DNA of 57,064 nt from Candidatus Eisenbacteria bacterium (GTDB taxonomy: Bacteria; Eisenbacteria; RBG-16-71-46; SZUA-252). The stretch is from contig VBOW01000031.1 of assembly GCA_005893275.1 (NCBI GenBank), positions 1 through 57,064 of the forward strand. The letters are read 5' to 3'. Below, one piece after another: positions 1 to 57,064 of the stretch (within the stretch, counting starts at the first letter, position 1; every line of letters starts with the position of its first letter). A program made the position numbers and the translations under genes. The notes beneath the pieces were generated by a model. That model did no database searches. It was not told the DNA's origin and saw only the letters and a list, made by a program, of their open reading frames with translations.

Positions 1-363
1 GGCTCGCAGATCATGCATTACATCGAAGCGTCCGATGCGGCGTCGGGTTACCGCCTCGCGATCGAAAACGGGCTCCCCGGCGACGACTATCTTCTCGCGG
101 ACGACCGCCCCGCCACGCTCGGCGCGTTCCTGGGGCTGGTCGCGAGGGAAATGGGCGCCCCGCCCCCGCAGCCGATCCCCGAGGAGGACCTGATCCCGGT
201 GCTGGGGGCCTGGACCGTCGAGGCCTACACGTATTGCCCCAAGGTCGACAGCTCCAAAGCCCGCGTGCGGCTCGGGTGGTCTCCGCGCTACCGCACGATC
301 GAGGAGGGGGTCCCCGTGGTCGTGCGCGAGTTCCGGCGCACGGCCCAAGCGCTGGCCGTCTAA
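1..363 (+). CDS. NAD-dependent epimerase/dehydratase, C-terminal part
   Basis: This is the last 120 codons of a gene that begins before the window; the frame is open from base 1. The sequence matches the C-terminal half of extended short-chain (SDR) nucleotide-sugar epimerases or dehydratases. A pattern like IHVDDAARAYRLALE is visible as HYIEASDAASGYRLAIE, followed by a segment on activity in cofactor-sugar binding (NxxDD-like YLLADDRPATL) and the usual C-terminal RLGWSPRYRTIEEGV, where such proteins read LGWxPxxxxxEG. The Rossmann domain and the YxxxK catalytic motif lie outside the window, so the substrate cannot be named. It ends 203 bases before the next gene, so it probably closes its own transcript. 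Confidence 0.75.
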   Translation, partial: GSQIMHYIEASDAASGYRLAIENGLPGDDYLLADDRPATLGAFLGLVAREMGAPPPQPIPEEDLIPVLGAWTVEAYTYCPKVDSSKARVRLGWSPRYRTIEEGVPVVVREFRRTAQALAV

Positions 364-403
364 CCGACGGCTCTTTCGAGCCACCGGCCCCGCAAAATTC
401 CCC

Positions 404-436
404 AACCTGGGATCCGCCTCCCCAGGGCCCTCTTTC
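404..436 (+). terminator. Weak possible terminator after the epimerase
   Basis: A 6-bp inverted repeat (CCTGGG 406-411 with CCCAGG 421-426) is followed by a short, interrupted T-containing tail. It lies 43 bases after the epimerase stop. The stem is short, so this is only a candidate. The rest of 364-566 shows nothing recognisable. Confidence 0.3.
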
Positions 437-566
437 GTAATCCCCTCGAAAAGCTAGGGATGCCGGCCGACCCGTGGGGGCACGCTCCATGCGCTACGCG
501 AAGGCGAGACAAGGTGCCTCGATGGAGGGGCGGATAGGGCTCGCAAGCGGTGACAGAGGAGGCGGC

Positions 567-1181
567 ATGAAGCATCGGTGGAGGACAACGGCGGGGCTCG
601 CGCTCGTGGCAGGAATCGGCCTCGCGCTTGCCGGGTGCGCCCGGTCGCCGCTCGCGGTTCCGAACGGAGGAGCTGCGGGGACGTACGCATCACCTCCGAT
701 CATCACGGTCTCCTCGGATGGGACGCTGGGCTACGTCCCGGCTCCCGTCGGCATGGCGGCGGAGGGAGCCCTGAGGGGCGGGCGCCTGACCTCCCGATCG
801 CTGAGTGTCTCCGCCACGGTGGAGGGTGCGCGCGGCGGCACGATTCGAGCCGGGCGTTTCAGCGTCCAGATTCCCGCCGGCGCGTTCAGTGGCTCGGCCA
901 CGGTCATGGTCTCCATGGCCGATTCCACGGTAATGATGTGCGACCTCACGATCTCGCCCAAATCGGCGAACGTGTTCAAATATCCGGCCGTGTTGACCGC
1001 GGATCTCTCCGGGACCTTGGTCGACACCTCGACGTTCCCTTCCACCGTCACGGTGTACTGGTACGACCCGGTCCGGCGCGTTTGGGTGAATCTGGCCGCC
1101 CAATGCTGGGTATCCGGCTCGTCCGTTTCGGCCTCTCTCGATCATTTTTCGAAATACAGCGCCGGCAAGGCGGGCTGGTAA
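567..1181 (+). CDS. Secreted lipoprotein with ZU5-like beta domain, hypothetical
   Basis: A 204-residue protein with a lipoprotein signal: basic start MKHRWR, a hydrophobic stretch, then the lipobox LALAGC with the modified cysteine at residue 24. It should be anchored in a membrane on the periplasmic side. The middle part (IRAGRFSVQIPAGAFSGSA) has the proline-glycine turn seen in ZU5-like or similar beta-sandwich domains that start with a xxVxIPxGAL motif. The start at 567 was chosen because GAGGAGG stands 7 bases upstream and the signal peptide begins there; a longer frame from 474 would bury the signal. The function is unknown. A membrane-protein gene follows 7 bases later, so the two are probably co-transcribed. 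Confidence 0.7.
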   Translation: MKHRWRTTAGLALVAGIGLALAGCARSPLAVPNGGAAGTYASPPIITVSSDGTLGYVPAPVGMAAEGALRGGRLTSRSLSVSATVEGARGGTIRAGRFSVQIPAGAFSGSATVMVSMADSTVMMCDLTISPKSANVFKYPAVLTADLSGTLVDTSTFPSTVTVYWYDPVRRVWVNLAAQCWVSGSSVSASLDHFSKYSAGKAGW

Positions 1182-1188
1182 AGGGACC

Positions 1189-1923
1189 ATGGCACTTATC
1201 GAATATGTCGCGCTCGTCATCCTGGGAGGGCTCGTGCTTGCCTGGGAGGCCTGGGCGCCCGGTCAAGCGGGTGCCGAGCCCCTCACGCTGCTCTTCTGGG
1301 TCCTGGCGAATATGCTGGGCGAGCTTCTCTGGCTTCCGGCGCCCAAGGAGCGGGGCTACCTGAGCATGGCGACCGCCGCGAACTTCGCGACGCTCCTCAT
1401 CCTTCCCGTTTCGCTCGCGGTCACGGTGACGGTGCTGGCCGGCGCGCTCGTGGACCTCCTGTTCCGGCATCGGCGCTGGTATCAGGTTCTCTTCAACGCA
1501 TCCGTCTGCTGCATCGCGGTATTCTCGGCGTCCCACGTGTTCACCTCGGTGGGCCAGGGAAGGGATGGGCTCGAGAACCTGCTCTCACCGCTCAACGCCG
1601 GCGCGCTCGTGCTCTCGGCGCTGACGTACTTCCTGGTGAACACATGGCTCGTGACGGGGGTCGTGGCGCTCGATCAGAAGTTGAAGCCGTGCCCCGTGTG
1701 GGCCACGACGTTCGCCTCGCCCCAGGAAGTCTTGGGCTCCTTCGTCCTCTTCACCTTGGGGCTCCTCTTCGCGGCGCTCTTCCTCGCGTGGGGCTATCTG
1801 AGCGCCTTTCCGGCCACGATCGCCACGTGCTTCGTGCGGGGTGCATACAATCGCTACGTGGAGGCGCGGGGGGCGCCTCAAGCTATTGCATCTCGAGCAG
1901 ACGCTGCCTCAGGTCCGGGCTGA
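1189..1923 (+). CDS. Multi-pass membrane protein, unknown function
   Basis: A 244-residue protein with about six hydrophobic segments (for example VALVILGGLVLAW, FATLLILPVSLAVTVTV and LGSFVLFTLGLLFAALFLA). The layout, with a conserved-looking YLSMATAANFATLLILP segment, resembles the membrane-sensor region found before HD or GGDEF domains in some signalling proteins. No cytoplasmic output domain follows here. The C-terminal tail is short and runs 41 bases into the 3' end of the opposing dapF-like gene, so the two genes converge and overlap. It begins 7 bases after the lipoprotein gene and is likely in the same transcript. No enzymatic motif was recognised. Confidence 0.6.
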   Translation: MALIEYVALVILGGLVLAWEAWAPGQAGAEPLTLLFWVLANMLGELLWLPAPKERGYLSMATAANFATLLILPVSLAVTVTVLAGALVDLLFRHRRWYQVLFNASVCCIAVFSASHVFTSVGQGRDGLENLLSPLNAGALVLSALTYFLVNTWLVTGVVALDQKLKPCPVWATTFASPQEVLGSFVLFTLGLLFAALFLAWGYLSAFPATIATCFVRGAYNRYVEARGAPQAIASRADAASGPG

Positions 1924-2713
1924 GCGTCCCGACATAGACCTCTTCGGCCGGGCCGGTCATGATGAGACTCAAGTCGGACCCGACCTCGACTTCCAGCTGC
2001 CCCCCTTCCATCAGCACGGTTACCTTTCCATCGACAAGGCCCCGGTCGAAACACGCCGTCGCGACGGCGCACGCGCTCGTGCCGGAGGCGAGCGTGTGCC
2101 CCGCGCCCCGCTCCCAGACGAGCGCCCGCGCGCTGGCGCGGGATTCGGCGGCGGCGATCTGCACGTTGATGCGCTGGGGGAATTGCGCATGTCGCTCCAC
2201 CAGAGGACCGATCGCGAATAGGCGCTCGCGCGTCAGGGGCTCGCCGAAAATGACGCAATGCGGGTTCCCCACCGAAACCACCGTCACGTCGAGACGGCGG
2301 CGCTCGATCGCGAGCGAGCGAATCGCGCGATCGATGCTCGCCCGCCCCATCTCGAGCCGCACCGCGTAGACCCTCCCGGCCCGCCGGTAGACCTCGGTCG
2401 TGACCGGCCCCGCCGCGGTTACGATCACAAAGGTGCTCTCGATCGTGTAGCCGTGGTCGCTCAGGAATTTGGCCGCGATTCGAAGCCCGTTCCCGCTCCG
2501 TTCCGCTTCCGAGCCGTCGGGGTTCCAGATCCGGGCGAAGAACCCATCGACGCGTTTCGTGACCTCCAGCACCCCGTCGGAGCCCAAGCCCAGGTTCCGA
2601 TGGCAGAGGAGGCGTACCCGCTCGGGCGTGAGCGGGATTCCGAAGCGCTCGCCGTCCACCACGATGTAGTCGTTCCCCAGGCCGTGTCCCTTGACGAAGT
2701 CAGCTCCGAGCAT
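1883..2713 (-). CDS. dapF: DapF-family epimerase homologue with both catalytic cysteines replaced by serine
   Basis: A 276-residue protein, the normal length for diaminopimelate epimerase, which interconverts LL- and meso-diaminopimelate using two cysteines as acid and base. The family frame is well kept: GNDYIVVD near residue 13, DGS at 66-68, GNPHCV at 149-154, RINVQ at 181-185 and WERGAGHT at 200-207. In the pattern DGSxxxxCGNG the cysteine is serine (ERSGNG, Ser73, codon AGC). In the second site, normally ACGTGACA, it is also serine (ASGTSACA, Ser210, codon TCC). I checked both codons on the minus strand. The gene overlaps the upstream CMD-like gene by 14 bases, so translation is coupled. 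It is either an inactive or altered isomerase, or a variant whose chemistry differs; a role in lysine or peptidoglycan synthesis should not be assumed. Confidence 0.85.
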   Translation of the reverse strand: MLGADFVKGHGLGNDYIVVDGERFGIPLTPERVRLLCHRNLGLGSDGVLEVTKRVDGFFARIWNPDGSEAERSGNGLRIAAKFLSDHGYTIESTFVIVTAAGPVTTEVYRRAGRVYAVRLEMGRASIDRAIRSLAIERRRLDVTVVSVGNPHCVIFGEPLTRERLFAIGPLVERHAQFPQRINVQIAAAESRASARALVWERGAGHTLASGTSACAVATACFDRGLVDGKVTVLMEGGQLEVEVGSDLSLIMTGPAEEVYVGTLSPDLRQRLLEMQ

Positions 2714-3347
2714 CGTCGGATTCCAGTCCGGCGGCCGAGAGCGCCTCCCGGACCACCGCGTCCCCCGCCATGGGAGCGCAAAGCTCGATCGCCTCGCGCA
2801 CGCCCGCGCGGGTGCCGCCCACGTGGATCGCGCCGATCGCGTGAGAGCGGAGCTGGCGCCACATGCGCGAGGTGGCGAGGATCGCCACGATGCAGTACTC
2901 GCGCGTGACGGTGTCGAGCCCGGGGCGGGAAAGCGTCTTTCCGTAGCCCTCGAGAATCATCCAGGAAGCGAGGTCCGGGGAGAGATCCCGCATGGTTTCC
3001 ATCAGCTTGACGTAGTTCTTGCCGTAGACCCGCCGGCAGAGCGACTCCCCGGCGTGATTCCACTCGGATGGATTGGCCGGCTTCTCCGGACCCGGGCGCG
3101 CGCCGTGGCGCGCGAGCACGGGCTTCGCGGCGAAGAAGGCCTCGATGGCATGCGGGAATCCGAGGAAAAGATAGGATTGGAGGAGTGTTTCGTAGACCGC
3201 CTCGGGGGCGGCTCCTTCCCGGAGCGCCTCCGCCGCGTGATCGGCGGTCCCGGAGGCGTCCCCCGCCGCGATCGCCGCTGAAAGAGAAACGAGCCGCGCT
3301 TCGGGGGGACGTAGCGCTCGCGCCCGCTTGCCCGGGTCAGCGGCCAA
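2700..3347 (-). CDS. Carboxymuconolactone decarboxylase-like (CMD/AhpD superfamily) protein
   Basis: A 215-residue, all-helical protein. The C-terminal half fits the CMD superfamily: LDTVTREYCIVAILA, then LRSHAIGAIHVGGTRAGVREAIEL, where family members have an LRSHxxGAxxxGxTxxEIxE pattern. The CxxC pair of peroxidase-type AhpD is absent, so an alkylhydroperoxidase role is unlikely. The first half (residues 1-90) has a similar but weaker pattern (AAPEAVYETLLQSYLFLGFP), which suggests a double-CMD layout. It is the middle gene of three: it overlaps the esterase by 11 bases and the dapF-like gene by 14 bases. The substrate is unknown. Confidence 0.7.
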   Translation of the reverse strand: MAADPGKRARALRPPEARLVSLSAAIAAGDASGTADHAAEALREGAAPEAVYETLLQSYLFLGFPHAIEAFFAAKPVLARHGARPGPEKPANPSEWNHAGESLCRRVYGKNYVKLMETMRDLSPDLASWMILEGYGKTLSRPGLDTVTREYCIVAILATSRMWRQLRSHAIGAIHVGGTRAGVREAIELCAPMAGDAVVREALSAAGLESDDARS

Positions 3348-4344
3348 GGGCGTGGGACAGCTTGGGCAGGGTGACGTCCATGCGGTATGGGATATTCATG
3401 TGGCCGTCCTCGAACTCCTCGTACTCATGGGGGACCCCCAGCGCTTCAAGCCGCTTCACGAAACACCGCGCGCCCAACTCGAGAAAGTATTCGTCCTCGC
3501 GGCCGCAGTCGAGAAAGAGAAGCCGGAGTTTCTTCAGGCTCTCGGCGTGCCGGTCGACCAAATAGAGAGGATCCCATTCGAGCCAGCGCTTCCACACGTC
3601 CTCGTGGATCGCGCCGGTCTCGAGATCGAAGGGGAGGTCGCAGTAGGCCGGCGGGACGGCCACGTTCGGCGAGTAGGCGGCGCTCATCGCGACGATATTG
3701 AGCGCCGCGATGTCTTCATGGCGCTTCCGAGGCGATCTGCGGAGGTTGCTCAGCCAGGCGGCAAGGCCGCCCCCCTTGCGGATGGTGCGCAGCGCGGGAG
3801 CGAAATCGCGCTTGTAGCAGTGTTCGAAATAGATGTCGCCGCTGTGGCAGACGACCGCGCCGAAGACATCCGGGTGGCGCATGCCGAGCCTGAGCGCGCC
3901 GTAGCCGCCGCTGGACTTGCCGATCACGCCGCGATGCTCCGGGGCGGAGAGTGTCCGGTACCGGGAATCGACGAACGGCACCAGCTCTTGGATGACGTGG
4001 TTCTCGTACTCGCCAAGCGCGGGAGAATTGACGTACTGGCTCCCGCCCAGGTGGGTGAAACAATCCGGGAGCGCCAGAATCATGGGGTTCGTCCGGCCGT
4101 CCGCGATGAGGGAGTCCATGCGGTCTCCGATACCGGGCATCCAGGGGCTGTCATTCAGGAGCATCCGCCCGCGTCCGGTAAAACCGCTCAAACACCACGC
4201 GACGGGGTAGCGCTCGCCCCCGTGTTCGTACCCGGGCGGGAGGTATAGGTAAAGATCGCGGGCGTCGGGATCACCCGGAAGATTCCCTCGCAGGACCGAG
4301 CTTTCCACCCGCTCGCTTCGAATCCTGCCGCGCGGGATTTCCAT
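3337..4344 (-). CDS. Alpha/beta-hydrolase esterase (esterase D / enterochelin-esterase type)
   Basis: A 335-residue putative serine esterase. Near the N-terminus it reads LYLYLPPGYE, typical of the esterase D family. The nucleophile lies in GKSSGGYGAL (a GxSxG elbow) around residue 145, the acid is probably the Asp of DCGREDEY, and the histidine is in DGHMN near the end. No signal peptide is evident, so it should be cytoplasmic. It is the first gene of a three-gene operon with a CMD-like and a DapF-like protein. The start codon lies only 6 bases below a -10 element and has no Shine-Dalgarno sequence, so its mRNA may be leaderless. Its real substrate cannot be read from the sequence; a lactone or ester linked to the next two gene products is one possibility. 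Confidence 0.8.
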   Translation of the reverse strand: MEIPRGRIRSERVESSVLRGNLPGDPDARDLYLYLPPGYEHGGERYPVAWCLSGFTGRGRMLLNDSPWMPGIGDRMDSLIADGRTNPMILALPDCFTHLGGSQYVNSPALGEYENHVIQELVPFVDSRYRTLSAPEHRGVIGKSSGGYGALRLGMRHPDVFGAVVCHSGDIYFEHCYKRDFAPALRTIRKGGGLAAWLSNLRRSPRKRHEDIAALNIVAMSAAYSPNVAVPPAYCDLPFDLETGAIHEDVWKRWLEWDPLYLVDRHAESLKKLRLLFLDCGREDEYFLELGARCFVKRLEALGVPHEYEEFEDGHMNIPYRMDVTLPKLSHALGR

Positions 4345-4350
4345 GCCGGG

Positions 4351-4379
4351 AGCCTATGGGCGCGAAGCACGTGTGTCAA
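4351..4379 (-). promoter_or_regulatory. Sigma70-type promoter of the esterase operon, leaderless
   Basis: On the minus strand a perfect -35 box TTGACA (4374-4379) is followed after 17 bases by TAGGCT (4351-4356). The expected start of transcription falls at or within a base or two of the ATG at 4344. Confidence 0.65.
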
Positions 4380-4478
4380 TTCGAGGCCGTGCTGTTAGAG
4401 TAGCCGGATCGACATGACGATCGCGACCGGAACGCATCTCGGGCCGTACGACCCCCGGCTGAAGAGCTTCCGGGTCTC

Positions 4479-5642
4479 ATGACGGGTCCCTTCTTCACGA
4501 CCGCAGGGATCGTGGTAGCGGCACTCTACTGGCTCGAGGCGGGCGTGAGCGCCGTCCTCGGCAATCGCTGCACCCCCGGTCTCGGAAGCGTCGAGCCTCT
4601 CCCCGACGAGCGGCTCCCTTCCCTGAGCATCATCGCCACCGCGAAAGATGAAGCGGAGGGGGTCGAACAGGCCGCACGCTCGCTCCTCGCCCAGGACTAT
4701 CCCCACGTCCGGACGATCATCGCGGACGACCGCTCCACGGACGCGACCGGCCGAATCCTCGACCGCCTTGCCGCGGAGGAGCCCCGGCTTCACGTGCTCC
4801 ATGTCGGGTCCCTTCCCGAGGGGTGGATCGGAAAATGCCACGCGCTCGCCCTGGGCGCCGAAGCGTCCGACTCCGACTGGATCCTTTTCACCGATGCCGA
4901 CGTCACCCTGGCGCCCGAAGCGGCCCGCCGCGCGGTCTCCCTCGCGGTCCGCGGCGGATGGGACCACGTCGCGGTCGGGCCGGACATGCGCATCGAAGGC
5001 CTGGGCGAGGCCGTATTCATCGCGGCGTTCGTCGTCATTTTCAACGCATCCCTGAGGCCGTGGCTCGCGTCGGATCCGCGTCGGAGGAACGCAATCGGGA
5101 TCGGCGCCTTCAATCTGGTGCATCGGGACGCGTATCGCCGGGCGGGAGGCCATGCCAAGATTCGCTACGAGCTGCTGGACGATATCGCTCTGGGCAAGAT
5201 GTTGAAGGAGAGCGGAGCGCGGCAGGTCTTCGCGAGGCACGATGGACTGGTAGCCGTGCGCTGGCACGAGGGGGTTTCCGGGCTCGTGCGCGGGGTCGAG
5301 AAGAATGCGTTCCCGGCGGCGCGCTACAACGTTCTCCTAGGGCTCGTCGCCCCCTGGGTCCAGCTCGCGCTGGGATGGGCGCCCCTCATCGGACTCTTCT
5401 TGCCGGGCCCCTCGCCCAAGATCGCCGCGCTCGCCGCCTGGGCCGGAGTCTTTCTCTGCTATCGCGAAGCGGGGCGAAACGTGAACATCCGGATCTGGCA
5501 GGCGATCCTCATGCCCGTCGGGGTGACGCTTTTTCTTTACTCCTTCGTCCGCTCGATGATGGTGACGCTGAAGCAAGGAGGCGTGCTCTGGAGGGGGACC
5601 TTCTATTCACTCCCGGAGCTCCGGCGGAGGATGATTCGGTGA
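4479..5642 (+). CDS. Family 2 glycosyltransferase, membrane-associated (HpnB/CrtQ-like)
   Basis: A 387-residue glycosyltransferase with one N-terminal membrane segment (residues 4-25), a GT2 catalytic domain and about three C-terminal membrane helices (from roughly residue 283). The GT-A motifs are visible: IIATAKDEAEGV at the start of the domain, ADDRSTD, the metal-binding FTDADVTL and a LLDDIALGK acid segment. The segment GWIGKCHAL is characteristic of hopene-associated or carotenoid-type GT2 enzymes, where the substrate is a lipid. The usual QxxRW appears only as VRWHEG. The protein probably adds a sugar to a lipid acceptor at the inner membrane. The gene stands alone on the plus strand between two minus-strand units. 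Confidence 0.8.
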   Translation: MTGPFFTTAGIVVAALYWLEAGVSAVLGNRCTPGLGSVEPLPDERLPSLSIIATAKDEAEGVEQAARSLLAQDYPHVRTIIADDRSTDATGRILDRLAAEEPRLHVLHVGSLPEGWIGKCHALALGAEASDSDWILFTDADVTLAPEAARRAVSLAVRGGWDHVAVGPDMRIEGLGEAVFIAAFVVIFNASLRPWLASDPRRRNAIGIGAFNLVHRDAYRRAGGHAKIRYELLDDIALGKMLKESGARQVFARHDGLVAVRWHEGVSGLVRGVEKNAFPAARYNVLLGLVAPWVQLALGWAPLIGLFLPGPSPKIAALAAWAGVFLCYREAGRNVNIRIWQAILMPVGVTLFLYSFVRSMMVTLKQGGVLWRGTFYSLPELRRRMIR

Positions 5643-5943
5643 GGGCGCTGTGGTCTGTCGTGCAAAAAGAAACCCCCAAAGTTTTACCTTTAGGGGTCCT
5701 CGCCGCGCACCATGGGGGGTCAGGGCTGAAACGATGCGCGGCAACGAGTGATTACCACGCACACGACATGCCAATTTTTCGGGCAACCACGACGAACCCT
5801 CAAGTTCTTTGTGAAGGCGAGATAGAGCCCGCTCGCGCCTGGATGAATCGAGCCGCGCCGGAAGGGACTGTCGCATCGCGTACAAGCCTCGTACCTCCCG
5901 GTACGTGGCGCGCGGGGCGATCGCCGCATCGAGGCCGGGACTC
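5643..5943 (-). other. 300-base stretch without a recognised gene; 3' UTR or small RNA candidate
   Basis: No convincing protein is encoded here on either strand. On the minus strand it lies directly after the M20-like gene and ends in a good terminator (5663-5697). Within it, minus-strand RNA could fold locally: CCGGGAGG pairs with CCTTCCGG around a small GTAC-containing hairpin near 5855-5905. It may be a long 3' untranslated region or a separate small RNA. No known RNA family was recognised. Confidence 0.3.
5663..5697 (-). terminator. Intrinsic terminator for the M20-like gene
   Basis: Read on the minus strand, ACCCCTAAAG pairs with CTTTGGGGGT (one bulged base), followed by TTTCTTTTT. It lies about 250 bases downstream of the stop at 5944. 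Confidence 0.6.
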
Positions 5944-7098
5944 CTAAGCTTCGGGTGCGGCGATTTCCTCCATAGTTTTACGGAGGAGTTCGGACGCTTC
6001 CCGGGCGATCGGTTCGAAGTTTTCCGGCTTCGGGAAGCGGATCGCCACCGACGCTGGAATCGGAATGATCCATTCCGCGAGGGGTGTCCCGAGTGCTCGC
6101 GTGAAGATCCCCGCGGGAGTCGGCCACGGCGCGGCGGGCCAAATCTCGGGGCCCTCGGAAACCGACTTCGCGAGTTTGATCTGAGCCTGGATCGAGGGAT
6201 GATGGATGCCGATGCGATCCCAGAGGAATCCTTCGGCGATCTCGACCCTGGTTCCCCCTGCCAGCCGCCGAGCGCGCTGAAGGAGATCGGCGGGCTCCAT
6301 GCTTTCAACCGTCTCGAACACAAGCCAGGCTTGTGGGCGGTCCGGATGCCTGACTTGTGGGACCACGACCTGACCCCGCGGATCGAAGAGCGCGCTTTTC
6401 AAGCGTTCCTCCCCTGCGCCGGGGAAGGGTCCTGGATCGTCCGAGGCCTCCTCGAGGAAGTCGAGCGCGTCGCGATTTTGTCCGAGCTTGCGCAGCAGCT
6501 CGAAGTCTAGAGGCCGCGGACCGTACGCCTCCGCCCGCAGCTCCTCGATCATCCTGTCGCGGATCCGGTACGGATTCGCCCCGGCATCCCAGATCCCGAG
6601 CACGACGCGTCCCCTCGCCCCCAGGTAAATGCGCCTTCTCCGCGGCGCCCGAGGTCCGATCCTGAGCCAGAACGCCGCCTTCGCTTGGAGCCGCGGCCGA
6701 TACTCGGTGAGGAGCTCGGCGAGCATCAAGGATCCTTGCGTCGCGGCCGGAGCCACCACCAGGGCCGCGGGGATCGCTTCATCCGGGTTCGAGCCGAGAC
6801 CCGCCAGGGAGGCGACGAGGGCGAGCCGTTCCGCCCCCTCGATGGCCGCGGGGAGCACCGGAAGCGACTCGGCGTGCCACGCCGCGAAGAGCAGAACGCG
6901 GGGGGTCACGCCGCCAGGTGGCACGAGAAGAAAGAATGGCACAACCCACTTCTTTTCAATGAGTTCGAGCGAGAGCGCTTCGCCCGCCCACTCGAGCCCC
7001 TTGCGCGCCTCGGCCACCGTGAGCTGCGGAAGGGTTTCTCGTGGAAGGGACAGAAGAGGCTGCAGGGCCTTGATGTAGTTCGAGGCTTCGAGTGGCAT
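5944..7098 (-). CDS. M20-peptidase-like protein lacking the metal-binding motifs
   Basis: A 384-residue protein whose order of segments follows M20 di/aminopeptidases (ArgE/DapE/carnosinase type), although identity is low. VLLFAAWHAESLPV (68-81) stands where the family has LLYGHYDVQP. APAATQGSLMLAELL (117-130) stands where it has EGEEEIGSxxL. LGARGRV corresponds to the usual LRG, and TPAGIFTRALGTPL to the region around the last ligand histidine. The metal and base residues (HxD, the bridging Asp, the EE pair, the dimer-domain DxHSG) are missing or shifted. So the fold is inferred, and peptidase activity is doubtful. No signal peptide is visible. The gene is monocistronic and has no clear ribosome site. 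Confidence 0.5.
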   Translation of the reverse strand: MPLEASNYIKALQPLLSLPRETLPQLTVAEARKGLEWAGEALSLELIEKKWVVPFFLLVPPGGVTPRVLLFAAWHAESLPVLPAAIEGAERLALVASLAGLGSNPDEAIPAALVVAPAATQGSLMLAELLTEYRPRLQAKAAFWLRIGPRAPRRRRIYLGARGRVVLGIWDAGANPYRIRDRMIEELRAEAYGPRPLDFELLRKLGQNRDALDFLEEASDDPGPFPGAGEERLKSALFDPRGQVVVPQVRHPDRPQAWLVFETVESMEPADLLQRARRLAGGTRVEIAEGFLWDRIGIHHPSIQAQIKLAKSVSEGPEIWPAAPWPTPAGIFTRALGTPLAEWIIPIPASVAIRFPKPENFEPIAREASELLRKTMEEIAAPEA

Positions 7099-7197
7099 CG
7101 ACGCGGTTGAGCCTGGGTTCGGTGGGGAATCAACCCTGTTTGAGTGGGCCGCGAGGCATCATAACCCAGCCAGATTGTTGGAAAATCGCAATTTGAC

Positions 7198-7230
7198 TTG
7201 ACACCCGATTTCTTGGAGTTGGACTATCAA
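7198..7230 (+). promoter_or_regulatory. Possible promoter of the zinc-ribbon gene
   Basis: TTGACA at 7198-7203 is a perfect -35 box. The best -10 candidates (ACTATC or TATCAA at 7223-7230) are poorly spaced. It lies in the 204-base gap before the zinc-ribbon gene; the rest of that gap shows nothing else. Confidence 0.35.
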
Positions 7231-7302
7231 CAATATGGTCGCTCGCGAGGCGGAATTCCCTCGAGGAGCGAGCCGGCCTTGTGTGGGGGGAGGAGTGGGG
7301 CG

Positions 7303-7494
7303 ATGGAAGTAAAGCTACCCGACTGCCGGAAGTGCAATAACGGGGTTCTGATCCCCCTGTCGGACTACGGCAGGGATGGCGCTCCGATCACCTTCAAAGC
7401 CTGGGTCTGCACGAATCCTAGCTGCGGGTTCAACATTCGCATCGATAACGGCGAGATAAGCCTGGGCAAGATGGTGGGCCAGTCGCAGAAGTAA
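7303..7494 (+). CDS. Small zinc-ribbon protein
   Basis: A 63-residue protein with two cysteine pairs, CRKC near the N-terminus and CTNPSC in the middle, which is a four-cysteine zinc-ribbon arrangement. It has no signal peptide and is probably cytoplasmic. The ATG at 7303 was chosen because a strong purine run (GGGGGGAGGAG) stands 8-15 bases upstream and the first cysteine follows soon after; a longer frame from 7198 runs through the promoter-like TTGACA. Function unknown; such proteins often bind nucleic acid or act as small adaptors. It precedes the HAD gene by 111 bases. Confidence 0.65.
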   Translation: MEVKLPDCRKCNNGVLIPLSDYGRDGAPITFKAWVCTNPSCGFNIRIDNGEISLGKMVGQSQK

Positions 7495-7605
7495 GCAAAT
7501 CCGAAACGTGAAGGACAACGCCCGAGTCGGGTCCGCCACGCCGATGGGTGAGCCAATGCCGCATCGCTCCCTCTCGGCGTCTTTCGTTCTCAGGAGCCCG
7601 CTTCC

Positions 7606-8292
7606 TTGATTCGAGCCATCATTTTCGACCTCGACAATACCCTCACCGACTTCATGAAGATGAAGCGCGCGGCGATCGACGCGGCCGTGGACGGCATGAT
7701 CGACGCTGGCCTCAAGCTCTCGCGCGAGGAAACCTCCGAGAAGATCTACCGCGTCTATGATCGCGAGGGCATCGAGTACCAGCAGGTGTTCGATCTCTTT
7801 CTCAAGGAGGAATTCGGCGGCATCGATTACAAGCTCCTGACGAGCGCGATCGTGGCCTACAGGCGCGCGCGCGATTCCTACCTCGTGCTCTATCCGCACG
7901 TGAACCTGACGCTGATGGAAATCTTGAAGAGGGGGCTCAAGCTCGCGGTGGTATCCGACGCGCCCCGGCTCCAGGCCTGGATGCGCCTCGCGCAGCTCCA
8001 GCTTCAGCACCTCTTCGACCCGGTCGTCGCGTTTGAGGACACGGGCGAGCGAAAGCCCAGCCCGAAGCCTTTTGAGCGGGCCCTTGAGCTTCTCGGCGTC
8101 ACGCCCGCCGAAGCGATCATGGTGGGGGACTGGCCGGAACGGGACGTGGTCGGCGCCGCCAAGCTCGGGATCCGGACCGCCTTCGCGCGCTACGGAGATA
8201 CGTTCGGCACCGAGCATTCGGGAGCCGATTACGATCTGAGCGACGTATACGAGCTGGTGGAGATCGTGGATCGACTGAACGGCACGGATTAG
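7606..8292 (+). CDS. HAD-superfamily hydrolase, subfamily IA
   Basis: A 228-residue phosphatase-type HAD protein. Motif I is IIFDLDNTLTDF (nucleophile and acid Asp), motif II is VVSDAPRL (Ser in the VxSDA context), motif III uses the lysine of GERKPSPKPF, and motif IV is MVGDWPERDV. A helical cap sits between motifs I and II. This matches phosphoglycolate-phosphatase or haloalkanoic-dehalogenase-like enzymes acting on small phosphomonoesters; the substrate is not defined. Translation is taken from TTG at 7606, with CAGGAG about 11 bases upstream, because motif I begins 4 residues in. It heads a tight four-gene unit with acpS, the NAD(P)HX repair gene and a class II aldolase. Confidence 0.85.
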   Translation: MIRAIIFDLDNTLTDFMKMKRAAIDAAVDGMIDAGLKLSREETSEKIYRVYDREGIEYQQVFDLFLKEEFGGIDYKLLTSAIVAYRRARDSYLVLYPHVNLTLMEILKRGLKLAVVSDAPRLQAWMRLAQLQLQHLFDPVVAFEDTGERKPSPKPFERALELLGVTPAEAIMVGDWPERDVVGAAKLGIRTAFARYGDTFGTEHSGADYDLSDVYELVEIVDRLNGTD

Positions 8293-8304
8293 GACGGCGA
8301 CCTT

Positions 8305-8670
8305 ATGGGAATGGTATCCGTGGGCGTCGACATCGTGGAGGTGGGCCGAATCGCGGGCGCGATCGACCGCTGGGGGACGCGTTTCCTCCGGCGCATCTTC
8401 ACCCAGACGGAGATCGACTACTGCAGCGAGAAAGCGCGCGCCGCGGAATCCTTCGCGGTCCGCTTCGCCGCGAAGGAGGCCTTCGCCAAAGCGCTCAAGA
8501 TCGGGCGGGTCTCGATCTGGCGTGAGGTGGAGGTGATTCGAGGCGAAGGTCCACGGCCGAGCGTGCTTCTCCACGGCGCCGCGCGCGAGCTGGTCGGAGC
8601 CCGGCGGGTGGACCTCTCGCTGTCGCACGCGGCTACCCACGCCGTGGCGGTCGTGCTGGTCGAGGACTGA
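8305..8670 (+). CDS. acpS: Holo-[acyl-carrier-protein] synthase
   Basis: A 121-residue AcpS, the usual length. It moves phosphopantetheine from CoA to a serine of acyl carrier protein, which activates fatty acid synthesis. Family signatures are visible: GVDIVEVGRI at the N-terminus (metal-binding Asp) and RFAAKEAFAKAL in the middle (metal-binding Glu and CoA-contacting Lys), with LSLSHAATHAVAVVL near the C-terminus. The gene starts 12 bases after the HAD gene and ends 1 base before the next start. The pairing of acpS with the NAD(P)H-hydrate repair gene is common in bacteria and supports the call. Confidence 0.95.
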   Translation: MGMVSVGVDIVEVGRIAGAIDRWGTRFLRRIFTQTEIDYCSEKARAAESFAVRFAAKEAFAKALKIGRVSIWREVEVIRGEGPRPSVLLHGAARELVGARRVDLSLSHAATHAVAVVLVED

Positions 8671-8671
8671 C

Positions 8672-10312
8672 GTGCGTCTGCCGAGCGGGCAGCGCTTGGT
8701 CACCGCCGGGGAGATGGCCGCTATCGATCATGCCGCGATCTCGGGCATGGGAATCCCATCGCTCACGCTCATGGCGCGGGCGGGAAGGGAATCCGCGCAC
8801 GCGATCGTGGCATGGTGGCGCGGCGTCACGGGAACCCCGGACCGACTCCACCGTCGCTCCGTGACGGCGGCGCGTCCGCCGCGGGGGCGCGTGATCGTGC
8901 TTGCCGGGCGGGGCAACAACGGCGGCGACGGATTCGTCTGCGCGCGGCACCTCAAAGCCGCGGGCTTTACGGTGCGGATCCTCGTGGCGGGAGAAGAGAG
9001 CTCGCTCTCCGAAGACGCTGCGGCAAGCCATGCCGCGTGCGAGCGGGAACGAATGCCGGTGACCTTCCTTCCGGACCCCCGCGCCTGGGGTGAGGGGAGC
9101 GAGGCGGCCCACGCCGCCCGCCAAGCGATGTTCCTGGTCGACGCCCTGCTGGGGACCGGGAGCCAGGGCGCTCCGCGGGGCGCCGTGGCGGCCGCGATCG
9201 AGATGGCCGAGGGGAGCGCGGTGCCGATCGCCTCGATCGACATCCCGTCCGGTCTCGACGCGACGACCGGGTACCGCGAGCACCCCTCGATCAAAGCGGA
9301 TCTCACGCTCACCCTGGGGCTTCCCAAGCGCGGCCTCACGATCGAGCCGGGCCGCTCGAGCGCGGGGTTGGTGCAGGTCGTGGACATCGGAATTCCCCCG
9401 GCCGTGGTGGCCGAGATGATCCCAGGCATGCTCGTCGCCGACCCCGACTGGGCGCGGTCGCTTCTGCCGTCGCGCCCGATGGACGCGCACAAAGGCTCGG
9501 TGGGGCGCGTCCTCGTCGTCGGGGGCAGCGCCGGCATGATGGGCGCGCTGGCGATGGCCAGCGAGTCCGCGTTTCGCGTGGGAGCGGGTTATGTCGTCGC
9601 CGCGGTGCCGGTGAGCTGCGTGGATCCGCTGGAGTCGCGTGTCGCCGAAGTCGTCAAGCGGGGACTCGCGGAAACGCCGGAGCGGTCGCTCGCCCTGGGC
9701 GCGCGGGAGGAGATCATCGCCGAGGCGATTCGCGCCGACGCGGTCGCGATCGGCCCGGGCTTATCCAGGAGTCGCGAATCGCAGGAGCTGGCGCGCGAGC
9801 TGCTCGAGCGCGTCGAGGCTCCCATCGTGCTCGATGCCGACGGCCTGAACGCGTTCGAAGGCCTCGGCATTCATCGCATGCACGGGCCCTTGATCCTGAC
9901 ACCGCACTACGCGGAAGCGGCACGGCTCGGCGGCCAGTCGATCGCCGAGGTGGCGCGCGACCCCGCCGGATGGGCGAGGCGTTTCTCGGATGAAAGCCGC
10001 GCTATCGTCTGCCTGAAGAGCACGCCGATGATCACCGCGTCCCCCGCCGAGCCTCTGATCCTGAACGCGACCGGCAACCCTGGAATGGCGACCGCCGGGG
10101 CGGGGGACGTGTTGACCGGAACCATCGCCGGGCTCGTGGCGCAGGGCGTCGACGCGGGAGAGGCGGCCGCCTTGGGATGCTACCTTCACGGGCTCGCCGG
10201 GGACGTGGCGGCGCGCCGGCTCGGAATGCGCGGGCTCATCTCGGGCGACATCATGCGCGCCCTGCCTGCCGCGATCACGGCGCTGGAGAGCGGGGCCCTT
10301 GCCGAAATCTAG
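8672..10312 (+). CDS. nnrDE: Bifunctional NAD(P)H-hydrate epimerase / ADP-dependent NAD(P)H-hydrate dehydratase
   Basis: A 546-residue fusion that repairs NADHX and NADPHX, the hydrated, useless forms of NAD(P)H. The N-terminal YjeF_N epimerase domain (about residues 1-240) has the LAGRGNNGGDGFVCARHL loop and a DIPSGLDA motif. The C-terminal ribokinase-like dehydratase domain (about 265-546) shows HKGSVGRVLVVGGS, LDADGLNAF, LTPHYAEAARL and the anion-hole motif NPGMATAGAGDVLTGTIAG. Both active centres look complete. Translation starts at GTG 8672, one base after the acpS stop. It overlaps the class II aldolase gene by 14 bases. Confidence 0.95.
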   Translation: MRLPSGQRLVTAGEMAAIDHAAISGMGIPSLTLMARAGRESAHAIVAWWRGVTGTPDRLHRRSVTAARPPRGRVIVLAGRGNNGGDGFVCARHLKAAGFTVRILVAGEESSLSEDAAASHAACERERMPVTFLPDPRAWGEGSEAAHAARQAMFLVDALLGTGSQGAPRGAVAAAIEMAEGSAVPIASIDIPSGLDATTGYREHPSIKADLTLTLGLPKRGLTIEPGRSSAGLVQVVDIGIPPAVVAEMIPGMLVADPDWARSLLPSRPMDAHKGSVGRVLVVGGSAGMMGALAMASESAFRVGAGYVVAAVPVSCVDPLESRVAEVVKRGLAETPERSLALGAREEIIAEAIRADAVAIGPGLSRSRESQELARELLERVEAPIVLDADGLNAFEGLGIHRMHGPLILTPHYAEAARLGGQSIAEVARDPAGWARRFSDESRAIVCLKSTPMITASPAEPLILNATGNPGMATAGAGDVLTGTIAGLVAQGVDAGEAAALGCYLHGLAGDVAARRLGMRGLISGDIMRALPAAITALESGALAEI

Positions 10313-11006
10313 ACGGGGCTCGGGCGGCGGCGCCGGGGAGGGAGGCGCCGCCGGTGGGCGCGAGCCCGGGATCGGCTCGGGAGTCGGCCGGGCCGCGGCC
10401 GCCGCGCGCGTGCAGGCGGTCCGCACGGCGCTCGCGCACGACCTGATGCGGGCCGGGCGCGTGCTCGAGCGCCGCGGGATGATCGTCGCCTCGGAGGGAA
10501 ACCTGAGCGCGCGGATCACCTCCGACCGGATCCTCATCACGCGGCGCGGCCGGCGCAAGGGAGACCTCACCACCCGGGACTTCGTGGATTTGTCGCTCGG
10601 CGAGCCTCTTGATTCCCAGGCGCGCGCCGCGGCGTCCACCGAGCACCGGCTGCACCTCGCGGCCTACGCCGCCCGCGCCGACATCGAGGCGCTCGTGCAC
10701 GCGCACCCGGCGGGGCTGTCGGCGTTCGCCGTGCGGGGCGAAGCGCCCGACCTGCGTGCCCTGGATGAGGCGCGCGACGTGATCCATGCGCTCGCGGTCG
10801 TGCCGTACGCGCCGTCGGGGACCGATACCCTGGCGAGGGCGGTAGCCGATGCGCTGATCGGGTCGGGGGGCGCTCCGGCCTGCGACGTCCTGATCCTGAA
10901 AAACCACGGCGCCCTGGCCGTCGGAGGCAGCGTCGAAGAGGCGCTCACCCGGCTGGAGATCGCGGAGCACCTCGCGATCACGTTGCTGCTCGCCGAGCGG
11001 CGCTGA
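10299..11006 (+). CDS. Class II aldolase / adducin family protein
   Basis: A 235-residue protein related to L-fuculose-phosphate aldolase. The zinc-binding pair HAHP is present (EALVHAHPAGLSA), as are the N-terminal GNLSAR phosphate loop, the catalytic-type glutamate region (GEAPDL) and the distal LKNHGALAVGG histidine. The first about 40 residues are a Gly/Ala/Arg-rich low-complexity leader, so the true start may be later than the TTG at 10299. That TTG lies inside the preceding gene and has GGAGAG just upstream. It could cleave a sugar phosphate or act as a decarboxylase or epimerase; the sequence does not tell which. Confidence 0.8.
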   Translation: MPKSRRGSGGGAGEGGAAGGREPGIGSGVGRAAAAARVQAVRTALAHDLMRAGRVLERRGMIVASEGNLSARITSDRILITRRGRRKGDLTTRDFVDLSLGEPLDSQARAAASTEHRLHLAAYAARADIEALVHAHPAGLSAFAVRGEAPDLRALDEARDVIHALAVVPYAPSGTDTLARAVADALIGSGGAPACDVLILKNHGALAVGGSVEEALTRLEIAEHLAITLLLAERR

Positions 11007-11015
11007 TCCCCGCGC

Positions 11016-12197
11016 TCAGGCGCCGATCGCGTGCCTGATCCGGGCGATCTGCCCCAGGTGCTCTTCGCTGTGGGAATGAAAATCGAGCGCGGTGAAGGCC
11101 ACGCGCCCCCAGCGCGGCTTGAACGAAACGACATCCGCGGGAATGTGCGCGATCAACGCGATCGTCTCCACCTCATCCCTGCGGATGCGCTTCAATAGCT
11201 CGCGAACGGCGGGACGCCCTTCCAGCACGCCGGCGATGCGCGCCGGATTCGTACACGCGTCGCGGTCGATTCCAGGTCGTTCGCCCCGCGCCGCCTCGTC
11301 CAGCCACGATTGGAGCATTCGCTCGGTAATCGAGAGGTGGGCGAGGAGCTGGGCCACCGACCAGGCTCCTGGCCGTTCCGGGCGGTAGGCGTCCTCGTCC
11401 GATAAACCGTTCACCGCCTGTTCGAGCTTCTCGTCGGCTTCCAGGACGGCATCCCGCAGGGCTCCCAGGAGGCGAGCGGGGAGCGGCGGCGGCTGTCCTC
11501 GCCCGCTTCGCGATCCCACGGTCACCGAGACCGAAACCTGCGCTCCGTTCCGGACCGCGTCGCAGCGGACGACGTCGCCCGGTCTCAAGCGCTGAATTCG
11601 CCTCACGAGATCCTGCCCGTTTCGAACCGTCTCGCCGTCGAGGGAGATCACGATGTCGCCCGGTTTCAATCCCGCATTCTCGGCGGGTTCCCCCGGCAGA
11701 ACGGAGCCCAAGCAGACACCAATCCCGGCGGGAACGCCGCTTATCGGACGCTCGGCCGGCGCGATATCGCGCGGGCCGATCCCCATGACCGCGCTCCCCG
11801 CCTCGCGGAGGTCCACCCCACGCTCCCAGACGGAGCGGAGGTTCTCGAGCGCGTCGCGCCAGGGCTCCTCGTTCTCGGAGTCCGGATCCGCCACGCGAAC
11901 CCGGGTCTCGGCTCCAGATAGCTTGACGAAGTCGACCTCGATTCGGGCGTCGTCCCCGCGGCGCGTGGGCCGGAGGACGATCCGGCGCCCCTCGACGAGG
12001 CGCTCCACGGTCGTATCCAGGCGTATCCCAAACGTGCTGCGGACGATGTACGCCCCCCCGACCCTCAGATCGATCTCCACGGCGTCCCCGAACCAATAAT
12101 GCAGATGCTCGGGTTTCGTGACGGCGTGCCACATCTCGATTGGGGGATGGCCGACGATCGTCTCGGCGCAGCGGGCGGATTGCAGGGGCGGAGACAT
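11016..12197 (-). CDS. SRPBCC (AHSA1-like) - PDZ - DinB three-domain fusion protein
   Basis: A 393-residue protein with three recognisable parts. Residues about 10-145 look like an AHSA1/SRPBCC hydrophobic-pocket domain (PPIEMWHAVTKPEHLHYWF, then ALENLRSVWERG). Residues about 150-235 form a PDZ-type module, with GVCLGSVLPGEPAENAGL then GDIVISLDGETVRNGQDL. Residues about 245-393 are a DinB/YfiT four-helix bundle, with WSVAQLLAHLSITERML and FHSHSEEHLGQIARIR supplying the His ligands of a metal site. No signal peptide is seen, which is odd for a PDZ protein. ATG 12197 is used; a TTG at 12239 would add 14 residues. Neither has a clear ribosome site. Function unknown. Confidence 0.7.
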   Translation of the reverse strand: MSPPLQSARCAETIVGHPPIEMWHAVTKPEHLHYWFGDAVEIDLRVGGAYIVRSTFGIRLDTTVERLVEGRRIVLRPTRRGDDARIEVDFVKLSGAETRVRVADPDSENEEPWRDALENLRSVWERGVDLREAGSAVMGIGPRDIAPAERPISGVPAGIGVCLGSVLPGEPAENAGLKPGDIVISLDGETVRNGQDLVRRIQRLRPGDVVRCDAVRNGAQVSVSVTVGSRSGRGQPPPLPARLLGALRDAVLEADEKLEQAVNGLSDEDAYRPERPGAWSVAQLLAHLSITERMLQSWLDEAARGERPGIDRDACTNPARIAGVLEGRPAVRELLKRIRRDEVETIALIAHIPADVVSFKPRWGRVAFTALDFHSHSEEHLGQIARIRHAIGA

Positions 12198-12278
12198 GGC
12201 TGGAGTTTGGGCGAAACCTGGCGGCGAATGCCATGCCAAAAATTTCGCGTGGGGATCGTCCGGAGGGCTCTCGCAGAG

Positions 12279-12701
12279 TCACTCACCGATGATCTTGATC
12301 AACACCCGTTTGGAACGGCGGCCGTCGAACTCGCCGTAGAAGATCCGCTCCCAGGGACCGAAGTCGAGCTTGCCCGCCGTGATCGCGACGACGACTTCGC
12401 GTCCCATGATTTGACGTTTGTGATGCGCGTCCGCATTGTCTTCACCCGTGCGATTGTGCCTGTAGCGCTTCGGGCTCGGATCGTATGGAGCAAGCTCCTC
12501 GAGCCAACGCTTGTAATCCTCGTGGAGTCCCGGTTCGTCGTCGTTGATGAACACGCTCGCGGTGATGTGCATCGCGTTCACGAGACAGAGACCTTCCCGC
12601 ACCCCGCTTTCGCGAACCGCTTCCTCGACTTCGCGAGTGATGTTCACGAAGTCCATCCGGGTGGGAACGTGAAACGAGAGCGTCTTCCGGAGATGCCTCA
12701 T
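12279..12701 (-). CDS. YjbQ/UPF0047 family protein
   Basis: A 140-residue YjbQ-family protein, the family's normal length. It shows the conserved core: [18 protein letters not shown], then [34 protein letters not shown] and FDGRR. In most homologues the first segment reads HTTA, so MHITAS is a slight variant. Members have weak thiamine-phosphate-synthase activity, but their true role is not settled. The ATG at 12701 was chosen because homology begins there and a perfect TATAAT lies 7 bases upstream, with no Shine-Dalgarno; a longer frame from 12812 would run through the promoter and a CG repeat. Confidence 0.9.
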
Positions 12702-12708
12702 CCCGATG

Positions 12709-12714
12709 ATTATA
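12709..12714 (-). promoter_or_regulatory. -10 box TATAAT directly before yjbQ-like gene (leaderless)
   Basis: A perfect TATAAT on the minus strand ends 7 bases before the ATG at 12701. No -35 match is present at 16-18 bases; that position is occupied by an alternating CG run (about 12719-12732). Confidence 0.5.
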
Positions 12715-12814
12715 GGGCCACGCGCGCGCGCGCGATGCGAACGATGTTGACGCGCCGTGCCCGTGCGGCTATTGTTCCGCCTTGCCGCACCCCGCGAACA
12801 CACCGCTTTCACCG

Positions 12815-13213
12815 ATGCCGATCGACATCACGGATGACCGCGCGCGAGTGGATGTCATGCAGCTGCTCGAACTGTACAAGACTACCTGGTGGGCGTTGAA
12901 CCGTTCGCCCGAGGACGTGAGCAAAGCGCTCGGCCATTCCCACCCGGTCGTCTCCGCGTGGGACGGTGCCCTGCTCGTCGGCTTCACGCGCGTCATCTCC
13001 GATCGGACGTACCGGGCCACGATCTGGGACGTCATCGTCCGCCCGTCCCATCAAGGGCGCGGGATCGGAAAGGAGCTCGTGGAGTTCGTGTTGAAGCATC
13101 CGGATCTCAAGTCGGTTTCGAATTTCCTTCTGCTCACGAAGGACAAGCATGCCTTCTATGAACGCTTCGGCTTCGAATCGGAACGGGAGATGGCGATGAT
13201 ATTGCGGAGGTAA
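12815..13213 (+). CDS. GNAT family N-acetyltransferase
   Basis: A 132-residue GNAT acetyltransferase. The acetyl-CoA pyrophosphate loop is [16 protein letters not shown] (the R/Q-x-x-G-x-G/A signature). It is preceded by strand [12 protein letters not shown] and followed by the FYERFGFES segment that closes most GNAT folds. The N-terminal LYKTTWW(A) pattern is typical of a subfamily close to bacterial GNATs that modify small amines. The substrate is unknown. The start was placed at ATG 12815; a TTG at 12782 would add 11 residues without homology. It stands divergently from the YjbQ-like gene. Confidence 0.85.
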
Positions 13214-13264
13214 CCGCCCGCGCGGTGATGTGTCGCCCACACGGACGAAGGAGGGAGACCGAGG

Positions 13265-14596
13265 ATGGAAAGTCTGAAGTCGACGAAGGAGATCGTGAAA
13301 TTCTGCGAAGAGCGGGGCGTGGAGATGATCCATCTCTGGTTCGTCGATATTCTCGGACAGCTGAAAAGCGTCGGCATCACGCTCCGGGTCTTGGGCGAGG
13401 CTCTGGAGGAGGGTGTCGGGATCGACGGTTCGTCCGTCGAGGGGTTCGCCCGTATTTACGAGAGCGATCTCGTGGCGATGCCGGATCCCGACACGTTCCA
13501 AATGCTCCCGTGGAAGGTAAACGGCGAGCACGTCGGCCGCCTGATCTGCGACATCCAGAACCCGGATGGGAGCCCCTACCCGGGCGACACGCGGCACGTC
13601 CTGAAGCGCGCGCTCAAGAAAATCGAGAAACTGGGCTACACCTTCTATCTGGGCCCGGAGCTGGAATATTTCTATTTCAAAGGCGTGGGCGATCGCACGC
13701 TCCTCGATTCGGCGGGCTATTTCGATCAGGTCCCGGACGACATCGGAACCGAGCTTCGCTCCCGCACCGTCGAGGCCCTCCAGGCGATGGAGATCTCGGT
13801 CGAGGCGTCGCACCACGAGGTCGCCTCGAGTCAGCACGAGATCGATCTCAAGTACAGCGAAGCGCTCAAGATGGCGGACCAAACGATCACGTACCGCTAC
13901 GTCGTCAAGGAGATCGCGCGCCAGGGGGGGTACTACGCCACCTTCATGCCGAAGCCGGTCTACGGCGAAAACGGCAGCGGCATGCATATCCACCAATCCC
14001 TATTTAAGGCCGGGAAGAACCTCTTCTTCGACGCCAAGGACAAGTACCACCTCTCGAAAACGGGCCGCTCCTACATCGCCGGACTCCTGAACCACATGCC
14101 GGAGTTCGCCTCGGTCACCAATCAATGGGTGAATTCGTACAAGCGCTTGGTGCCCGGGTTCGAGGCGCCCGTCTACATCGCGTGGGGGCAGCGGAACCGC
14201 TCCGCCCTGGTCCGGGTTCCCATGTACAAGCCGGGTCACGAGAAGGCAACGCGGGTCGAGCTTCGCTGTCCGGACCCCGCGTGTAATCCCTACCTCGCCT
14301 TCGCGATCTGCCTCGCCGCGGGCCTCCGGGGGGTCGACGCCAACGCGGTGCTTCGCCCGCCGGTCGAGGAGGATATTTACGAGATGAGCGCCCACGAACG
14401 GGGCGAAATCGGCATCCGGAGCCTTCCCGGAAGCTTGATCGAAGCCCTGGATCTGACCGAGAAATCCAAGCTCGTTCGGGACGCCCTGGGGGAGCACGTG
14501 TTCACGAAATTCGTCGAGAACAAGCGGATCGAATGGGACGCGTACCGGACGCGGATCACGGACTACGAGCTGGAGAAGTACTATCCGATCTTGTAA
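13265..14596 (+). CDS. glnA: Glutamine synthetase type I (alpha-like)
   Basis: A 443-residue enzyme that joins ammonia and glutamate to glutamine using ATP, forming dodecamers. The length and sequence fit the GSI-alpha class of Bacillus and Thermotoga type. Landmarks are VGIDGSSVEGF near residue 56, LGPELEYFYF (metal-binding Glu), SQHEIDLKY, GSGMHIHQSL (ammonia-site His), NSYKRLVPGFEAP, and RNRSALVRVP. The loop that carries the adenylylated tyrosine in GSI-beta (NLYDLP) reads EDIYEMSAHER, so adenylylation control is unlikely. A very good ribosome site (AAGGAGGGAG) stands about 8 bases before ATG 13265. The redox gene tlpA follows. Confidence 0.97.
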   Translation: MESLKSTKEIVKFCEERGVEMIHLWFVDILGQLKSVGITLRVLGEALEEGVGIDGSSVEGFARIYESDLVAMPDPDTFQMLPWKVNGEHVGRLICDIQNPDGSPYPGDTRHVLKRALKKIEKLGYTFYLGPELEYFYFKGVGDRTLLDSAGYFDQVPDDIGTELRSRTVEALQAMEISVEASHHEVASSQHEIDLKYSEALKMADQTITYRYVVKEIARQGGYYATFMPKPVYGENGSGMHIHQSLFKAGKNLFFDAKDKYHLSKTGRSYIAGLLNHMPEFASVTNQWVNSYKRLVPGFEAPVYIAWGQRNRSALVRVPMYKPGHEKATRVELRCPDPACNPYLAFAICLAAGLRGVDANAVLRPPVEEDIYEMSAHERGEIGIRSLPGSLIEALDLTEKSKLVRDALGEHVFTKFVENKRIEWDAYRTRITDYELEKYYPIL

Positions 14597-14651
14597 TCAG
14601 CAGAGCCGGATCAGATCGCGCGGCCCGGCGGCGCTCGCGCGGCGGGCGTGT

Positions 14652-15167
14652 TTGGCAGCGCTCATCGCGGCGCTCGCCCTCCCCTGGGGATGTGCACGCC
14701 AGGGAGGAGAGCGGGGCCAGGCCGGCGTCTCGGCGGAGGCGGGAACGGTCGGGTCCAAGGCGCCCGATTTCGCGCTCCCCGACCTCTCCGGCAAGACCGT
14801 GCGGCTCTCGGATTTCGAAGGCAAGGTCGTGATCCTCGATTTCTGGGCGACGTGGTGCCCGCCCTGCCGGGATGAGGTGCCCGACTTCGTCCGCCTTCAG
14901 GCCAAATACCGCGAGAAGGGCTTGGCGGTGGTCGGTCTCTCGCTCGACGCGGAGGGGGCGAAGCTCGTCCGACCGTTCGCCGAGGAGTTCAACGTGAACT
15001 ACGCGATGCTCCTCGCGAACGAAGAAACCACGCGACGATTCGGAGGGATCGTGGGGATTCCCACGACGTTCGTGCTGGACCGGACGGGCCGGATCGTCAG
15101 GAAGTTCATCGGGAAGACGGATCTGAAGGTGTTCGAGGAAACCATCCAGCCCCTCCTGGCGACGTAG
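14652..15167 (+). CDS. TlpA-type periplasmic thiol-disulfide oxidoreductase (probable lipoprotein)
   Basis: A 171-residue thioredoxin-fold protein with the active site WATWCPPCRDEVP, the family's common VGSKAPDFALPDL entry segment and a cis-proline loop GIPTTFVLD. The first residues are hydrophobic and end in WGC, so it may be a lipoprotein or have a cleaved signal. The start is uncertain: the TTG at 14652 leaves little basic N-region, but codons upstream encode an Arg-rich stretch (SRGPAALARRACLAAL) that would make a proper signal peptide if a non-standard start is used between 14597 and 14640. The ccdA gene follows after 10 bases; TlpA and CcdA usually act together to keep periplasmic cysteines reduced. 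Confidence 0.85.
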   Translation: MAALIAALALPWGCARQGGERGQAGVSAEAGTVGSKAPDFALPDLSGKTVRLSDFEGKVVILDFWATWCPPCRDEVPDFVRLQAKYREKGLAVVGLSLDAEGAKLVRPFAEEFNVNYAMLLANEETTRRFGGIVGIPTTFVLDRTGRIVRKFIGKTDLKVFEETIQPLLAT

Positions 15168-15177
15168 ACGAACCGAC

Positions 15178-15918
15178 ATGTTCGAATCCCAGGTCAATCA
15201 GGTTTCCCTTCTCGCGGCCTTTTTCGCCGGGCTTGTCTCCTTCGTTTCGCCTTGCGTCCTGCCGCTGGTTCCCTCGTACATCACCTTCATCACCGGGGTT
15301 TCCTTCGACGAGCTGACCTCCGCGAGCGCGGCTCCGCGCGTCCGCCGTCTGACAATCATCCATTCGCTGGCCTTCATCCTCGGCTTCTCGCTCGTGTTCG
15401 TGGCGCTCGGGGCGACGGCCACGGTGGCGGGACAATTCCTCCGGGAGCACCAGGACTCCCTCCGGAGGGCCGGCGGCGCGCTCATTATCCTCTTCGGGAT
15501 TTTTCTGACCGGCCTCGTTCCCATTCCCGCCCTGTCGCGCGAGCGGAAAAAGCAGCTCACGACGAAGCCGCTCGGCGTGTTGGGATCGGTGCTCGTCGGA
15601 ATCACGTTCGCGGCGGGCTGGACTCCGTGCATCGGACCGATCCTGGCCTCCATCCTCATCTACGCGAGCACGGCGAAGACGGTCGGCACGGGGGTGGTAC
15701 TCTTGTCGGTGTACTCGCTGGGTCTGGCGGTGCCTTTTTTTCTCTCCTCGCTCGCCCTGAACTCCTTCCTCGCCGCATCGCGCAAGATTCGCGGTCAGCT
15801 CCGCACGATCGAAGTGGCCAGCGGGGTCGTACTGATCCTGTTCGGCGTCCTGCTCGTCACGGACCTCTTCCCGAGATTCGTTTCCTTCCTATCCCGCTTC
15901 CTTCCGGCGGTCGGTTAG
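15178..15918 (+). CDS. ccdA: CcdA-type cytochrome c biogenesis / thiol-disulfide transport protein
   Basis: A 246-residue polytopic membrane protein, the normal size for CcdA. It carries electrons from cytoplasmic thioredoxin across the inner membrane to periplasmic partners. Two conserved Pro-Cys motifs are visible, VSFVSPCVLPLVP in the first helix and AAGWTPCIGPILASI in the fourth, and they supply the redox-active cysteine pair. About six membrane helices are present. The downstream gene is convergent in function only; the immediate neighbour upstream, a TlpA-type protein 10 bases away, is the likely receiver of the electrons. Confidence 0.92.
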   Translation: MFESQVNQVSLLAAFFAGLVSFVSPCVLPLVPSYITFITGVSFDELTSASAAPRVRRLTIIHSLAFILGFSLVFVALGATATVAGQFLREHQDSLRRAGGALIILFGIFLTGLVPIPALSRERKKQLTTKPLGVLGSVLVGITFAAGWTPCIGPILASILIYASTAKTVGTGVVLLSVYSLGLAVPFFLSSLALNSFLAASRKIRGQLRTIEVASGVVLILFGVLLVTDLFPRFVSFLSRFLPAVG

Positions 15919-15979
15919 GCCGCTTCGAGCCGAACGCCCGCCCTCCCGCGCCGGCCGCACGGGGCCCCCGAGCCGCCGC

Positions 15980-16007
15980 TAAATATTCCCTGCCCTTCTG
16001 CCGATTG
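15980..16007 (+). promoter_or_regulatory. Sigma28-like promoter before the GAF-HD-GYP gene
   Basis: TAAA (15980-15983), 16 bases, then GCCGATTG (16000-16007) resemble the flagellar sigma factor consensus TAAA-N15-GCCGATAA. The ATG is 100 bases further on. A second element of the same shape and spacing is found at 48039-48066. Confidence 0.4.
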
Positions 16008-16106
16008 AACTAAGGCGGAGGACCGGGGGGTGTTCCTCCGACGAGGTAGGACCGCCGCGCACCCGATCCGCTCCGGCGACCCTTGCGCGCTCCGGGGGAC
16101 GAGGCC

Positions 16107-17255
16107 ATGCAGACCAAGACCCAAGCGACCCAACCCCTTCTCTCGGGCACCCCGGCCGATCTTCCGGGGCCGCTTCCCGCTCTCCAAATGCTCAATCAGG
16201 TCGCGCGCTCGCTGGGCTATGTCGAGGGGCCCAGATCGCCTTTCCTTGCGGTGATCGAGGGGGTACGGACGCTGCTCCACGCCGACGGGGTGGCGGTTCT
16301 CGTTCGGGATCCCTCGGGGGAGTACCGATTCCACGCCGCGCAAGGCGGGCTCGAGGAGTGGCGCGATTACACGCTTTCCGCTCCCGGCTCGCAGCTGCTC
16401 GAGACGCTCCACTCGCGCGATCGCATTACTCTTTTCAAGCGAAAGCAAAGGAGCCCCTGGTCGCGTGAATTCCTCCTGGCCGCCAAAATGAATTGGGGAG
16501 CGCTCGCGCCGATCCGCGTGCGGGACGAGAAAGTGGGGGCGCTCCTCGTCAACAATCGCGAGGCGGTAAACGTCCGCGCCGAGCACATCGAGGCCTTCGA
16601 GAACCTGGCAACGTTGGCGGGGGTCGCGGTTCAGGAAGTGCGGGTGCGGGAAGGGCTGGAGGACCTCTTCATGAGCGTGATCGTCTCGCTCACGATGGCG
16701 CTGGAAGCCAAGGATCCCTACACCGAAGGCCACTCGGTGCGGGTGGCCGCCTACTCCGAGGCGATCGGAAAGCAGCTCGGGCTTCCCCCGGCGACCCTGG
16801 ATATGATCCACCGCTCCTGCCTTCTCCACGACATCGGGAAAATCGCAGTCGACGAGACGATCCTCGCGAAGAAGGGTCGTTTGAACCAGATGGAGAGGGA
16901 AAAGATGGACATGCACGTCTTGATCGGTGAAAACATCCTTCGGCCGATCGCGCTTCTCCATCCCCTCCTTCCCGGCGTGCGTCATCATCACGAGCGCTTC
17001 GACGGAACCGGGCATCCGGATGGACTCCGAGGCGAGGCCATTCCGATCGAGGCGCGGATCATGGCGGTGGCGGACGCGTTCGACGCGATGACCTCGAACC
17101 GCCCCTACCGGGAGCCGCTTCCCGAGGAGGAGGCGCTCACCGAGCTGCGGCGCGCCGCGGGAGCGCAGTTCGATCCCCGGGTCGTCGCCGCCTTCGAGCA
17201 GATCTACCCCGCCGTCAAGAGAACCTTGGAGCACCTGCGGCCGCGTCGCGGGTAG
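16107..17255 (+). CDS. GAF domain - HD-GYP phosphodiesterase
   Basis: A 382-residue protein. Residues about 35-185 form a GAF sensor domain. Residues about 195-375 form an HD-GYP domain, which in this family cleaves cyclic di-GMP. Signature segments are DPYTEGHSVRVAAYS, LLHDIGKIAVDE (the HD metal pair), VRHHHERFDGTGHPDGL and IMAVADAFDAMTSNRPY. The GYP triad itself reads GHP. That substitution occurs in part of the family and does not by itself mean loss of activity. ATG 16107 was chosen with GGGGGACGAGG just upstream. It is convergent with the RsbW-like/SpoIIE pair, so a shared signalling role is possible. Confidence 0.88.
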   Translation: MQTKTQATQPLLSGTPADLPGPLPALQMLNQVARSLGYVEGPRSPFLAVIEGVRTLLHADGVAVLVRDPSGEYRFHAAQGGLEEWRDYTLSAPGSQLLETLHSRDRITLFKRKQRSPWSREFLLAAKMNWGALAPIRVRDEKVGALLVNNREAVNVRAEHIEAFENLATLAGVAVQEVRVREGLEDLFMSVIVSLTMALEAKDPYTEGHSVRVAAYSEAIGKQLGLPPATLDMIHRSCLLHDIGKIAVDETILAKKGRLNQMEREKMDMHVLIGENILRPIALLHPLLPGVRHHHERFDGTGHPDGLRGEAIPIEARIMAVADAFDAMTSNRPYREPLPEEEALTELRRAAGAQFDPRVVAAFEQIYPAVKRTLEHLRPRRG

Positions 17256-17279
17256 CGGCCCCCGTTTTAGGGGAGTCGA

Positions 17280-17738
17280 TCATCGCGCCGCGACGCGCCG
17301 GGCTTTCCGCAGCCGAACGGTGGTTCCGTGATCGCCGCGCGTCTCGAAGGTCACCTCGTCCATCAAGGCACGCATGAGAAAAAGCCCTCGTCCGTGGGGA
17401 TCGAGGAGATTGGACGGGTCGGTGGGGTCTTCGACCTTGGAGGCGTCGAACCCGCTGCCGTGATCGTCCACCCGCACCGCGATTTCTCCCGGGCTCACCC
17501 GAAAAACGAATGTGACCGTCTTGTCCTCGGCGAAGACGTTTCCGTGCTGGATCGCGTTCGTACCGGCCTCGATGACCGCGATGGTCAGCGCGTTCACGGT
17601 CTCATCGTCGAGCGCGAACTGCCCGGCGATTTCCCCGATCAATCCATGGACGAGAGAGAGAAGCTCGAGGCGGCTGCCGATGGTGAGGGTGATGGTGCCG
17701 CTTTCATCCTTCGAGGGTGTCGGCTCGGCGGCTCCCAT
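17280..17738 (-). CDS. RsbW-like anti-sigma factor kinase / ATP-binding protein
   Basis: A 152-residue GHKL-type ATPase. The N box (ALTIAVIEAGTNAIQHGN), the G1 box (VRVDDHGSGFD) and the G2 region (GRGLFLMRALMDEV) are all present, as in RsbW and SpoIIAB, which bind and inhibit a sigma factor and phosphorylate an antagonist protein. It is encoded 57 bases downstream of, and on the same strand as, the SpoIIE-type phosphatase, which would reverse the phosphorylation. The antagonist STAS protein and the sigma factor are not in the window. A TACAGT box ends 7 bases before the ATG, with no ribosome site. Confidence 0.85.
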   Translation of the reverse strand: MGAAEPTPSKDESGTITLTIGSRLELLSLVHGLIGEIAGQFALDDETVNALTIAVIEAGTNAIQHGNVFAEDKTVTFVFRVSPGEIAVRVDDHGSGFDASKVEDPTDPSNLLDPHGRGLFLMRALMDEVTFETRGDHGTTVRLRKARRVAAR

Positions 17739-17745
17739 GCTGGCT

Positions 17746-17751
17746 ACTGTA
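17746..17751 (-). promoter_or_regulatory. -10-like TACAGT before the RsbW-like gene
   Basis: TACAGT on the minus strand ends 7 bases before the ATG at 17738 and no Shine-Dalgarno is present. If real, transcription begins almost at the start codon, so the gene could be expressed independently of the phosphatase upstream. Confidence 0.4.
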
Positions 17752-17795
17752 TCAGAACCTCAAACGGCTTCGCCAACGGAATGCCCCCCGGCCTC

Positions 17796-20015
17796 TCAAA
17801 GCACCTTCAACGCGACGAGGGTAATGTCGTCCGCCTGCTCCGCACCTTCGGTGAACCGGGATAGATCGGTGGAAATGGCCTCCAGGAGCTGGCGGGCGGT
17901 CAAGTCCCGGGGGAGCTCCGCCGCGAACTGAAACAGCCGTTCCTCCCCGTAGTCTTGCATGAGGCGGTTGCGAGCGTCGGTGATCCCGTCCGTGTAGAGG
18001 ATCAGAGCGTCCCCCGGCCGGAGCGGCGTGCTGGTCTCGGCGTAGACAAACTCGGGGCGGATGCCGAGCGGGATTCCACCGAAATCGAGGAGGCGGCCCT
18101 CGCCGCTGGCCGGGAGCAGAATGGGATAATTATGCCCGGCGTTCGAAAACGACAGGCTGAGCCCCTCGGTGGATACCCGTGCCAGAAAGCAGGTCGCGAA
18201 CCGGTCGTCCGGGGTCGCGTCGTACACGAGACGATTCAGACGATCCATCATCTCGCGAACCGGCTTGCCGTCCTGCGCCTGGGTGCGGACGGAAGCCTGC
18301 ACCATCGACGCGAGGAGCGCCGCGGGCACGCCCTTTCCGGCGACGTCCGCGATCGTGACCAGGTAATTGTCGGAGCCCAGGTCGACGATGTCGTAGTAAT
18401 CCCCTCCGACCTGCTTGTTCGGCAGGTTGATCGCCGCGATGCCGAAGCGCCCCATCTCCGGCAGGCGCGTCGGCAAGAACTGCTGCTGGATGCGGCGCGC
18501 GACCGCCAGCTCCTCTTCGAGAAGAGATTTCGCGAGGTTCTCCTCGTAGAGGAGCGCGTTCTTGAGCGCCACGCTCGTTTGATTCGCGAGCGTCTGGATG
18601 AGGGAAACCTCTTCCGCGGTGTACCGCGTCTCCGTGATCTTTCGCCCCAGCGAGATCAGGCCGAGAAACTGCCCGGCGTGCCGGAGTGGCAGCAGGAGGT
18701 AGGGGCCGGTGTCGAGAAGCGGCTTCATGGCGGCGACCCCTTCCCCCGAAACGAGGTCGCGCAGTTCCTCCCGGCGCAGGATGGGCGTTCCGAGGGTCAG
18801 CTGATCGAGTCCTGCTCGCGGAATCGACGCGATCGCGCCGAGGTCGACGCCGCCCCCGAACCCGCGCACGACCGGCTCGTGCGCCGAAGGCGCGATGAGA
18901 AGCACGGTGGTACGGGCGGCCACTCCCTCGCGGAGTGTTTCCAAGACCATGTCCGCGAGCACCTTGAGGTCGAGCACGGTGAGCACCTCGCCGCTCATGT
19001 GCCGAAGGAGCGTCCGATGATCGCTCTTCTCTCGGAGGAAAACGTGCTCCAGCGCCTCTTCGAGCCAGGAGACGACGGGTTGAAACAGCACGAGGGCGAT
19101 CAGCAAGATTGCGGTCTCGAATACGGTGACGTCGAACCCCGCGACGGTTTCCAAGTACGCGTCGAGCTGGCGGATGATTGTGAGATAGACGCTCACGAGG
19201 AAGGCTGAGGTCAGCGCGTAGAGGATCGATTTCCGCGCGAGGAGCTTGGCGTCGAGGAAGCGGTACCGGACCATCGAGTAGGCGATTCCGGCCGATCCCA
19301 GGACGAGCGCGGCGACGATGAGTGTGGAACGGGTGAGCGGGGGCCAGGTCTGGTTGAAGAGAGTCGGGATCGGAACCGCGATCGCGTAGAGCCCCGCGCA
19401 CGAGGCGAGGCCTATGAAGATGGTGCGAAGCTGGACGCGGATCCGCGCGTGGGTCGCCCGACGGTAGCTCAGCCACAGCAGCGTGAGCGCGGCGACAATG
19501 TAGAGCAGATTCACCGCCGAGAATAGGATGACGTGGAAGCCGAGCGTGAGCTCGGTGGGGACCCGCGCGATATGCATCACGGTCGCGCCGATCGTGTTCC
19601 TCGCGAGCCACGCCGTCAGCCGTCCCGTGAGCGCGGCTTGGGTTTGCACCACCATGATCGCGAGATGGAACGCGTGCGGGGCGAAAATCCATAGCGCGGC
19701 GAAGGGGACGCGCCGGACGAGCCTGTTTTCGGATGGGAACACGCAGGCAAAGTAGAGGAGCGAGGGGAAGAACAGCTCCCAGAGATAATTGAAGGAGCGC
19801 AGGAGGTCGGTGCTCCCGGTGCGCGCCGCGGCTCCCGCGCCCTCGAGGATGAATCCGATCGCGCCCAGAACGGAACCGAGCCCGCCGAAGGAAAGCATCA
19901 GGGCGGTGGCCCGGTTCGCCTTTTCCCGCGGCGCCTCGCGCAGGATCACGATTCCAAGCAGAATGACGAGGCCGCCGACGATGAGGTAGAGCGTCGCGAC
20001 CGTGAAGCCGTACAT
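17796..20015 (-). CDS. Membrane-bound SpoIIE/RsbU-type PP2C phosphatase with GAF domain
   Basis: A 739-residue sensor phosphatase. The first about 300 residues hold some seven or eight membrane helices of the type found at the front of sensor kinases. A linker (around 310-345) and a GAF-like region (about 350-490, LLLPLRHAGQFLGLISLGRKI) follow. Residues about 500-739 form the SpoIIE phosphatase, with GGDYYDIVDL and TIADVAGKGVPAALLASM supplying metal-binding Asp residues, and ALILYTDGITDARN near the end. It should dephosphorylate an antagonist protein in a partner-switching circuit with the RsbW-like kinase that follows. The upstream gene, sppA, ends 14 bases before its start region. Confidence 0.9.
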   Translation of the reverse strand: MYGFTVATLYLIVGGLVILLGIVILREAPREKANRATALMLSFGGLGSVLGAIGFILEGAGAAARTGSTDLLRSFNYLWELFFPSLLYFACVFPSENRLVRRVPFAALWIFAPHAFHLAIMVVQTQAALTGRLTAWLARNTIGATVMHIARVPTELTLGFHVILFSAVNLLYIVAALTLLWLSYRRATHARIRVQLRTIFIGLASCAGLYAIAVPIPTLFNQTWPPLTRSTLIVAALVLGSAGIAYSMVRYRFLDAKLLARKSILYALTSAFLVSVYLTIIRQLDAYLETVAGFDVTVFETAILLIALVLFQPVVSWLEEALEHVFLREKSDHRTLLRHMSGEVLTVLDLKVLADMVLETLREGVAARTTVLLIAPSAHEPVVRGFGGGVDLGAIASIPRAGLDQLTLGTPILRREELRDLVSGEGVAAMKPLLDTGPYLLLPLRHAGQFLGLISLGRKITETRYTAEEVSLIQTLANQTSVALKNALLYEENLAKSLLEEELAVARRIQQQFLPTRLPEMGRFGIAAINLPNKQVGGDYYDIVDLGSDNYLVTIADVAGKGVPAALLASMVQASVRTQAQDGKPVREMMDRLNRLVYDATPDDRFATCFLARVSTEGLSLSFSNAGHNYPILLPASGEGRLLDFGGIPLGIRPEFVYAETSTPLRPGDALILYTDGITDARNRLMQDYGEERLFQFAAELPRDLTARQLLEAISTDLSRFTEGAEQADDITLVALKVL

Positions 20016-20029
20016 GGAGACGCCTTTCG

Positions 20030-22561
20030 CTATCGAGCCGCCGGCTCGTCCGGGAGGAGCGATGGGGGCGTCAGAAGAAGCGGCAGCCCGGGATTAAGCA
20101 AAATTCGACCGAGCGTACGTTCCTCGTAGGTCCGCTCCGAGGAAGACTCGAGGGAGCCTCGAACGTCCCCACCCAGCGCGCCGCCGCCATCCCCGGCAAG
20201 GCCCGACCCGCCCCCGCCCGCGCTCCCGGCGATCCGTGCCGCGACCCAGCGGGCGAGCCCGGGCAGCGGGAAGAGCCTCTGCCTGGGGTACTCCTCGATT
20301 CGGACGCGCCTTCCCTTGGGGATCCCGGCTGCCGCCTTCGCTTCCTCGATCGTCCGATCCAGCGGAGCGATTTCATCAACGAGCCCCAAGTCCACCGCCT
20401 CGCGGCCGGCGTAGACGTGCCCCTCCGCGATTTCTCGCACGCGTCCGATCTCGAGCCCGCGCCCTTCCGCGACCCGCTTCGTGAAATCGTCGTACAGCTC
20501 GAGGATCGCGCGCTTCACCACTACGCGTTCGTGCTCGTCCAGGTTCCGCTCCGGAATCTTCACGCCGAGAAGGGGGAGTGTCAGACCGCCGAACAGATCC
20601 GCGCTGCGCCCGATCTGCACGTGGTCCGACGTCAGGCCGAGCTTCTTGCCGAGGCCCTCGTTCCACGCCCAGCCGCCGATCACTCCGATCGATCCCGTGA
20701 TCGTGAACGGCGAGGCCGTGACCCTGGCCGCGTCCATGCTGATCCAATAGCCGCCGCTGGCGGCCACGCGTCCCTGGCTCACGTAGAGGGGCTTTTTCGC
20801 GCGGCGATACGCCTTCAATTCACGCGCGACGAGATCTGAGGCCAGAGGATCGCCTCCCGGGGAATCCACGCGCACGACGACCGCCTTGACGTCGCGTCGC
20901 TCGCGGAATTTCTTGAGCGCGCGGGACGTTTCGCGGCCCCGGATCCCCGTGTCCATGGCGCAGTCGCCAACGGCGTAGGCCAGCACGATCGTGGGCACCG
21001 GGCCCCACGCTTCGTCGGGCTGCCACCGCCGCCGCCGGATCTCGCGGGCTTTGGAGAGAAGCACCCGCGTGCCCGCGGCGGTCTTCGCGGCCTCTCGCAA
21101 CGCTTCGGCGCCGCCGACCTCGTCGATCCAATGAAGCTCGAGAAGCCGACGCGGGCTCATGTAGGGCTCCTGGTTCACGGTCGAATCGAGCCGGGCCCGT
21201 GTCGTGCGCCCGGAGCCCGCGACCCCCTCCGCCATCTCCAGGTAGGCGGCCTTCACGAGAGCCCGACGCTGTTCGCGGTCGGCATCGGACATGTTCCGCC
21301 GCGAGAGAGCTTCCAATGCGGACTTGTACTTGAAATAGCGCCACTCCTCGAAGCCGATGCCCGCCTTCTCGAGCGCGTCCTTCATGTACGTGCGCGATGC
21401 TTGAACACCTGGAATCAGGAGGGTCCCCAGAGGATCCATGACGATCCGGTCGGCGGCGGAGGCGAGATAGTATTCCGCGGCTCCGGCGCGGTCGATATAG
21501 ACGACCGACTTCTTTCCCGCGCGCTTGAGATCGAGGAGCTTCTCTCGAACCTCCCAGACCATCTCGACGTTCCCGTTGAATCCGGAAAGGTTGATGGCCA
21601 CGCCTCCCACGGTCGGATCCTCGATCGCGAATTGAATATCCTCGAGGATCCGTCTCAGCGGGAGCGAGCGCTCGTCGAAGAAGCGGTACGACTGGTAGAC
21701 CGCGTCGCCATGCAAGCTCATCTCGAGAAAACGCCGGCCCCGGAGGAGCCTCCCGGCGGGGTCCAGCCCGCGCACGGGCGGGCTCAGGCGACCGACGTAG
21801 CTCGTGGCGCCTCGGTCCGACTTGGCGAATTGGGTGAGCGAGCGAAATCCGGTCCGCGCCAGCGTCAGCCCGAGGGTGAGCTGAAAGCGCTCGTTCTCGC
21901 TCCACCTCCCCCCGACCAGGAGCCCCACGATCGGGCGGAGCGCGATGCCTCCCGAGGGATCTCCGTCGTCCCAGTGGCGATCGTTCTCGAGGGCGTAGCT
22001 CGCGAAGAGGAGAACGCGCGGATCGGAAAGGGGCCGGACGCCCAGGTCCAGGACACCTTGTTGCTCGCCCGACGCGATCCTTCCCGTGGACCCGAGGGAG
22101 AGCCAGGGCGTCGGGCGTAGAATGCTTCCCAGGGCGAGGAAGTTCTCCCGGCCGAACACCGAGCGGCCCGGACCGGAGAATCCGTACGCGATGCCGCCGG
22201 CCTGTCCCCCGTCGCCGCAACCAAGCCCGATCTGATACTCCCCCACCCCGCGGGGGCCCCCGGGAGCCTGAAAGATCCGATGCCGGTAGGAAAGACCGAG
22301 CCCGCTCCCGACCGAAAAACCGTAGTCGTCGCGGCGGTGATCCAAGACCTGGTTGTCCGACCACCAAAAGGCCGCCTCCGACCGCTCGAGGAGGCCCCAT
22401 TGTGCCGGGTTCCACAGGGCCGCGACCGACCCATCGTCGGTGCCCGGCGTCGTCGCAATGAGGCCGGACTCCTCGGCGTAGTGTGGAAGCCCCGCCTGCG
22501 CCGGGGGCGCCGCGGTGAGGGCCGCGAGCAGGAGCGTTCCCACCAGCGCTCGCTGCGTCAT
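20030..22561 (-). CDS. sppA: Signal peptide peptidase SppA fused to an N-terminal barrel-like domain
   Basis: An 843-residue protein. A signal peptide (QRALVGTLLLAALTAAPPAQA) is followed by about 240 residues of alternating beta strands with many Gly and aromatic residues (WSLSLGSTGRIASGEQQG-like pattern), as in outer-membrane beta-barrels. From about residue 275 comes a full double-domain S49 peptidase of the long E. coli kind. The catalytic lysine lies in FKYKSALE (Lys413) and the nucleophile in VAASGGYW (Ser602), 189 residues apart as against 200 in E. coli. A poly-Gly region lies near the C-terminus. The start ATG overlaps the terC stop (ATGA) and has GGAGGAGAA before it. Confidence 0.88.
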   Translation of the reverse strand: MTQRALVGTLLLAALTAAPPAQAGLPHYAEESGLIATTPGTDDGSVAALWNPAQWGLLERSEAAFWWSDNQVLDHRRDDYGFSVGSGLGLSYRHRIFQAPGGPRGVGEYQIGLGCGDGGQAGGIAYGFSGPGRSVFGRENFLALGSILRPTPWLSLGSTGRIASGEQQGVLDLGVRPLSDPRVLLFASYALENDRHWDDGDPSGGIALRPIVGLLVGGRWSENERFQLTLGLTLARTGFRSLTQFAKSDRGATSYVGRLSPPVRGLDPAGRLLRGRRFLEMSLHGDAVYQSYRFFDERSLPLRRILEDIQFAIEDPTVGGVAINLSGFNGNVEMVWEVREKLLDLKRAGKKSVVYIDRAGAAEYYLASAADRIVMDPLGTLLIPGVQASRTYMKDALEKAGIGFEEWRYFKYKSALEALSRRNMSDADREQRRALVKAAYLEMAEGVAGSGRTTRARLDSTVNQEPYMSPRRLLELHWIDEVGGAEALREAAKTAAGTRVLLSKAREIRRRRWQPDEAWGPVPTIVLAYAVGDCAMDTGIRGRETSRALKKFRERRDVKAVVVRVDSPGGDPLASDLVARELKAYRRAKKPLYVSQGRVAASGGYWISMDAARVTASPFTITGSIGVIGGWAWNEGLGKKLGLTSDHVQIGRSADLFGGLTLPLLGVKIPERNLDEHERVVVKRAILELYDDFTKRVAEGRGLEIGRVREIAEGHVYAGREAVDLGLVDEIAPLDRTIEEAKAAAGIPKGRRVRIEEYPRQRLFPLPGLARWVAARIAGSAGGGGSGLAGDGGGALGGDVRGSLESSSERTYEERTLGRILLNPGLPLLLTPPSLLPDEPAAR

Positions 22562-23349
22562 TTCTCCTCCCGGCGGCGCCCGCCTTTGATCGCGGCGTCT
22601 CCCTCGACCGCGGCGTCCAGTGCGGCTGCGGCCTCTCGTTCGGCCGCGGTGCTTCCCACGGCGCGTCCCTTGAGCATCGCGTAGATCGTGCTGAGCACGA
22701 AGAGCACGAGCACGATGCCGATCCCGATCCATCGAGGAATCTCGAACCCGACCACGCGAATCGCGTGAAGATACTCCAGGAGCAGTTTCACCCCGACCCA
22801 GGCCACGATGACGTAGGCGCCGTCCACGATGGCCGGATAGCGGCGCACGAGAGAGAGAATTTGCCCAATGAGCACGCGCATCGCGATGATCCCGAGCAGC
22901 CCGCCCGAGAGAATCACCCACAGCTTGCGCGACATTCCCACGGCGACCAGAATCGAATCGATGGCGAACACGATGTCGGTGGACTCCACGCGGATCACCG
23001 TCGTCCAAAAGAGCGACAATCCAAAGAGCGTGGACGCCGCCGGATGGGCGGCGCGTCTTGCGTCATCCGGGCGGCTCCAGAAGTGCCGGACCGGAAGGTA
23101 GAGAAGATAGAGCCCGCCGATGAGCTTGACCCACCCCCAATGGATCAAGTGCACGGCCGAGAGTGTCGCCGCGACGCGGAAGGCGAAGGCGCCGATGATG
23201 CCGTACCGGAGCGCCTTCCTCTGCTGCCGTTTGGGGAGCGGAAGCACGAGCACCGCCAACACGAGTGCGTTGTCCGCGCTCAGCGCTGCTTCGAGCAGGA
23301 CCAGGAGCCCGATCGTGAGGAGGTCGGCGCCTTCGATGGAAAAGGGCAT
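22558..23349 (-). CDS. TerC family integral membrane protein
   Basis: A 263-residue membrane protein of the TerC/YkoY family, which is associated with metal-ion export and tellurite resistance and in some bacteria supports secreted metalloenzymes. The acidic membrane motifs EAALSADNALVLAVLV and VESTDIVFAIDSI are the family's hallmark and lie in the first and about fifth helices. About seven helices are present. The protein ends in a charged cytoplasmic tail rich in Ala and Glu. It overlaps sppA by 4 bases (ATGA), so the two are translated together. Its own start lies 44 bases from the divergent kinase gene, and a TACCAT box stands 10 bases before the ATG. Confidence 0.9.
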   Translation of the reverse strand: MPFSIEGADLLTIGLLVLLEAALSADNALVLAVLVLPLPKRQQRKALRYGIIGAFAFRVAATLSAVHLIHWGWVKLIGGLYLLYLPVRHFWSRPDDARRAAHPAASTLFGLSLFWTTVIRVESTDIVFAIDSILVAVGMSRKLWVILSGGLLGIIAMRVLIGQILSLVRRYPAIVDGAYVIVAWVGVKLLLEYLHAIRVVGFEIPRWIGIGIVLVLFVLSTIYAMLKGRAVGSTAAEREAAAALDAAVEGDAAIKGGRRREEK

Positions 23350-23379
23350 GGAGGCTCGAATGGTACCCCAATTCCGGGC

Positions 23380-23385
23380 TATAGT
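23380..23385 (+). promoter_or_regulatory. -10-like TATAGT before the kinase gene (leaderless)
   Basis: TATAGT ends 8 bases before the ATG at 23394, with no Shine-Dalgarno. It lies in the 44-base gap shared with the divergent terC-sppA unit. Confidence 0.45.
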
Positions 23386-23393
23386 GACGCGTC

Positions 23394-25655
23394 ATGATCG
23401 GGAAGACTCTCTCCCATTATCGGATCGTCGAGCGGATCGCCGCCGGAGGCATGGGGGTCGTGCACCGTGCGTGGGACGAGCGGCTGAACCGGGACGTGGC
23501 GCTCAAGGTCCTTCCCGCGGGCGCCCTTTCCGACGATGCGGCCCGTGAGCGCTTTCGGCGCGAAGCGCTTGCCCTCTCGCGGCTCAACCACCCCCACATC
23601 GCGACGATCTACGACCTCGACCGCCAGGACGACGTGGACTTCCTCGCCATGGAGTACATTCCGGGCCGGACCGTCGCGCAGAAGATCGCGCAAGGAGCGA
23701 TCACCGAGGCGGAAGCCGCGTCGATCGGATGCCAGATCACCGAGGCCCTGGAGGAAGCGCACGACCAGGGAATCGTTCATGGCGATCTCAAATCCGAGAA
23801 CGTGATCGTGACGCCCAAGGGATGGGCGAAGGTGCTCGACTTTGGACTGGCGACCCTGCGCGGTCCGGTGCTCGAACGCGCGGAAACGGCGACCTACGCC
23901 GACGCGAACGTGGTCGCCGGAACGCTTCCGTACATGGCGCCCGAACAGCTCCTCAGCGGGCGAACCGATCCGAGGAGCGATCTATACGCGCTCGGGGTCA
24001 TCCTCTACGAGATGGGAACCGGCCGCCTGCCTTTCGAGGAGCGGCTCGCCTCGGCCCTTGTGGACGCCATCTGCCACCGTCCCCCCGCGCCACCGGGTGA
24101 AATCCGGCCCGGGATTTCGCGGCTATTCGAGAGCGTGATCCTCCGGCTCCTCGAAAAGGATTCCGCGCGGCGGTATCAGACCGCGCGCGAGCTGAACGCC
24201 GATCTGCGGCGCGTGTGCTCGGCGGGCCCCGCCTCCTTCGCGCGCGGGGAGGCGGAGCGCGGAACGAGGAGTCGGCGAATCGAATCGATCGCGGTTCTTC
24301 CGCTCGAGAACCTCTCGCGCGATCCCGAACAGGACTATTTCGCGGACGGGATGACCGAGGCCTTGATCGCGGGGCTCGCGAAAATCCGCGCGCTGCGCGT
24401 GATCTCGCGCACGTCCGTGATGCGCTACAAGGGAGCGCGGGTCGCGCTGGCCGAGATCGCGCGCGCCCTCGAGGTGGACGCGATTGTCGAGGGGTCGGTG
24501 CTCCGATCGGGCGAACGCGTCCGAATCACCGCCCTCCTGGTGGACACGGCGACCGACCGGCATCTCTGGGCCGAAACCTACGAGCGCGATATGGGCGACA
24601 TCCTCGCCCTGCAGAGCGAGGTCGCGAAGGCCATCGCGGGGGAGATCCAGGTCACGATCACTCCCCAGGAAGTGGCCCGGCTCGCGCGGCCGCGCGCCAT
24701 CGACCCTGAGGCCTATCATGCCTACCTGAAGGGACGCTATCACTGGGAAAAGCGTTCGGAGGAGGGGCTCAAACGCGCGCTTCATTTTTTCCAGGAGGCG
24801 ATCGAGCGCGATCCAACGTACGCCCCGGCGTACGCGGGGATCGCCGACTACTACATCACTCTGAGCAACTACAACGTGGTCGATTCGCACGAGGCGTATC
24901 CGAAGGGCAAGGCGGCGGCCCTGAGGGCGCTCGAGATGGATCCTGGCTCGGCGGAGGCGTACACGTCGCTCGGGAGCGTCAAGGGGAGCTACGAATGGGA
25001 CCGGAAGGGCGCGGAACAGGACTTCCGGCGGGCCATCGCGCTCAACCCGAACTATGCCACCGCGCATCATTGGTTCGCCGACCATCTGGTCTCGCTCCGG
25101 CGCTTCCAGGAGGGAATCGCGGAGATTACCGTGGCCAAGTCCTTGGACCCGCTTTCGTCTTCGATCAGCGCCGACGCCGGCGGGTACCAATTCTACGCGG
25201 GCCGCTACGACAAGGCGATCGCGTTGCTCGAGAAAACTCTGGAACAGGACCCCGGCTTCGCGCGCGCCTACGGCCAGCTCGGTGGGATCTTCGAGCAGAT
25301 GGGCAAGTATGAGGAAGCGATCGAGGCGTTCAAGAAAGCGAAGGAGGTGAGCGGCGGCGCGACCTATTCGCTCACCGCGCTCACCCACGCCTATGCGCTC
25401 GCGGGCCGCCGCGACGAGGCGGAGCGCATGCTTCAGCAGCTCGAGGAGATCGGGAAGCGGAAATTCGTCTCATCCTACAGCATTGCCGCAGTGTACGTCG
25501 CTCTGGGGGACACGGACCGGGCCTTCGACTACCTCGACCGGGCCGTGCAGGATCACGACCGGGCCCTCATCTGGCTTCCGGTGGCGCCGAGATTCAATCG
25601 GGTGCGCTCCGATCCCCGATTCCGCGCAATCCTCCGCACCGTGGGCGCCGAATAA
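23394..25655 (+). CDS. Serine/threonine protein kinase with FlgO/TolB-like and TPR domains
   Basis: A 753-residue protein. Residues about 1-265 are a Hanks-type kinase: VALKVLP holds the ATP-binding Lys, HGDLKSENV the catalytic Asp, LDFGLATL the metal Asp, and APEQLLSG the substrate-site loop. HGD replaces the usual HRD, which is common in bacteria. Residues about 300-430 form a FlgO/TolB-like domain (IAVLPLENLSRDPEQDYFADGMTEAL). From about residue 440 to the end are some six to eight TPR repeats (YHAYLKGRYHW onwards). No membrane helix is seen, so the protein is cytoplasmic. TPR and FlgO-like parts probably bind partners. It is convergent with the ABC transporter genes. Confidence 0.92.
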   Translation: MIGKTLSHYRIVERIAAGGMGVVHRAWDERLNRDVALKVLPAGALSDDAARERFRREALALSRLNHPHIATIYDLDRQDDVDFLAMEYIPGRTVAQKIAQGAITEAEAASIGCQITEALEEAHDQGIVHGDLKSENVIVTPKGWAKVLDFGLATLRGPVLERAETATYADANVVAGTLPYMAPEQLLSGRTDPRSDLYALGVILYEMGTGRLPFEERLASALVDAICHRPPAPPGEIRPGISRLFESVILRLLEKDSARRYQTARELNADLRRVCSAGPASFARGEAERGTRSRRIESIAVLPLENLSRDPEQDYFADGMTEALIAGLAKIRALRVISRTSVMRYKGARVALAEIARALEVDAIVEGSVLRSGERVRITALLVDTATDRHLWAETYERDMGDILALQSEVAKAIAGEIQVTITPQEVARLARPRAIDPEAYHAYLKGRYHWEKRSEEGLKRALHFFQEAIERDPTYAPAYAGIADYYITLSNYNVVDSHEAYPKGKAAALRALEMDPGSAEAYTSLGSVKGSYEWDRKGAEQDFRRAIALNPNYATAHHWFADHLVSLRRFQEGIAEITVAKSLDPLSSSISADAGGYQFYAGRYDKAIALLEKTLEQDPGFARAYGQLGGIFEQMGKYEEAIEAFKKAKEVSGGATYSLTALTHAYALAGRRDEAERMLQQLEEIGKRKFVSSYSIAAVYVALGDTDRAFDYLDRAVQDHDRALIWLPVAPRFNRVRSDPRFRAILRTVGAE

Positions 25656-25684
25656 CCCGGAGTCCCCCGCGGAAGGTCCGCCGC

Positions 25685-26761
25685 CTAGCGGGTCTCCTCG
25701 CGGGCCTCGCGGGCGGCGCGTTTGGATTGCCACGCGTGAAGGACGAGGGCGACCGTGATGACGGCATAGGCCACGAAGACGCGGAAGTATTCGCCGATCT
25801 GGGCGTCCCCGGCCAGGGCCTTCCCCGCCAGCGGTGAAACCACGAAGAGCGTGTGGAAGAGCACGGCCCCGAGGAGCGCCTGGCCCACCGAGGCCCGCGA
25901 GACGGTCGCGCCGGAGACGAGGAGAGCGGCGATCGCGAACATCCCGACCTGCTCGTGCGAGCTGTAGGTGTTCAACGTCCCTATATTTTGAAGGAAGAGA
26001 AGCTGGCCCCAGGCCGCCGTCACCGTGGAGAGGACCGTCGCGACGATCCGGTTTCGCTCCACGGGGATTCCCGCGATCGCGGCGACATGGGGTTCTTGAC
26101 CCATGGCGCGGAACTGCTGCCCGAGGCGCGTTCGGAAAAACCACAGCGTGAGCAGACAGAAGGAGGCGATGATGGCATACGAGGCGATGGGGACCCGGAC
26201 CTCCACCCCCTGCATGCGGAAACGCAGCCGGACCAGATCGTCGATCGCGTACTGGATCGTGGTCAGATCCACCGTGTTTCGGAGCCCGTACCCCTGCGGC
26301 AGGACCATCGACGCGCTGTGGAACGGGATGATCGAGCCGACGGCGAAGAGAAAGAGAAGCTGGTAGAGCCCGTTCGCGAAGAACCCGGCGATCAGGCCGC
26401 TCACCATCTCGCGCCCCTTCGCTCGGTTGAAGAGGGAGCCGGTCGCGATCCCGAGCAAAATGGCGATCGGCGTCGCGATGGCCCACGCGAGGGCGAAGCC
26501 CGCGATCCCGGGGACGCCCCAGTGGACGATGAGGATCGCCCCGATCTGTCCCGCCATCGCCCCGATCACGATGCCGAAATTGAGGCCCAGCCCCGCGAGG
26601 ATCGGAATCAGCAGCGAGAGCACGAGAACCGAGTTCCTCCCTATCCGCACCAGCATCTCGCTGAGGAGAAACGGCGGCGTGATCTTCGCGACGATGATCC
26701 CGAACAGACAGAGCGCCCCGAAGAGGATCGGGACCGCGTGGCGGAGGAGCCCTCGCGCCAC
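25685..26761 (-). CDS. ABC transporter permease, BmpA/nucleoside or sugar type (second permease)
   Basis: A 358-residue membrane protein with about nine or ten helices in the layout of BPD_transp_2 permeases (RbsC/YufP/YufQ group). The conserved cytoplasmic coupling segment reads ATVLSTVTAAWGQLLF preceded by GIPVERNRI, as in the paired upstream permease (DERTRVQATVLSTVLA). It follows the first permease with only 2 bases between stop and start, so both come from one transcript and probably form a heterodimer. The end faces the kinase gene tail to tail. Confidence 0.88.
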   Translation of the reverse strand: MARGLLRHAVPILFGALCLFGIIVAKITPPFLLSEMLVRIGRNSVLVLSLLIPILAGLGLNFGIVIGAMAGQIGAILIVHWGVPGIAGFALAWAIATPIAILLGIATGSLFNRAKGREMVSGLIAGFFANGLYQLLFLFAVGSIIPFHSASMVLPQGYGLRNTVDLTTIQYAIDDLVRLRFRMQGVEVRVPIASYAIIASFCLLTLWFFRTRLGQQFRAMGQEPHVAAIAGIPVERNRIVATVLSTVTAAWGQLLFLQNIGTLNTYSSHEQVGMFAIAALLVSGATVSRASVGQALLGAVLFHTLFVVSPLAGKALAGDAQIGEYFRVFVAYAVITVALVLHAWQSKRAAREAREETR

Positions 26762-26763
26762 GG

Positions 26764-27807
26764 TCAGGTCCTCCCGATCCGCGTGAGCGCGTACAGGATC
26801 ATCCCATTCTGGATGATCAGCCGCGCGGTTTCGGAAATGTCGCCCTCGATCACCTGGCTCGTGACGGGGAGCGCCACGGTGAGGATCGATTGGAAGAGAA
26901 AGGTGCCCACGATGACATGCCCGATCGTGGCGCGGGTGACGCTCGCTCCGCCGATCAGGATGCAGGCGATCGCGGGGAACGCCATGAGGAGCGGCGCCGT
27001 GTAGAGCTGCACGAAGCCGTAGGACTGGCTGAACACCACGATCCCGATGGCCGCCAGAACCGTGGAGAGCACGGTGGCCTGGACCCGCGTGCGCTCATCC
27101 GAGATGCCCGCGGCCCGCGCGAAGCGCGTACTCGAGCGCGCGGCCGCGATCGTGATCCCCATCCGCGTGCGGAAGAAGAGCCATACGAAGAGGCAGAGCG
27201 CGCCGAAGACGACCAGCGTGCCCCCTGGAATCCGGACTCCGGAAACGGTGAAGGTGAGCCAGCGGTCGAGCACCTTGTCGTAGATGCCTCCGAGGCTCAG
27301 CGTCGTCCGGAGACCCCGTCCGCCGATCGCCCAGACCAGAGTCGGATTCTGGAAGGGGGCGAGGAGCCAGAAGACCGACATCATCGAGACGATCGCGAAG
27401 CCGAGATACGTTCCGACCATCATCTCCTGGCCCCGCGTCCGGTTCAGGAGCCACCCGTACCCCGCTCCGGCGGGGATGGCGAGCGCGACCCCGATCCCCG
27501 CGGCCATCGCCACCCCCGCGATTCCATGCACGCCGGCATTGAGCGAGATCACGCCACCCACGAGCCCGCAGATGATCCCGATCGGAAGCCCGAAGTTGAG
27601 CCCGATCCCACCCTGGATCGCCGGGAGAAGCGCCAGCACCAGGATCCCATTCCGTCCCACGCGCACGATCGAATCGGAGATGAGTCCCCGAAGATCCATG
27701 TGGGTGGCGACGGCCACCGCGAAGAGGACGACGAGGAAGACGGCGATGAGGAGCCGCGGAATTCCAAATTCGCGAAGGAATCCAGGCAGCCGGATTCCGT
27801 TTGCCAT
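26764..27807 (-). CDS. ABC transporter permease, BmpA/nucleoside or sugar type (first permease)
   Basis: A 347-residue membrane protein similar in layout to the next gene (BPD_transp_2 family, about nine helices). The two share FGIPRLL-like starts, a GLNFGLPIGI segment with the corresponding GLNFGIVIGA in the partner, and the coupling region before a TVLSTV helix. The ATG overlaps the ATPase gene stop by one base (TGATG). Together with the ATPase and the second permease this makes an importer core of the kind that works with BmpA/PnrA-like nucleoside-binding lipoproteins. Confidence 0.88.
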   Translation of the reverse strand: MANGIRLPGFLREFGIPRLLIAVFLVVLFAVAVATHMDLRGLISDSIVRVGRNGILVLALLPAIQGGIGLNFGLPIGIICGLVGGVISLNAGVHGIAGVAMAAGIGVALAIPAGAGYGWLLNRTRGQEMMVGTYLGFAIVSMMSVFWLLAPFQNPTLVWAIGGRGLRTTLSLGGIYDKVLDRWLTFTVSGVRIPGGTLVVFGALCLFVWLFFRTRMGITIAAARSSTRFARAAGISDERTRVQATVLSTVLAAIGIVVFSQSYGFVQLYTAPLLMAFPAIACILIGGASVTRATIGHVIVGTFLFQSILTVALPVTSQVIEGDISETARLIIQNGMILYALTRIGRT

Positions 27808-29411
27808 CAGGCGGCCTTGGCTGTCTCGCCCGCCATCGCGAGCCCGAAATCCGCGTCGGGCGCGTCGGGGGGAAGGATCACGGCGATCTTTCCCCGGTAG
27901 ACGATCGCCACGCGGTCCGAGATGGCTCGGAGCTCCGCGAGCTCCGAGGAGGTGACGACCAGCGTCACCTCATGGTCGCGGTTCAGAGAGGCGAGAATCT
28001 CGAGCACGCGCTGCTTCGCGCCCACGTCGATTCCGCGCGTCGGCTCGGAGACGAAGAGGAGCCGGGGCTCGAGGGTCATGGCGCGCGCGACGCAGACCTT
28101 CTGCTGATTCCCGCCGGAGAGCCGCCTCACTTGCTGCGAGGGGCCCGTCGTGCGGATGTCGAGGGCGCGGATCATCTCGAGCGCGTGGGCGCGCATGGCG
28201 CGATGATTCACCAGGCGAAGGGGCTGGACGGGGAACGGGTGGAGGAAGCGCCCATGCGCCTCGAGCGCCGAAAGCGCGATGTTGAGCTCGATCGATTCCT
28301 CGGGCAGAAGGCCCACCCCGCGCCGGTCCTCGGAGACGAAGGCCAGGCCGCGCTCGAGCGCCGAGCGGGGCTCGTTCAGAGAGAACGGGGCCTCCTCGAA
28401 GATCACGCGCCCCGACGCGGGGTAGAGCCCCATGATGCCGTTTGCGATCCCGAGCTTCCCGTGCCCCGCGAGCCCTCCGATCCCGAGGATTTCGCCCCGT
28501 CGGACCGCGAGGAAGACGTCCTCCACGCGCTCTCCGGGCATGTCGACCCTCAGGTGCTCGATGCCGAGGACGGGCTCCGTGGTGGGCGCAAAAAAACGTC
28601 GCTGTGCGGCGACCGCGGCCGGGCGGCCCACCATGAGCTCGGCGATCCGGACCACGGTCGTGTCCTTGGGATCCGGCGTGCCCACCACCTCCCCGTCGCG
28701 CAGGACCGTGATCCGATCCGCGACCGCGAGCACTTCGTCGAGCCGGTGGGTGATGAAGAGGATCGCGTGCCCCTTGGCGGCGAGACCGCGCATGATCTCG
28801 AGGAGCTTTTCGGCGTCGCTCTCGGTCAGCACCGCGGTCGGCTCGTCGAAGATCAGGAGCCTGAGATTCGCCTTGTCCACCTCGCGGGCGATCTCGATGA
28901 ACTGCATGTGCCCGACGGGAAGGCCCGCGACGGCGACCCATTCGTCGATCCCGAGCCCTACCTGGTCGAGCGCCCGGCGCGCGTCGGCGCGCATGCGCGC
29001 GATGTCGAGCGATTCGAGCTTGGGCCCCAGGACGCGCGAGGCGGGATTCGGCCGGGTCGGCTCGCGGTTCAGCTTGATGTTCTCCGCGACGCGGAAGCCG
29101 GGGAGGAGCATGAACTCCTGGTGCACCATCCCGATCCCCGCCTCCATCGCCTCCGCGGGGGAATGGAAGCGCGCCGGCGCGCCGCTGAGCAGGATTTCCC
29201 CTTCATATCCGCCGGTCTCCCAGATGACCGGCATCCCGAAGAGAATGTTCATGAGGGTGGATTTTCCCGCGCCGTTTTCGCCCACGAGGGCGTGGATCTC
29301 GCCCCCGCGCACGGAGAGCGAGACCCCCTTCAAGACGCGATTGCCTTCGAACTCCTTGACGATCGAACGGAGCTCGAGGGCGGGTGGGGCGATGGCGGTA
29401 GGTGGGGCCAT
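27807..29411 (-). CDS. ABC transporter ATP-binding protein, double-domain (sugar/nucleoside type)
   Basis: A 534-residue ATPase with two nucleotide-binding domains (about 10-260 and 275-525). The first has a regular Walker A (GENGAGKST), a Walker B LLIFDEPTAVLT and a poorly matching signature (LPVGHMQFIEIAREVD). The second has a degenerate P-loop (GLAGHGKLG) but a good signature (LSGGNQQKV) and Walker B LLFVSEPTRGID. This unequal pattern is normal for the RbsA/YufO family, where one ATP site is catalytic. It is the first gene of the ATPase-permease-permease unit. The likely start ATG is at 29411; the intergenic region to the divergent beta-helix gene is short. Confidence 0.92.
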   Translation of the reverse strand: MAPPTAIAPPALELRSIVKEFEGNRVLKGVSLSVRGGEIHALVGENGAGKSTLMNILFGMPVIWETGGYEGEILLSGAPARFHSPAEAMEAGIGMVHQEFMLLPGFRVAENIKLNREPTRPNPASRVLGPKLESLDIARMRADARRALDQVGLGIDEWVAVAGLPVGHMQFIEIAREVDKANLRLLIFDEPTAVLTESDAEKLLEIMRGLAAKGHAILFITHRLDEVLAVADRITVLRDGEVVGTPDPKDTTVVRIAELMVGRPAAVAAQRRFFAPTTEPVLGIEHLRVDMPGERVEDVFLAVRRGEILGIGGLAGHGKLGIANGIMGLYPASGRVIFEEAPFSLNEPRSALERGLAFVSEDRRGVGLLPEESIELNIALSALEAHGRFLHPFPVQPLRLVNHRAMRAHALEMIRALDIRTTGPSQQVRRLSGGNQQKVCVARAMTLEPRLLFVSEPTRGIDVGAKQRVLEILASLNRDHEVTLVVTSSELAELRAISDRVAIVYRGKIAVILPPDAPDADFGLAMAGETAKAA

Positions 29412-29503
29412 GTCGTGACGCGAGAGCCTATGCTAGGATGGGGTTCGATACAAGCCGACGCCCCGAAGGCCCGTACCGCGAGACGGCCCCGTATAAGGCT
29501 GAT

Positions 29504-31222
29504 GTGAATCGCAAAACCAGCAGGCCCCTGCTCCTCTCATCTTTTCTGATATTTCTTGCCACACCGGCCTCCGCGACATCGACCGGAACCCGGCTCAACC
29601 TCTCCGTAAACCATCCAAGAACGAGATCCGAGATTCAGGACGCATTGAACAAATCTCACGATGCCGGATCTGGCGTGGTCGATGTGTACCCGGCTGTCTA
29701 CGATATAGATTCCACGCTCTCGATTTGGAGCGATACGGAGCTTCGCGCGGCCGGTCCAGGGGTCATTTTCCGTAAGTCCGGTTCCTGGACCGGGAATATG
29801 CTGCAGAACCATCAATTCACCGGAGTGCCGGATTCCGACATCGTTGTGAGGGGCATCACATTCGATGCCGGCTTCTTGGGAGGCGCCGGCAGCAATTGCG
29901 TTCGCATCACCAACGTCAAGCGTGTCTCTTTCATTGATTGCGTGTTTCTGCATCCCATCGGGGAAGCGATCGCGGTGTACGGAAACCACACGGCTCCCGG
30001 TGTGAATCGCGATATTGAGGTTCGTGGCGGACAGATTGGCACAACGACGGACTCTGGGCTGGACGTTAGGGACGTAAACGGGATGCGCGTGGTCTCCGTT
30101 CAGTTTCGGAACATTGGACAAGCGAGCGTAGACCTAGAACCCAACGAAGCCGAGGAGCAGGTCGTTGGTTTCAGCATGACTGGATGCACGATAGCCGGCG
30201 GCACATCGCCGTTCGGTGTTGTCGTTCAGGGCAATGCCCAGAGTGGTTTCCAGGGCGTCATCCGCGAGTGCTCCTTCACCGGCAATAGTATCGACAGCTC
30301 CGTTGTCCCCGTTTTCTTTGCCGGATCCAACCTTCTTGGCGTGAGTTTCGTTGGGAATACGATCACGAGGGGAAGACAGCGGGGTTTCTGGGCGATCAAT
30401 CAGCACGGCGTCACGAAAGGCGTTTCTATTCTAGGAAACTATGTTGCCGAATGCTCCCAAGCCGGTATTGGAAGCTACTCAGCAATGGAGTTCGCCGGGG
30501 CTCAGGGTCTTACCGTTACAGAGAATACGATCGTTGATAGCGCGACTCCGAGACACAAGTACGGACTTGAGTTCAACGCTGGGTCCACGGGGAATTGGTA
30601 TAGGTTCAACCGGATCAAGGGAGGGACTGCAGGAGATATCCAGCCTGATGCTCCACCCAACCTTGCGTTCCTAGCGAAGATGGCGGGTGTGATTTTTGCT
30701 GGCACGGTCGACTCGGTTCGGTTTGCGATAGACCCCGCTGGTGAGACTGCTCTGACCCGCGTCTATTTTGGAAACGTTGTGTACGCGAAGGGAGATCCCA
30801 GGCCGAGACCCCTTGCGCTGACACTCCGAGGGGGAAGGGCGGCCGGAGACAAATCGTTCGCGGTCGCTCAGCCGAACTTTGAGAAGTCGAAGCGCTACAT
30901 CGTCCTGGCAGACGCCGACCTGGGTTCGGCCAAGAACCTCTACCTCCCGATCATCGGACTGGATTCCGGCTTTTTCCCAGTAGCCCCTGATTCATCCACC
31001 GACGCTGCGCACGTGTATGACTCGGAGCGCCGACCTGTGGTTCAAATCAAAGGGCACCATCTGGTCGTCATCGATAAGCGGGCGAGAGGAGGTCTTCATG
31101 TTCCCCCGCATGAAAAGGTGAGCGGAGAACCTCCGATCGAGCTCTTGGACCCTTCCGTGGATCCGGGTAGGAGAGTCGGTGAAGGTGAGTTCTTGCGCGC
31201 GGTTCACGTCCTGGGCGAGTGA
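29504..31222 (+). CDS. Secreted right-handed beta-helix protein (pectate-lyase-like), probably horizontally acquired
   Basis: A 572-residue protein with a signal peptide (KTSRPLLLSSFLIFLATPASA) and a parallel beta-helix built from repeats such as GITFDAGFLGG, CVFLHPIGEA, CTIAGG, CSFTGNSI, NTITRGRQRGFWAINQHG and NYVAECSQAGIGSYS. This fold is used by polysaccharide lyases and phage tailspikes. No lyase active-site motif was recognised. A C-terminal part (from about 390) is not helical-repeat-like. The GTG at 29504 (GTG NRKTS) is used with AAGG upstream; longer frames from 29402 lack a proper signal peptide. G+C is visibly lower (about 55%) than in its neighbours. It is on the opposite strand inside a transporter locus. 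Confidence 0.7.
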   Translation: MNRKTSRPLLLSSFLIFLATPASATSTGTRLNLSVNHPRTRSEIQDALNKSHDAGSGVVDVYPAVYDIDSTLSIWSDTELRAAGPGVIFRKSGSWTGNMLQNHQFTGVPDSDIVVRGITFDAGFLGGAGSNCVRITNVKRVSFIDCVFLHPIGEAIAVYGNHTAPGVNRDIEVRGGQIGTTTDSGLDVRDVNGMRVVSVQFRNIGQASVDLEPNEAEEQVVGFSMTGCTIAGGTSPFGVVVQGNAQSGFQGVIRECSFTGNSIDSSVVPVFFAGSNLLGVSFVGNTITRGRQRGFWAINQHGVTKGVSILGNYVAECSQAGIGSYSAMEFAGAQGLTVTENTIVDSATPRHKYGLEFNAGSTGNWYRFNRIKGGTAGDIQPDAPPNLAFLAKMAGVIFAGTVDSVRFAIDPAGETALTRVYFGNVVYAKGDPRPRPLALTLRGGRAAGDKSFAVAQPNFEKSKRYIVLADADLGSAKNLYLPIIGLDSGFFPVAPDSSTDAAHVYDSERRPVVQIKGHHLVVIDKRARGGLHVPPHEKVSGEPPIELLDPSVDPGRRVGEGEFLRAVHVLGE

Positions 31223-31244
31223 ATGGGCTGAACGCCGGCCCACA

Positions 31245-31283
31245 ACAAAAGCGCCGTGTGGGATCAACCCCGCACGGCGCTTC
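31245..31283 (-). terminator. Strong intrinsic terminator between the beta-helix and DUF3798 genes
   Basis: A 14-bp stem (one G-U pair) with a 5-base loop: 31249-31262 pairs with 31268-31282. In the minus direction it is followed by TTTTGTTGTG and lies 24 bases beyond the DUF3798 stop. In the plus direction the tail CTTCTCTGCTT is weaker, but the stem could also end the beta-helix gene. Confidence 0.75.
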
Positions 31284-31306
31284 TCTGCTTCCCGATCGGT
31301 GAATCG

Positions 31307-32500
31307 CTAGTAATAAATATTACTCACCAGGAACAGATACGAATTCCCCTTCTTCTCGTCGTATTTGGTCAACGTAATGGGAACGCCCGCGTGCTCCTCC
31401 ATCGAAGCCTTCACCTGCGCGGGGTCCTTGTAGTTCGCCTTCTTCTCCGCGGCGTCGACCAGGAGATCGGTGACCGCGCGGATCGAGAGCATCACCTCGG
31501 GAACGGGCCACGTCGCGAAGTGTCCGGTCATGTGGTGCTCGGCGATCACCTTCTTGTTCTCGGCGTTGATGTAGGCGAAATCGCCCGCCTTGTCCGGCGG
31601 GATCGCGATGCCGAGCGCGGTCGGGTATCCGTGGGTCGGGCTCGGGCAGCACTGCTCCGGCACGTAGCCGCCGTTATTGAGCACCGTGCGGATCATCGGA
31701 TCCATCATTCCGCAGTTGGTGGAGAAAAACGCGGTCTTCCCGCCGTACTGCTTCAGCTCCCGGGGCACGTCCTCCATCACAAATTGCTGGGTCGCCGGGA
31801 GGCCGCCTTCCCCCATGGGATCCGGCGCCGTCACGAAGTGGAACCGGATGCCCTGCTCGAGGCACGCCTGCTTCATGATGTCGCGCCGCCGCGCGAGCAG
31901 CTCCATCGACATGTGGCGCGGGAAGGAATAGTGGATCAGGTCCGTCACGCCCATCTTGTGCGCGACGTCCACGATCGTGCGGCCGCGCGCGAGCTGATCG
32001 GGCTGGATCGAGATGTCGGCGGTCGCATTCACGATGTCCGGATCCTCGTGCGGCTCCACCATCCCGATCAGGATGTCGGGGCGTTTCTCCCGGATCTTTC
32101 GCACCGCGGCCACCGAGCCGGGAATCGCCTGCCCGACCACGATCACCTTCACGTCCGGATCGGACGCGAGACCAACAAGCTGCGCGATGACGGTCTCCTG
32201 CTCCTGCATGAAATTGTCGGGGTAGGTCACCATCTTCACGTGATCGGCGCCGTACTTCGCCACGACCATCTGCCCCGCGCGGAACTCGTCTTCGCCCTGG
32301 GAAACCGTCCCGGTCATGATCCCGATCTTGAACGGGATCTGGACCTGGGGCTTGATGGCCGACTCCTGCGCCTTCGCCGTCCCGTCGGTCTTGGCGGAGC
32401 ACCCGGCCAGGGTCAAGAGCGCGAGCGCCGTTGCGCCCGCGAGGGCAAACATCGCGGCGAAGAAGTTCCCGCGTGACATTCGGGAATGACGACGGATCAT
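31307..32500 (-). CDS. DUF3798-type periplasmic substrate-binding lipoprotein
   Basis: A 397-residue lipoprotein: the signal MIRRHSRMSRGNFF leads to a lipobox LAGCSAKTDG (Cys near residue 34). The mature protein has the two-lobed pattern of a periplasmic binding protein (FKIGIMTGTVSQGEDEFRAG, then VKVIVVGQAIPGSVAAVRKI and a second lobe with FFSTNCGMMDPMIRTVL). It matches the DUF3798 family, whose substrate is not established. A fine ribosome site (GGAGG) stands 9 bases before ATG 32500. It is on the same strand as the ABC ATPase and permeases 1.9 kb downstream, so it is likely their binding partner. Confidence 0.85.
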   Translation of the reverse strand: MIRRHSRMSRGNFFAAMFALAGATALALLTLAGCSAKTDGTAKAQESAIKPQVQIPFKIGIMTGTVSQGEDEFRAGQMVVAKYGADHVKMVTYPDNFMQEQETVIAQLVGLASDPDVKVIVVGQAIPGSVAAVRKIREKRPDILIGMVEPHEDPDIVNATADISIQPDQLARGRTIVDVAHKMGVTDLIHYSFPRHMSMELLARRRDIMKQACLEQGIRFHFVTAPDPMGEGGLPATQQFVMEDVPRELKQYGGKTAFFSTNCGMMDPMIRTVLNNGGYVPEQCCPSPTHGYPTALGIAIPPDKAGDFAYINAENKKVIAEHHMTGHFATWPVPEVMLSIRAVTDLLVDAAEKKANYKDPAQVKASMEEHAGVPITLTKYDEKKGNSYLFLVSNIYY

Positions 32501-32606
32501 GGGGTGAACCTCCGCCCGCTCAGGCGGGCCTTGTTTGCGGCGAATCGCGTATGCGTACGGCCAGTCCCGACCACCTCGGAGTCTAGCAGAGCGACCGCCG
32601 CCGTGC

Positions 32607-32612
32607 TAGGGT
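32607..32612 (+). promoter_or_regulatory. -10-like TAGGGT before the MFS gene
   Basis: TAGGGT ends 9 bases before the ATG at 32622 and there is no Shine-Dalgarno, as at other leaderless candidates here. Confidence 0.3.
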
Positions 32613-32621
32613 CGGCCGCCC

Positions 32622-33860
32622 ATGCCTCTCCTCGTCTGGGCCGCCGCCCTCCTCGAAGGCCTATCGCTCACGCTGGTCCAGGGATACCTGCCCCTGTACG
32701 TCCGCAGGGCCCTGGGGGAGGCGCATTTTCTCACCGTCGGATCCGTGGTCGCGGTCCCCGCGCTCGGGATATTCATCGCGAGCAATTTCTGGGGCGGCCT
32801 CTCCGACGTGAGCGGCCGGCTGAAGCCCTTCATCCTGATCGGGCTCGCGGGCTACTTCGCGGCGCTCGCGGGATACCCGCTCTTCCGGCACGGCGCCACC
32901 CTGCTCGTTTGGGCGGGGGCGGCCTCACTCCTCTACGGGACCCTCGCACCCTCGCTCAAGACCTACGTGACGCTCACCCAGCCGGGCCGTCGCGAGCACG
33001 CGCTCGCCTACCTCCTCATGTCGCAGAGCATCGGCTGGTTTCTGGGGAGCGTCGGAGGCTCGCGCCTCATGGAACCGAGCATCGGCTCCGGTTTCAAGAC
33101 CGCGGTCTGGGTGTGCGCGGCGCTCGTTGCCGCCCACCTCGTCGTGGTCGCGCTGTGCCTGCGAGATCACCGGCGCGATCCGGCCGTGAGGCAGCATCGC
33201 GGATGGCTCGAGGGGGTGGTCCAAGACCTGGCCTCCCTGTACGAGAACCCGAAGCTCCTCTCGGTGTGCGTCGTGATCTTCTTCCTCGTCGCGGGGAACT
33301 ACATCACCTGGGGGTTCTTTTCGGTCTTCTTCGTCGAGCACCTGCATGCGAGCGTGGGCACGCTCGGCACGGCGCTGGGCGTATCGTCCTTGCTGGGAAT
33401 CGTCCTCATGCCGGCGGTGGGGCCGCTCGTAGGCCGCTTCGGAGGGCATCGCGTGCTCGCGGTCGGGACGACCCTCTACATCGTGATGTATCTGGGCATG
33501 GCGCTGACCCGGAGCCCGCTGGCCGCGGCGGCGCTCTTCGCAATGCCGCTCTATGGCATGGTCAACGTGAGCGCCAGCACTCTCGCCTCCCAGTACTCGA
33601 CGAGCGTTCAGCGCGGCGGCGGTCTCGGCATCCTGAACGGAACGTACGCCCTGGCGACGATCGTGGGGCCGCTGATCGGTGGGTCGCTCGCGGATCGCGC
33701 GGGGCTGGGGGTGATTCCCTGGACTTCCCTCGGGTTCGCGGCCGTCGCGACCGCGATCGCCTGGCGGACCGTGGCGACGAGCGTGCCGTCCCGGGCCGAA
33801 TCGGGTGCGCCCCCACGGCCGGCCGACCAGGCCAAAGTCTCCGGAAGAAATGCCGATTGA
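32622..33860 (+). CDS. Major facilitator superfamily transporter
   Basis: A 412-residue membrane protein with twelve predicted helices, the normal MFS size. The cytoplasmic loop between helices 2 and 3 reads WGGLSDVSGRLKP, a clear form of the MFS motif GxLaDrxGrkp, and the second half repeats it more weakly (GPLVGRFGGHR). The substrate is not evident; drug-efflux or sugar-efflux proteins of the DHA1 group share this size. The start ATG lies 121 bases from the divergent DUF3798 gene and has no ribosome site, only a TAGGGT box. The last 40 residues are a polar cytoplasmic tail. Confidence 0.88.
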   Translation: MPLLVWAAALLEGLSLTLVQGYLPLYVRRALGEAHFLTVGSVVAVPALGIFIASNFWGGLSDVSGRLKPFILIGLAGYFAALAGYPLFRHGATLLVWAGAASLLYGTLAPSLKTYVTLTQPGRREHALAYLLMSQSIGWFLGSVGGSRLMEPSIGSGFKTAVWVCAALVAAHLVVVALCLRDHRRDPAVRQHRGWLEGVVQDLASLYENPKLLSVCVVIFFLVAGNYITWGFFSVFFVEHLHASVGTLGTALGVSSLLGIVLMPAVGPLVGRFGGHRVLAVGTTLYIVMYLGMALTRSPLAAAALFAMPLYGMVNVSASTLASQYSTSVQRGGGLGILNGTYALATIVGPLIGGSLADRAGLGVIPWTSLGFAAVATAIAWRTVATSVPSRAESGAPPRPADQAKVSGRNAD

Positions 33861-33962
33861 AACGGGGTAATCCTCCCTGGTATGCTCTAATGACTTGGGG
33901 CTTGCCGACGAGGTCCACGTCGCACCCTACAACTCGCCCTACGATAGGAAGTTAGCCCCGAC

Positions 33963-34526
33963 ATGAGAATGTTCATCCCAGCATGCGTCCTTCTCCTTTT
34001 CGGCCTAGCGCTCTTCTCGCCTCCCGCCCAGTCGGTTGGAACAACGACCCCGCTCGATCGCTCGGCCAAGCCCGCGCCGGGGGAGAAGAAGCTTCCGTGG
34101 ATGGCGTTCGACGCGGCGACCGAAAAGGCGAAGAAGGAAAACAAGCACCTGATCGTGGACGTCTACACGACCTGGTGCGGCTGGTGCAAGGTCATGGACC
34201 GCCAAACCTACGGGAATTCGGAGGTCGCCGGCTATCTCCTCGAGAATTTCGTGCTGGCGAAAGTGAACGGGGAATCCTCCGCGGAGATCCATTGGAAGGG
34301 CAAGACCATGACCGAGAGGCAGTTCGCGCGCTCAGTAGGGGTGACGGGATTTCCTACCACCTATTTTCTCAAGCCCGACGCGGAAATCATCGGCGGCGCG
34401 CCAGGATTCATCGGGCCCGGCGACTTCATGATCTACGCCAAGTACGTGAGCACGCGCTGGTACGAGAAGGGCTCACCTCAGGACTACCTCAAGTCGACGC
34501 AGCAAGAGCCGCAGCACTCGAACTAG
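33963..34526 (+). CDS. Secreted thioredoxin-fold protein (CGWC)
   Basis: A 187-residue protein with a signal peptide (PACVLLLFGLALFSPPAQS), then a thioredoxin domain of the DUF255/thioredoxin_7 kind. The active site is TTWCGWCKVMDRQTY, with a preceding KENKHLIVDVY strand and a cis-proline loop VTGFPTTYFL. The sequence ends in a Gln/Ser tail. It acts in the periplasm, probably on protein disulfides or as a stress protein, and is the second redox protein of the window besides TlpA. Ribosome site AGGAAG is 10 bases before ATG 33963. The small membrane protein downstream begins 13 bases after its stop. Confidence 0.88.
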   Translation: MRMFIPACVLLLFGLALFSPPAQSVGTTTPLDRSAKPAPGEKKLPWMAFDAATEKAKKENKHLIVDVYTTWCGWCKVMDRQTYGNSEVAGYLLENFVLAKVNGESSAEIHWKGKTMTERQFARSVGVTGFPTTYFLKPDAEIIGGAPGFIGPGDFMIYAKYVSTRWYEKGSPQDYLKSTQQEPQHSN

Positions 34527-34539
34527 CGCTCCACCTTCG

Positions 34540-34971
34540 TTGAACCACCCGTGGGGGGTCGCCCATCGCGTGGCACGTGCTTCGCGTCCGCTGCTTCCGC
34601 GTGTCCATCCGCCGGCCCTGAGCGTGGTCCTGCTCGCCACGGGATATCTCGCGCTGGGGCTGGTCTCGCTCGCCCTATGGCAGACCGCTCCCGCGCTCGA
34701 CACGATGCTCGGACGCCATCACATCGCCGGCGCGCTCGCGAATCTCGCGCTCGTCCTCTTGGGCATGAGCATCGTGGCCGGGCCCTACCGTCGCGGCGAC
34801 CGGTGGGCGCACTGGGTGCAGTGGATCCCGCTCCTGGCCTACGGCGTGCCGATCCTCTGCATCGACGGGTACCATGTGGGCTGGCGCACCGAAAGCACGG
34901 CGATCAACGCCGCGCTGCTCGCTCCCTTCGTGCTGGGATTGCTCTGGGATCGGAGGAACCGGAGGATTTAG
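34540..34971 (+). CDS. Small four-helix membrane protein, hypothetical
   Basis: A 143-residue protein with four hydrophobic stretches (residues about 27-47, 62-80, 95-110 and 120-138) and Arg-rich ends, so both termini should be in the cytoplasm. I do not recognise the family; DoxX- or SdpI-like small membrane proteins have similar layouts. The start is TTG 34540, 13 bases after the thioredoxin gene, and both probably share a transcript. It overlaps the end of thyX by 4 bases, tail to tail. Confidence 0.6.
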   Translation: MNHPWGVAHRVARASRPLLPRVHPPALSVVLLATGYLALGLVSLALWQTAPALDTMLGRHHIAGALANLALVLLGMSIVAGPYRRGDRWAHWVQWIPLLAYGVPILCIDGYHVGWRTESTAINAALLAPFVLGLLWDRRNRRI

Positions 34972-35903
34972 GCGGTGCCCGGCGACCACGGCACGGGCAG
35001 GTTGAGCTGCCTCAATTTCGCTTCCAGCTCCTCGCGCTCCCGGTTCTTGGCGAGACGGCCGTCCACCATGTTCAACATGCCGGCCGCCTTTGCGATTTCC
35101 GTGGCGCCGGCCGTGTCCGATGCCCCCACGGCCGCGACCACCTTCCACTCGGTCGCGGATAGCTCGAGCGCGTGGAGCGAATAGTCGAGGAAGGCTTCCC
35201 ACGTGATCGGACACCACCTGCTGACCACTTCCGTGCCGATGGTCCCCGCGTAGGCGCGAATCTCCTCCTGGGCGTTCGCGTCCATCCTGAGCTTCAGGAA
35301 GTGGAGCAGGTTGTGGAGGTTCGTCTTCCAGTACGCTTCCGTGTAGGTCGAAAGAGGCAGATCCTTTCTCGCCTGCTCCCGAGAAATCCCCTCGGCCAGG
35401 CGCTCCTCATAGATCTTCCGGGACGCTGCGTGGAGATCGGCCTCCTTCTTGGAGAATATCGCCCCGCGTGAAGGATCCAGGGTCTCGTCGCTCCCTTGCC
35501 TGTTCTTTTTCGATTGCAGTCGCCACGCCTCGGCGGGCGTCGTTTGCGCGGAATCGATCGCGACCGAGTAGCGGGTCGAGTACTCGTTCACGCTCGCGGT
35601 GCGATGCCGGATCCACTGCCGCCAGCAATCCATGGGGACCCGGACGTGCAGCTTGATCTCGCACATCTCGAAGGGTGTGGTGTGGCGGTGGCGCATCAAG
35701 TAGCGGATCAGGCCGCGATCTTCGTGGATTCGCTTGGTCCCGGCGCCGTAGGAGACCCGCGCCGCCTGAACGATCGACTCGTCCGAGCCCATGTAGTCGA
35801 TGACCCGCACCAAGCCGTCGTCCAGGACCCGGAACGGCTTTCCTAGAATCGCGTCGAGAGCCGCCACGCGCGGCCGTTCCAGGGGGGAGCCGGTCTCGTT
35901 CAT
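34968..35903 (-). CDS. thyX: Flavin-dependent thymidylate synthase
   Basis: A 311-residue ThyX, slightly longer than the usual 220-260 because of a C-terminal extension. It makes dTMP from dUMP using methylene-tetrahydrofolate with FAD and NADPH, and serves organisms without classical ThyA. The signature RHRTASVNEYSTRYS (RHRxxSxNExSxRY) is fully kept, as are HRHTTPFEMCEIKLHVRVP and the YTEAYWKTNLHNLLHFLKLR helix with NLHNLxHFLxLR. ATG 35903 is used. A TAGATT box stands 8 bases upstream and no ribosome site is visible. The following minus-strand sequence (upstream, towards 36230) holds a decayed oxygenase. Confidence 0.95.
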   Translation of the reverse strand: MNETGSPLERPRVAALDAILGKPFRVLDDGLVRVIDYMGSDESIVQAARVSYGAGTKRIHEDRGLIRYLMRHRHTTPFEMCEIKLHVRVPMDCWRQWIRHRTASVNEYSTRYSVAIDSAQTTPAEAWRLQSKKNRQGSDETLDPSRGAIFSKKEADLHAASRKIYEERLAEGISREQARKDLPLSTYTEAYWKTNLHNLLHFLKLRMDANAQEEIRAYAGTIGTEVVSRWCPITWEAFLDYSLHALELSATEWKVVAAVGASDTAGATEIAKAAGMLNMVDGRLAKNREREELEAKLRQLNLPVPWSPGTA

Positions 35904-35911
35904 CGCGGTGG

Positions 35912-35917
35912 AATCTA
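35912..35917 (-). promoter_or_regulatory. -10-like TAGATT before thyX (leaderless candidate)
   Basis: TAGATT on the minus strand ends 8 bases before the ATG at 35903. No Shine-Dalgarno and no clear -35 box. Confidence 0.35.
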
Positions 35918-36047
35918 GCACGCCCTTCACGGATCGCGCGACACGCACCGCTCGACGGCCGGCGGCGAACGAAGAGTTGAGCGGACGCCGCGCTGGACAC
36001 TCTCCACGGTACCCACATCCTCCCGCCCCACCCGGTCCAGCGCGGCG

Positions 36048-36230
36048 TCCCCATGAATACACGCTGACCGTGGTGTTAGGGAAGAGCCAAAAACAAAACG
36101 GCGCGATTTTTTCCCGCGCGCCGAGACGCGCTCCCTTATCCGCTTCCATGTTCCCATGATGCGTGCACACGTTCGAGGGGCGGTGCACTCGGTTCTCATA
36201 ATCACGTGCGAGCAGGAAAGGTTGGTCGTC
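36048..36230 (-). pseudogene. Remnant of a Rieske aromatic-ring-hydroxylating oxygenase alpha subunit
   Basis: One minus-strand frame reads DQPFLLARDYENRVHRPSNVCTHHGN..., the entry and first Cys-x-His ligand pair of a Rieske [2Fe-2S] domain (normally PFLLxRD...LSNVCTHRGN). About 20 residues later it continues REKIAPFCFWLFPNTTVSVYSWG, which matches the FWLFPNxMxNxYPWG segment found deep in the catalytic domain of such oxygenases. About 150 or more residues that should lie between, including the second Cys-x-x-His pair, are missing, and nothing recognisable precedes or follows. So both ends and the middle are gone. It lies between a NagD-like gene and thyX on the same strand. Confidence 0.6.
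36088..36123 (-). terminator. Terminator-like hairpin after the NagD-like gene (within the oxygenase remnant)
   Basis: On the minus strand CGGCGCG pairs with CGCGCCG around an A-rich loop, followed by TTTTGTTTTT. It lies 124 bases after the NagD-like stop. Since it falls inside decayed coding sequence its function is uncertain. Confidence 0.4.
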
Positions 36231-36246
36231 CGGCGCGGTCGCGCGC

Positions 36247-37026
36247 TCAGGCGATGCCGAGCCAAGCAGGCACCGCGGCCGCGCTGTCGAGCACCGCGGT
36301 CGGCCCCGGCGTGAATCGCGTGGCGTCTCCGGCGCGAAACTTGCCCGTGCGTACAAGCACTCCCGCCATGCCGAGCGCGACGCTCGCGGAGACGTCGAAT
36401 TCGGCGTCGTCCCCCACCATGGCGATCTCCCCACGCTGTACGCCCTCTTCCTTCGCGACCGCGTCGAAGAGCAGCTCGGAAGGCTTTCCGAGCGTCTCCG
36501 CCTCGCGACCGGAGGCGTAGGCGAGGAACGCCGCGACGGGCCCGAGATCGGTCACAAGCTCCCCGCCCTTCCGGAAATAGCGGTTCCGCTGGAGCGTGTA
36601 GAGCGTGGCGCCTTCCACCAGGCGTCGAAACGCCGGTTGGAGATCCGCGATGCGCAGATCGTGCCCCTCGGTCGCAAGGACGACCGCCGGGCCCCGGGGA
36701 TCGCTCTGAAACCACTCGAAATCTTCGCGCACCTCCGGCTCCACGTAGAGGAGCCCGCGGGCGTGCCCTCGCTCGGGGAGCGTGCGCCGCGCGACCACAG
36801 CCGGCGTCACGAGCCATGAGGGGTTGTCCAAGAGCCCTTGCCGCGTCAAATGGGCGGCGAGAATGCGATGCGGGACGCTCGTCGTATTCGTTACGAGCCT
36901 CACCGGCATGCGCTCGAGGATTTGTCGCACGGCGTGAGCCGCTCCAGGAATCGCGGGCCCGCCGACTCCGTCCGTCAGCGTTCCGTCGATGTCGAAGCAG
37001 ACGAGGCGGATCCTCGAGGGCTCCAT
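36247..37026 (-). CDS. HAD-superfamily hydrolase, subfamily IIA (NagD-like)
   Basis: A 259-residue protein of the NagD / HDHD2 group. Motif I is VCFDIDGTLTDGVG (nucleophile Asp), motif II RLVTNTTSVP (Thr-Asn-Thr, as in NagD), and motifs III-IV GKPSELLFDA plus MVGDDAEFDV. The C2-type cap is in the middle. These enzymes dephosphorylate small phosphates such as nucleotides or sugar phosphates; the substrate is not readable here. A TAAGAT box ends 8 bases before the ATG and there is no ribosome site. It is divergent from the Spy-like gene. Confidence 0.88.
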   Translation of the reverse strand: MEPSRIRLVCFDIDGTLTDGVGGPAIPGAAHAVRQILERMPVRLVTNTTSVPHRILAAHLTRQGLLDNPSWLVTPAVVARRTLPERGHARGLLYVEPEVREDFEWFQSDPRGPAVVLATEGHDLRIADLQPAFRRLVEGATLYTLQRNRYFRKGGELVTDLGPVAAFLAYASGREAETLGKPSELLFDAVAKEEGVQRGEIAMVGDDAEFDVSASVALGMAGVLVRTGKFRAGDATRFTPGPTAVLDSAAAVPAWLGIA

Positions 37027-37034
37027 GCGCGGCG

Positions 37035-37040
37035 ATCTTA
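37035..37040 (-). promoter_or_regulatory. -10-like TAAGAT before the NagD-like gene (leaderless candidate)
   Basis: TAAGAT on the minus strand ends 8 bases before the ATG at 37026; no Shine-Dalgarno is present. Confidence 0.4.
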
Positions 37041-37149
37041 GTGGGTGAACCCGAATCCCGAGAGAGTTAATCTAAGAAGCATCCGTGAGGCATGGTGCCC
37101 ACGTGATTGGAACCGCCGGGCGCGACAAGCCCCGGCGAGAGGAGGAACG

Positions 37150-37635
37150 ATGCGACCAGCCATGGTGCATTGGTGGAAGCACGGCCGCCACGGCTCCCGC
37201 TGTGGCGCGTATGCCGGCTGCGCCCCCGGAGTCTCGATGGAGCGACGGGAGCCGCACACCGTCGGCGAAGAGCTCCAGGCGACATTCGGCGGCGGAGGCT
37301 TTGGAGTCAGGAGGCCGCTCCGTTTCCTGGCGTTCAAGCTCGGGCTCGACGAATCGCAGGTGGCCGAGCTCGCGAAGATCCTGGACGAGCTCAAGACCGA
37401 GCGGGCCCAGGCAGCCGTGGACGATCGCCGCGCGATCACGGCGATCGCGGAGGCGGTAAGCGCCGACTCTTTCGATGAGGCAAAAGCGAAGTCGGCCGCG
37501 TCGGTTCGGGTAACAAGCTCGGAGAATCTGCAGAACTCGGTGAACCGGGCGATGAGCCGGATTCACGCGATCCTGAATCCGGACCAGAGGGCGAAGCTCG
37601 CCTACCTGATTCGGACCGGAGCGCTCTCGGTGTAG
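37150..37635 (+). CDS. Spy/CpxP-like heavy-metal-sensor-type helical protein without signal peptide
   Basis: A 161-residue protein whose C-terminal about 90 residues form an all-helical Spy/CpxP-like domain: LGLDESQVAELAKILDELKTER at the start and AILNPDQRAKLAYLIRTGA at the end, matching the LTxxQ...LTPEQR pattern of periplasmic Spy and metal-resistance proteins. The N-terminal half is His/Gly/Arg-rich (HWWKHGRHGSRCG) and is not a signal peptide, so the protein may stay in the cytoplasm. ATG 37150 was chosen because GGAGGA stands 4 bases upstream. Its function could be chaperone-like or a metal-responsive one; neither is shown by the sequence. Confidence 0.6.
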   Translation: MRPAMVHWWKHGRHGSRCGAYAGCAPGVSMERREPHTVGEELQATFGGGGFGVRRPLRFLAFKLGLDESQVAELAKILDELKTERAQAAVDDRRAITAIAEAVSADSFDEAKAKSAASVRVTSSENLQNSVNRAMSRIHAILNPDQRAKLAYLIRTGALSV

Positions 37636-37669
37636 CGGGTGCGTCGCGGATCGGGGCGCGCCCGTCTCG

Positions 37670-38137
37670 TCACCGCACGAATCCCTGCCGTACGGCGTGG
37701 ATGAAGTCGGTGTAGGCGGGCGTGAGCCCTGCCGCGCGCATGTCGGTCGCGATTTGCCCGCGGTGGTACGCCGAATGCAAGAGGACGTGACTCAGGACGT
37801 CACCGATCGAGTTCGTCCACGTCTCCCCCTTCGAATTCGTGTACGAGGCGATCTGGGCGAGCGCCCCGGGGCGCATCCGGCCGAGATACTCCTGCCACAA
37901 GGGGGGCAGCTTCCCCGCCTGCGCCTCACATTCGCCTACTGTCCACGCGGGCCACACTTCGGATTCCTGCCTCCATTGCTTCAATCGCCCTAGCCAAAGC
38001 CACTCCGCCGAGATGAGGTGGGCCAGGTACTTGAGCGAGCGCGGCGGCGGCGTTCCGGAACGGAGCGCCGCGAGGGTTTCCTGGTTCGCCCACGCGTCGT
38101 AGGCGAACTGACGATGAAGGTGGAGCAGGAGGTCCAT
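37670..38137 (-). CDS. DinB/YfiT family four-helix protein
   Basis: A 155-residue DinB-superfamily protein, a four-helix bundle that usually binds a metal through three histidines. Visible pieces are a first helix FAYDAWANQETLAAL, a LAHLISAEWLWLGR segment with one His ligand, and the conserved VLLHSAYHRGQIATDMR helix with the HxxxHRGQ pair. Some relatives use bacillithiol or mycothiol as cofactor, but the partner here is unknown. It has a homologous domain in the SRPBCC-PDZ-DinB fusion at 11016-12197. It is separated by about 100 bases from the glycosidase gene, with no linked function. Confidence 0.88.
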   Translation of the reverse strand: MDLLLHLHRQFAYDAWANQETLAALRSGTPPPRSLKYLAHLISAEWLWLGRLKQWRQESEVWPAWTVGECEAQAGKLPPLWQEYLGRMRPGALAQIASYTNSKGETWTNSIGDVLSHVLLHSAYHRGQIATDMRAAGLTPAYTDFIHAVRQGFVR

Positions 38138-38236
38138 GGCGGGCGATTCTCTCGCCGGGAGCGGAGCGGTGTCCAGATGTAATGCGGGGCCTGATCCATG
38201 TCCGGGCGGGGGTCGCGCGTCGGTTGCGCCCGCGCG

Positions 38237-40915
38237 TCAGGTCCGGGGGCCCGCGAGACCAGGCTGGGCGCGTCGTGCGTGCGCTAGGAGCTCGATGCAG
38301 CGTGTGACGAGCGCGGTCCAACCGGTCTGATGGCATGCGCCCAGCCCGCGGCCGGTTTCGCCGTGGAAATACTCGTGGAAGAGGAGCAGATCGCGGGAGT
38401 GCGGCTCTTGGGCGAAGACAGCCTCCTCGTCGAGACACGGGCGGCGGCCGGTGGAATCCGGGCGGAACAACGACGCCAACCGGGCGGCGATCTCGTTCGC
38501 CACTTCCTGCAAGTTCATGAGCCGTCCGGATCGGGCCGGGCACGCCACACGAAGGGAGTCACCGTAGAAATGGTGGTAGCGCTCGAGAGCCTCGATCAGA
38601 AGGTAGTTCACCGGGAACCAGATCGGACCGCGCCAGTTCGAATTCCCGCCGAAGAGCGGGGTGGTCGCCTCGCCGGGCGAGTAGTCCACGCGGTGCTCCG
38701 TACCGCCGACGAGGAACACGAACGGGTGGTCCCGATGGTATCGCGAAAGCGAGCGGACGCCGTAGGGGGACAGGAACTCGTTCTCATCCAGCATGTATTC
38801 GAGCACGCGGACGAGGCGCTCGCGGCGCGGGATCGCCAGGAGGCGGTGCGAGTGCCCGCCGCCGCCGGATTCCATATAGGAGATGTGCCGCACCAGGTCC
38901 TTCCGGTTCTCCAGGAACCAGCGGAGGCGCTTCCCGAAGCCCGGTAGCCGCGCGATCGCTTCCTCCTCCAGGACCTCCACCGCGATCAGTGGAATGAGCC
39001 CGACGAGCGATCGCACCCGGAGGGGAATCTTCATTCCGTCGACGTAGATCTGGTCGTAGTAAAACCCGTCTCCCTCGTCCCAGAGCCCGCTCCCGCCGAG
39101 CGTGTTCATCGCGTCCGTGATGGCGACGAAATGCTCGAAGAACTTCGAGGCGAGGTCCTCGTAGGCCGGATCTTCGGTCGCCAGCTCGAGCGCGATCGAG
39201 AGCATCGTGCCGCAGTAGAAGGCCATCCAGGCCGTGCCGTCCGACTGCTCCAGACGGCCGCCGGTCGGAAGCGGGCGCGAGCGGTCGAACACGCCGATGT
39301 TGTCCATCCCCAGAAACCCGCCCGAGAAGATGTTCAGCCCGTCGGGGTCCTTCCGGTTCACCCACCAGGTGAAATTGAGGAGCAATTTTTGAAATGCGCG
39401 TTTGAGAAAGAGCCGGTCGCGCTCGCCGCGCTTGGCCGTGATCTTGTACACGCGCCAGCAGGCCCAGGCGTGCACGGGCGGGTTGACGTCCGAGAGCTCC
39501 CATTCATACGCGGGGATTTGTCCGTTCGGGTGCATGTACCATTCGCGCAGCAGGAGAAGCAGCTGGTGCTTCGCGAATTCGGGGTCGAGCCGCGCAAGGG
39601 GGAGCATGTGAAACGCGAGATCCCACGCGGCGTACCAGGGATACTCCCAGGAGTCGGGCATCGAGAGCACGTCGCGGTTGTAGAGGTGCGCCCAGTCCCG
39701 GTTCCGCACGCGCGCGCGTGCGGAAGGCGGCTTCGGTTGGGCGGGGTCCCCTTCGAGCCAATCCTTCACGGAGTAGTGGTAGAACTGCTTCGTCCAGAGA
39801 AGCCCCGCGTACGCCTGGCGCATGATTCGGCGCTCGTCCTCGGTGGTCCCCTCCGGGATCCGCGACGCATAGAACTGATCCGCCTCTCGGCGGCGCGCCT
39901 CCAGCGTGGCGTCGAACTCGGCGGCGAGGGGCTGCTTCGGCATCTCGGCCTCGGCCGCCAAGCGAAGCCGCGCGGCGGCTCTCCCGCCCCCCGGAATCGT
40001 CAGCCGATAGAGCGCCGCGGCTTTGGTGCCCAGGCGGCCCGGATTCAGGGCGCTCTTCCTGCCGCGAACCACGTAGTCATGGAACGCGTCCTTCACGTAC
40101 GGTCCGTCGTTCTCGGTGCCGAAGAGAAGCTTTCGGTTGGTTTCGTTCTCGGTGAACAGGAGCTCGGCTGCCCCCTCCGTGACGAGGCGGAACCGTCCCA
40201 GGGTCTCGTGCTCCGCCAGGATCGCGCCGTCGGCCGGCGCCGAGAGCTTCCCCTTGGCGAAGTAGCCCTCGCCGGTCCGCCCCCAGGACCACGTGTTTCG
40301 GATCCAGAGGGTCGGAAGGATGTGGAGCGGGGCCTCATCGGGGCCTCGATTCCAGACCTCGATGCGGACGAGGATGTCGTTCGGAGATTTCTTGGCGTAC
40401 TCGACCGAAACGTCGAAGTAGCGTCCTCCTTCGAAGACGCCTGTGTCCGCGATCTCGAACTCAGTGTCGGTGAGCCCGCGCCGGCGATTTTCCTCCAGCA
40501 GCCGCTCGTACGGAAATTCGGATTGAGGATACCTGTAAATCGCCTTCATGTAGGAATGGGTCGGAGTGGAATCGAGGTAGAAATAAACCTCTTTGACGTC
40601 TTCGCCGTGATTTCCCTGCTTTCCGCTCAGTCCGAAGAGGCGCTCTTTCAGGATGGGATCGCGGCCATTCCAAAGGGAGATCGCGAAGCAAAGCCTGCAC
40701 TCACGGTCGCAGATCCCGAGTAGACCGTCTTCCCCCCAGCGGTAGGCACGGCTCCGCGCGTGCTCGTGCGGGAAGTACTCCCACACCTCCCCGTCGGCGG
40801 AGTAGTCCTCCCGGACCGTGCCCCATTGCCGCTCCGAGAGATAAGGCCCCCATCGCTTCCAGTTCTCGAGGCGCCGCCCGTCCGCCTCGAGCCTCCGGGT
40901 TTCGGCATCGCTCAT
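38237..40915 (-). CDS. GH63/MGH1-like glycoside hydrolase
   Basis: An 892-residue cytoplasmic protein of the large bacterial glucosidase group (MGH1-like / GH63 C-terminal domain). An N-terminal beta domain (about 1-330, with YLSERQWGTVREDYS) is followed by an (alpha/alpha)6-barrel (about 370-890). Barrel motifs include RDVLSMPDSWEYPWYAAWDLAFH, where the aspartate is a likely catalytic residue, the GTAWMAFYCGTML segment, and NWRGPIWFPVNYLLIEAL near the end. It probably cleaves alpha-glucosides such as mannosylglycerate- or glucosylglycerate-like solutes. ATG 40915 chosen; GTG 40927 is possible. It lies 16 bases downstream of murJ on the same strand. Confidence 0.85.
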   Translation of the reverse strand: MSDAETRRLEADGRRLENWKRWGPYLSERQWGTVREDYSADGEVWEYFPHEHARSRAYRWGEDGLLGICDRECRLCFAISLWNGRDPILKERLFGLSGKQGNHGEDVKEVYFYLDSTPTHSYMKAIYRYPQSEFPYERLLEENRRRGLTDTEFEIADTGVFEGGRYFDVSVEYAKKSPNDILVRIEVWNRGPDEAPLHILPTLWIRNTWSWGRTGEGYFAKGKLSAPADGAILAEHETLGRFRLVTEGAAELLFTENETNRKLLFGTENDGPYVKDAFHDYVVRGRKSALNPGRLGTKAAALYRLTIPGGGRAAARLRLAAEAEMPKQPLAAEFDATLEARRREADQFYASRIPEGTTEDERRIMRQAYAGLLWTKQFYHYSVKDWLEGDPAQPKPPSARARVRNRDWAHLYNRDVLSMPDSWEYPWYAAWDLAFHMLPLARLDPEFAKHQLLLLLREWYMHPNGQIPAYEWELSDVNPPVHAWACWRVYKITAKRGERDRLFLKRAFQKLLLNFTWWVNRKDPDGLNIFSGGFLGMDNIGVFDRSRPLPTGGRLEQSDGTAWMAFYCGTMLSIALELATEDPAYEDLASKFFEHFVAITDAMNTLGGSGLWDEGDGFYYDQIYVDGMKIPLRVRSLVGLIPLIAVEVLEEEAIARLPGFGKRLRWFLENRKDLVRHISYMESGGGGHSHRLLAIPRRERLVRVLEYMLDENEFLSPYGVRSLSRYHRDHPFVFLVGGTEHRVDYSPGEATTPLFGGNSNWRGPIWFPVNYLLIEALERYHHFYGDSLRVACPARSGRLMNLQEVANEIAARLASLFRPDSTGRRPCLDEEAVFAQEPHSRDLLLFHEYFHGETGRGLGACHQTGWTALVTRCIELLAHARRAQPGLAGPRT

Positions 40916-40931
40916 GGACGAAACCACCCTC

Positions 40932-42617
40932 TCATCGCCCCGGCCCGCCGGCCGAACCGGGCCCTGGGCGTCTCAGGAAACGAGCGACGAAGGCGAACAG
41001 CGGCGCGCTCTCCCCGATCCTCAACGCGAATACGGCCGCCAGATAGACCGCGGCGGCCGCGGCGAGGCCGCTCCCGACGACCAGGAGGCGCGCGAGGACG
41101 CTCGTGAGCCCGAGCGAATGCTCGACCCCCCATGCCACGGCGAGCGCCGCAAGCGCGGCGATCAGGGAAGCGAAGAAGATCTTGCCCGCGGCGAGCGAGA
41201 GCGCGCGGCCGCCCATGGGGCCGATCTTTCGCCGCAGCACCTCGAAGAGGAGGAAAAAATTCAGGACCGAGGAGATCGAGGTCGCGAGCGCGAGCCCGCG
41301 GTGCCGCAGAGGCCCCATGAGCATGATGTTCAACACGACGTTGATCGCGATCGTCACGAACGAGATCGTGACGGGGATGCGGGTCATTCCGAGGGAGTAA
41401 TACACGGGCACCAGAACACGCACGGCGGAGAACGCCGAGAGTCCGACCGCGTATCCCCAGAGCGCCTGAGCGGTCTGCCAGGAGTCCTCCGCGCCGAACC
41501 GTCCGTGCTGGTAGAGGAGCGCCACGATCGGGTGGGCGAGCGCGATCAGGATCATGGTCGCCGGCAGGGTGAGAAACAATCCGAACCGGAGTGAAAAGGA
41601 GATCGTGCGCTTGAGCTCCGGCATTTCCCGTCGGGCCGCGTGGCGCGAGACCTCGGCGAGCGTCACCGTGGCGATCGCGACGCCGAACAGCCCGATCGGA
41701 AGCTGCATGAGCCGGTACGCGTAGTTGAGCCAGGAGACGCTTCCTTGAGGGAGGAGCGAGGCGAGAAACGTGTTCACGAAGATGTTCACCTGCGTGGCCG
41801 CCAACCCCACCGCGGCCGGCGCCATGAGCGTCACGATGCGGAGCACCCCCGGGTCACGGAATGAGATTTCCGGGCGCCATCGAAATCCCTGGGCCCATAG
41901 CGCGGGGACCTGGATGAGTAGCTGTCCCAGCCCGCCGAGGAGGACGCCGAACGCCATTCCGACGATCGGCTCGAGCCCGAAGCGGGGGCAAATCGGCGCG
42001 ATGAGGAATCCGGAGGCGATGAGCGCCAGGTTCAGCATCGTGGGAGCGACCGCGGGGATGAAGAACACCCGGCGCGTGTTCAGGACGCCCATGACCGCGG
42101 CCGCGAGCGCCACGAGCAGGAGAAAGGGCGTCATGATCCGGGTCAGCTGGGTCGTCAGCTCGAGCTTTCCCGGCACCTGCCCGAACCCTGGCGCCATCCA
42201 AGGGACGATGCGGTCCGCGAATGCCATTCCAAACAGGCAGATCGTGGATACGGTCACGAGCAGGAAGTTGATGACGAGGTTTGCAAGGCGCATCGCGGCC
42301 TCGCGCCCCTCGGTTTCCTGAACCCGGGTCAGCGTCGGGACAAAAGCGGCGCTCATCGCTCCTTCGGCGAAGAGGTCGCGAAGCAGGTTGGGAATCCGGA
42401 AGGCGACCTGGAAGGCGTCGACCGCGAAGCCGGCTCCGAAGAATGCCGCGAAAACCTGCTCGCGGATGAGCCCCATGAGGCGGCTGGCGAGCGTGGCGAG
42501 GGAGACGATTCCGGCGGCGCGGGCCAGACCGGTCTCCGGCGGCGGGGCCGTCTGGCGCGCCGGCCGAGCCGCGACGGCATCATCGGGCGGCGGCGGGACT
42601 TCGCGGCTCTCGGTCAC
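40932..42617 (-). CDS. murJ: Lipid II flippase MurJ
   Basis: A 561-residue membrane protein with about 14 helices (MOP/MVF family), moving lipid II across the inner membrane for peptidoglycan synthesis. Key family features are IVSLATLASRLMGLIREQVFAAFFG at the start, RIPNLLRDLFAEGAMSAAFVPTL just after, and GLAATQVNIFVNTFLAS in the middle. The N-terminus carries a Pro/Ala-rich cytoplasmic leader of about 28 residues, and the C-terminus an Arg/Gly-rich tail. It is the first gene of a unit with the GH63-like gene. The promoter was not recognised. Confidence 0.95.
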   Translation of the reverse strand: MTESREVPPPPDDAVAARPARQTAPPPETGLARAAGIVSLATLASRLMGLIREQVFAAFFGAGFAVDAFQVAFRIPNLLRDLFAEGAMSAAFVPTLTRVQETEGREAAMRLANLVINFLLVTVSTICLFGMAFADRIVPWMAPGFGQVPGKLELTTQLTRIMTPFLLLVALAAAVMGVLNTRRVFFIPAVAPTMLNLALIASGFLIAPICPRFGLEPIVGMAFGVLLGGLGQLLIQVPALWAQGFRWRPEISFRDPGVLRIVTLMAPAAVGLAATQVNIFVNTFLASLLPQGSVSWLNYAYRLMQLPIGLFGVAIATVTLAEVSRHAARREMPELKRTISFSLRFGLFLTLPATMILIALAHPIVALLYQHGRFGAEDSWQTAQALWGYAVGLSAFSAVRVLVPVYYSLGMTRIPVTISFVTIAINVVLNIMLMGPLRHRGLALATSISSVLNFFLLFEVLRRKIGPMGGRALSLAAGKIFFASLIAALAALAVAWGVEHSLGLTSVLARLLVVGSGLAAAAAVYLAAVFALRIGESAPLFAFVARFLRRPGPGSAGGPGR

Positions 42618-42742
42618 GCAGCCGCATCCTCAAGGGAGCGCTCTCCCTTGTCAAGCTCGCGGCCCGCGGAGCGCGTCGCGGGTTCGTGTCGCCCGACCGC
42701 CGCGCGGGGGCCAACCCGAACCGGGCAAAGCGCTCGGTGTTC

Positions 42743-42751
42743 TGCTATACT
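42743..42751 (+). promoter_or_regulatory. Extended -10 promoter (TGCTATACT) before the acidic protein gene
   Basis: TG, one base, TATACT: an extended -10 box. No -35 match is seen. A leader of about 50 bases would follow before the Shine-Dalgarno and ATG at 42809. Confidence 0.5.
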
Positions 42752-42808
42752 GAGGGTGACTCGGGAGGCGTTTCCGGGCCCACCTGCCCCAATCTGAGGA
42801 GAACCTCC

Positions 42809-43069
42809 ATGGCCGCCCACGACCAGGACAAAGAGCTCGTCGAACGTCTCATCGCGGAGACTAACCTCTCGGCAAGGATGGACGCTTTGATCGGGGAAAT
42901 CTGCGACAAGCTCCGGGAGTATGGCGTCTCCTCGCCCCACAAAGCCTTCAACGATCTCGTGGACCCGTTCCGCGAATACTTCATGCTGGAATACGAGGAG
43001 GAACGGGGGCTCGAGGAGTCCGAGGAAGAAGAAGAGGACGAGGAAGAGGACGAAGAGCGGAACCTGTGA
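42809..43069 (+). CDS. Small acidic protein with poly-Glu tail, unknown
   Basis: An 86-residue protein. The first about 65 residues are helical (DKELVERLIAETNLSARMDALI), and the last about 20 are almost all Glu and Asp. No signal peptide and no recognised family. ATG 42809 was chosen for the GAGGAGAA 8 bases upstream and the -10 box 60 bases upstream; extending to 42686 would run through that promoter. The acidic tail could mimic nucleic acid or bind basic proteins, but this is a guess. It is convergent with the endonuclease IV gene, 5 bases apart. Confidence 0.6.
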   Translation: MAAHDQDKELVERLIAETNLSARMDALIGEICDKLREYGVSSPHKAFNDLVDPFREYFMLEYEEERGLEESEEEEEDEEEDEERNL

Positions 43070-43074
43070 GCGCC

Positions 43075-43998
43075 CTAGCCCCCCGGCCTCTCGATCCACA
43101 GCCGTCTCAATAGCGCCAAGTTCCTTCGGTCCATCACAACTCCGTCCTTTCCCTTCGGCGTCTCCAGCAGCTTGGGGATCGCGCTGAGCCTCGGATCGCG
43201 CAGCATGCGGGCGAAGGGCTCGGTTCCGAGATAGCCCCTGCCGATGTGCTCGTGGCGGTCGACCAAGCTCCCACGCCCCGTCTTGGAATCGTTGAAGTGG
43301 ATGGCGCGGAGCGCTTCCAGGCCCAATATGCCGTCGAACTCCTGGATTGTCTGTTCGTATCCGCCCTCGGTCACGATGTCGTATCCGGCGGCGTGGACGT
43401 GGCACGTATCGAGGCAGATCTGGACCAGGTCAGGACGTGCCACGTGGTCGCGGATGCGCGCCAGCTCCTCGAAGCGACGCCCGATCGTTGTGCCCTGGCC
43501 GGCCACGGTCTCGAGAAGGACCGTCACGGAGGGGGCCGAGGCGATCGCGCGCGCCTCATTCAGGGAAGCGGCGACGCGGTCGCACCCTTCGCGTACCCCG
43601 CGGCCCATGTGCGCACCGGGGTGGGTCACGAGGAAGGGAATCCCGAGCTTCTCGCAGCGGGAAAGCTCCTCGGCAAGGGCCTGGATCGAGCGCCTTCGGA
43701 GGGCGGCGCGAGGCGAGGCGAGGTTGATGAGGTAACAGTCGTGGGCCACGACCGCTCGAAGGCCGCTTCTCTCCCAGGCCTCGCGGAAGGAGCGGATCTC
43801 CGCGGGAAGGAGCCGCCTCCCCTTCCACTGGTTGGTGTTGCTGGTGAATACCTGTACGACGCGGGCCCGGACCGCCAGGGCCCGCTCGATAGCCCTCGAC
43901 ATTCCCCCCGCGATGCTCATGTGCGCGCCGATCAAGGGCCCCGGGTCGGGCGGCCTCTCAGCCAGTCGAATGGGGGTGATACTATGCGGCCGCTTCAT
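43075..43998 (-). CDS. nfo: Deoxyribonuclease IV (endonuclease IV, AP endonuclease)
   Basis: A 307-residue AP endonuclease that nicks DNA at abasic sites in base excision repair. The fold is a TIM barrel with three zinc ions. Motifs visible are LIGAHMSIAGGMSRAIERAL, VFTSNTNQWKGR, FLVTHPGAHMGRG, VLLETVAGQGT, ICLDTCHVHAAGYD, IHFNDSKTGRGSLVDRHEHIGRG and PKLLETPKG, which give the usual His, Glu and Asp zinc ligands. ATG 43998 is used; an additional N-terminal stretch of about 25 residues precedes the homology. It is divergent from the NUDIX gene. Confidence 0.95.
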   Translation of the reverse strand: MKRPHSITPIRLAERPPDPGPLIGAHMSIAGGMSRAIERALAVRARVVQVFTSNTNQWKGRRLLPAEIRSFREAWERSGLRAVVAHDCYLINLASPRAALRRRSIQALAEELSRCEKLGIPFLVTHPGAHMGRGVREGCDRVAASLNEARAIASAPSVTVLLETVAGQGTTIGRRFEELARIRDHVARPDLVQICLDTCHVHAAGYDIVTEGGYEQTIQEFDGILGLEALRAIHFNDSKTGRGSLVDRHEHIGRGYLGTEPFARMLRDPRLSAIPKLLETPKGKDGVVMDRRNLALLRRLWIERPGG

Positions 43999-44098
43999 GG
44001 GAATACCCGGTCCGTCTTTCCGCTTGAGGAAGGGCGTAGTCCGGCCGATTTTTCCAAGGACGGAGCGTTTCCCGTCTCCGGGGGGCCGTACCAAGCCT

Positions 44099-44680
44099 AT
44101 GAAGGATAAGGGGAAAGGGCAAGCCCGCCGGACAGGGGACGCGAGGCGCGCCGCGGTGCGCCCCACGCGCCCCGTAGCGCGGTTTTGCATGGTATGCGGC
44201 GGCACCATGCGCACGATCAGGGAGCACGGAGTCCGCCGCCGCGCCTGCTCCCGCTGCGGATTCATCGGGTATCGAAATCCCGTGCCCGCGTGCGGGGTTC
44301 TCGTCCGGCGGGAGGGGTTGATCCTGCTAGCGCGACGAGGGCACGAGCCGCGCAAGAATGCTTGGGGCATTCCGGCCGGCTTCATGGAGTACGGGGAGCA
44401 TCCCGAGGTGACCGCGGTACGCGAGGCGCTCGAGGAGACAGGGCTCAGGGTTCGCTTGACCGGGCTTTTCGGGGTCTACGCGGCGCGGGACGATCCGCGT
44501 GCCCGTGCGGTGTTGATCCTCTACCACGCCCGCGTGGTCGGGGGAAGGCTTCAACCGGGCGATGACGCGATCGAGCTGGGGTATTTCCCGCTCGGTCGGC
44601 TGCCGCGCCCGATCGCGTTCCGCGCCCATCGGGAAGCGCTGAGGGATTTGCGCCGGATGAATCGGGAGAAGAATCGATGA
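44099..44680 (+). CDS. NUDIX hydrolase with N-terminal zinc ribbon
   Basis: A 193-residue protein. A zinc ribbon of CxxC...CxxC type (CMVCGGTMRTI...ACSRCGFIG) lies at about residues 30-58, followed by a NUDIX domain. The Nudix box reads GFMEYGEHPEVTAVREALEETGL, a complete match to Gx5Ex7REUxEExGU. The layout recalls NudC-type NADH pyrophosphatases and other ribbon-NUDIX enzymes, so a nucleotide diphosphate derivative is the likely substrate. The start is put at ATG 44099; a weak site precedes it. The stop overlaps the next start (ATGA), so it is co-translated with the SbcD-like nuclease. Confidence 0.88.
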   Translation: MKDKGKGQARRTGDARRAAVRPTRPVARFCMVCGGTMRTIREHGVRRRACSRCGFIGYRNPVPACGVLVRREGLILLARRGHEPRKNAWGIPAGFMEYGEHPEVTAVREALEETGLRVRLTGLFGVYAARDDPRARAVLILYHARVVGGRLQPGDDAIELGYFPLGRLPRPIAFRAHREALRDLRRMNREKNR

Positions 44681-45822
44681 GCGTTCGCATCCTGCATCTC
44701 GCCGACCTGCATCTCGGGGCCGCGTTCCCATCCATGGGGGAGCGGGCTCAGGAGCGCACGCGCGATCTGCTCAACGCGTTCCTGCGCGCGATCGAGTTTG
44801 CTTCCTCTCCCAAGCATCCGGTGGACCTGGTCGCGATCGCCGGGGACCTGTTCGACACCCACGACCCCGACGAGGGCCTCGTCTTCCAGGTCGAGTCTTC
44901 CTTCGAGCGCCTTTCCAAGGCGAAGGTGCCCGTCTTTCTCGTGCCGGGAACCCACGACGCGTATTCCTACCGTCGATCGGTGTATCGCCGGCTCCGCTTG
45001 CCCGAGGGCTCCGCGCTCCTCGCCGAGCCGCGGCTTCAGCCGGGGGCGCGCCTCACGATCCGAGGCGAGACGGTGCAAATGTACGGGGTCGCCTACGACC
45101 CGGCCGTCGCCGCCCGCCCGCTCGGCGATTTCTCCCGCTCCGGCACGGCCGACTACCACGTGGGGATTCTCCACGGCGCGCTGCAAGACAGCCCCACCTG
45201 GAAAATCAGGCCCTCCGATCTCCCGATCAACCGGGGCGAAGTCGCTGCCTGCGGCCTGCACTACTTGGCTCTCGGCCACTATCACAACTTCGTCGAAGTG
45301 CGCGAGGGGGGCTCGGTGGCGGTATACCCGGGAACGCTCGAGGGCAGGAAATTCGGCGAGGACGGCCCGCGCCACCTCCTCATCGTGACCTTGAGCCGCG
45401 GCACGGTCTCGATCGAGCGCAAGCCCTGGAACACGCGCACCCTCTCCCAGGTCGCGGTCGAGTTCGTGGGGGCCGACGTGCATGACGAGCACCAGCTGAT
45501 CGACAGGATCGCCGCCTTCGCCGGGGACGGTGAAATCGTCCGGGTGCGCCTCGAGGGCGCGGCCGATTTTGTGTTCGAACCCGAGCGCATTGCCGCCCGG
45601 ATCCGGGACCGTTTCTTTCACCTGGAAATCGACGACCATACCTACCTCCTGGACGCGGCGCTCCTGGGTCGATTTCGCGACGAGGCCACGATCCGTGGCG
45701 CGTTCGTGAGGCGCACGCTGGAGCGGCTCTCGCGGGCGCAAACCCAGCAGGAAAAGGAGATCGCGACGCTCGCGCTCAGGATCGGGCTCGCCGAGTTCCA
45801 GAACCCACGCCATGCGGTTTGA
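44677..45822 (+). CDS. SbcD/YhaO-type DNA repair nuclease (metallophosphoesterase)
   Basis: A 381-residue calcineurin-like phosphoesterase of the YhaO/SbcD/Mre11 group. The metal-binding motifs are LADLHLG (Asp10, His12), AGDLFD (Asp57), VPGTHDAYS at residues 89-97 and LGHYHNF near residue 207. The motif usually written GNHD reads GTHD here, so a metal-binding Asn (position 92) has become Thr; other family members should be compared. The C-terminal about 80 residues are a capping region. It overlaps the partner ATPase gene by 11 bases, and the two probably form a complex that opens or trims damaged DNA ends. Confidence 0.9.
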   Translation: MSVRILHLADLHLGAAFPSMGERAQERTRDLLNAFLRAIEFASSPKHPVDLVAIAGDLFDTHDPDEGLVFQVESSFERLSKAKVPVFLVPGTHDAYSYRRSVYRRLRLPEGSALLAEPRLQPGARLTIRGETVQMYGVAYDPAVAARPLGDFSRSGTADYHVGILHGALQDSPTWKIRPSDLPINRGEVAACGLHYLALGHYHNFVEVREGGSVAVYPGTLEGRKFGEDGPRHLLIVTLSRGTVSIERKPWNTRTLSQVAVEFVGADVHDEHQLIDRIAAFAGDGEIVRVRLEGAADFVFEPERIAARIRDRFFHLEIDDHTYLLDAALLGRFRDEATIRGAFVRRTLERLSRAQTQQEKEIATLALRIGLAEFQNPRHAV

Positions 45823-48028
45823 GCGAATCCACATCGAGGGCTTCGGCCCCATCGTAGGGTACCAGGCGGTTCTCGAGCCGCGGCGGCTCAACCTCATCAT
45901 CGGGCCCAACGAATCGGGCAAGTCGTCGCTCGCCGCAGCGATCGTGGCGACGCTCTTCGGGTTCTCCTCCCACGAGGAGGAGGCGCGCGCACGGCCCTGG
46001 AACGGCGCGCGCCACCGTGTGACGCTCATCTTCGAAGCGGGCGGGCACCGCTGTCGCGCGTGCCGAGATTTTCATAGCCACGAAGTCCACGTGGAACGAC
46101 TCGGGAAAAGCGGAGACGAGGCCGAGGGGACCCTGTTCAAGGGGACTGTCAACCCGCGCGGCCGCGGGCCGGAGCTGGAGCAGTACGAGGAGCTCCTCCG
46201 ATCGTGGTTCGGTTTCACCGAGGCGCGGCTCTTCAGCGAATCCTGCTACGTGCGCGAGAACGCCCTCGAGACCAGGATCTCGCCGGAGCTGCGGCACCTG
46301 ATCTCAGGCGCCGTCGAGACCGATTACCAGGAGATTCAGGAGGCGTTGCTCGATCGTCTGGACGCGCTCACCAGGGAGCACCCCTTCGACGCCCGGGCCC
46401 GGAAGCGGGCCGATCGGGCGATCGAGAAGCGGAAGGGGGCCCTCGAGCTCCTGCGTGGGCGTCTCGCCCGGTCGGAATACGTGCTCCGGGAGCTCAAGTC
46501 CAATTTCGCGGAGCGCTCCGCGGCGGAGGCGAGGCTGACCGAGCTCAAAGGCGACGTGGCCGCCAAAGAGCAGCTGATCGCCGATCTCGAAACCCTCGTC
46601 CGTCTCCGGGAAGAGCAGCGCAAGCACCTGAGGCGGGCCCCCGCGATCGGGGAAGAGCTGATGCGGGCCCGCCGAGCGCGAGGGCGGATTCAGGAGATCG
46701 ACCGCAAGACCGGGGAGCACCTGACCTACCTCGCGAACGCTCCCGAGGAGGTCGAGGCGGATCTCATGCGGCTCCAGATTCTCCGCATCCAGGCGAGCCG
46801 GCACCAGAAAACCGGAGAAACGGAGCGAAAGCGGCTGGAGGAGATGCATGCGCCCCCCTTCGCGATCGGCCTTTTGCTGACGCTCGCCCTGGGAGGGGCG
46901 TTTGGATTCCTCAGCTATGCCGCCCTGAAATCGGCGGTCGCGGCAGGGGTCGGCGGTGTTCTCGGGGCCGCGGCCGGGATGCTCGCGATCCGCGTCTTCG
47001 GCCGGAGCGCGGAGCGCGGCCGGGCGCTCGCCGAGGCCAGGGCCCGCGTCGCCGAGGAGAATCTCCGCACGCTGAAGCAGGAGACCGACGTGATCGAGAT
47101 TCGCGCGAATCCCTACCTGGCGGGACGAACGCTCGAGATCGTCGTGGCCGACCTGAAGCAGCTCCGCGAGCTGGAGCACGAGCGGCGGGAGCATGCGGCG
47201 GTCGTCCAGTCGCTTCCGGTTCCGGAGCGACTCGAGGCCGAATCCCACGAGATCGATGAGGTGGTCAACGCGCTCCGGGCGAAGGAGAAGTTCCTCGTCA
47301 GCCAGACGCCGTTCTTGTCGCCGCTCCGGGAGGACCCCGTGCGCGCCGCGGAGGCCTCCGACCGCCTGAAACGCGAGAGCAACGGGATCCGGGCCAAGAT
47401 CGAAGCGGAGCAGGAGAGCCTGGAGCGTTTGGTGCGCCGCCCGGGCGGGGTCGATTCGGACGCCGAGAATCTCGAGGCCCTCGAGGAGGCGATCGCGGCC
47501 GAAGAGGAAGCGCTTCGGCGCGAGGAGCGTCAACGGGACGCGCTTCTTGTCGCGCTGGAGGTCCTGCGTGATTCCGTGCTGCACTACCAAAAGGAGCACG
47601 TGGCGCGGCTTGCCACGGTATCCGGACGCACGCTCGCGCGCTTGACCCGCGGCCGCTATTCCCGGGTGGCGCTCGACGCAGAGCTGAACCCGACGGTGAG
47701 CTTGGACGGGGCGCGGGAGATCGCGGTCGAAGCCTTGAGTCATGGGGCGCGGGACGCCTTCTACTTTGCCTTACGGGCGGCCCTCGCCCAGGAGCTCGCG
47801 GCCCGGGAGCCCCTTCCCCTTCTCCTGGACGATCCCACGGCCCATTTTGACGAGGAGCGCCGCGGCAGCCTGCTCGGCCACCTGGAGGACCTGGCCAAGG
47901 ACTTGCAGGTCATTCTCTTGTCCCACGACCGGCGCATCTTGAATCAGGTCCGCGAGGCCCACGTCCTGACGATCGGAACCGACAGCTCCGCAAGCGATTC
48001 GACCCGAAAAATCCAGGTCCGCCGCTAG
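45812..48028 (+). CDS. SbcC/YhaN-type coiled-coil ATPase with membrane segments
   Basis: A 738-residue AAA/SMC-like ATPase. The N-terminus has ERIHIEGFGPI and a Walker A (IGPNESGKSSLAAA), the C-terminus a signature-like LSHGARDAFYF and a Walker B LLLDDPTAHFDEER. Long coiled coils occupy residues about 190-340 and 400-620. In the middle (about 349-396) are two hydrophobic stretches, GLLLTLALGGAFGFLSYAAL and GVGGVLGAAAGMLAIRVF, which look like membrane helices. This layout is seen in YhaN rather than in classical SbcC. It would anchor the complex at the membrane. It is paired with the preceding nuclease. Confidence 0.88.
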   Translation: MRFERIHIEGFGPIVGYQAVLEPRRLNLIIGPNESGKSSLAAAIVATLFGFSSHEEEARARPWNGARHRVTLIFEAGGHRCRACRDFHSHEVHVERLGKSGDEAEGTLFKGTVNPRGRGPELEQYEELLRSWFGFTEARLFSESCYVRENALETRISPELRHLISGAVETDYQEIQEALLDRLDALTREHPFDARARKRADRAIEKRKGALELLRGRLARSEYVLRELKSNFAERSAAEARLTELKGDVAAKEQLIADLETLVRLREEQRKHLRRAPAIGEELMRARRARGRIQEIDRKTGEHLTYLANAPEEVEADLMRLQILRIQASRHQKTGETERKRLEEMHAPPFAIGLLLTLALGGAFGFLSYAALKSAVAAGVGGVLGAAAGMLAIRVFGRSAERGRALAEARARVAEENLRTLKQETDVIEIRANPYLAGRTLEIVVADLKQLRELEHERREHAAVVQSLPVPERLEAESHEIDEVVNALRAKEKFLVSQTPFLSPLREDPVRAAEASDRLKRESNGIRAKIEAEQESLERLVRRPGGVDSDAENLEALEEAIAAEEEALRREERQRDALLVALEVLRDSVLHYQKEHVARLATVSGRTLARLTRGRYSRVALDAELNPTVSLDGAREIAVEALSHGARDAFYFALRAALAQELAAREPLPLLLDDPTAHFDEERRGSLLGHLEDLAKDLQVILLSHDRRILNQVREAHVLTIGTDSSASDSTRKIQVRR

Positions 48029-48038
48029 CACAAACGGG

Positions 48039-48066
48039 TCAAGTTCTGTCGAGTCCGGGCCGAATT
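48039..48066 (+). promoter_or_regulatory. Sigma28-like promoter before the HEAT/HD-GYP operon
   Basis: TCAA (48039-48042), 16 bases, then GCCGAATT (48059-48066). It has the same spacing as the element at 15980-16007. The expected transcription start falls near 48073, 3 bases before ATG 48076, so the mRNA would be almost leaderless; no ribosome site is present. Confidence 0.4.
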
Positions 48067-48075
48067 TTGGTCCGT

Positions 48076-49941
48076 ATGGCTACTCCCGCCCCGGTCAAGA
48101 AGGGCGACTCGCCCGAGCAGAAGGCCGAACGCCTTGGGGATCAAGTGCTGGCGCTTGACGTCAAGCGCGTGGCCGATTGGCTCCAGGCCTTGGTGCGCAC
48201 GCTCAAGGCTTACCGGATGTACCTGCCGAACAATCCGACCCTTCACAAATTCCAGAGCGATCTCGAGGCGCGAACCTGGTCCTGTCTGAAGGAGATCGGG
48301 GACATCGTGCTCAACGTCCAGCAGTTCGACCTCCTCTTCGAGGACTACTCCGTCTACCACAACGCCGCGCGGGAAGAGTCTCTCGCGTATCGGTTCTTCA
48401 CCGACGGCGTGCGGCAAATCACCTTCCGCGAGGGGCTCGAACCGCAGGAGCTCCGCGGGGTGCTCGAAGTGCTCAAGAAGGCTACCGACTTGAGCCAGGG
48501 CCAGGACGACGTGGTCACCCTCCTCTGGGAGCGGGACTTCCGGCACGTCGAGTATGTCCACATCTCGATCGAAGACCTGATGGACGGGAGCGGCGGCCAG
48601 GAGTACGAGCCGGACGAGGGCGCCGTCGAGGGCGGAGGGATCCCCTGGCCCTCCCGCGTGGAGACCCCCGAAGAGGAGGCGCCCGTCGCGGTGCCCGGCG
48701 AGTCGATCTTGGAGCGCTCCGACGATTGGAACCCGAAGGCGCCGGTCACTCCCTCGTGGGATGAATCGGTGGGTGTGCAGTTCTCGCTGAGCGAATCCGA
48801 ATCCCAGCAGCTGAGCGAGGCGATCCGCGTCGAGGAGGGGCGGCCGCTGCTCAACGAAGTGCTCGAGATCGTCGCGGCGATCCTGACCTCGGAGGAGGAG
48901 CCGACGAGCTTCCTCGAGTCGGCTTCCGCATTCCAGAAGTTCATCGAGCTGGCCCTGGAGGAGGCTGACCTCGGGCGGGCGAACCAGCTCCTCTCCAGGC
49001 TTCGGACGATCGCCGCCAAGAAGGCGGAGACCCAAAACGAATTTCGCAGTCTCGCCGAGCAGGTCATCCGCGAAATCGGCCGTCCGAGCTTTCTCGGGCA
49101 GTTCGCCCCGGTCCTGAACGCCCATCCGGACCTCGACCCGGCGCTCCTCACCAACTTCCTCGTGCAGATCGGGCCCACCTCGGCGGGCGCCGTCTGCGAC
49201 CTCTTGGGCCAGGTCAACCACATGAAGCACCGCCGCGCCCTCTGTGAGGCGCTTGCGATTTCCTGCAAGGACGACGTGGATGTTCTCATATCCCGCCTCG
49301 GAGATTCGCGGTGGTACGTCATCCGGAACGTGGTCTACGTGCTCGGCCGGATCGCGCATCAAGGGGTCGAACGCGCCTTGGATCGGGCGCTCCACCATGA
49401 GGACGTGCGGGTTCGCAAGGAGGCGGTGCGCGCGCTGGGAAACATCGAGAGCCCCACGAGCCGCGCGTTTCTCGTCTCCGCGTTCCGCGATCTTGACGCC
49501 ACCGTCCGGATTCAGGCCGCGTTGACCCTCGCCCAGAGGCGTGACGACCGCGCCGCGCAGAGCATCTGGGGCGCCATCCAGGCTCCGGAGTTCGCGCGCC
49601 GGGACCACAATGAGCGGCGAGCCTTCTTCGAGGCGATGGGGAAGTCAGGATCGGCCTCCTTCGTGCCTCCTCTCCACGAGCTGCTGACGCGAGGGGGCCT
49701 CTTCCGGGGGACGAACGAGGAGGAGCGTCTGAACGCGGCCTTGGCGCTCGCGTGGCTCGGAACCCCGAAGGCGATCGAGGTCCTGAATCACGAGCTCACG
49801 AGCAAGCGCGAACCGGTCCGGAAGGCGGTGGAGGCCGCGCTGGAGACGGTGCGGAAAGCCGCCGCCCCGGGAGCCCGACGCGACTCGATGGAAGAGGATG
49901 CCCCGTCCGAGGCTCCGGGGGTGGAGGAACCCAGCCCATGA
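48076..49941 (+). CDS. HEAT-repeat protein with N-terminal domain shared with the following HD-GYP protein
   Basis: A 621-residue cytoplasmic protein. Residues about 30-140 form a globular domain (LVRTLKAYRMYLPNNPTL, then FRHVEYVHIS further on) that has the same layout as the first part of the next protein. A charged, Pro-rich linker lies at about 175-245. From about 250 to 600 are repeated helical pairs, with clear HEAT-type units such as SRLGDSRWYVIRNVVYVLGRIA and HHEDVRVRKEAVRALGNIES. The last 20 residues are acidic. ATG 48076 used. The stop overlaps the HD-GYP start (ATGA). It is probably a scaffold or partner for the HD-GYP enzyme. Confidence 0.75.
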   Translation: MATPAPVKKGDSPEQKAERLGDQVLALDVKRVADWLQALVRTLKAYRMYLPNNPTLHKFQSDLEARTWSCLKEIGDIVLNVQQFDLLFEDYSVYHNAAREESLAYRFFTDGVRQITFREGLEPQELRGVLEVLKKATDLSQGQDDVVTLLWERDFRHVEYVHISIEDLMDGSGGQEYEPDEGAVEGGGIPWPSRVETPEEEAPVAVPGESILERSDDWNPKAPVTPSWDESVGVQFSLSESESQQLSEAIRVEEGRPLLNEVLEIVAAILTSEEEPTSFLESASAFQKFIELALEEADLGRANQLLSRLRTIAAKKAETQNEFRSLAEQVIREIGRPSFLGQFAPVLNAHPDLDPALLTNFLVQIGPTSAGAVCDLLGQVNHMKHRRALCEALAISCKDDVDVLISRLGDSRWYVIRNVVYVLGRIAHQGVERALDRALHHEDVRVRKEAVRALGNIESPTSRAFLVSAFRDLDATVRIQAALTLAQRRDDRAAQSIWGAIQAPEFARRDHNERRAFFEAMGKSGSASFVPPLHELLTRGGLFRGTNEEERLNAALALAWLGTPKAIEVLNHELTSKREPVRKAVEAALETVRKAAAPGARRDSMEEDAPSEAPGVEEPSP

Positions 49942-51407
49942 CGGGACCCGCGACGCGCGCCGGGGTTCCGGGAGGCGCGCCGGAACCCACCGTCCAGCGC
50001 ATCGTCGTCCAGGGGCGGAGCCTCGCCATGCAGCTCTGCGTGGTGCTCAAGACCGCGAAGATCCATGACGTCGGGAACGTCGCCTTCCACGGTCCGCTGG
50101 TCAGCTTCATCGAAACCGTGGAGCAGCTCCACACGGCCGAAGGGGACTTCAAGCTGCAAGCCGTCGGAGATTTCCTCTACATCAACCAGAGCCGCCTCAA
50201 GCTCGACGGTTCGAGCTATGCGAGCTATCAATATCTGATCGACGAGTTCCGCAACCGCGGGCTCTCGGGCTTCGCGTTCACCGGGAAGGTATCGCCTCCG
50301 GAAGTGAAGAAATTCGTGCGGTTGTTTCTCGACGTGGACTGCAAATCCTCGGATCCCTACGAGGATTTCAGCGCGGCCCTGGCCAAACTGTCGGTCGAGC
50401 ACCTCGTGCCGCTGCGGACGGTTGTGTCTCAGACCGGAGCCGTCAATATCGAGGAGGTTCGGGATTCGCGCAAGGCGGCCAAGCGGACGTTCTACCGCGC
50501 GATCGAAGCCACGAAAATGCTGATGCTGGGCGCGCGGGATCGCAGGCCCGTCGACTTGCGCAAGACGAAACGCGCGGTCCAGTCGATCGTCGATTTGATC
50601 TTGAACGAAGAATTCTCGCTGGTCGGGCTCACGGCGATCAAGAACCACGACGAGTATACGTTTCAACACTGCGTCAACGTCTCGATCCTCTCGATCTCTC
50701 TCGGGCAGAGGCTCGGATTGTCGAAGAAGATGCTCGGCGAGCTCGGCGTGGCTGCGATCCTTCACGACCTCGGCAAGGCGACGATCCCGGCTTGGGTGCT
50801 CAACAAGCCCGGGAAGCTGACCGCCGAAGAGTGGAAGCTCATGACGGATCATCCGGTCCAGGGCGTGAAGATGATCTCGAAGCTTCGAGGCCTGAACGAG
50901 CTCGCCCTGCGCGCGATGATCGTCGCCTTCGAGCACCATCTGAATATTGACGGGAGCGGCTATCCCAAGCTCGGGGACCATCTCCGGATGTCGCTCTTCA
51001 GTAGGATCGTGGCGATCGCCGATTGTTTCGACGCGATGACCGCGCACCGATCCTACCGAAAGTCGCCGTTCACGCCGTACGAGGCGCTGCATCACATGCT
51101 GATCGCGAACCGCGAGAAGTTTGACGCGCTCCTCATCAAGGCGTTCGTCAACACGGTCGGGATGTACCCCGCCGGAACCGTCGTTCTTCTCGACACGAAC
51201 GAGATCGGAGTCGTCACCGAGCACAACGTGCACGACATCTTCCGCCCCAAGGTGAAGATCGTCGCCGACCGCGACCGCAAGCGGATCGAGGGCTCGATCG
51301 TGGACCTGAGCCACCGCGAAGATGGAAGCGGCGCCTACACGGTGGGCATCGTTTCGGCGTTGAACCCGGAGGAGTACGGGATCAGCGTCGCCGACGCGCT
51401 GACGTAG
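49938..51407 (+). CDS. HD-GYP domain cyclic-di-GMP phosphodiesterase
   Basis: A 489-residue protein. Residues about 28-133 repeat the N-terminal domain of the preceding HEAT protein (VLKTAKIHDVGNVAFHGPLV; EFRNRGLSGFAFTGK; PPEVKKFVRLF). An HD-GYP domain follows (about 225-400) with NHDEYTFQHCVNVS, ILHDLGKATIP, AFEHHLNIDGSGYP and IVAIADCFDAMTAHRSY. The triad is the canonical GYP, so hydrolysis of cyclic di-GMP is plausible. A C-terminal beta-rich segment (about 420-489, GTVVLLDTNEIGVV) follows, as in several HD-GYP proteins. It starts inside the HEAT gene stop (ATGA), so the two are co-translated. Confidence 0.9.
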   Translation: MTGPATRAGVPGGAPEPTVQRIVVQGRSLAMQLCVVLKTAKIHDVGNVAFHGPLVSFIETVEQLHTAEGDFKLQAVGDFLYINQSRLKLDGSSYASYQYLIDEFRNRGLSGFAFTGKVSPPEVKKFVRLFLDVDCKSSDPYEDFSAALAKLSVEHLVPLRTVVSQTGAVNIEEVRDSRKAAKRTFYRAIEATKMLMLGARDRRPVDLRKTKRAVQSIVDLILNEEFSLVGLTAIKNHDEYTFQHCVNVSILSISLGQRLGLSKKMLGELGVAAILHDLGKATIPAWVLNKPGKLTAEEWKLMTDHPVQGVKMISKLRGLNELALRAMIVAFEHHLNIDGSGYPKLGDHLRMSLFSRIVAIADCFDAMTAHRSYRKSPFTPYEALHHMLIANREKFDALLIKAFVNTVGMYPAGTVVLLDTNEIGVVTEHNVHDIFRPKVKIVADRDRKRIEGSIVDLSHREDGSGAYTVGIVSALNPEEYGISVADALT

Positions 51408-51523
51408 CCTCCACGTAAGGGGCGCTCCGGCGCGCTCCCCCGCCTCCAGGCGTCTTGACGGGCCCCTCTTCTCGTCGTAAGCTCCTATCGTTTCGTGACT
51501 TTCCCCGAAATGGGAGACCCTCC

Positions 51524-52915
51524 TTGCTGCATCGTCCCCGCGCGTTGATCGTGGACAAGGACTCGTCCGAAACCGCGCAGCTCGTGTCGTTCCTCACGGA
51601 GAACGGCTTCGAGGTGCATTGGGCCAAGGACGGCGAGCAGGCGTTCAACCTCCTCGACCGGCCCGCGCCCGAAGCGGCCGGGGTCTCCGACGGCTCGGTT
51701 CCCGAGATCCTGATCACCGAGCTCAAAGCCCACCGGGTCGACGGGATGCGCCTCCTCGACATCGCGAAGAGCCGCAATCCCGAGGTCTGCGTGATCCTCA
51801 TCGCGGACGGAGGAACCGTGGAGCTGGCGACCGAGGCGATGCGGGAGGGGGCGTACGACTTCCAGCTTCGGCCGCTCAATTTCCAAAAGCTCCTGGCCGT
51901 GATCCAGCGCGCCCTCTCCCACCAGCAGCTTGTGAGCCGCGTCTCGGACCTCACGGAGCGGCTGGATCAACGGCTCAAGGTCCCCAACCTCACCGGGAAC
52001 TCGCGCGTGATGCAGGAGCTGGGCTCGAAGATCGTCCAGATCGCGCCGACCCGGGCGACCGTCTTGATCTACGGCGAAACGGGTACCGGGAAGGAGCTTA
52101 TCGCGCAGGCGATTCACCAGCTCTCGCCTCGTCGGAACGAGCGTTTCGTGAAGCTTCACTGCGCCGAGCTTTCGGCGAGCATCATCGAGAGCGAGCTGTT
52201 CGGCCACGAGAAGGGGGCGTTCACCGGCGCCGATCAGCAGCGGAAGGGGCGCTTCGAGCTGGCGGACCAGGGGACGCTCTTCGTGGATGAGATATCGGAG
52301 ATCCCGCCGCCCGTACAGACGAAGCTGCTTCGCGTCCTCCAAGACCGTCAATTCGAGCGCGTCGGGGGGAATGAAACGGTGAAGGTCGACGTCCGGGTGA
52401 TCGCGGCCACGAACCGGAGGCTCGAGGTCCTCGCCGCGCGCGATGAGTTTCGCGAGGACTTGTATTACCGGCTTCGCGTGATCCAGATCGACGTCCCGCC
52501 GCTCCGCGAGCGGAAGGAAGACATCCCCCTCCTGGTGGAGACCTTCGTCAAGGAGTTCAACCGGGAGCACGGCCGCAGGGTGACCGGCATCACCCGCGGG
52601 GCTGCCGATCGCTTCATGCACCACGACTGGCCGGGCAACGTCCGCGAGCTGAGGAACACGATCGAGGAGATGATCGTCTACGCGCAGGGGAAGCGCGCCC
52701 TCGAAGTCTCGGACCTCCCCATACAGCTGCGGCAGCAACGCTCCGCCTCGGGCGAGGACCTGAACGTCACCGTGGGCATGTCCATGCAGGAGATCGAGCG
52801 CCGCGCGGTCGAGGCGACGCTCCGCGCGACGGGATACGACAAGCAGAAGGCGGCCAAGATCCTGGGAATCGGGCTCCGCACGCTCTATCGGAAGCAGAAG
52901 GAGTACGGGCTGTGA
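51524..52915 (+). CDS. NtrC-family sigma54 activator with degenerate receiver domain
   Basis: A 463-residue regulator. Residues about 5-125 are a receiver fold, but the phosphorylated Asp is Glu66 (ILITELKA), the acidic pair reads Asp11-Lys12-Asp13, the conserved Thr/Ser is Ala94 and the Lys is Arg116. The AAA+ domain (about 155-390) is complete: Walker A YGETGTGKEL, GAFTGA loop contacting sigma54, Walker B LFVDEI and the VRELRNTIEE segment. The C-terminus holds a Fis-type helix-turn-helix (KAAKILGIGLRTLYRKQ). Start at TTG 51524 with GGGAGA about 7 bases upstream. It overlaps the VOC gene by 4 bases. Confidence 0.92.
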   Translation: MLHRPRALIVDKDSSETAQLVSFLTENGFEVHWAKDGEQAFNLLDRPAPEAAGVSDGSVPEILITELKAHRVDGMRLLDIAKSRNPEVCVILIADGGTVELATEAMREGAYDFQLRPLNFQKLLAVIQRALSHQQLVSRVSDLTERLDQRLKVPNLTGNSRVMQELGSKIVQIAPTRATVLIYGETGTGKELIAQAIHQLSPRRNERFVKLHCAELSASIIESELFGHEKGAFTGADQQRKGRFELADQGTLFVDEISEIPPPVQTKLLRVLQDRQFERVGGNETVKVDVRVIAATNRRLEVLAARDEFREDLYYRLRVIQIDVPPLRERKEDIPLLVETFVKEFNREHGRRVTGITRGAADRFMHHDWPGNVRELRNTIEEMIVYAQGKRALEVSDLPIQLRQQRSASGEDLNVTVGMSMQEIERRAVEATLRATGYDKQKAAKILGIGLRTLYRKQKEYGL

Positions 52916-53325
52916 CCGGGGGCGCGCTCCAGGGTGTTCCGCTCCGCGGGATTTCGGAAATCATCCTCGTCGTCAAGGACGTGGAGCGCTCGGTCGCGTT
53001 CTACCGTGACGTGGTCGGCCTCCCGGTGGACAACGTGAGCAACAAGAAGTTCGCGTGGTTCTGGGCGGGCCCGCCCGGAACGCCCCAGCGGCTCGGTATC
53101 ACAGAGGGGCCCCTGTCCTTCGGCGCGGCCCACGTCCGGGGCCCGCATCACTTCGCGTTCGGGACCGAGCGTTCGCGGATTCCCGAGCTGAAAGCGGCGC
53201 TCGAAGCCCAAGGGCTCGAGGTGGAAGGGCCCGTCGAATTCACCTTTTGGAACGCCCTCTCGATTTATTTCAGCGATCCGGACGGGAATCGGGTCGAGTT
53301 TTGCGGCTTCGGCGATTCGCGATAA
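52912..53325 (+). CDS. VOC (glyoxalase/bleomycin-resistance) family protein
   Basis: A 137-residue protein with the vicinal-oxygen-chelate fold: two beta-alpha-beta-beta-beta units. The first begins ISEIILVVKDVERSVAFYRDVVGLPV, and the second includes HHFAFGTE and ends YFSDPDGNRVEFCGF. The His (of HHFAF) and Glu (VEF) residues are in place for metal binding; the first ligand position of unit one (normally His) is Glu or Ile, so the activity is uncertain. It is translated from GTG 52912, inside the regulator's stop codon (GTGA), so it is the last gene of the HEAT/HD-GYP operon. Substrate unknown. Confidence 0.85.
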   Translation: MTGGALQGVPLRGISEIILVVKDVERSVAFYRDVVGLPVDNVSNKKFAWFWAGPPGTPQRLGITEGPLSFGAAHVRGPHHFAFGTERSRIPELKAALEAQGLEVEGPVEFTFWNALSIYFSDPDGNRVEFCGFGDSR

Positions 53326-53354
53326 TTCTTCTCGGGGCGCTCGCGGCAGGCGTG

Positions 53355-55793
53355 CTAGGGCGTTCTGGAGCCGCCCGCCGCGGCATGGTTCCCGCGAGGC
53401 TTGATCGTCGCCTCGAGCGCCTCGATCTGCTGCCGCAGAAGATCCGCCTGCTCTTGGTTGGGATCGAGGCGGATCGCCTCACGCAAGTAATCGAGCGCCT
53501 CGGCGGGGCGGTTCAAATGGTTTAGTAGCAGAATGGCGGCGTCCCTCAAGGCGAGCGCGCGATCCCGGTGGCCGGCGGGTATGAGCAAGAGCTCCTGGAC
53601 CGCTTCCTCGTAGCGACCGAGCTGGTCCAGCGCCTGGGCGATGTTGACATGGATCCGCGGATCCCCTTCGGAAAGCTCGTACGCGGTCCGGTACTCCACG
53701 AGCGCATCCAAGAACCGCGACATCTTCGTGAGGATCGCCCCGTGGTACATGCGGTAGGTAGAGCTCCCGGGCTCTCCCTCGATCGCGATCGCGATTTGAG
53801 CCTCGGCCGAATCCAGCAGGCCCTTGTGCCAGAGCGCGATCGCGAGGGCCGCGCGCAAGGGCGGTTCCATGGGCTTGACCTCGACCTTGAGCCCGCGGCG
53901 CGCCCACTCTTCCGCGCGATCGTAATCCCCTACGGTGGCGAAAAGCCTGGAGAGGTCCAGGCACCACAGCTCGACACGATTCACCTGGGTGGGCTTCGGC
54001 ATCGCTGCGGCGAAAATGCTGTCCCTCTGCGCGCGGGTGCTGATCGCCTGCGGCAAGCGGCGCACCACGATGTGAGGACCTGAGGCGTTCTTGACGTCGG
54101 ATTCCCAGACCACGCTCGCGCGCTCCCGTAGCCAGCGGTAGTACGCGTTCTCCACCGGATATTTCTCCGGCTCGGCTTCGAAGCGTCGCGAGATTTCGCC
54201 CGACGCGACGTGGTATTCGAGGCCGTCCAAGAACTCGGGGTGGAAGGCTGGCCGGGCGAACTGGGACTGGGTCGCGAAAAACGGCCAAATCACCATCGTG
54301 CGCTCCCCTGGGGTGAACACCGGTCCGTAGAGCTCGACCGCCATGGGCTCCTTCGTCCCGATGTTCTGGTTGATCCACCTCCGCACGAGATGGCGCGAAT
54401 CCGGGAGCGCCAGCGCGTGTCGCGTCGCGAGAAGCTCGGGAAGCGGCCAGGCGAGGACCGCCGCAACGAGAAGCGCCGAGGGCACCCGCACGGACAACGC
54501 GCGGCCCTGCCCCGGCGCCGCCTGCGCCGGGGAGGGAATCCTCGCCCTCGCCCACTCCATGCCCCGCACGATCGCCAGCGCGGCGGCGAGATGGAGGAAA
54601 GGCAGCGCGACCAGGATGTAACGGTCTTGTGGGCTTTTCAGCATGCCGTTCGCGAGCACGATCATGAGCGGGATCCAGACGAGCGTACGGGTCAGGCGCC
54701 CGCCCCTCCAGAGGAGAACCAGCCCGGCGAGCCCCAGGAGATACGCCGGCCAGCCCATCGCGTGCGGCAGGGTAACCGCGAGATACGTCGGGAGCGAGAT
54801 CGGAAAGACGGTCTGCCCCACCCAATCCGAAAAGAGCGCCCGCCGCTGGCCGGCGATGTCGATCAGGGTCCGCTTCCAATCGAGGAACAGGAAAGGCGAG
54901 GCGACAAAGACCGCCGCCAGGATCGAGGCCATGCCCGCCGCGAGAGGGCGATTCCTCCACAAGGCCGTCCCCTTGCCGCGCCCCGCGCTGTCGTTCTTCG
55001 AATCCCCCGTCCGATACGCGAGCGCGAAAGGCAGGGCGAGGACCAGGGGCACGTACTTGCACGCCCCGGCGAGCCCGATCATGGCTCCGGCGAGGATGGA
55101 GTCCCGCATCGTTCCGCCGGCGACCACGCGGACGAAAGGCCGGGTCGCGAGCAGGACGAATAGAAGCGCGAGGAGGTTGGGGTCGCTCACGTGTTGGGAG
55201 GTGAGCACGTGCAGGGTGTTGGTCGCTACGAAGAGGCCGGCCAGGAGCCCCACGCTCCGGCCGAGGGTGCTCGCGCCGATCCGGTAGGTGAGAAAGACCG
55301 TGAGCGTCCCGATCAGCGCGCCCACGACGCGGGCGAAGAGGAACATGGGAGCCGCGCCCGCGCCCGCGATATGGGCCTGGAAGTGCGCCGCGCTCGCGTC
55401 CGCCGAGGTGAGCGAGTAGTACATCTTGTACAGGTGCTGCAGCCCGAGCGTGAGATAGAAGCTCAACGACGGCCATCCGCCCGTGTGGGGGTTGAGGTCG
55501 GTCGCCTTGGTGCCTCCCCGCCACATGAGCCACGCCCGCCCCATGGTCGTGCGGTCCGTTTCCTCGATGACCGAATCGTCGAGGACGTTGATCTTCAGCG
55601 AGGCGTCTGGCAGCCGGTCGTGAATTCCCCACAGGCGGATGGCGAGCGAGAGCGCCAGGAGGGCGAGCAACACCCAATCGGGCCGGATCGCCCCCGGCCA
55701 TCGTCTGCGCCGGCGGCTCTGCGGATCGCCCGCCCTTTTGGCAGAGGGGGGTGTGTGCTTGGGGCGTTTGGAGGTGGGCCGCTTGTTTGCCAT
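53355..55793 (-). CDS. Family 39-type membrane glycosyltransferase with C-terminal TPR repeats
   Basis: An 812-residue protein. After an Arg/Lys-rich N-terminus (about 1-38) come about twelve membrane helices (about 40-460) with the layout of PMT/ArnT-type GT39/GT-C transferases; the acidic segment NVLDDSVIEETDR follows the first helix, as usual for the catalytic Asp. A periplasmic region (about 460-600) is followed by four to five TPR-like helical pairs (about 610-800, with YRMYHGAILTKMSRFLDALVEY and IHVNIAQALDQLGRYEEAV). It could move a sugar from a polyprenyl carrier to protein or lipid. A promoter lies 23-52 bases upstream. Confidence 0.85.
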   Translation of the reverse strand: MANKRPTSKRPKHTPPSAKRAGDPQSRRRRRWPGAIRPDWVLLALLALSLAIRLWGIHDRLPDASLKINVLDDSVIEETDRTTMGRAWLMWRGGTKATDLNPHTGGWPSLSFYLTLGLQHLYKMYYSLTSADASAAHFQAHIAGAGAAPMFLFARVVGALIGTLTVFLTYRIGASTLGRSVGLLAGLFVATNTLHVLTSQHVSDPNLLALLFVLLATRPFVRVVAGGTMRDSILAGAMIGLAGACKYVPLVLALPFALAYRTGDSKNDSAGRGKGTALWRNRPLAAGMASILAAVFVASPFLFLDWKRTLIDIAGQRRALFSDWVGQTVFPISLPTYLAVTLPHAMGWPAYLLGLAGLVLLWRGGRLTRTLVWIPLMIVLANGMLKSPQDRYILVALPFLHLAAALAIVRGMEWARARIPSPAQAAPGQGRALSVRVPSALLVAAVLAWPLPELLATRHALALPDSRHLVRRWINQNIGTKEPMAVELYGPVFTPGERTMVIWPFFATQSQFARPAFHPEFLDGLEYHVASGEISRRFEAEPEKYPVENAYYRWLRERASVVWESDVKNASGPHIVVRRLPQAISTRAQRDSIFAAAMPKPTQVNRVELWCLDLSRLFATVGDYDRAEEWARRGLKVEVKPMEPPLRAALAIALWHKGLLDSAEAQIAIAIEGEPGSSTYRMYHGAILTKMSRFLDALVEYRTAYELSEGDPRIHVNIAQALDQLGRYEEAVQELLLIPAGHRDRALALRDAAILLLNHLNRPAEALDYLREAIRLDPNQEQADLLRQQIEALEATIKPRGNHAAAGGSRTP

Positions 55794-56117
55794 GAACGGG
55801 CTGGAAACCCCGACGAGTATAGGGATTAGACCGGTTGCTCCACAAGCCGCATGCCGTTTGGGCAATGACGCGCCCGTCGGCCTGCGCCTTCCGCGGGGGC
55901 CCTGCCTAAATCGGGCGACTCAAACGCGCCCGGGGCACCACGTTCGCGCCGGACTGCCTCCGGTCGCGAACCAACGGCACGGCAACTGCGTATATAGGGA
56001 TACAAGGAGGGGGCGAAGAGTCAATCTTCTGCCCATTTGTCAATCATGCCAGAGACCAAGAGCAAGCCGAAAACCGAGTCACCATCGAAGACCCCTGGAA
56101 CAAGAGGAGCCTCTAAC
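55794..56117. other. 324-base gap between the GT39 gene and groES
   Basis: The gap holds the promoter of the divergent GT39-TPR gene. The groES promoter should also be here. A TATATA at 55991-55996 is the only AT-rich candidate, without a -35 match. No CIRCE element (TTAGCACTC-N9-GAGTGCTAA) is visible. Confidence 0.5.
55816..55845 (-). promoter_or_regulatory. Sigma70-type promoter of the GT39-TPR gene
   Basis: On the minus strand TTGTGG (55840-55845), 18 bases, TATACT (55816-55821). Transcription would start about 16 bases before ATG 55793. Confidence 0.55.

Positions 56118-57064
<947 letters not shown>

Follow-up and report, generated by a model that had tools for sequence, protein, structure and literature searches.

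Diaminopimelate (DAP) epimerase, DapF, is an antibacterial target and the textbook example of a two-base epimerase with a thiol-thiolate pair; it removes an α-proton with a pKa of about 29, and mutants in which one of its cysteines is changed to serine are regarded as almost inactive. A DapF-family gene in a 57,064-nucleotide stretch of Candidatus Eisenbacteria DNA (the whole stretch analysed, hereafter the window) encodes serine at both catalytic positions, which raises the question of whether its product is a working epimerase, a protein of changed function or the remnant of a lost enzyme. In the open-access literature, with subscription journals and preprints outside the scope of the search, no description of a DapF with a Ser/Ser or Ser/Cys pair was found.

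The window gene and its product

The gene occupies positions 1883..2713 of the minus strand as a full-length, ATG-initiated open reading frame of 276 amino acids, and its product scores 212 bits against the DapF model TIGR00652, above the cut-off of 114.65, and 165.7 bits against Pfam DAP_epimerase. Ser73, encoded by AGC (2495..2497, minus strand) within the motif DGSEAERSGNG, aligns with the first catalytic cysteine of Haemophilus influenzae DapF (Cys73), while Ser210, encoded by TCC (2084..2086, minus strand) within LASGTSACA, aligns with the second (Cys217). Codons and profile matches together confirm the sequence-only reading, which had recognised a DapF homologue with both catalytic cysteines changed to serine. 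When the segment NPDGSEAERSGNGLR is compared with the PROSITE active-site signature N-x-[DN]-[GS]-[SENGFT]-x(4)-C-[GI]-N-[GA]-x-R (as quoted in PMC8225329), the obligatory cysteine is the sole mismatch, and the signature fails. Because Ser73/Ser210 likewise departs from the definition of DapF by two catalytic cysteines, the protein is called here a variant that would work like DapF.

The AlphaFold model of the protein (pLDDT 95, pTM 0.90) adopts the two-domain DapF fold, with helices 74-86 and 211-223 starting directly after Ser73 and Ser210, respectively. Its top match in the PDB is a DAP epimerase (9mro_A; TM 0.87, 38% identity), and the C73S and C217S mutants of H. influenzae DapF (PDB 2q9h and 2q9j) are also among the top structural matches; these carry a single engineered serine at the same position, which hinders catalysis, without the further substitutions described below.

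Upstream on the same strand, the gene is overlapped by a carboxymuconolactone-decarboxylase (CMD) family gene (2700..3347, minus strand; PF02627, 65.2 bits), which is in turn overlapped by a putative esterase gene (3337..4344, minus strand; PF00756, 80.4 bits). These matches agree with the neighbours and the absence of adjacent lysine genes noted from the sequence, and the latter counts against a working epimerase. A CMD homologue also adjoins dapF at two other loci (L006 and L007), and the pairing is limited to close relatives, so that the CMD and esterase neighbours are uninformative as a clue to function.

Origin of the Ser/Ser clade and its coupled substitutions

A homologue search covering both catalytic sites and the gene context, as the sequence-only reading had proposed, showed that the Ser/Ser pair recurs in 69 distinct sequences across phyla, which were collected together with 76 Cys/Cys and 17 Ser/Cys sequences; the first-site residue is serine in 69/69 of the Ser/Ser clade and cysteine in 76/76 canonical proteins. 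Carriers belong to Eisenbacteria, Dadabacteria, Nitrospirota, Gemmatimonadota, Chloroflexota, Spirochaetota and others. A scan limited to a single genome for each species gave 25 Ser/Ser loci among the best 80, distributed among Eisenbacteria, Dadabacteria, Methylomirabilota, Nitrospira, Gemmatimonadota, Chloroflexi, Spirochaetaceae, Saprospiraceae, Hydrogenedens and Anaeromicropila. Within the source genome's own family, all seven members with a match are Ser/Ser; a 96%-complete member (G007) has no DapF match, which counts against a working epimerase. Relatives from other families of the same class have cysteine at the first site in all sequences read, and at the second site wherever it could be aligned.

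In a tree computed with the six diagnostic columns (72, 73, 79, 185, 210 and 213) excluded, the 30 Ser/Ser rows form a single group with support of 100/100 whose neighbours are Cys/Cys DapFs. Another group, of 11 Ser/Cys rows (support 100/100), is separate and distant from it, so that serine displaced the first cysteine in at least two independent events. A single origin of an ancient, monophyletic Ser/Ser clade from a Cys/Cys DapF is thus strongly supported. The dN/dS values of the window gene against family members (0.05-0.16) indicate strong purifying selection, and both the TCN and the AGY class of serine codon occur at each of positions 73 and 210 across the homologues.

Beyond the two serines, four positions differ nearly or completely between the clade and Cys/Cys DapF. 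Position 72, adjoining Ser73, is Lys or Arg clade-wide (Arg72 in the window protein, codon CGG, 2498..2500, minus strand) and mostly Met, Phe or Gln, also Ile, in canonical DapFs; position 79 is Ile in the clade and Cys in 99% of Cys/Cys DapFs; position 185 is an invariant Gln (codon CAG, 2159..2161, minus strand) where canonical DapFs mostly have Glu or Asp; and position 213, in the first turn of the helix that follows Ser210, is Ser in 100% of the clade (codon AGC, 2075..2077, minus strand) and Gly in 100% of canonical DapFs. These coupled changes speak for a re-tuned active site. A general avoidance of cysteine is rejected, Cys153 being invariant and Cys37 and Cys215 kept.

The residues that contact DAP are, in H. 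influenzae numbering, Asn11, Asn64, Asn75, Asn157, Asn190, Glu208, Arg209, Gly218 and Ser/Thr219 (PMC8225329). N14, N64, N75, N150, N183, E201 and R202, together with G74 and G211, are 100% conserved in the clade, and position 212 is Ser or Thr; the window protein accordingly holds contacts for both ends of the substrate, and the early observation that the substrate-contact segments are kept extends to the whole clade. The only DAP-holding residue that is not kept, Gln44 of H. influenzae, also lacks general conservation among canonical DapFs. Retention of these contacts speaks for an unchanged substrate.

Sole copies and the need for meso-DAP

The source genome is 99.65% complete and contains one DapF, the Ser/Ser gene; the suggested check for a normal Cys/Cys DapF elsewhere in it was run and found no second DapF. 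Of 24 further Ser/Ser genomes tested, from other phyla, 23 likewise have the Ser/Ser gene as their lone DapF, and a lone copy is retained even in genomes of about 1 Mb. The exception is Anaeromicropila populeti of the Lachnospiraceae (G054; L050, L113, L137, L138), which has one Cys/Cys DapF and two near-identical Ser/Ser copies on different contigs, for which a second role is possible. Among Ser/Ser Nitrospiraceae checked with TIGR00652, 18/19 have a lone Ser/Ser DapF, and the remaining genome has two Ser/Ser copies duplicated in tandem (L256; G116:C22:829928-832124). Since almost every carrier genome has no DapF but the Ser/Ser one, this gene very probably still performs the role of DapF.

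The genomic setting is one in which LL-DAP is made, meso-DAP is used and no other epimerase is found. LysA, which acts on meso-DAP, is matched in 30/31 Ser/Ser genomes, and 23 of the 28 genomes in which MurE was read, the source genome among them, show its meso-DAP motif DNPR; the other five belong to Spirochaetota (four) and Chloroflexi (one). At two such loci, L158 (Spirochaetales) and L166 (Chloroflexi), MurE reads DEDPR or EDPR in place of DNPR, which suggests a stem-peptide residue other than meso-DAP; these genomes may need meso-DAP for lysine alone. DapL-like aminotransferases are found in Ser/Ser genomes, that of the source genome scoring 489 bits, under the strict cut-off of 593, and its dapB match is likewise under its strict cut-off; both low scores count against a working epimerase. 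No DAP dehydrogenase above the cut-off was detected in 31 Ser/Ser genomes or in 19 Ser/Ser Nitrospiraceae. Some Nitrospira (L169, L170, L260-L262) encode a weak DAP-dehydrogenase-like protein (109-120 bits; cut-off 180.6), a further point against, and the one at L169 is also sub-threshold against Pfam DAPDH_C (24.7 bits; cut-off 30). A bypass through DAP dehydrogenase is therefore rejected.

A cultured case is provided by Nitrospira sp. KM1, a pure-culture isolate maintained on inorganic nitrite medium (PMC7522533), so that its own synthesis of meso-DAP is obligatory. The genome that we take to be that of KM1 (G095) is assembled as one 4,509,223-bp contig in which the sole DapF is Ser/Ser and MurE carries DNPR; no DAP-dehydrogenase match was found in it, the L169-type match included.

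Gene order adds a further line of evidence. In Spirochaetaceae, the Ser/Ser gene lies in one run of alr, dapF, an M20 deacylase gene and lysA. In Nitrospiraceae, 60 genomes from the GTDB family of a Nitrospira MAG (G048) were surveyed: 38 are Ser/Ser (one only a fragment), 20 are of the Ser/Cys type (first site readable in 18) and two have no match, while none of the 60 contains both types or a Cys/Cys DapF. The Ser/Cys variant has serine at the first site and cysteine at the second (EAEFSGNGA and LACGTGSIAS), and about 20 Nitrospiraceae genomes (L229-L246, L269, L273; e.g. G066, G079 and G081) have no other DapF. It lies within the lysine operon, between lysA and dapA in G066 and in the order argH-lysA-dapF-dapA-dapB at L273; a natural variant of this kind in this position is counted in favour of a working Ser/Ser epimerase. 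A Ser/Ser genome of the family (L274) reads argG-argH-lysA-dapA-dapB; here lysA and dapA are only 24 bp apart, and the Ser/Ser dapF lies on a separate contig from lysA-dapA-dapB. In this family, the Ser/Ser dapF took over from the dapF sited between lysA and dapA. Elsewhere, in Dadabacteria and relatives (L034, L041, L044), an amidohydrolase gene follows the Ser/Ser dapF and a ccsB-like gene is near; the amidohydrolase at L041 resembles aminofutalosine deaminase under the family cut-off, and was dropped as a functional clue, being sub-cut-off and not common to other carriers.

Serine in place of the thiol pair

From these observations, we infer that the window gene is likely to encode a working DAP epimerase with Ser73 and Ser210 as its acid-base pair in place of Cys73/Cys217, and that the change probably lies in the catalytic pair while the reaction is kept. 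The putative enzyme would convert LL-DAP to meso-DAP, feeding peptidoglycan synthesis through MurE and lysine synthesis through LysA, with the two serines predicted to sit where two helices begin, facing the substrate α-carbon from opposite sides. After the clade's single emergence from a Cys/Cys DapF, fixation of K/R72, Ser213, Gln185 and Ile79 may have served to position the hydroxyls or to lower their pKa.

Known systems provide both support and caution. Canonical DapF (TIGR00652; H. influenzae, E. coli, Anabaena) is alike in fold, length, DAP contacts and metabolic setting, but has the Cys/Cys pair where the window clade has Ser/Ser with K/R72, I79, Q185 and S213. A thiol-thiolate mechanism is described for DapF and its relatives (PMC12039745), and laboratory Cys-to-Ser mutants are crippled, with less than about 0.1% of activity left in PddB and Mycobacterium tuberculosis DapF (PMC8225329) and greatly reduced activity in HisR (PMC11602996), which counts against activity of a Ser/Ser epimerase. 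Natural catalytic serines are described, in the available text of PMC4113996, for a Ser/Cys 4-hydroxyproline 2-epimerase (B9JQV3) and a Ser/Thr trans-3-hydroxyproline dehydratase (B9K4G4) of the proline racemase superfamily. These have a related two-domain fold and use serine as acid/base, but unlike the window clade they carry one serine only and act on other substrates; that text describes no Ser/Ser epimerase. It also describes the catalytic Ser90 of B9K4G4 as held by Asn93 at i+3; Ser210/Ser213 match this polar i+3 pattern in sequence, whereas Ser73/Gly76 do not, and Ser213 may hold Ser210 in the same manner. EcL-DER, a Cys/Thr aspartate/glutamate racemase described as one-directional (PMC8142540), similarly has a hydroxyl residue in place of one catalytic cysteine, but belongs to another fold family and has a single residue changed.

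The serines might instead only position the substrate of an active DAP epimerase, proton transfer being carried out by another residue or an ordered water. Serine is a poor general acid or base, and the fixed residues Lys/Arg72, Gln185 and Ser213 lie close to the pair, whether along the sequence or in the fold; yet the clade has no new invariant Asp, Glu, His or Cys, residue 72 is the poor base Arg in the window family, and hydroxyproline epimerases do use serine in this way (PMC4113996), so that we regard this arrangement as unlikely. The sequence-only reading had favoured a changed function; on that view, the protein would bind or act on a different amino-acid-like ligand, and meso-DAP would come from elsewhere. 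The loss of both cysteines with several coupled changes fixed would fit it, as would the CMD and esterase neighbours in the window and the amidohydrolase and ccsB neighbours in Dadabacteria, and DapF relatives with different substrates do exist, namely PddB (2,4-diaminobutyrate racemase) and the histidine racemases HisR and CntK, which have a DapF-like fold. These relatives keep both cysteines, and PddB has lost the majority of the residues in contact with the distal end of DAP (PMC8225329); the Ser/Ser clade shows the reverse, its distal contact set being wholly invariant. With DapF present as a lone copy in nearly all carriers, DAP dehydrogenase never above the cut-off, the lysA operon of Spirochaetaceae and the displacement in Nitrospiraceae, a changed function is not the best reading and appears distinctly improbable.

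That the gene is not decaying, as the same reading had held, is borne out by purifying selection, an ancient monophyletic clade and invariant binding residues. Loss of both catalytic residues is what an inactive remnant would show, but the low dN/dS, motifs that are invariant across phyla and single copies in genomes of about 1 Mb make a remnant or pseudogene highly improbable. Sequencing or assembly error has a negligible likelihood, given recurrence of the two serines in 69 distinct sequences from independent assemblies, a complete isolate genome and varied codons. Decay, pseudogenisation and error are accordingly rejected on dN/dS and recurrence.

If the assignment as a working Ser/Ser epimerase is true, the acid-base pair of an essential enzyme is replaceable, and Ser/Ser bacteria lack the thiols targeted by thiol-directed DapF inhibitors. 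The clades in which a Ser/Ser or Ser/Cys protein is the lone copy make α-proton removal without a thiolate directly testable, and they bear on which neighbouring residues enable it and on thiol oxidation or another pressure as the driver. Use of the cysteine signature for annotation would leave an essential gene mislabelled in Nitrospira and in several further phyla.

Follow-up and report, generated by a model that had tools for sequence, protein, structure and literature searches.

A single gene from a Candidatus Eisenbacteria genome encodes a protein in which an AHSA1-type SRPBCC domain, an HtrA-type PDZ domain and a C-terminal DinB domain are joined on one chain. The gene lies in the stretch of DNA that was analysed as a whole, a contig of 57,064 nucleotides (the window). 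The analyses confirmed that the fusion is real and goes beyond chance, since the protein (P0001) is 82% and 69% identical to two complete orthologues and the whole-gene dN/dS of 0.23-0.24 in all three pairs indicates purifying selection. We propose, with a probability of about one half, that the protein is a soluble multi-domain enzyme of the STL (DinB/YfiT) superfamily in which the DinB domain would activate bacillithiol, the SRPBCC domain would offer a cup for the co-substrate and the PDZ domain would dock C-terminal peptides. The features of the gene are as follows.

11016..12197, minus strand: whole fusion gene, an open reading frame of 393 amino acids plus stop, with ATG at 12197
11820..12170, minus strand: SRPBCC/AHSA1-type domain, about residues 10-126 (Pfam AHSA1, secondary structure of the model, structure matches)
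11508..11798, minus strand: HtrA-type PDZ domain, about residues 134-230 (PDZ_2, Do/HtrA profile, AlgW match)
11778..11789, minus strand: presumed PDZ carboxylate-binding loop V-M-G-I, residues 137-140 (A3 alignment, invariance, motif as given in the available part of PMC4877387)
11481..11507, minus strand: Pro-rich linker, about residues 231-239, of low model confidence (pLDDT below 50 at 232-237)
11025..11480, minus strand: DinB_2/STL four-helix domain, about residues 240-391 (Pfam DinB_2 and MST, model helices, 5cog and YfiT)
11337..11339, minus strand: codon of H287, first presumed metal ligand (His in the three complete copies and at this column in all 16 DinB rows of A3)
11070..11072, minus strand: codon of H376, presumed metal ligand of the HxxxH motif (conserved in the complete copies and the DinB rows of A3)
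11058..11060, minus strand: codon of H380, presumed metal ligand of the HxxxH motif (conserved in the complete copies and the DinB rows of A3)

Domain composition of the fusion protein

The three domains scored above their Pfam gathering thresholds. AHSA1 (1e-10; 42.3 bits against a cut-off of 22.1) matched residues 18-110 over profile positions 3-98 of 125, PDZ_2 (2e-12) matched residues 137-227 over positions 2-80 of 80 and DinB_2 (1.6e-10; 42.0 bits against 24.8) matched residues 255-384 over positions 6-128 of 128. The MST profile also covered residues 247-391 with 33.6 bits against a cut-off of 27, and no further catalytic domain was recognised by Pfam. All three domains exceeded their cut-offs in the complete orthologues P0002 and P0003, both of which carry a Met at the place matching the start codon, as did the first two in P0004, whose gene is cut by a contig end. 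Simple Kyte-Doolittle hydropathy revealed no signal-peptide or membrane-type hydrophobic stretch: the highest 19-residue mean was 1.32, within the PDZ region, and windows in the first 40 residues did not exceed 0.22. The sequence-only reading had named the same three domains and described the chain as lacking a signal peptide, and these results support both points.

An AlphaFold2 model built from a composite alignment of domain relatives (A3) reached a mean pLDDT of 86.3 and matched solved structures of all three folds. A3 held 33 rows, P0001-P0004 and 29 segments (10 AHSA1, 16 DinB and 3 PDZ) out of 52 tried and 56 translated. A script kept only rows whose alignment fell on the domain that the profile matches had indicated, which makes the model dependent on these matches, and with a pTM of 0.63 the arrangement of the domains in it is not trusted. 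The four orthologues alone (A1) gave a fold with a mean pLDDT of 33.9. Another composite alignment (A2, 55 rows) was dropped, as a near-identical set showed that most of its AHSA1 and DinB rows were misplaced.

Because the AHSA1 match ends at profile position 98 of 125, the completeness of the SRPBCC domain was checked in the model. The full helix-grip order was present, with a strand followed by two helices, six strands and, at 111-126, a long C-terminal helix. Residues 6-132 resembled DynU16 (Z 15.7, 123 residues, rmsd 2.5); the matches of this part to DynU16 and to Aha1-type structures lie at Z 14-16. The N-terminal domain carries both the helix-grip fold and the AHSA1 profile of the AHSA1 branch.

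The sequence-only reading had called the middle stretch PDZ-like, and a PDZ fold is supported: PDZ_2 spans nearly its whole profile and residues 131-233 of the model matched decapeptide-bound AlgW (Z 16.9, rmsd 1.6 over 100 residues) as well as DegS-peptide complexes. The Do/HtrA family of NCBIfam (TIGR02037) matched residues 135-231 at 1e-15 with 57.6 bits, far under the whole-family cut-off of 416.2 because the match is confined to the PDZ stretch. A trypsin-like protease domain was absent from the Pfam matches, and the protein does not qualify as an HtrA protease. In A3 the fusion's V-M-G-I, invariant in 4 of 4 rows at the GLGF-type loop position, aligned with the Y-L-G-V of an Eisenbacteria PDZ row (rows L093, L098), and the Arg/Lys of the motif given in the available part of PMC11642142 is absent there. 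Residues 137-145, around the presumed carboxylate loop, were invariant among the four copies at 8 of 9 columns, compared with 22 of 60 in residues 168-227, and were the best conserved among the stretches counted within the PDZ domain. Across the four sequences, which are few, this pattern would fit retained peptide binding with changing specificity. The C-terminus of the fusion itself reads -AIGA, with five of the last six residues invariant in the three complete copies; as a guess, this end is the first candidate for a PDZ ligand.

In the DinB domain, H287, H376 and H380 were intact in all three complete copies, and His stands at these columns in all 16 DinB rows of A3. Both marks of the STL superfamily, the DinB profile and three conserved metal-site histidines, are present in the fusion. 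The long model helices of the region run over residues 240-262, 281-303, 331-350 and 362-391. Residues 238-393 matched 5cog (Z 14.8, 152 residues, rmsd 3.4) and the range 162-393 matched YfiT, 1rxq (Z 14.8, 159 residues, rmsd 4.0). Helical models may reach a best Z near 14 even when no clear relative exists, so the assignment to DinB depends chiefly on the profile match and the three histidines. H374 was present in the three complete copies; the 16 remaining DinB rows of A3 have Ala at this column, so the metal site of the fusion may differ.

Distribution, conservation and gene neighbourhood

The full protein was found in 4 of 146 genomes, and a profile of the four copies detected the fusion in 4 of 385 genomes, members of the phylum included. 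The carriers were all four genomes labelled as own or same genus in the searched sets. Three copies are complete; the fourth, in G002, sits on a contig of 8031 bases that ends after the PDZ domain (match to base 8030). A fifth match of the four-copy profile (G070) covered residues 137-238 only, in a frame of 511 residues, and is a PDZ match. At the thresholds used (E limits of 1e-17 for the four-copy profile and 1e-7 for each of the SRPBCC and DinB parts), none of the remaining genomes in the set of 385 gave a multi-domain match. Among the rows listed, 4 candidates per genome were scored with the four-copy profile, up to 10 with the SRPBCC part and up to 9 with the DinB part; with these numbers and E limits, distant independent fusions could be missed.

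When the parts were searched separately, the SRPBCC and DinB parts recovered only the four and the three complete copies, respectively, in the 385 genomes (E up to 1e-7 for both). Among 47 genomes of the phylum, the DinB part matched the three complete copies and one DinB protein (190-residue frame, 30% identity; E up to 1e-6), and the SRPBCC part matched the four copies and a tandem AHSA1 protein of G005 (L050, 34% identity), the nearest relative of this domain seen outside the genus. Matches to the PDZ part turned up in all 39 genomes searched with it, as would suit a common module. A peptide-pattern scan of genome contigs, which reaches close relatives only, gave no broader origin: 53 pattern matches yielded two relatives, both from Eisenbacteria and both loci of two of the four carriers. 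Among plasmids, 55 records matched, none at 80% coverage, and the ten matches listed covered 17-26% of the query, around the PDZ domain. In the literature searched, which covered few subscription journals, no combination of DinB with SRPBCC/AHSA1 or with PDZ was found, and no paper on bacillithiol in Eisenbacteria came up there either. Since the sample holds only a small fraction of known bacteria and the scoring was limited, the fusion is to be called rare here, not unique. The combination had been described from the letters alone as unusual, which agrees with its restriction to a single genus, both in the 385 genomes and in the 47 from the phylum. Altogether, the fusion looks like a genus-level innovation from common parts: each domain is already known, and the SRPBCC-PDZ-DinB order, confined to a single genus within the sets searched, appears to be new.

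Conservation differed among the domains. Between P0001 and P0003, identity was 80% in SRPBCC, 68% in DinB and 58% in PDZ. The SRPBCC domain was the most conserved, with a dN/dS of 0.12-0.17. The PDZ domain had the lowest identity in the three pairs and a dN/dS of 0.28-0.36, the highest in two of them (DinB was higher in the third); retained peptide binding is therefore not assured.

The two further loci with good coverage share the gene order around the fusion: HAD, AcpS, YjeF/Nnr, class II aldolase, fusion, YjbQ, GNAT, GlnA, a thioredoxin-like gene and CcdA. The yjbQ gene (YjbQ family, UPF0047; 12279-12812, minus strand) lies 81 bases upstream of the fusion on the same strand. A link between the two was considered and not kept: yjbQ adjoins the fusion in three genomes and is missing beside it in G002, where a short stretch (L012, 2215 bases) contains GlnA and the fusion only, with no YjbQ or GNAT between them. 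At the relative locus L009, GlnA (about 3728-4925) matched as two pieces that overlap in the DNA, with query residues 249-281 unmatched, a pattern that a frameshift or an assembly error would give. The neighbouring genes offered no hint of a substrate.

Bacillithiol genes and the proposed function

The host lineage has bacillithiol synthesis genes. The two that were tested, BshB1 and BshC, each scored above the curated cut-off in all nine family genomes and in 3 of 14 control genomes. DinB_2 matches are also numerous, with 123 in the nine family genomes (G000-G008), 2 to 21 per genome, and 13 in the 2.9 Mb source genome, fusion included. One of these 13 is the free-standing DinB gene that the sequence-only reading had placed 26 kb away. 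It is a real gene (37670-38137, minus strand, 155 amino acids, above the DinB and DinB_2 cut-offs) about 25.5 kb from the fusion; a link between the two was dropped, as nothing singled this gene out among the 13.

Of 31 free AHSA1 loci in the family, 6 had a DinB gene no more than 1 kb away (the other 25 did not), where about 0.34 would be expected under uniform placement with rounded genome sizes and contig ends ignored. The corresponding Poisson p, 1.6e-6 at 1 kb, is too favourable given these simplifications and the lack of independence between orthologous pairs; the DinB genes of G000:C84 (L075) and G001:C7 (L071) look like orthologues. The 44 AHSA1 matches became 40 and then 31 loci once the 4 on fusion contigs had been left out and those lying within 600 bases of each other had been combined; 3 of the 123 DinB_2 matches, which were below the cut-off, and the 3 fused DinB matches were also omitted. 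The pairs lie at G000:C84, G001:C133, G001:C7, G007:C232, G008:C33 and G008:C286, five of the six on the same strand. This gene neighbourhood may reflect a functional partnership of AHSA1 and DinB proteins in this Eisenbacteria family. Tandem AHSA1 pairs in one frame were also seen, at G000:C42 (L026), G001:C116 (L033), G004:C62 (L027), G005:C62 (L040/L050) and G006:C14 (L019).

STL membership does not fix the reaction, and for the Bacillus subtilis set the natural substrates are largely unknown, according to the available part of PMC5815605. According to the same text, EDTA abolished more than 99% of the activity in each of the eight B. subtilis bacillithiol transferases, and multi-domain STL enzymes most likely owe their specificity for the non-thiol substrate to the extra domain. 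A bacillithiol-dependent transferase is favoured on the basis of these two points together with the intact triad, BshB1 and BshC, the many DinB_2 genes and the AHSA1-DinB adjacency. The fusion is thus probably a bacillithiol S-transferase, as judged from sequence and model. In the proposed mechanism, a divalent metal held by H287, H376 and H380 would activate bacillithiol in the DinB domain, while a hydrophobic, electrophilic co-substrate would be bound or handed over by the SRPBCC cup. The PDZ domain may bind a partner protein by its C-terminal peptide, or else the fusion's own -AIGA end, and the bound C-terminus could place or switch the enzyme. The likely task would be the conjugation of small molecules with bacillithiol, in detoxification or tailoring. 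The suggestion made from the letters alone, that the protein couples a small-molecule reaction to the recruitment of a partner, remains plausible.

Alternatively, the protein might be a ligand-responsive scaffold and no enzyme, its SRPBCC and DinB domains sensing small molecules or metal and its PDZ domain signalling to a partner. The SRPBCC domain being the most conserved, the kept presumed carboxylate loop and the lack of a further recognised catalytic domain would suit such a role, but the intact metal triad and the host's bacillithiol synthesis genes fit catalysis better, and we regard the scaffold as unlikely. Somewhat less probable still is a metal-dependent isomerase or hydrolase of the mycothiol-maleylpyruvate-isomerase or YfiT kind, with the SRPBCC domain shaping its choice of substrate and with a product other than a bacillithiol conjugate. 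MDMPI_N matched the fusion weakly (22.6 bits against a cut-off of 24.2; 24.4 bits in P0003) and a near named fold, YfiT, is titled a probable metal-dependent hydrolase; however, DinB_2 and MST scored higher, and YfiT was later identified as the bacillithiol transferase BstA (available part of PMC5815605). Improbable to a like degree is a lineage-specific fusion whose PDZ domain is a largely neutral linker that binds no peptide, with the other domains acting as free proteins do: its restriction to a single genus within the sets searched, the occasional adjacency of AHSA1 and DinB genes and the low identity of the PDZ domain would agree with this, but the dN/dS of that domain still shows constraint, its modelled fold is intact and the residues around its presumed carboxylate loop are nearly invariant.

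Within the transferase reading, a more specific idea, to which we give little credence, is a peptide-gated thiol transferase, in which PDZ-docked tails (of a client or its own -AIGA end, in cis or in trans) would switch or aim the bacillithiol transfer by the DinB domain onto the SRPBCC ligand or onto the docked protein. No such enzyme was found described in the literature searched, with its few subscription journals.

An STL member fused to a ligand cup and a peptide-docking domain would provide a direct handle on both substrate and partner. If the PDZ domain works, it would be an HtrA-type PDZ reused without the protease. If the enzyme proves ordinary, it still adds one more architecture to a large and poorly understood superfamily.

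Comparison with known systems

The closest known enzymes are the bacillithiol S-transferases BstA-H of B. subtilis (STL, formerly DinB/YfiT). Like the fusion, they have a DinB domain with three conserved histidines, and the host of the fusion likewise has bacillithiol synthesis genes (BshB1, BshC). In contrast, BstA-H are single-domain proteins according to the available part of PMC5815605, while in the fusion SRPBCC and PDZ precede the DinB domain. EgtB and LmbV combine DinB with another domain believed to determine the substrate, as the fusion may do; in these proteins DinB comes first, whereas in the fusion it comes last, and the account of them in the available part of PMC5815605 names no SRPBCC or PDZ, both of which the fusion has. 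The PDZ domains of the HtrA family (AlgW, DegS, DegQ, DegP) are the closest solved structures and sequence profiles to the fusion PDZ, but the fusion differs from that family in having neither the trypsin-like protease domain nor an evident signal peptide. Finally, the AHSA1-type SRPBCC proteins (bacterial Aha1-domain proteins, DynU16) share the helix-grip fold with the fusion; they are free-standing or tandem, whereas here the domain is joined to PDZ and DinB.
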